Assembly (NCBI GenBank): GCA_000316135.1 | Contig: JH993838.1 | Coordinates: 4,701 to 24,729 of the forward strand | Origin: Trachipleistophora hominis | Taxonomy: Eukaryota; Microsporidia; Pleistophoridae | DNA length: 20,029 nucleotides | Direction of reading: 5' to 3' | Shown: positions 1 through 20,029 of the stretch, piece after piece | How the letters are laid out: each line of letters opens with the position of its first letter | Position numbering within the stretch: position 1 is the stretch's first letter | The notes under the pieces: generated by a model | The model's database searches: none | Told to the model about the DNA's origin: nothing | Seen by the model: the letters and a program-made list of their open reading frames with translations, nothing else | Translations under genes and position numbers: made by a program

Positions 1-379
1 ATTAATAATATCGTAGTATAATATTATTATCATAATCTAACGTTTTTGTGCTAATGATGAGGTCATTTATTACATCGTATCATTATTAATTTTACCTCTT
101 CATATTTCATCCTTCATTTCAATCATTTTTATGACCTTATACAGTCCACGATGTCAAGTAATAAAAGATTCATGACAGAGGATCGTTGATGGGCCTCGTG
201 AACAACAACTCATGCTATTAGAACAACAGGGGAAACATTAACGGTTGTCTACAAACCAACAGTGTGCCTTGATAACTTATACAAGCTACCCAGAAATAAA
301 ATAGAGAGAAATTTTCAATACCAATAGAATTATAAACGTGAGTTAAATGAGAACGCCAAAGAATCTTTAAGGGACCATA

Positions 380-2010
380 GAGTCTACGTACTTAATCAAG
401 CTATTAAGGCGTATAGTATTAAACCATTAAGCAAATTATACAATTCTAAATGATAAATGATAATGTTGACCACATTTAATTATGATTTTAAATGATTACT
501 GATCGAATAGGATTCTACAATTTGTACAAAAGGCTATGAAAAATGGAAAACTGAGATTTAAAAGAACGGTAGTAGAAAAAAATCAAGGGAAGCTGAAAGA
601 TGATAGTCCATCTGTTTTTTATATTAAAAATGGTGTTTATATAACAAGAACTAAGTTAATATACATATCGTCAGGTCAGAGTACTTAACGAAAATTACGA
701 AATAGGTTGAATCATCTAATTGATGATGTAGAAATAGCAGCCAGCAATGGATAATACACAAAATAACTAAATAACGGTGCTTAAATAAGCTAAGAATGAA
801 ATCAGGAATAGAAACGGTTAAATTAGAAATTGAACGATTATCGTACCTAGGGATGCCGGAATCGAAGTCTCGGATGATGACAAAATATCGCAGTCTGATA
901 ATATAACAAATAGAATTGATAAAATTTTGAAGAAAAACTTAATGCCAGAAACTTTGTAAAAGTAACCAATGAATATGCACCAACACTATGAAACTATTAC
1001 ACCAAAAGACAGACAAAGAAGCTATTGAGCTAAATATATATTTATGAATGATCTTTATATAAACAAAATCAATAATATCAGAAATATCTGAGGCAAAAGA
1101 AATTTTAAAATTGAATTCATAAAGAAAGCTTATATTACTGAACATGAGTAATTACCTACAAAATTATAATAAGAATGTAATCATCAAAAATTACCACTCG
1201 TTCACACAAAATGATAGTTTTGTATTAAAGACCAACTAACAACCAGGTATTGAGCAGAAATATAATCATAATTAAAACTATAATAAATACTTAAACAACT
1301 TTTAATAACACAAACCAATAACAGCCTGATATAATTCTGTTCAATAAAACGAATGAATATAAACGTGATAAGAAAAATAGCTTAGTATGGCTACGAAAAG
1401 ATACTTTTAACCAAAAATATGATGCAATATACACCAAATCTTAGAAGAGAAACAACTAAACAAGAGAAAATGTTCTATCTCTGTAAAATAAGCATCGCCA
1501 TAAATAAAACGTAGAAAAAAAGTGTATCATGATATTACGCACAGTGAGCACAAGTTAAACAGGATGGTGATGAAAGTGATAGATTTTAACGTAATAAGAA
1601 AATAAGGATTTACTGAGTACAAGAAATCATAGCAGCTTGCAATTTAAAGTACGACAACAGGTAATTAAAAGATAATCTTATAGATCCTTTCAGAACTGAT
1701 ACTAGAATCAAGATCAATAAACATGATATAATGGTCGAGAATTACCAACAGGATGAAATAATAAGCGTAGAAATTCGTATATCTGGCTGAACAATCTACA
1801 TGCTAGAAGAAACAATATGATCTCCAGAAAAAGAAATACGATAAACCGACAGCTAAAATAGTACCGTTTATCATGATATGGTATAGAATAACCGCTAAAC
1901 ACAACAAAAAATAAGAAATTTAAAAGGAACTACGAGTAAAACCTACAATTACGTACAGGAATGATCAAGAGAGGATCAAATGCATCTTGAACGTATATGA
2001 ACGAGGAACA
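380..2010 (+). pseudogene. Decayed non-LTR (LINE, R2/Dong-like) retrotransposon pol relic
   Basis: No intact frame exists here, but short coding stretches on the + strand fall in the order expected for the RT C-terminal half and the restriction-like endonuclease of an R2/R4/Dong-type pol. About 612-690 encodes VFYIKNG, resembling the segment after the RT catalytic box. Near 850-866 is SYLGMPE, resembling the conserved K/R-YLG-x-E box. About 1323-1440 encodes SLVWLRKD followed by DAIY, matching the WLK...TEA-I box. Near 1470 is KQEKMFYLCK, a possible worn CxxC. 1674-1787 encodes FRTDTRIKINKHDIMVE, matching the TDxKIxxNxPDIVV endonuclease core. The WLR to FRTD distance is about 100 codons, as in intact elements. 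Many stops and frame changes interrupt it. The RT YxDD box was not found, so the 5' limit is uncertain. The assignment rests on remembered family motifs, not on a search. Confidence 0.55.
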
Positions 2011-2894
2011 AATCGGGTTTAAAGATGAAACTTAAGAATAAAATTTTAAACATGTCTTGTGTACGTTATTTGTCCTTGTAAAACGGAAGATTAAATGAGT
2101 GTGTATTGAATAAAATTTTATCTTTTTGACTCTAACTTCTATTAGATAAAATTATTCTTGCCAATCTTTGTGTTACAGTGGAGATAAGAAAATAGTACTA
2201 AATGATAATTATCTTCCCCGTACATAGTTAGTAAAAGACATTCTGCGATGTTCCATTCATAAAACGTAGATATTCTTGTTTAACATCCTTTTCCATTACA
2301 ACACGATCATCCCAGTGCTGTTTGCAGCTTTTAGAAAAAGTTAAAAATCAATTTTAACCCAACGTCAATACTTCACATGATATTTTCAGTAAAATATTTC
2401 TATGTAAGTTCTAAAACACAGAAACTGCATACAACACATAATCTTTAACCTGCCTGTTCAATGAATTGTTCTATGTTTCCATAATCTAATCAATCAGCCT
2501 GCAAGTTGTTATTATGAGAGTTAAATAAACTATAGAACGTGCGAGCTGTATGAAAATACGTAATTTTTATTTCTTATCAACCCGTGTGTTATCTTCCTAT
2601 TCTAACAGCATATAATTAATAATACTTAGAATTAAAACATTAGTTACACAATGGTAACAGCCAATTCAGTCCAGTATTATTGTTGCCGTAAACTACGTCT
2701 TTATTCATTTTAAATAATCCATGTATCTAACACGATAATTATCCTGGTATTATTGTTAAGGATGATAGTCTCTATAAATATTTATTAACTAAGATAGTGA
2801 TTCTAACAACAATATTAAAAAAATTGTAATATCAACTATCATGACAATATCATTATGACCTGTTCAGAATGCTACCACGTATAAATTAGACTAA
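2011..2894. other. AT-rich spacer, no gene recognised
   Basis: No reading frame of useful length, no tRNA-like B box and no clear repeat was seen. The first part may include the 3' end of the retrotransposon relic, but I found no poly(A) or target-site duplication to mark it. Confidence 0.5.
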
Positions 2895-2993
2895 TGATAG
2901 TTTATTAAAGGCTCTGCTTTTCTTTAGTGATGGTTTATTAAAGACTTTGCTTTTCTTTAGTGATAGTTTATTAAAGACTTTGCTTGTCTTTAG
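2895..2993. repeat. 33 bp tandem repeat, three copies
   Basis: Three exactly adjacent 33-base units lie at 2895-2927, 2928-2960 and 2961-2993. Each begins TGATRGTTTATTAAAG and ends in TCTTTAG. They differ at only a few positions. A partial echo (agtttattaaagac) occurs near 3146. Function is unknown. Confidence 0.9.
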
Positions 2994-3019
2994 TAAATTT
3001 ACCTCGTGACAAGTAGAAT

Positions 3020-3105
3020 AACTTCTATAAACCAATGGCTGACGAAGCTACGGTTTGCGGTAACCCGCCAGCAGTTAATTTATGAATGGTGTGACGTAGC
3101 GGAGT
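3020..3105. other. GC-rich island with stem-loop potential (possible small RNA or gene scrap)
   Basis: Within DNA of roughly 25 percent GC this stretch is about half GC. GCTACG near 3046 pairs with CGTAGC near 3096, and inside that GCGG-TAAC-CCGC can form a second hairpin. The same DNA also contains a 16-codon frame (3035-3085, + strand) starting MADEATVCGN and ending in TGA, so it could equally be a gene scrap. I could not match it to tRNA, 5S, snRNA, SRP or RNase P signatures. Confidence 0.3.
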
Positions 3106-3212
3106 AAAAAGAAACTGAAGTACTAAATAAAAAAAATAAAAAATTAGTTTATTAAAGACCTACTTTGATAGAAAGTGGTACGTAATACGTTTGATACATT
3201 GTATAATTATAT

Positions 3213-3443
3213 ATGAAGATTATATCCAGTAGGTATGTGATGTTACGAGTCAGCCAACCTAAACAACAGAATTTGTACTACGTTCTAAAAAGGATACAAA
3301 TCTTCTTTAGACCAAGAATAAAATATTTTATTATTGTTAGTTATATGATCATTTATGACCGACAATCTTACGTTTTATATTACAAAGCCAATATAACACT
3401 ATTTCTAGTATATATTATCGTACTAATCATATCATTACGATAG
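3213..3443 (+). CDS. Doubtful short ORF, 76 codons
   Basis: The frame is rich in Ile, Tyr and Leu and has a hydrophobic C-terminal stretch (LFLVYIIVLIISL), which AT-rich non-coding DNA often yields by chance. No domain, signal peptide or promoter-like CCC motif supports it. The rest of 3106-4003 is AT-rich spacer with nothing recognisable. It is listed only so that it can be tested against transcripts. Confidence 0.12.
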   Translation: MKIISSRYVMLRVSQPKQQNLYYVLKRIQIFFRPRIKYFIIVSYMIIYDRQSYVLYYKANITLFLVYIIVLIISLR

Positions 3444-4003
3444 GTTCTTATGTTTTTTCTTTTTTTAGTAGAAATTAATTTAATTATCTCCTTCATAAAA
3501 CTAACCAATTAACCAAATATCACGTGTTTTAACATTCTTTATCAACAACACGTACGTTAAGATTTATTAAATTCTCTAGTTCACCACTTTTAAGTAAACT
3601 CCTTTCATTCTTCTAAAAAATAAAATCCTCGCAAACATTTACAAACTGCTCTAAGTATAAAAAGTTAAAATTATAAAAACGTTCTTTTTATGGCAAATTC
3701 ATAAAAGGCAGAGTTATTGAGCATCTCAAGTACAATTTACGTACCATTCTCGCAATAACATAAACATTTTAATACACTAGAACTGCACCATTACTAAAAT
3801 ATTGTTTAATAAAATATTTACTATTTGTATATTATTTGAAAAGATAACGTTAAACGATAGCTTGTGCATTTAATTCAATCATAGAAGAGTATAAAATATC
3901 AATACATGCCTATAATACTGCCATTTCCTTTTATAAAAGTATTTTACCGCCATTCCCGTACAACATTCCATAAAAACGATGCAAACACGGCAACACCATC
4001 CAA

Positions 4004-4336
4004 ATGCCCATCCAAACACGTACAACAATGAACGACACAGCACATACAACAACGAACAACACAACAATCCCTCAAACACGTGGTAATATATCATTCGAAG
4101 TGGACATGCACATGTTCATTTATATGGGAGTGTTGCTCACAGTGTTCATTATAATCATGTGCATGTATTACGCGTGTATTAGAGAGACTCAGGATGCGGT
4201 GATTATACAGAACGTTGCATATACACGGGAAAGACGTAGACCAAAGCGCTTAGATACGGTATTTGAAGAACAAGACGATGATGAGCAACCCAATCAATCA
4301 GAGATACGTTCACCTGACCGTGAAACAGTGGTATAG
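4004..4336 (+). CDS. Small single-pass membrane protein, hypothetical
   Basis: A 110-residue frame. Residues 1-34 are Thr/Asn-rich and polar with no signal peptide. Residues about 36-59 (HMFIYMGVLLTVFI...) form one strong transmembrane helix. They are followed by a basic patch (RERRRPKR, 75-82) and an acidic patch (EEQDDDEQ, 88-95). The positive charge after the helix suggests the N-terminus faces out and the tail is cytosolic. The Thr-rich outside part could be O-mannosylated. An alternative start is the ATG at 4028 (MNDTAHTTT), which has CCC 19 bases upstream; the first ATG is kept because the frame is open from a stop at 3971. No family was recognised. The amino-acid pattern and the even charge distribution make it more credible than other short frames nearby. 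Confidence 0.6.
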   Translation: MPIQTRTTMNDTAHTTTNNTTIPQTRGNISFEVDMHMFIYMGVLLTVFIIIMCMYYACIRETQDAVIIQNVAYTRERRRPKRLDTVFEEQDDDEQPNQSEIRSPDRETVV

Positions 4337-4605
4337 TCATCATATGCATTTTAAGTGGACAGTATCATAGTTGTATGGTAATATTAAAATGGTATAAAAT
4401 TATTTATAACGTTCCCTTTCTGTCCATACGATGAGTGTACGTGAAGAAGATAATTAAACCAATTTTTAGTTAAAATTCTGTTTGTACAACGGAACGTTTA
4501 GTAGCGGTGCTGCTGTTAATTTACCTTTTAATTTCTAATTTTACACTATTTCATATAATTTCCTGTAATTTATATTTTTACGTACGTTTAAAAAGCAAAT
4601 TATAA

Positions 4606-4700
4606 CCATAGACAGCGTCCTTTTCTAAAAAGACCGTTTAATTAATTCTTAACCTTGCCTAAACGACCTCTCCTGGCCATAGACAGCGTTCCTATCTAAG
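4606..4700. repeat. Spaced direct repeat, about 23 bp, two copies
   Basis: CCATAGACAGCGT followed by a similar CT-rich tail ending TCTAA occurs at 4606-4628 and again at 4677-4699, 71 bases apart. The remainder of 4337-4785 is AT-rich spacer. It includes a nine-codon mini-frame at 4431 (ATG AGT GTA CGT...TAA) preceded by CCC, which could be the scrap of a lost gene start. Confidence 0.7.
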
Positions 4701-4785
4701 TATCATCATCTCCAGTACGTAAAGTATAAAATATTTTACTAACCCTAAGAACTAAATAAAGTAACTTCCTTTTAAGATGGCATAG

Positions 4786-4925
4786 ATATCATGTGATTAC
4801 GTATCATGAATATCATGTGATTATTACGTATCATAAATATCGTGTGATAACGTATTATAACTATTGTGTGATTACGTATTATAACTATTGAGTGATTACG
4901 TATTATAAATATTGAGTGATTATGT
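4786..4925. repeat. Degenerate tandem repeat of about 24 bp, six copies
   Basis: Successive units follow the pattern ATATCATGTGATTACGTATC or its drifted form CTATTGWGTGATTACGTATT, with one unit carrying a 3-base insertion. Copies drift progressively from left to right. The sequence runs directly into the next repeat block. Confidence 0.85.
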
Positions 4926-5018
4926 CTTCTATATTATCACTTAAATATCTCCTATATTATCATTTAATTACCTTCTATATTATCACTTAAATACGTATTA
5001 TGATTATCATTTAAATAC
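4926..5018. repeat. Second tandem repeat of 23-24 bp, four copies
   Basis: Units at 4926-4948, 4949-4971, 4972-4994 and 4995-5018 share CTATATTATCAYTTAAWTAY; the last unit is the most diverged. It abuts the preceding repeat block on one side and the G-free tract on the other. Confidence 0.8.
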
Positions 5019-5032
5019 TTTTTTATTACTAG

Positions 5033-5364
5033 CCCTTCTTATATTACTAACCACCCCTCCTTATTATTCCTATCAATTCCTCATTACCCCTCTATATCAA
5101 TTTTTTAATTACTACCCCCAATATCCTTACCCATCCTATCCCCTACCCATCCCAATCTCTATCCTCTTACCCATCCCAATCTCCCCTCATTACCCATCTC
5201 AATCTCTAACCCTTACCCATCTCAATCTCCCCTCATTACCCCTACCTATCTAATCACTATCCCTAACCATTACCCATCCCAATCTCTCACCTATCAATAC
5301 TAACCCTTTATATTTCTAATAACAACCCTTTTTTACTTAATCTCCTTAATACTAACCTCAAACC
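5033..5364. repeat. 332-base tract with no G on the + strand
   Basis: Not one G occurs between 5033 and 5364. The tract is built of irregular copies of TTACCCATCCCAATCTC and related C/T/A words. It forms the 3' flank of the Sub2/UAP56 gene, contains its stop codon and covers its last ten or so codons. Confidence 0.95.
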
Positions 5365-6526
5365 GTTCCTGCACCTCATTCAAAACAACAATATCCTCCT
5401 CATTACAAATAAAACTAACAGCCGTACCCCTAGTCTCAAAACGACCAGCCCTTCCAACACGATGCAAATACGTCTGTGCATCCTCAGCCATATCATAATT
5501 CACCACCAAATTAATCTCAGCAATATCAATGCCACGCGCCATAAGATTGGTGGTCACCAAGAACCTGTAATTAAGGTTCTTGAACGACATGAAGCGTTGC
5601 ATACGCTCATTCGTATCATAATCGCTTGTTATTGCCACTGCAGGCAGGCCCTTCGTCTTGAGGTGCTCGCAGAGCACCTCCACACGCCTTTTATCCCTGC
5701 AGAATATCACGCACTGACTGATATCACGTATGCTGTCGATCAGGCCGATGAGCTTGTCCCGCTTGTTGTCTTCAATTACGTTGACGTAGCCCTGCTCAAG
5801 GCCGTGCAACGTGAGCTTGCGCTCCTCATCCACCTGCAACACGAAAGGATTGCGCACCATCAGCAGGCACGTACTCTTCATTTCGTTGGAGAGCGTGGCC
5901 GTGAAGAGCATCGTTTGCTTGGCGACCGGCGTCCTATAAATAATGCGCTGCACTGTCCACCGTGACGAGAGGGACGACAGGATGCTGTCCACCTCATCAA
6001 TTATGAGTATCCGCAGGGCGGATACGTCCAGCGCACCGCGCTGTATAAGATCGAACAGCCTGCCCGGCGTGCCCACCACCACATCAACACGCGCCTTCAG
6101 TTTCTCTACGTCACCGTTTACGTCCACGCCGCCAAAGACCATCTCAACCTTCAGATCGGTGTAACTCATGAAGCGCCTGAACTCGTTCGCAATCTGCACC
6201 ACCATTTCCTTGGTGTTGGCCACCGCCATTACCTGCACGCGTGCAGGTGATACGTCCTCTGCGTTGATGCGCTGCAGAGCGCTGAGCACGAACACCACGG
6301 TCTTGCCCGTGCCACTCTTGGCCTGGCATATTATGTCAGCGCCCAGTACTGCCTTGGGAATGACCTGCTGTTGAACTGCAGAGGGATGTTCCAGGTTGGC
6401 ATCGCGTATTGCTTTTATGAGCTCGTCTTTTAGGAGCAGCTCCGGGAATGAGGAGATTACGTCCGTATTTTTCGTTTTTTCTGTTTGGACTGTTTCTGCG
6501 TATTCGATCAGTTCCTCGTCAGACAT
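5333..6526 (-). CDS. SUB2: DEAD-box RNA helicase Sub2/UAP56 (DDX39), spliceosome and mRNA export
   Basis: ATP-dependent RNA helicase that acts in the nucleus in spliceosome assembly and, through THO/TREX, loads export factors on nascent mRNA. The 397-residue product has all core motifs in order: Q-motif region HPSAVQQQVIP (47-57), Walker A AKSGTGKT (69-76), GG (132-133), TPGR (153-156), motif II DEVD (177-180), motif III TAT (209-211), motif IV VIFC (273-276), motif V around TTNLMARGIDI (325-335) and motif VI HRVGRAGR (355-362). The SFPELLLKDEL start, the KLTLHGLEQ segment, NYDMAEDAQTYLHR and the QERFEVSI end identify the Sub2/UAP56 subfamily. Differences from that subfamily are DEVD for the usual DECD, NTKEM in motif Ia, and HRVGRAGR where UAP56 usually has HRVARAGR. 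The C-terminus stops about ten residues early, inside the G-free tract. It lies downstream of RPB1 in the same orientation. Confidence 0.92.
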   Translation of the reverse strand: MSDEELIEYAETVQTEKTKNTDVISSFPELLLKDELIKAIRDANLEHPSAVQQQVIPKAVLGADIICQAKSGTGKTVVFVLSALQRINAEDVSPARVQVMAVANTKEMVVQIANEFRRFMSYTDLKVEMVFGGVDVNGDVEKLKARVDVVVGTPGRLFDLIQRGALDVSALRILIIDEVDSILSSLSSRWTVQRIIYRTPVAKQTMLFTATLSNEMKSTCLLMVRNPFVLQVDEERKLTLHGLEQGYVNVIEDNKRDKLIGLIDSIRDISQCVIFCRDKRRVEVLCEHLKTKGLPAVAITSDYDTNERMQRFMSFKNLNYRFLVTTNLMARGIDIAEINLVVNYDMAEDAQTYLHRVGRAGRFETRGTAVSFICNEEDIVVLNEVQERFEVSIKEIK

Positions 6527-6533
6527 TTTCTGA

Positions 6534-6537
6534 GGGG
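6534..6537 (-). promoter_or_regulatory. CCCC motif just upstream of the Sub2/UAP56 ATG
   Basis: On the minus strand TACCCCTC lies with its CCCC 8-11 bases before the start codon. CCC- or GGG-type signals close to the ATG are known in microsporidian genes, and RPB1 has a similar motif at a similar distance. Its role here is inferred. Confidence 0.5.
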
Positions 6538-6539
6538 TA

Positions 6540-7135
6540 CTTAAAATGAATGTTTTAATGTTGGGGGGGTAGGAATATGGGGGGGGGGTGTAGTAGGGAT
6601 AATATGAGTTAGGGGATTAGTATGGTAGGAATAGTATGGGTTAGGGTATAGTATGGGGATAGTATGGTTTAGGGTATAGCATGAGTTAGGGGATAATATG
6701 GGTAGGAATATGAGGGGGTATAGTAGTATAGGTTAGTAATAGGGATAGGGTCTGTTAGGGTTAGTAGTAAAGGGTTAGAGTTAAAGGGTTATTATTACTA
6801 ATAATAAATAAGGTATAGTAATAAAAGGTATAAGTAAAGAATAACTTAATAGATTAGTAGGGTAGATGATCAATTAGGGTAGATGATTAATAGGGTAGAT
6901 AATAATTAATAGTAGGATAGATAATTAGTAGTAGGGTAGATGATTAGTAGTAATTACTATTAACTAACCTATTAATAATTAACTAACATATTTGAAATTA
7001 ACTACCCTACCGATCATCTATCCTACTGATCATTTATCCTAATTATTAACTAACCTAATTATTATCTTATCCTAATTATTATCTTATCCTACTGATCATC
7101 TAACCTACTAACTACAATCCATAATCTTATCCTAT
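6540..7135. repeat. Spacer module: C-poor G-rich arm then G-poor C-rich arm
   Basis: From 6540 to about 6955 the + strand has only a handful of C and is made of words such as GGGTTAGGGTATAGTATGG and later TAGGGTAGATGATTAAT. From about 6960 to 7135 it flips to words such as CTACCCTACCGATCATCTATC. The second arm is largely the reverse complement of the inner part of the first (6845-6955), so a long imperfect hairpin centred near 6960 is possible. G runs of 7 (6563-6569) and 10 (6579-6588) lie next to the helicase promoter. Confidence 0.85.
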
Positions 7136-7434
7136 ACTAATCTATTAATTACTACGTCCTAATAAATACGTTTAAAGATACTCATCACTTAATTAATGTA
7201 TAATGAAAGGAATAGATCACAGTAAAGTATTTATTAATAGAATAGAATGAGAGTAGTAGGTAATAGTTAGGGTTAGATGGTAGGGTTAGAGGTTAACTAA
7301 TCATTATCACTACATCAATCATTACATCAATCACTTAAACCACAGTCTAACAACTACCACAATCATTACCATAACAACTACATCAATCACTTAAACCACA
7401 GTCTAACAATTACCACAACAACTACATCAACCAA
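7136..7434. repeat. Second G-rich to C-rich flip and a 56 bp-spaced direct repeat, 3' flank of RPB1
   Basis: 7240-7300 is G-rich and C-poor (GGTAATAGTTAGGGTTAGATG). From about 7300 on into RPB1 the sequence is C-rich and almost G-free. CATCAATCACTTAAACCACA plus flanking bases occurs at 7323-7353 and again, 56 bases later, at 7379-7409. No gene is seen in this stretch. Confidence 0.8.
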
Positions 7435-10400
7435 CTAATCCTTATCAGCCTTCTCATCCTTCTCTTCCTTATCCTCCCCATCATCCTGCCCATACAACGG
7501 TGATACTCCTCCCTTAACATACCGCGTACTAGTCGGTGAATAATACCTAACACTCGTAGGAGAATAGGAAGGACTGGCCCGCGTATAATACTGCGGACTG
7601 CCAGCACTACGCCCAGGATTATACCGGGGACTGGCCGGTGAATAGGAAGGACTGGTAGGACTGTACCTGGAACTGCCGAGCACGTACTTCGCATTCATGG
7701 GCACGTACTTAGGACTGGTGGGCGTATACGCTGGTGAGGTTGGTGAGTATGAAGGGCTGCTTATGCGGCTGTACGTAGGACTGGCAGGGGTGTATCGCGG
7801 GGAGTATCGTGCAGCCGGGCTCAGCACACCATCCGTGCACGTGCCACTCTCCGGTGACCACAGCACGTTCTGACGCGGCGCGTGCTCAAACTCAAACGCC
7901 TTCTCGCCCAGCGCATGAACATCCAGCAGCAGTTCTACGTTGCCCGTGCCCAGCGATGCTATCTGCCCGCTCATTACGCTCTCACTGATCGTGCGCATGT
8001 TCGTGTGCTCTGAGCCTGCGGCTGCGTTCAGAAGGATCTCGACCGTTTCTTCGAACGTGCATCTCATCAGGCAGCTGCTGCCCTTCTTGTTGAAGCCGTG
8101 ACGAGTTATGCCGAGCAGTACGCCCGTGCTCGTCATTATGTCGCCGAGCAGCATAAGATGCCGCTGGTTCACGTAGCTGCCATCACTTTCTATCACCTTC
8201 TTGATTTCCTTGATGAGAACGTTACGAGCAGCCTCTATGCCCAGCACAGCGCATACCTCCGTAAGATCGTTGCTGTAGCAGTCCGTGATGTACTCGTTGT
8301 GCAGTATTTCCAAGAGGTTAGTACCACTGGTCTGCAACATCCATCTATTGGTGGTTGTAGGATTGGTTGTAGTTGTAGGATTGGTCGTATTGTTAGTGGT
8401 ATTGTTAGTGGTATGGTCAATGGTATTGTCAATGGTATTGTCAGTGGTATTGTCAATGGTATGGTTAAGGTTATTATCTTTATCCTTATAAATGGCCTTA
8501 TCAACAGCCTTATCAATACTACCATCACTACCCCCTGCCCCATTACCCCCAACCAAACCATCATTACCCCCAACCAAACCATCAATACCCCTACCATCAA
8601 CATCACTACCCCCAACCAAACCATCACTACCCTTACTATCAACACCCCCCGCCCCATCAACCAAACCATCATTACCCTCATCCTCAAGCAAATAAACCCT
8701 GCTAATCCCTTTAACACCCCCTATCCGCACACCAACCACCCAATCCATCACCTTCCTAACCCTCCCATCATCACACTCCCCAACCATCCTCATCCTCACA
8801 ACATACTCAGCCGCATTCTCATCAGTCATAACAACCTCAACATCAATCCTCTGCTTAACCATGGCCTTAACCATCCCAAGCGTAACACCGTACCTCACCA
8901 TTCTATTCCTGCTCAGCTTAACACGTAACACCCACGGACTGAGCATATCTGCCCGTTCCTCGTCAGGGAACAGGTAATGCGCACGCACAAATTCTCTGTC
9001 CTCAGGTATTACGGTGTCCGTAACGTTGGGGTCGTAAACTACGGCTATGCTTTCTATCACGTGTTTTAGCTCCTTGTACTCGATCGTGTTCTTTACCATG
9101 TTGGCGTTCTTTAGGTCGGCGTATTCTTTTTTTAGTGTGAGCAGCATGCTCGGCGTTTTTATGCTCTTGGCAACGTTTATCAGCTCTTTGAGACGGGGCA
9201 CGCCCATCGTTATTGTGCTGGCTATGCCTGCGTAGTGAAAGGTGTTGAGGGTCATCTGTGTGGCAGGTTCTCCTATGCTCTGACTGGCAAGTGTGCCCAC
9301 CATCTCACCAGGGCACACCAGTGCCCTGTAGTACTTCTCACGTATTACGTTGCTCATTCTTATGAGAGTCTTTAGATCAAGCAGGCGTAGTTTATCAGCC
9401 TTTAGTTTGAGATAGAAGCTTAGCACTCTGTTAGGAGAGAAGGTGAGAAGGTCCTTTAGCACGGTGTTCTTGTTGATTGTAGTATTGGGGATGGTTGTGT
9501 TGGGGATGGTTGTGTTGGGGATGGTTGTATTAGTGATAGTAGTGAGACTAGGGTTATGGTTAGTAGTGAGACTAGGGTTATTAGGGCTAAGGGTAGTTCT
9601 AATATTAATCCTATCCTCCCCATCAATACTACTAACCCTATCAATACTACTAACCCTATCCTCCCCATCAATATTACTAACCCTATCCTCCCCATCGATA
9701 TTACTAACCCTATCCTCCCCATCGATATTACTAACCCTATCCTCCCTATCAATATTACTAACCTTACCCTCCCCCTTATCAACCACTCCACCAGTAAATT
9801 CGTTGTACACCCGTTCAAAATTAAACGGCAAATAATAATCACGCCCACAAATCTCCACACGCTCAACCCTCCCACCATCAAATCCATCATCACCATACAA
9901 AAAACTAACAACATCCCTCTCACTCCTCACACTGCCATCAAACGCAATCTGACAGTTCTCCATGCTCTTAATCAACCTGCGCTGTATATACCCCGTCTCT
10001 GCAGTCTTAACAGCCGTATCTATAAGGCCCTCCCGTCCACCCATCGCATGAAAAAAGAACTCGTGCGCACGCAGACCGGCGAGGTACGAATTTTCTACGA
10101 AGCCGCGGCTTGCCGGCCGGTCATCGTCCTTGTGGAAATGCGGGAGGGTGCGCTGGTTGCTGAATGCGATGCGGTGGCCCTCCACGTTCTGCTGGCCCAC
10201 ACACGCCGTCATCTGCGAAATGTTGATGAGTGAGCCTTTGCTGCCCGCCATCACCATCATGCGCACGTTGTTGGCGGTGCCCAGGCCGGCATTTGCGCTG
10301 CTGCCGCTCACGTCACGTGCACGGTTGAGTGCCTGGCTGATTCTGCTCTCGAACGTTTCGCGCAGGTTCATGCCAGGCATGCGCCGCAGCGTGCCGCTGC

Positions 10401-12633
10401 GTGCATCGGCAATGAGTGCACGCACCTCCTGCTTGCTTGCACGTATCCCCTCCATCACATCGCGCAGCGTGCACTCGTCAGCGATCGTATCTCCTACGCC
10501 CATCGTGAACCCTGCCTGCAGCAGGTAGCCGTTCACCACGCGTTGCAGGCTGTCGAAGAAGCGCACGATGTGCTTGTTCTCCAGCGCAAGCACGTGCACA
10601 AGACTGCCCTGGCTCGTTCCTACGACCTTCTTGTCGATGCATCCCTTGATGAGTATGCCGTGCTTTATGAGCACGTCACCGCGCTCGTAGTTTATGCAGG
10701 GCAGCGTGCACGAGAACATTTGTTTACCCGTGAACAGCCGTCTTGGTCTCAGCACTGCCGGTCTAACGGTATTAGTAGGTGGAGGGTTAGCGTTAGTGAT
10801 AGGGTTAGTATTGATAGTATTGATAGTATTGGTGTTAGTATTGGTGTTAGTGATAGGGTTAGTATTGATAATATTAGAGTTGATAGTATACGTGTTAGTA
10901 GAGTGGGTGGTATCATAGTTGATTAAAATACCGTTACTATCCTTACCCTTGTTAATGTTATCTTCACCACTATAACCATAACCATATCCCCTATCATCAC
11001 CACTATAACCATCAACTCTACCCCAGCCATCATTACCATTACCATATACCCTATCATCATTACCATATCCCCTATCATCACTACCAACCACCTTGTAAAG
11101 CAAGTGCTGCCCTTCATACCACTCAATAAACACCCCATCATCCGTCATCTTACGCACCCCTACCAGACTGTCCTGCACAATGCCCATCACAGGCTTGTTG
11201 CCCTGGCACGACAGCACATTACGGTCCACCCCACAAATATTCTCAAGCTCTGCTCGCGTATTGTGGCTCTGCGGCATGTGCAGGTTCATCTCATCACCAT
11301 CAAAGTCCGCGTTGTACGGCGACGTAACACTCAAATTAAGACGGAACGTCTTTCCCTTCATCACACGCGCACGATGCGCCATCATGCTCATCTTGTGCAA
11401 CGAGGGCTGGCGGTTGAACAGCACAACATCGCCCGCCGTCATGTGGCGCTCTACCACGCATCCCTCCGTCAGCAGAATGCTGTTGCGGTTGAAGCGCAGG
11501 TCAATGCGCTGCCCGTCCTCGCGCGTAACAAAATTGGCGCCCGGCCATTTGTTGGGCCCGTTACGCACCAGCGCCTCAAGACGCGCCTTGTTGAACGCCG
11601 TCACGTGCTCAGGGAACGTGTGGATCCGTGCAATTTGCTCGGGCACGCCCACCTCGCACAACGAAATGTTGCTGTCCGGCGATATTACGCTGCGCGCGCT
11701 GAAATCTACGCGCTTGCCCATCAGGTTGCCGCGCACGCGGCCCTCCTTGCCCTTCAGGCGCGCGCTCAGGCTCTTCAGCGGCCGGCCGCTCTTCTGCAGG
11801 CTCTGCGGCAGCCCCGGTATGTTGTTGTCCATCAGCGTTGCTACGTGGTACTGCAGGAGACTCTCGTAGTCACGGATGATGTGGCCGGGCGCACCCTCAC
11901 GCTCGTACTTCGCAAGGTTGGCGTTCGCCTTCACAATGTCCGCCAGCTTGTGCGTGAGATCGTCCTCGCCGCGCAGCATGCCCTCGAGCACTACGCTCGG
12001 GCGCACCGCCGGCGGTGGCACATTGAGCACGCTGATGATCATCCACTCCGGCCGCGCGTACTGCTCGTCAAAGCCGAGCGCTTCGCACTCCTCCGTGCTG
12101 ATGCGCTTAAAGACGGTGTGCACGCGCTCACCGTTCAGGATCACCTTTCCCTCCGTGTTGTCCTCGCCCCTGATGAACGCAATCAGCGACAGCCCGTCGC
12201 GCTTGATCAGCGGCTGCTTCGACTGGCAGTGCATGCACTGCGTCTTGCCCTTGCACAGCCCCCAGAAATAACTCAGCCCCTGCCTGTGAACGCCCTCCTT
12301 GTGCACGTCGTACGCTTTGATACGGCTGCAGTAGAAACACACGGTCTCAAGCAGCTTCTTGATTTTGTTCATGTACCCCACGTGAAACACCGGCCGTGTG
12401 AGCTCAATGTGTCCGAAGTGGCCCACACACGTTAAGTTGCTCTGCCCGCACGTTGCGCACAGATACTGCCGTTCGGTCGTGCCCAGCCTGAGATCGATCA
12501 GCCCGCCCTCCTTGGGCGCTTGGTTGGAGAGCGTCTCTGGATGGTCAATACGCACCACGGAGGATGCGCGTAGCTCCTGCGGAGAGAAAAGACCGAATTG
12601 TATGCTCTTTATGCGTTTTTTTTGGAGTTGCAT
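7435..12633 (-). CDS. RPB1: RNA polymerase II largest subunit RPB1, with three in-frame low-complexity inserts
   Basis: Catalytic subunit of nuclear RNA polymerase II. Residues are numbered from the first ATG of the frame (12681); I prefer Met17 at 12633, because MQLQKKRI...FGLFSPQE is the usual RPB1 start and a CCC motif sits just before it. The clamp zinc site is C75, C78, C85, H88, with further cysteines at 115, 118, 149 and 152. The lid/rudder region is 305-336. The active site NADFDGDEMN is 457-466 (D459, D461, D463 bind Mg2+). The bridge helix is about 861-908 (FFFHAMGGREGLID). The trigger loop is about 1128-1178, with H1149 of LNTFHYAG equivalent to the catalytic His. The CTD is 1626-1721, and the protein ends in an acidic Lys/Glu/Asp tail. 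Low-complexity inserts interrupt 531-642, 966-1072 and 1335-1445; without them the chain is about 1400 residues. No stop or frame change occurs in more than 5.2 kb. Confidence 0.95.
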   Translation of the reverse strand: MQLQKKRIKSIQFGLFSPQELRASSVVRIDHPETLSNQAPKEGGLIDLRLGTTERQYLCATCGQSNLTCVGHFGHIELTRPVFHVGYMNKIKKLLETVCFYCSRIKAYDVHKEGVHRQGLSYFWGLCKGKTQCMHCQSKQPLIKRDGLSLIAFIRGEDNTEGKVILNGERVHTVFKRISTEECEALGFDEQYARPEWMIISVLNVPPPAVRPSVVLEGMLRGEDDLTHKLADIVKANANLAKYEREGAPGHIIRDYESLLQYHVATLMDNNIPGLPQSLQKSGRPLKSLSARLKGKEGRVRGNLMGKRVDFSARSVISPDSNISLCEVGVPEQIARIHTFPEHVTAFNKARLEALVRNGPNKWPGANFVTREDGQRIDLRFNRNSILLTEGCVVERHMTAGDVVLFNRQPSLHKMSMMAHRARVMKGKTFRLNLSVTSPYNADFDGDEMNLHMPQSHNTRAELENICGVDRNVLSCQGNKPVMGIVQDSLVGVRKMTDDGVFIEWYEGQHLLYKVVGSDDRGYGNDDRVYGNGNDGWGRVDGYSGDDRGYGYGYSGEDNINKGKDSNGILINYDTTHSTNTYTINSNIINTNPITNTNTNTNTINTINTNPITNANPPPTNTVRPAVLRPRRLFTGKQMFSCTLPCINYERGDVLIKHGILIKGCIDKKVVGTSQGSLVHVLALENKHIVRFFDSLQRVVNGYLLQAGFTMGVGDTIADECTLRDVMEGIRASKQEVRALIADARSGTLRRMPGMNLRETFESRISQALNRARDVSGSSANAGLGTANNVRMMVMAGSKGSLINISQMTACVGQQNVEGHRIAFSNQRTLPHFHKDDDRPASRGFVENSYLAGLRAHEFFFHAMGGREGLIDTAVKTAETGYIQRRLIKSMENCQIAFDGSVRSERDVVSFLYGDDGFDGGRVERVEICGRDYYLPFNFERVYNEFTGGVVDKGEGKVSNIDREDRVSNIDGEDRVSNIDGEDRVSNIDGEDRVSSIDRVSSIDGEDRINIRTTLSPNNPSLTTNHNPSLTTITNTTIPNTTIPNTTIPNTTINKNTVLKDLLTFSPNRVLSFYLKLKADKLRLLDLKTLIRMSNVIREKYYRALVCPGEMVGTLASQSIGEPATQMTLNTFHYAGIASTITMGVPRLKELINVAKSIKTPSMLLTLKKEYADLKNANMVKNTIEYKELKHVIESIAVVYDPNVTDTVIPEDREFVRAHYLFPDEERADMLSPWVLRVKLSRNRMVRYGVTLGMVKAMVKQRIDVEVVMTDENAAEYVVRMRMVGECDDGRVRKVMDWVVGVRIGGVKGISRVYLLEDEGNDGLVDGAGGVDSKGSDGLVGGSDVDGRGIDGLVGGNDGLVGGNGAGGSDGSIDKAVDKAIYKDKDNNLNHTIDNTTDNTIDNTIDHTTNNTTNNTTNPTTTTNPTTTNRWMLQTSGTNLLEILHNEYITDCYSNDLTEVCAVLGIEAARNVLIKEIKKVIESDGSYVNQRHLMLLGDIMTSTGVLLGITRHGFNKKGSSCLMRCTFEETVEILLNAAAGSEHTNMRTISESVMSGQIASLGTGNVELLLDVHALGEKAFEFEHAPRQNVLWSPESGTCTDGVLSPAARYSPRYTPASPTYSRISSPSYSPTSPAYTPTSPKYVPMNAKYVLGSSRYSPTSPSYSPASPRYNPGRSAGSPQYYTRASPSYSPTSVRYYSPTSTRYVKGGVSPLYGQDDGEDKEEKDEKADKD
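7519..7806 (-). other. RPB1 C-terminal heptad domain
   Basis: Residues 1626-1721 hold roughly a dozen heptads derived from YSPTSPS. Only one is perfect (1673-1679) and YSPTSPA at 1645-1651 is near perfect; others are worn (YVPMNAK, YVLGSSR) or stretched (YNPGRSAGSPQ). It is shorter than the yeast CTD of about 26 repeats. It should still serve as the platform for capping and processing factors. Ser5 survives in most repeats and Ser2 in fewer. Confidence 0.9.
8347..8679 (-). repeat. RPB1 insert 3: in-frame skew-flip low-complexity segment
   Basis: Residues about 1335-1445, between the LLEDEGN and RWMLQTSGTNLLEIL anchors, where yeast RPB1 has only a short variable loop before its VLETDGVNL. On the + strand 8347-8480 is G/T-rich (GGTATTGTCAATGGTATTG repeats) and 8490-8680 is C/A-rich (CCCCCAACCAAACCATCA repeats). 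The protein reads as a Gly/Asp half with DGLVGG repeats followed by a DNTIDNTTN-type half. The C-rich bias continues to about 8960, into conserved coding sequence. Confidence 0.85.
9466..9786 (-). repeat. RPB1 insert 2: in-frame skew-flip low-complexity segment
   Basis: Residues about 966-1072, replacing a segment upstream of the trigger loop. The + strand is G/T-rich from 9466 to 9598 (15-base units GGGGATGGTTGTGTT) and C/T-rich and nearly G-free from 9600 to 9786 (27-base units containing ACTAACCCTATCCTCCCCAT). The protein is a 9-residue repeat RVSNIDGED, about five copies, then a Thr/Asn-rich part ending in TTIPN pentads. Identical neighbouring units suggest recent expansion. Confidence 0.88.
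10756..11091 (-). repeat. RPB1 insert 1: in-frame skew-flip low-complexity segment
   Basis: Residues about 531-642, between the LLYKV and RPAVLRPRRLFTGKQ anchors; yeast has about 15 residues at this point. The + strand is G/T-rich from 10756 to 10922 (GATAGGGTTAGTATTGATAG) and C/A-rich from 10923 to 11091 (CCATATCCCCTATCATCACC). The encoded protein goes from Gly/Asp/Tyr-rich (DDRGYGND, GYGYGYSG) to Thr/Asn repeats (TNTNTNTIN). It has the same order of arms as the other two inserts. Confidence 0.86.
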
Positions 12634-12639
12634 TTTTAA

Positions 12640-12642
12640 GGG
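12640..12642 (-). promoter_or_regulatory. CCC motif just upstream of the preferred RPB1 start
   Basis: On the minus strand CTTACCCTTAAAA precedes the ATG at 12633, with CCC 7-9 bases before it. The match in kind and spacing to the helicase motif helps decide for Met17 over the first ATG of the frame. Confidence 0.5.
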
Positions 12643-12762
12643 TAAGAAAATTATTTTTTTTAAATTGTTGTTCTGAAACACTGATGGATAAATAATTGGC
12701 CATGCTAATGGACCAGAAGAATTGGTTGAATGATACGTTATAAAATGGTAATTAAACCGTTC

Positions 12763-13045
12763 TTTTCTCGATAGAAGGGTAAATAATAGGGGTGTTAAAG
12801 AGGGGGTTGTTTAAAATGGGGTTAGAGGGTTAATATGCATTATATGGTTATATAAGAATGTTATTTTGTATTTGATATGGTTAGAGATTGTAGTGATGAA
12901 TGATTGTTTTTGGTATTTAGTAGGGAGTGTAGTTATAGATGATCATTATTTTGTAGATGTTAGGGATTGTAGTTATGGATGATCATTATTTTGTAGATGT
13001 TAGGGATTGTGGTTATGGATGATTATTTTTTGGTACGGAATGTTA
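12763..13045. repeat. G/T-rich C-poor 5' flank of RPB1 with a 40 bp tandem repeat
   Basis: The sequence from about 12770 is G/T/A-rich with few C, like the arm upstream of the helicase gene. It ends in a 40-base repeat TAGGGATTGTAGTTATGGAT with its continuation: full copies at 12921-12960 and 12961-13000, a partial copy at 13001-13029, and a more diverged copy before them. Beyond 13050 the sequence turns C/T-rich, so the skew flips again. Confidence 0.82.
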
Positions 13046-13548
13046 TTTTATCTTTTAAAAGTTTATTTAATTATCTCCTTCATCACACTACCTAATCAAA
13101 CATACTTCTCTAGAACTATTATTTTTGCCATCCTTTCTTATAACCTTCTATTGCATACCATTGTTACTTTCTACTTTAACTTATACTTTGTACCTCCTTT
13201 TAAAGGCTAAAGGTCTGCTCAATTGTCTCCTTCTTACGTACCACCTGATAATTTCCTTCTAATACAAAGTTAACCACAAACCTTAAATAAGAGTTGTTCT
13301 TTCTTCATAACAATTGTAGTTCTGCTACAACCATTTCTATAAAACTATAATATAAAATAGGATATTAATTAAATAATGAGTAGGATTTGTAATTTTGCTA
13401 TATATTGTAATAAAGATGGTTAAAATATGCTTAGAGGAGATGATAATTTTAGGATCTTTAATTTCTATTATGGTGATGACACAGGACACGTATTTGAAGT
13501 TTGTTTTTAAAGCTGGTTGACTGATTCATGAATTATTATTGGTATCAG
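13046..13548. other. AT-rich spacer, C/T-leaning, no gene recognised
   Basis: 13066-13270 is pyrimidine-leaning, and TTTAATTATCTCCTTCAT near 13068 also occurs near 3479. A 67-codon frame at 13007-13210 (+) is aromatic and hydrophobic throughout and looks like chance. Nothing else was seen. Confidence 0.5.
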
Positions 13549-13670
13549 GGTAATGATTTAATTCTTTGTACAACCCTGTGCTAATACAATATCTAGGATA
13601 ATGGTTCAATTCCTTGTACAATTCTGTGCTAATACAATATCTAGGATAATGATTTAATTCCTTATAATCA
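13549..13670. repeat. 47-48 bp tandem repeat, 2.6 copies, at the 3' end of the family gene
   Basis: Units at 13549-13595, 13596-13643 and a partial at 13644-13670 share GGATAATGATTTAATTC, then TGTACAA, then TGTGCTAATACAATATCTA. The last unit stops a few bases short of the stop codon of the neighbouring gene. Confidence 0.85.
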
Positions 13671-13676
13671 TTCTTA

Positions 13677-15794
13677 TCAAACATTAGGTGCTATATGTGT
13701 ACAAAATACCATTTGTTTTATAAAAAATAATATTTCGTTGCAGGGCCGAAATTTCCAATGGTTGATAAGTGTACAGATGCTAACATAAAGTTCATTATAT
13801 GATTTAAAGCTAAAAGAATCGTAAATTTGATCAAACGTTGCTGGTGATATCGGTCTTAGTGGATATAATTCTCTTGGTACATTATACGCTATAAAATACG
13901 GTGTGCAGAAACGCGATAGCTGCGACATCAAATACTCAACGTTTTTGGTATTTCTCAGATCACCCAGCTTGAATAATCTTGCTGGAAATTCGTAAAAATG
14001 TGCCACGAAGAAAAAATAGAAGAATGCGGTGCTAAACGGATTAATTCGTGTATTTGTTGGATTAACGTATAAAATATCGTTTGTGACCAAAAAAAGATTT
14101 TCGGTCTTGCACAACCAAAGATACGTGCTCACTACGTAAGCATGGCAACTTAATGACATAAGAAATGGTACTAGTAGCAGCTCTCGCATGAATAAAACCA
14201 ATGAGAGCACTTGATGATTATCTCGAGCGCTGATGTTATTTTGATCATGGTAAATACGTCGATCAATATATCTGAGCATGCGATGAAGATTCGAAACGGA
14301 ATAAATGATAATGAGAATATGATTGCTTTTCATGTAGAGAAATACACCAGGTTTACGGTACAACTCATCTTGGAGAGAGAAGAGCTCAGGCAACAATTTC
14401 ATTTTTAGATCTTTGAGTTCTTCCCTTAAAATACGTAGAAAATATCTTGCGAGATTTTTGAGGTGTTGTTTACAAAATCGTACGCTATACTGTGTTTTTA
14501 CATCTAATGGCTTAGGCATATGATCGTACAATAGATCCAACACTTGTATATAGAAGCGAATATCATACTCAATTGAATTACGATAGGTTTTCCGTCCGGT
14601 AAATATTAGACATGGTTCTATTTCGTCCTCTAGTATCATAAAAATTATTTTTGAACTGATATTTTTTCTTAAATTGTTTGTAACACTTATAATCTTCAAT
14701 TTATTCAGTAGCTTTGGAAGCTCGTCACGTTCCCATTCGGGCTCTCTCCTAAACAAATCTGTTGCTGACTGTGATATTCCTGACCCGTCCAAACTCTCCA
14801 TTTGTACTGTTGTTATAAATGTCATAAAAACGTTGAGTTTGTTGTCTCGTCGTCTTTTTAAACAGTAAAGTTTTGAATAATTGCTTTTCCGAAGTATTTC
14901 AGCAACGTTTACCAGTGTTGAAGATAATATATATTGTAATCCTATTGTGGTTGTTTGATATGTAAGTATTTTATCTCTGGCTGTACCTAAAGGTATGAAA
15001 ATATTACATATTACTGAGCTACAGAATGTAAATTCAAAGGCGTTTCTTAGAAAATTAACAAAACTTTCATCAAAAATAGGTATTCCACACTTTGATACAG
15101 CCTCTAAATTAATACATGGTACAGTATTCTCCTCTAACATAGTGTGTTCTGGTACCTTTAATTCTATCATCGAGTCAGGATTAGTGCTCCCTTCATCGGT
15201 TGCTTTGACTTTCTTAAGTTTTGTTTCTTTCGTCTTTGAATCATCATTCGGTTGCTCTTTCACGAATTCAGGTGCTTCTGTACTTTTACAGGACCTTTTT
15301 GCCGGTATGTTTGAGCATTCTTGTACACCCGGTGGTTCTGATCCTTTCTGTTCAGCAGTTTTCTCGGTATAATCGAGAACAAATGACAATAGCTGTTCAT
15401 CACAATCATCTGTACTGTCGACTGTGCGTAAATTAGCATCTGCATCGATGACCATATCATCCGCAGAGGTTACGCTTAATAAGTCCGAATTATACGACCA
15501 ACAATCGTTGTCTATTTCAGTCATCATCTCAGTTAGCCCAGTAATCGGATAACTATTCAAAAGATCATCTAACCACGGATCAATTTTAGTACCAGAATTA
15601 CTTTCATTGGTATCGTTTTCACCTGTTCCTAAAATATTGTCTCGCAAGAGTTCAGAACAATCCCAATCGTTTGGTAAAATACTGCAATCGTCTGCGATTG
15701 AACTCAGTCCTGAAATGCTACAAGTTGCGCTTCCATCTACTTCTGTTATTTCTGTCGTCAGATGCATTTTCTTAGTTTTTTTATACACAGGCAT
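13677..15794 (-). CDS. Unrecognised protein, acidic N-terminus plus conserved C-terminal domain (main part of a probably secreted protein)
   Basis: 705 codons, no known family recognised. Residues 1-225 are polar, Ser/Asp-rich and acidic with a short Lys-rich patch (KTKETKLKKVKATD), and look disordered. From about 236 (CGIPIFDESFVNFLR) to the end is a dense, Leu/Phe/Tyr-rich, probably helical domain with hydrophobic stretches near 492-500 and 529-562 that could be buried helices or membrane segments. Residues 492-566 align, with one single-residue gap, to the open frame at the right end of the window, so this is one member of a family. The annotated Met is probably not the true start: the upstream overlapping frame carries a signal peptide and joins this one at a run of seven A. 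Codon use is AT-rich, unlike RPB1 and Sub2. No CCC motif was seen at its ATG. Confidence 0.8.
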   Translation of the reverse strand: MPVYKKTKKMHLTTEITEVDGSATCSISGLSSIADDCSILPNDWDCSELLRDNILGTGENDTNESNSGTKIDPWLDDLLNSYPITGLTEMMTEIDNDCWSYNSDLLSVTSADDMVIDADANLRTVDSTDDCDEQLLSFVLDYTEKTAEQKGSEPPGVQECSNIPAKRSCKSTEAPEFVKEQPNDDSKTKETKLKKVKATDEGSTNPDSMIELKVPEHTMLEENTVPCINLEAVSKCGIPIFDESFVNFLRNAFEFTFCSSVICNIFIPLGTARDKILTYQTTTIGLQYILSSTLVNVAEILRKSNYSKLYCLKRRRDNKLNVFMTFITTVQMESLDGSGISQSATDLFRREPEWERDELPKLLNKLKIISVTNNLRKNISSKIIFMILEDEIEPCLIFTGRKTYRNSIEYDIRFYIQVLDLLYDHMPKPLDVKTQYSVRFCKQHLKNLARYFLRILREELKDLKMKLLPELFSLQDELYRKPGVFLYMKSNHILIIIYSVSNLHRMLRYIDRRIYHDQNNISARDNHQVLSLVLFMRELLLVPFLMSLSCHAYVVSTYLWLCKTENLFLVTNDILYVNPTNTRINPFSTAFFYFFFVAHFYEFPARLFKLGDLRNTKNVEYLMSQLSRFCTPYFIAYNVPRELYPLRPISPATFDQIYDSFSFKSYNELYVSICTLINHWKFRPCNEILFFIKQMVFCTHIAPNV

Positions 15795-16003
15795 GTTGTA
15801 TGCTGAGTACGAGTATAAATATTTTTATTACAGTCTTTATTCTCTTCTACTATAATTCCTAGGTCAACATCGATTATATTGCTGCTCTCGGGTTCTTCCG
15901 CAGTATCACATTCGCTCATTATGTGGTTCTCAGCTTGATTAGTGCAGTACAAGCATCGTATAAGAATGGTAGATACTAACAACCAGGATACTATAAAATT
16001 CAT
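15758..16003 (-). CDS. Signal-peptide frame overlapping the 5' end of the 705-codon gene
   Basis: 81 codons. Residues 1-20 (MNFIVSWLLVSTILIRCLYC) form a convincing signal peptide and are followed by an acidic polar stretch like the N-terminus of the downstream frame. The start is fixed by an in-frame TAA two codons upstream. The frame overlaps the first 12 codons of the 705-codon gene and ends just after an A7 run. Reading on in the -1 frame at that run leads directly into it. I read the two as one gene of about 775 codons, split by an indel, a sequencing error or frameshifting. The mature product would be exported to the cell surface, spore wall or host. Confidence 0.65.
   Translation of the reverse strand: MNFIVSWLLVSTILIRCLYCTNQAENHIMSECDTAEEPESSNIIDVDLGIIVEENKDCNKNIYTRTQHTTCLCIKKLRKCI
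15776..15782 (-). other. A7 homopolymer where the two frames meet
   Basis: On the minus strand the signal-peptide frame reads ATA AAA AAA CTA. The heptamer A AAA AAA fits the X XXY YYZ pattern of -1 slippery sites, and slipping one base back enters the 705-codon frame (ACT AAG). One missing A in the read would give the same picture. Confidence 0.6.
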
Positions 16004-18807
16004 ATGTTATCGGTGTATGTCTGTAAAAATACAAATACAACAGCAAGCATATAAGGTAAATTGTCCATTTGATCATAATCAATTTATTTATAAATTATTT
16101 TTTTAAAAATAAAATGAAATTATGTTAATGATATCATTTTGATCATTTTTTTACACTTACCGTTCGGCTTGTTATAATCAATGCTTTTTTATTGAAATGT
16201 CTTTATTAACATCCTATATATATCACTTAACAGGTATCCTTCTGATTCGCTGTAACCAATCATGTCCGCTGACCTTTAGTTCTTAAACATAACTAGCTCG
16301 AAATTACAGAGAAATCTTCTAAAAATATATTCAAAAAGCAGGGAAAGAAATTCCATACTTGTTCAACGCAGACACTAACATCACCAGACAAATGTAAAAA
16401 CAACCAAAATCATAAATTAACCAAATAAAATTAAAGTAATGTTCTTTATTTTTTGCTCCCGTTTTGATAAGTGAACAAGAACAAAACATCATTTACTGGC
16501 ATTAGTTCTACTTCACAATTTAACAGTAAATAATACATTTATAGGAAACTACGTCAATTTTAACGTTTGAATGACTTAAAAAATTTTAACTTTGTATTTC
16601 CTAGAAAGTGATGAATAAATTTTTTTCGATTTGAAATAAGTAATTTTTTCAAATTTTTTTACAGTGTAAATCGATTGTTTTATTTTTTTGTATTGAAAGG
16701 ACACAAGCACATTGCATTTGTATTGCTCTTGTTTGGCTGATATATAATGTTTTATTGTTAAAAATTTATTCGTTGCGTTCCCGAACATGATATTGCCATC
16801 ATCACATTAGTCCTTGTTTTAGCAAACTGTTCTTTCACATCAATAACGAGAAAATATTTAACATAACACCTTTAATTGCCTAGCGTAGAAATAGGGAAAA
16901 CTGAAGCGTTGATGAATATTTTTTGATTGATCAGGCTGAAATGAAGCGCTACACGTGCTAAAAACAGACAACTTACAATTGAAGAACATAAATGGTCAAT
17001 TTTTTGGGTATGAATAAAAAACTTATAGCGTTTCAGAGGCGTTAATGTCTGCGATAACACATAAACTAAACAACCTCTCTGAGACATTGATGAGTGTCAG
17101 GTGGTTAACTAGTCGTTATCATATCATTGATATTCTTTCTATAGCACTGTAGAAATATGACAACCAAGAAACATTAATCAAGTGATTCTTTTTCAGATTT
17201 GTAATACAAAAAAGACTAGTAGAAGATGATTAATTGAGTTAAAGAAGAAAACCATTCTTTAAAAAAATTTATTTATATTATGATTTCGCGTACTCGTCAA
17301 ACACGTTTTCTAAAATAGTCTAAATTTATTTTTTAAAAAAGGATTGAAACTTTTATTCTTCACCAACTCCTCCTTTTAAATACCATTCTAGCACAAAATG
17401 ATTAATAATTATTAAACTCATTGTACAAACACACACGGTCATTATATTGGCAAACATTTAGTATGTTTGTTCACGGATCAAAGGTTGAACAAGTCATGGT
17501 AGATGCTAACGCATTGGGAAGAGCATGTTAAATGAATGTTTAATTATTAATTAAGTATGTTTCTTCAAAAGAAGTCTAGTTTTCTTGCGGTTCTGTGAAT
17601 AACCTGCGTTTTTTGATTTATTGCATTGATTATTATCTATGTGATTTTCTGTACAAAACGTAGATTTGCTTCCACCACACTTTCTCCTACGCCTCTCTCA
17701 CAATATATGATCTATTCATATTTCACTGCTCGGGCTACAATATGACTAATTGATAAACACATAGTTATTTGTTTACCTCCTTACTTGTGCTTGTGTACTA
17801 AACAACACACGTTGGCTTATTTTTTAATAAATAGCTGCGCCGTTCTGTTTATAAAACGGAAATTAAAATTGATGTGTTTATTTTTATAATTTAACTATCT
17901 TAAATTTGTATTCCTTTTTAGTCATTTTTATAGATAAACATTTTTCAACTAGCATCAATAATTCATCTAAACATCGATCGTAAATGGCTGCAGAGTGAGT
18001 TTTAAAATATAAAACGTGCATAACAACGAATAACCTTTAATTTTTCACTAAAAAGTGGAGCAAATATTTTGATTTTTTCCTTGAATTGATCAATCAATTC
18101 GTGGCTTTCCTTTCTGTTTTTATGGATGAATAGCCGTGTTATTGCTTTTATGAAATAGAGGTATAAATAAACACACATTGGTATGAATTATTCTTTCTTG
18201 TTCTTGTATTATTATGATTAGTTATTTTCGCGTTTCTCAATAGGCGGTAAAAAATTTATTCCTAGCTGACGCTAACGTTTTTCCTTAAATATTTTGATAA
18301 AGAATACACAAGTATGATAAATAAATTTTATTTTTTTCATTTATTTTGATAAAGAAGTGTTGTATGTTTAAGAACGCCGGAATTGTATACAAGTGCATAC
18401 TTTTCTATTTCGTACTAAAAGGTGAAATAAAAATTTTTATTTTTTTCTCAAACTGATTGATTAACCTGTGAATTTTCTTTTGATTATGATGATAACGTTT
18501 CTAGAACAATGATCATAGTATATCATTATGATGAAAGTAGTCAATAATTGATTTGTAATGACTGTTTAGTAATTTACGAACACATATTCCCTGTTATATG
18601 TGAAATATCGCACAATTCGAAACTTCGTTTGATAGCATAATCGTAATTAAAAGAATACAATTACTTAAATAGCAATAGCAGAATGAAATAATATTTTCCT
18701 AATAAGAAATTGGATTGACTATGAATCAAGTTAGCATTTGGTTTTGTAACGAGAAATATATCCGTGATATAATTTGAAAATTTTTACTACCCTGAAACAT
18801 TCAGTAA
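16004..18807. other. AT-rich spacer of 2.8 kb with weak repeats and possible gene debris
   Basis: No convincing gene. Two minus frames of about 70 codons (16576-16788, 16872-17087) have no domain or export signal. 18047-18113 and 18414-18480 are similar without gaps. ATTTTGATAAAGAA occurs at 18291 and 18343. Minus-strand text near 16365-16200 (KYGISF, then ADMIGYSESEGYLLSDIY in another frame) faintly recalls the family gene next door and could be a third, far more decayed copy. Promoters for the two divergent family members should lie at either end. Confidence 0.45.
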
Positions 18808-20029
18808 ATGTTAACAATATTAATTACAATAAATTTAATAAGCTTATCGAGTAACGATGAGGGAATAAACCCAGCTGTGAACACGTATCAAATCGATGAC
18901 CTTGATTGGGTTGCAACCATGGCAGTTATGAGTGACACTAGAGCAATAAACTCGCGTGAATCCAATACACAAAAAATTGAATCCCGAACATCTCATTGTA
19001 TCGAGACGTCTTCTCAAAAAAATCAAAGTAGTAATATTACAGGTGATTCTGTGTAATCACAAGGATGTACGAAAAGAGAACCTCAAGCGCTTTTTAAATT
19101 ACTTTTCACTATTTGGCGTGATAAAGAAAGTTTAAGTTCGAAAAATGAGGATGCTCTGAATGTCAAATACACCAATCATAAAGAATTTTTTAATTTTTTT
19201 CCGAATTAAAGAAGGAATATTCGAATTATGGAATTAGCCACGAGCGTTGGAGCAGATATAAAACAGCGATTCAGCAAATTGACGAATCTGTGGAACATAA
19301 ATCATCTTACACTTCTGAAAATATCCGAGATTGTACCAAAGCGAAAAAAAAGATAAATGACGACAATTATGATTCTCAAAACGTTCAAGCAGGTGTTATA
19401 ATCAGTCTTGGACACGAAGAGCCAATATCAAAACTTCGAAAAAAGCTTATGGAAGCTATTTGTTATAATGAAACAAAAAAAAGAACAAAAGTTATGAAAT
19501 TGTCAATTTTTTAAAAAGACATGTAATATTTGTCACTGAATCATCTCCAGAAATCGTAGACAATATAAAAATAGAAAAAATGGAACTATTCTGCGAAAAA
19601 AGCGAAGAATATCTATTACTTGGTGCCAGTTATTTCCACACAACCAGGATATCGACAAAAATCAATGTTCTTTTTGGCAATTCTAACCAAATATTTTTCG
19701 AAACAAGAACTATCAGTAAGTGTTCCTTGTTTTGGGAATTTACGACTCTTTATAAGTTTTATAAAGAATTTGCACGTTATTTTAAGGGAATACAACTTTC
19801 CCATAAGCTAATTTTAATATATGTAGTGGAAAAGTTTGAAAACCTACTCTCCCTGTACATTAATCTAAGACGGGATAAAAAAAATTTTGGAGGCACAAAT
19901 GTACAATCGAAGACAATGTTGCATCACCATTTTTTTATCCGTCAAATGATGCTTTCGCAACTATTTAACGTACTTCGTGTCAACACAACCTTTATTATAA
20001 AATTTATATTCATAGCCGAGAATGAGAAC
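18808..20029 (+). pseudogene. Disrupted relative of the signal-peptide family, running off the window
   Basis: The first frame (18808-19056) starts MLTILITINLISLSS, a likely signal peptide immediately preceded by TAA, then a polar Ser/Asn-rich stretch to an in-frame TAA at 19054. Coding-like text continues in that frame to a T7 run (19194-19200), then in the -1 frame through 19290-19470, then after an A8 run (19475-19482) in a further -1 frame that is open for 186 codons to the window end. The last part aligns with residues 492-566 of the family gene: HKLILIYVV with HILIIIYSV, FIRQMML with FMRELLL, and EN at the same position 29 residues later. AGVIIS...LR matches CGIPIF...LR, but the spacing from there to the H is about 118 residues shorter. 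The 3' end lies outside the window. Confidence 0.65.

What the first reader, a model, noticed from the sequence alone, without database searches (positions are those of the whole stretch)
6540..11091. A recurring G-arm/C-arm skew module in spacers and, three times, inside the RPB1 reading frame
Seen on the + strand: a C-poor, G-rich arm is followed by a G-poor, C-rich arm at 6540-7135, 7240-7434, 8347-8679, 9466-9786 and 10756-11091, always in that order. Two are intergenic and three are in-frame inserts of nearly equal length (333, 321, 336 bases). The word families are alike (GGGTTAG / CTAACCC, GATAGGG / CCCTATC). I know of no described element with this form. Inference: either a mobile or expanding palindromic sequence, or a strand-asymmetric mutational process acting at block boundaries.
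Basis: partly seen in the sequence, partly recalled or inferred. Interest (0 to 1): 0.85.

Follow-up and report, generated by a model that had tools for sequence, protein, structure and literature searches.

The report
Strand-skewed borders of microsporidian gene blocks
In this microsporidian parasite the DNA at the edges of many genes, and around three extra loops in its RNA polymerase gene, has lost nearly all C on one strand or nearly all G, which looks more like the trace of a one-sided mutation process than like a mobile element.

Summary
The interpretation needs changing. In 220 kb read from the same 5.5-Mb genome such arms are common and cluster at gene edges: left flanks tend to be C-rich and right flanks G-rich whatever the gene's direction. 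A "module" is two border arms meeting in a short spacer or loop. It is not a shared palindromic element: the RPB1 arms match their partners no better than strangers, though spacer 6532-7155 holds real inverted repeats.

Part of the skew is at DNA level. In codons whose amino acid is unchanged in Vavraia culicis, the 300 bp 5' of the RPB1 inserts end NNY codons in C 20/65 times, against 68/84 far away. Gene 3' ends lose NNC and gain NNG; 5' ends lose NNG. Vavraia has inserts at the same three loops, of other sequence and length, with the same residue order (third site p 0.056).

Best explanation: strand-specific C>T and A>G change on the strand leaving each constrained block, most likely through transcription; break resection is the chief rival. 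The C arms inside RPB1 are explained least well.

The parts
4926..5460 (+). lone C arm over the 3' flank and 3' end of the minus-strand DEAD-box helicase gene; no G arm to its left in the window
   Evidence: score 153; GC skew -0.66 to -1.0 in 200-bp windows from 4901 to 5500
5333..6526 (-). DEAD-box helicase gene, a constrained block (C arm on its left, G arm on its right)
   Evidence: PF00270 8.5e-37 and PF00271 5.5e-26
6532..6950 (+). G arm upstream of the helicase gene
   Evidence: score 122
6957..7155 (+). C arm; with the G arm forms real inverted repeats, e.g. 6854-6897 / 7068-7111, 75% complementary over 44 nt
   Evidence: score 34; rank 2 of 53; MFE z -10.7 and -6.7 against arm-wise shuffles
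7222..7292 (+). short G arm, marginal (score 23; shuffle maximum 22)
7297..7498 (+). C arm over the 3' flank and last codons of RPB1
   Evidence: score 59
7435..12633 (-). RPB1 (largest RNA polymerase II subunit), 1732 codons from the ATG that aligns with the start of the Vavraia culicis protein
   Evidence: six RNA_pol_Rpb1 domains; 1314 of 1573 aligned residues identical to P0001
8350..8470 (+). insert C, G arm on + strand (coding strand: C arm, T/N-rich residues)
   Evidence: score 28
8496..8935 (+). insert C, C arm on + strand (coding strand: G arm, G/V/D-rich), running about 256 bp past the insert into conserved RPB1 coding sequence
   Evidence: score 143
9472..9596 (+). insert B, G arm on + strand (coding: T/N/P/I-rich, with 15-bp tandem units)
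   Evidence: score 43
9599..9943 (+). insert B, C arm on + strand (coding: D/G/V/R/E/S-rich, with 27-bp tandem units), running about 157 bp past the insert into conserved coding sequence
   Evidence: score 101
10768..10910 (+). insert A, G arm on + strand (coding: T/N/I-rich)
   Evidence: score 44
10962..11164 (+). insert A, C arm on + strand (coding: G/D/Y-rich)
   Evidence: score 58
12770..13033 (+). G arm upstream of RPB1, with 40-bp tandem units at 12880-13032
   Evidence: score 69
13075..13197 (+). weak C arm, score 20, within the range of shuffled sequence

Best explanation
The 'module' is not one element. A constrained block (a gene, or a conserved stretch of RPB1 between disordered loops) tends to carry a C-rich, G-poor border on its left and a G-rich, C-poor border on its right; where two blocks are close, the right border of one meets the left border of the next and a G>C flip results. 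SHOWN in the sequence read: borders of this kind at gene edges whatever the gene's direction; a shift at synonymous sites (3' ends lose NNC and gain NNG on the coding strand, 5' ends lose NNG); the same loss of NNC in unchanged codons 5' of the RPB1 inserts. INFERRED: the cause is strand-specific C>T and A>G substitution on whichever strand runs 5'>3' out of the block, over about 300 bp; unconstrained DNA next to it then drifts to a three-letter composition and grows by tandem duplication, kept in frame by selection inside RPB1. INFERRED, less surely: the strand is exposed by transcription leaving the block, as non-template strand at 3' ends (read-through, R-loops) and of divergent antisense transcripts at 5' ends. 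The three RPB1 inserts are lineage-specific low-complexity loops caught in this process. Why their 3' halves are C arms is not explained by sense transcription and needs antisense transcription inside the gene, an amino-acid bias, or breakage.
For: Left flanks of ORFs (up to 250 bp) have median skew -0.29 (36 of 42 negative), right flanks +0.13 (23 of 37 positive), p 5.9e-8, and 2.0e-7 without the window. Skew decays within 300-400 bp outward. In the 19 highest-GC3 of 39 genes: 3' end NNY_C -0.24 (95% CI -0.35 to -0.14), NNR_G +0.12 (+0.03 to +0.22); 5' end NNR_G -0.25 (-0.35 to -0.16), NNY_C +0.08 (-0.04 to +0.20, so not shown); 4-fold T up and C down at 3' ends, A and C up and G and T down at 5' ends. 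RPB1 unchanged codons 5' of the inserts: NNY C 20/65 against 68/84, Fisher 6e-10; 4-fold C 4/81 against 34/124, p 3e-5. RPB1 G arms exceed the skew expected from amino acids and core codon usage (+0.80, +0.84, +0.81 against +0.33, +0.28, +0.40). Arms inside genes are mostly G on the coding strand, 20 against 6, and 17 against 3 without RPB1 (p 0.0026), which speaks for transcription. Flank skew is stronger in high-GC3 genes (Spearman -0.46 upstream, n 39; +0.39 downstream, n 40). Cytosine deamination of the non-template strand is an accepted cause of such asymmetry (passages of the review PMC10030826); that A>G also exceeds T>C on that strand is recalled.
Against: No substitution was polarised: no DNA of a sister species could be reached, so direction is inferred from composition. 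Non-coding arms have nearly equal A and T (0.32 and 0.34), which pure C>T and A>G would not give. RPB1 C arms lose G at 4-fold sites (0.48 to 0.03) but gain T (0.08 to 0.49), not A. On the 3' side of the inserts the expected loss of G is weak: NNR_G 27/38 against 59/71 (p 0.15), 4-fold G 29/82 against 68/124 (p 0.007). Sense transcription alone cannot give C arms inside RPB1. G>A near start codons can also be selected through mRNA structure (recalled). Expression was not measured; GC3 is a stand-in. Low-GC3 genes show much weaker flanks. Genes are ORF calls; of 9 checked in Pfam 6 pass a curated cut-off. Right flanks without a called neighbour show no skew (9 positive, 9 negative of 18).
Confidence: 0.45

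Rival explanations
1. Recurrent DNA breaks in spacers and in the RPB1 loops: 5'>3' resection leaves the + strand single-stranded on the left and the - strand on the right, and damage there (C and A loss) builds a G(+T) arm left and a C(+A) arm right of each break; repair slippage expands the repeats.
For: Predicts the G>C switch, independent of gene direction, in spacers and inside genes alike, which sense transcription does not. Human meiotic breaks leave ssDNA on the forward strand to the left and the reverse strand to the right, with C>N and A>N on the one and G>N and T>N on the other (passages of PMC7615360). Vavraia culicis keeps SPO11 and 10 of 12 meiotic genes (passages of PMC4435813). 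Tandem repeats lie in the arms.
Against: 61 of 109 arms have no opposite arm within 150 bp and 49 of 109 none within 400 bp (arms cut by the end of a stretch count as unpaired). Arms inside genes favour G on the coding strand, 17 against 3 without RPB1, which a direction-blind process should not. Mean skew is strongest at gene edges and fades outward. The 3' side of the RPB1 inserts shows only weak G loss. SPO11 of Vavraia was not expressed in the stages sampled; TP6A_N was not found in this assembly, but nor was Rad51, so that is not informative.
Confidence: 0.2
2. Selection at sequence level: C-rich promoter tracts (the microsporidian CCC motif), G-rich 3' regions for termination, and in RPB1 linkers that are acidic/glycine-rich first and N/T-rich second for a protein reason.
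For: A CCC motif upstream of genes is described for Trachipleistophora hominis (977 genes) and other microsporidia (passages of PMC3486916). CTAACC occurs 35 times in the 400 bp upstream and 8 downstream of ORFs, GGTTAG 9 and 23. In V. culicis all three inserts have the same order of residue classes (p 0.0012, 0.0002, 0.056), and amino acids with core codon usage give 33-55% of the skew of the RPB1 arms.
Against: A short motif would not make arms with median lengths of 213-306 bp (score cut-offs 20-40), nor shift synonymous sites in the last 200 bp of CDS or in unchanged RPB1 codons. Of the other aligned RPB1 proteins with 25 or more residues at a site, only Binucleata at site A shows this order at p below 0.05.
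Confidence: 0.2
3. A mobile or palindromic element, or head-to-head joining of telomere-like ends, inserted in spacers and in RPB1.
For: G>C order and TTAG-rich words recall telomere joins; microsporidian telomere repeats include a 5-mer, TTAG and TTAGGG (passages of PMC12449221); GGGTTA is over-represented in non-coding arms, 72 against 17; some spacers hold inverted repeats.
Against: TTAGGG itself is only mildly enriched (26 against 16); RPB1 arms are not palindromic and align only weakly with other arms of the set compared; the skew spreads into conserved coding sequence at synonymous sites, which insertion cannot do; more than half of the arms are unpaired within 150 bp.
Confidence: 0.05
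4. Ordinary low-complexity growth in an AT-rich genome, with skew by chance.
For: 26.6 arms, against 89, remain when letters are shuffled within 500-bp blocks, which keeps local composition.
Against: 0.0 arms when G and C are relabelled at random; the link to gene edges and the synonymous shifts are not chance.
Confidence: 0.05

Closest known systems
GC skew at promoters and terminators (R-loop / divergent-transcription skew of vertebrate genes)
   Same: skew changes sign at the promoter; bidirectional promoters show two inverted peaks, negative upstream and positive downstream (passages of PMC3882496); C loss from the exposed non-template strand is the usual explanation (passages of PMC10030826)
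   Different: here the skew reaches -0.91 and +1.00 over flanks of up to 300 bp, sits before the start codon and at the 3' end of the CDS rather than just after the start, shifts synonymous sites, and recurs around in-frame loops inside one gene; transcription was not measured
Strand-switching mutation footprint of resected double-strand breaks (human meiotic hotspots)
   Same: C and A lost on the forward strand, exposed left of the break, and G and T changes for the reverse strand, exposed on the right (passages of PMC7615360): the same polarity as the G>C flip
   Different: no breaks mapped here; arms cluster at gene edges and more than half are unpaired; hundreds of bases are almost free of one letter, not a small excess of mutations
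GC and AT skew of Encephalitozoon cuniculi chromosome ends
   Same: strand asymmetry in a microsporidian, ascribed to replication or transcription (passages of PMC4704409)
   Different: that skew runs over chromosome-end regions; this one flips at single genes and spacers
Low-complexity loops in fungal and microsporidian proteins
   Same: the RPB1 inserts lie where S. pombe has loops of 8, 27 and 15 residues and are made in part of tandem units
   Different: two-part composition with a strand skew at DNA level that extends beyond the insert

Membership tests
Promoter/terminator GC skew from transcription | skew sign fixed relative to gene edges on the coding strand | tested here: met
   upstream 300 bp median -0.25 (27 of 39 negative), downstream +0.15 (31 of 40 positive)
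Promoter/terminator GC skew from transcription | stronger in expressed genes | tested here: inconclusive
   only GC3 as a stand-in: Spearman -0.46 and +0.39
Promoter/terminator GC skew from transcription | arms inside genes follow the coding strand | tested here: inconclusive
   17 G against 3 C arms outside RPB1 fits; 3 G and 3 C arms in RPB1 do not
Promoter/terminator GC skew from transcription | RNA:DNA hybrids or antisense RNA at the arms | not testable with these tools
   no transcriptome or DRIP data held
Break-resection mutation footprint | paired arms switching strand at a centre | tested here: inconclusive
   spacers 13 G>C against 4 C>G, but 61 of 109 arms have no opposite arm within 150 bp
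Break-resection mutation footprint | breaks or ssDNA at the centre | not testable with these tools
   no break maps held
Palindromic or mobile element (MITE-like) | cognate arms complementary | tested here: not met
   RPB1 inserts rank 25, 13 and 33 of 53; met for spacer 6532-7155 (rank 2)
Palindromic or mobile element (MITE-like) | same sequence at several sites | tested here: not met
   best alignment of RPB1 arms to any other arm of the 27-pair set scores 16-25.5; the rest of the genome was not searched
Palindromic or mobile element (MITE-like) | target-site duplications | not tested
   no call looked for them
Telomere join or interstitial telomere | exact telomere repeats (TTAGGG or TTAGG) | tested here: not met
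   TTAGGG 26 against 16, TTAGG 61 against 50 expected in non-coding arms; the telomere repeat of this species is not known to me
Intein or intron in RPB1 | self-splicing protein domain or spliceosomal signals | not tested
   Pfam lists no intein family in RPB1 at E 0.001; splice sites were not examined; the V. culicis protein carries inserts at the same loops

The most novel reading that the evidence does not exclude
Recurrent single-strandedness at the borders of constrained blocks, through breaks or through transcription out of the blocks, writes C-free and G-free DNA over hundreds of bases, inside genes as well as between them, and so makes new protein: paired acidic-glycine and N/T-rich loops in RPB1, renewed independently in this species and in Vavraia culicis at the same three loops. 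Mutation direction, not the protein's need, would then set the composition of new disordered loops.
Probability: 0.2. Interest if true: 0.8.

Novelty: new variant of a known kind. Interest (0 to 1): 0.52.

Why it matters
Strand asymmetry at gene borders is known, but (recalled) usually mild. Here it is so strong that whole arms nearly lack one letter and codon choice at gene ends is overwritten. If it is mutational, this genome is a natural recorder of where DNA is single-stranded, readable at the scale of single genes, and it links a mutational bias to the birth of disordered loops in an essential enzyme. It also warns that codon usage and amino-acid composition near gene ends in such genomes should not be read as selection without a check of strand skew.

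Tried and rejected
Palindrome test of adjacent opposite arms (27 pairs): real for a few spacers, not for RPB1. RNA folding: 6532-7155 is strongly structured; the three RPB1 modules fold somewhat better than arm-wise shuffles (z -1.5 to -4.4 over both strands), but those shuffles do not keep the tandem units, so no structure is claimed. Telomere idea: rejected on word counts. Simple C>T deamination as the whole story: rejected for non-coding arms because A and T are nearly equal and for RPB1 C arms because T, not A, replaces G. Loss of uracil glycosylase as a cause: PF03167 gives no match in the assembly and HhH-GPD gives two, but Rad51 and TP6A_N also give none, so this assembly, parts of which are withheld, cannot show absence. 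'Always G>C' as a genome rule: rejected, 17 against 10. Papers: of the searches I saw the listings and beginnings of abstracts; of PMC3486916, PMC12449221, PMC7615360, PMC10030826, PMC3882496, PMC4435813 and PMC4704409 I saw passages around search terms, and of PMC4654818 passages and section 7. None of what I saw describes this pattern in microsporidia; that is no proof that it is unprinted. Arm cut-offs and the amino-acid classes of the order test were chosen after seeing the window; results without the window are given where I have them. The RPB1 alignment used 27 of the 120 listed homologues.

Full report
What the window is. The window holds a DEAD-box helicase gene (5333-6526, minus), RPB1 (7435-12633, minus) and AT-rich sequence. 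The best hit to RPB1 is that of Vavraia culicis (P0001; 1314 of 1573 aligned residues identical), so the organism is a microsporidian near Vavraia; no call names it. The assembly G000 has 5.5 Mb in 119 contigs. With the window I used 236.7 kb of it at first (203.6 kb not withheld) and 256.7 kb after L034 and L035 came (220.3 kb not withheld).

The observation. Scoring +1 for one letter and -3 for the other gives 13 arms of score 20 or more in the window, 11 of them 25 or more; the five places of the finding are all there. Shuffled windows reach at most 22 (30 Markov shuffles), so 7222-7292 (23) is marginal, 13075-13197 (20) within chance and 8350-8470 (28) moderately above it. In the first set, 89 arms of score 25 or more cover 25.4 kb, median 243 bp; random relabelling of G and C gives 0.0 on average in 10 runs, shuffling inside 500-bp blocks 26.6 on average in 5 runs.

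Order. Because the reverse complement of G>C is again G>C, the order does not depend on the strand read. In all sequence, 17 junctions with gaps of 150 bp or less are G>C and 10 are C>G (p 0.25). In spacers it is 13 against 4 (p 0.049; without the window 10 against 3, p 0.09); inside ORFs of 100 aa or more it is 3 against 0 in the window but 1 against 6 elsewhere. This fits one rule: C on the left and G on the right of a block. A short block gives C>G across itself, a short spacer G>C. But 61 of 109 arms have no opposite arm within 150 bp, so most arms are single borders.

Gene edges. The flanks of up to 250 bp left of ORFs have median skew -0.29 (36 of 42 negative), right +0.13 (23 of 37 positive), in both gene directions (left/upstream 17 of 22 negative, left/downstream 19 of 20 negative, right/upstream 10 of 17 positive, right/downstream 13 of 20 positive). 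The effect decays within 300-400 bp and is extreme in some high-GC3 genes (upstream -0.91, downstream +1.00 for the helicase). Low-GC3 genes show less, and right flanks with no called neighbour show none (9 and 9 of 18).

Synonymous sites. At gene 3' ends the coding strand loses NNC and gains NNG; at 5' ends it loses NNG. In the 19 highest-GC3 of 39 genes the shifts are -0.24, +0.12 and -0.25, with confidence intervals that exclude zero; the fourth expected shift, more NNC at 5' ends, is +0.08 and its interval includes zero. All 39 genes, and 36 without the window, show the same signs, with most shifts smaller. So at least part of the skew is at DNA level. The pattern is what C>T with A>G on the strand leaving the block would give, but no change was polarised.

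RPB1. The three inserts fall in loops of 8, 27 and 15 residues in S. pombe; here they are 108, 113 and 111, in V. culicis 78, 72 and 24, so near-equal length is not conserved. V. culicis inserts differ in sequence, but G, D, E, V come before N, T, S, P, I at all three (p 0.0012, 0.0002, 0.056). Of the other 26 proteins aligned, those with 25 or more residues at a site show this order only in Binucleata at site A (p 0.004; Edhazardia p 0.057). In codons whose residue is unchanged in V. culicis, the 300 bp 5' (coding) of the inserts have NNY ending in C 20 of 65 against 68 of 84 far away (6e-10), and 4-fold C 4 of 81 against 34 of 124; NNR ending in G is little changed (32/36 against 59/71). On the 3' side NNR G is 27/38 (p 0.15) and 4-fold G 29/82 against 68/124 (p 0.007). 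So the G arms spread clearly into conserved sequence, the C arms only weakly. Amino acids and core codon usage account for 33-55% of the skew of the RPB1 arms.

Inside other genes. Arms inside genes are G on the coding strand 17 times and C 3 times outside RPB1 (p 0.0026). That points to transcription. The G>C modules of RPB1 are unusual in this sample: 3 of 4 short-gap G>C junctions inside ORFs.

Not one element. Cognate arms of RPB1 inserts are no more complementary than strangers. Four of the 17 G>C pairs are (6532-7155 in the window, two in L027, one in L028), and 6532-7155 folds strongly through repeats such as 6854-6897 / 7068-7111. Non-coding arms share AGGGTTAGAGG-like words; coding arms much less; TTAGGG itself is only mildly enriched.

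Mechanism. I favour strand-specific change of C and A on the outgoing strand, exposed by transcription, as the cause of the gene-edge arms (0.45). Breaks with resection predict the switch better, inside and outside genes, and match the polarity reported for human meiotic hotspots (PMC7615360, passages), but not the many unpaired arms and the coding-strand bias (0.2). Against both: nearly equal A and T in non-coding arms and T instead of A in RPB1 C arms. Selection on promoter and terminator tracts plus a protein-level order in RPB1 remains possible (0.2). Existing strand-specific RNA-seq of V. culicis (PMC4435813, passages) could decide.

Noticed in passing
   Followed up: yes
non-coding arms in the sequence read; 400-bp flanks of ORFs: AGGGTTAGAGG-like words (as CTAACC upstream of genes, 35 against 9 GGTTAG; as GGTTAG downstream, 23 against 8 CTAACC), perhaps a factor site related to the microsporidian CCC motif.
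   Followed up: partly
window 7435-7900: The RPB1 C-terminal repeat is degenerate here (one exact YSPTSPS) and in V. culicis, unlike Encephalitozoon or Antonospora in the alignment.
   Followed up: no
window 13677-15794: 705-aa ORF, GC 0.35, no Pfam match at E 0.001 and no strong skew at its edges (down -0.25, up +0.03); perhaps a lineage-specific gene.
   Followed up: no
window 2895-2994, 4782-4922, 13543-13663: Tandem repeats of 33, 24 and 48 bp without strong strand skew.
   Followed up: no
G000 assembly: No match to UDG (PF03167), Rad51 (PF08423) or TP6A_N (PF04406), two to HhH-GPD (PF00730); assembly gaps or withheld parts may be the reason.
   Followed up: partly
L023 2163-4934, L028 2651-5203, L019 5379-6833: Other genes with an internal C arm on the coding strand: a SIR2-family protein, an EF-Tu/EF-G-like GTPase (its C arm ends where the EFG_C match begins; that match is just below the curated cut-off) and an ORF with a weak PFF1_TM match.
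   Followed up: partly
non-coding G arms (52 arms, 385 remaining C): The C left in G arms are more often preceded by A (1.45 times expected) and less often by T (0.61), unlike distal intergenic C (1.03 and 0.93): a possible context preference of the process.
   Followed up: partly
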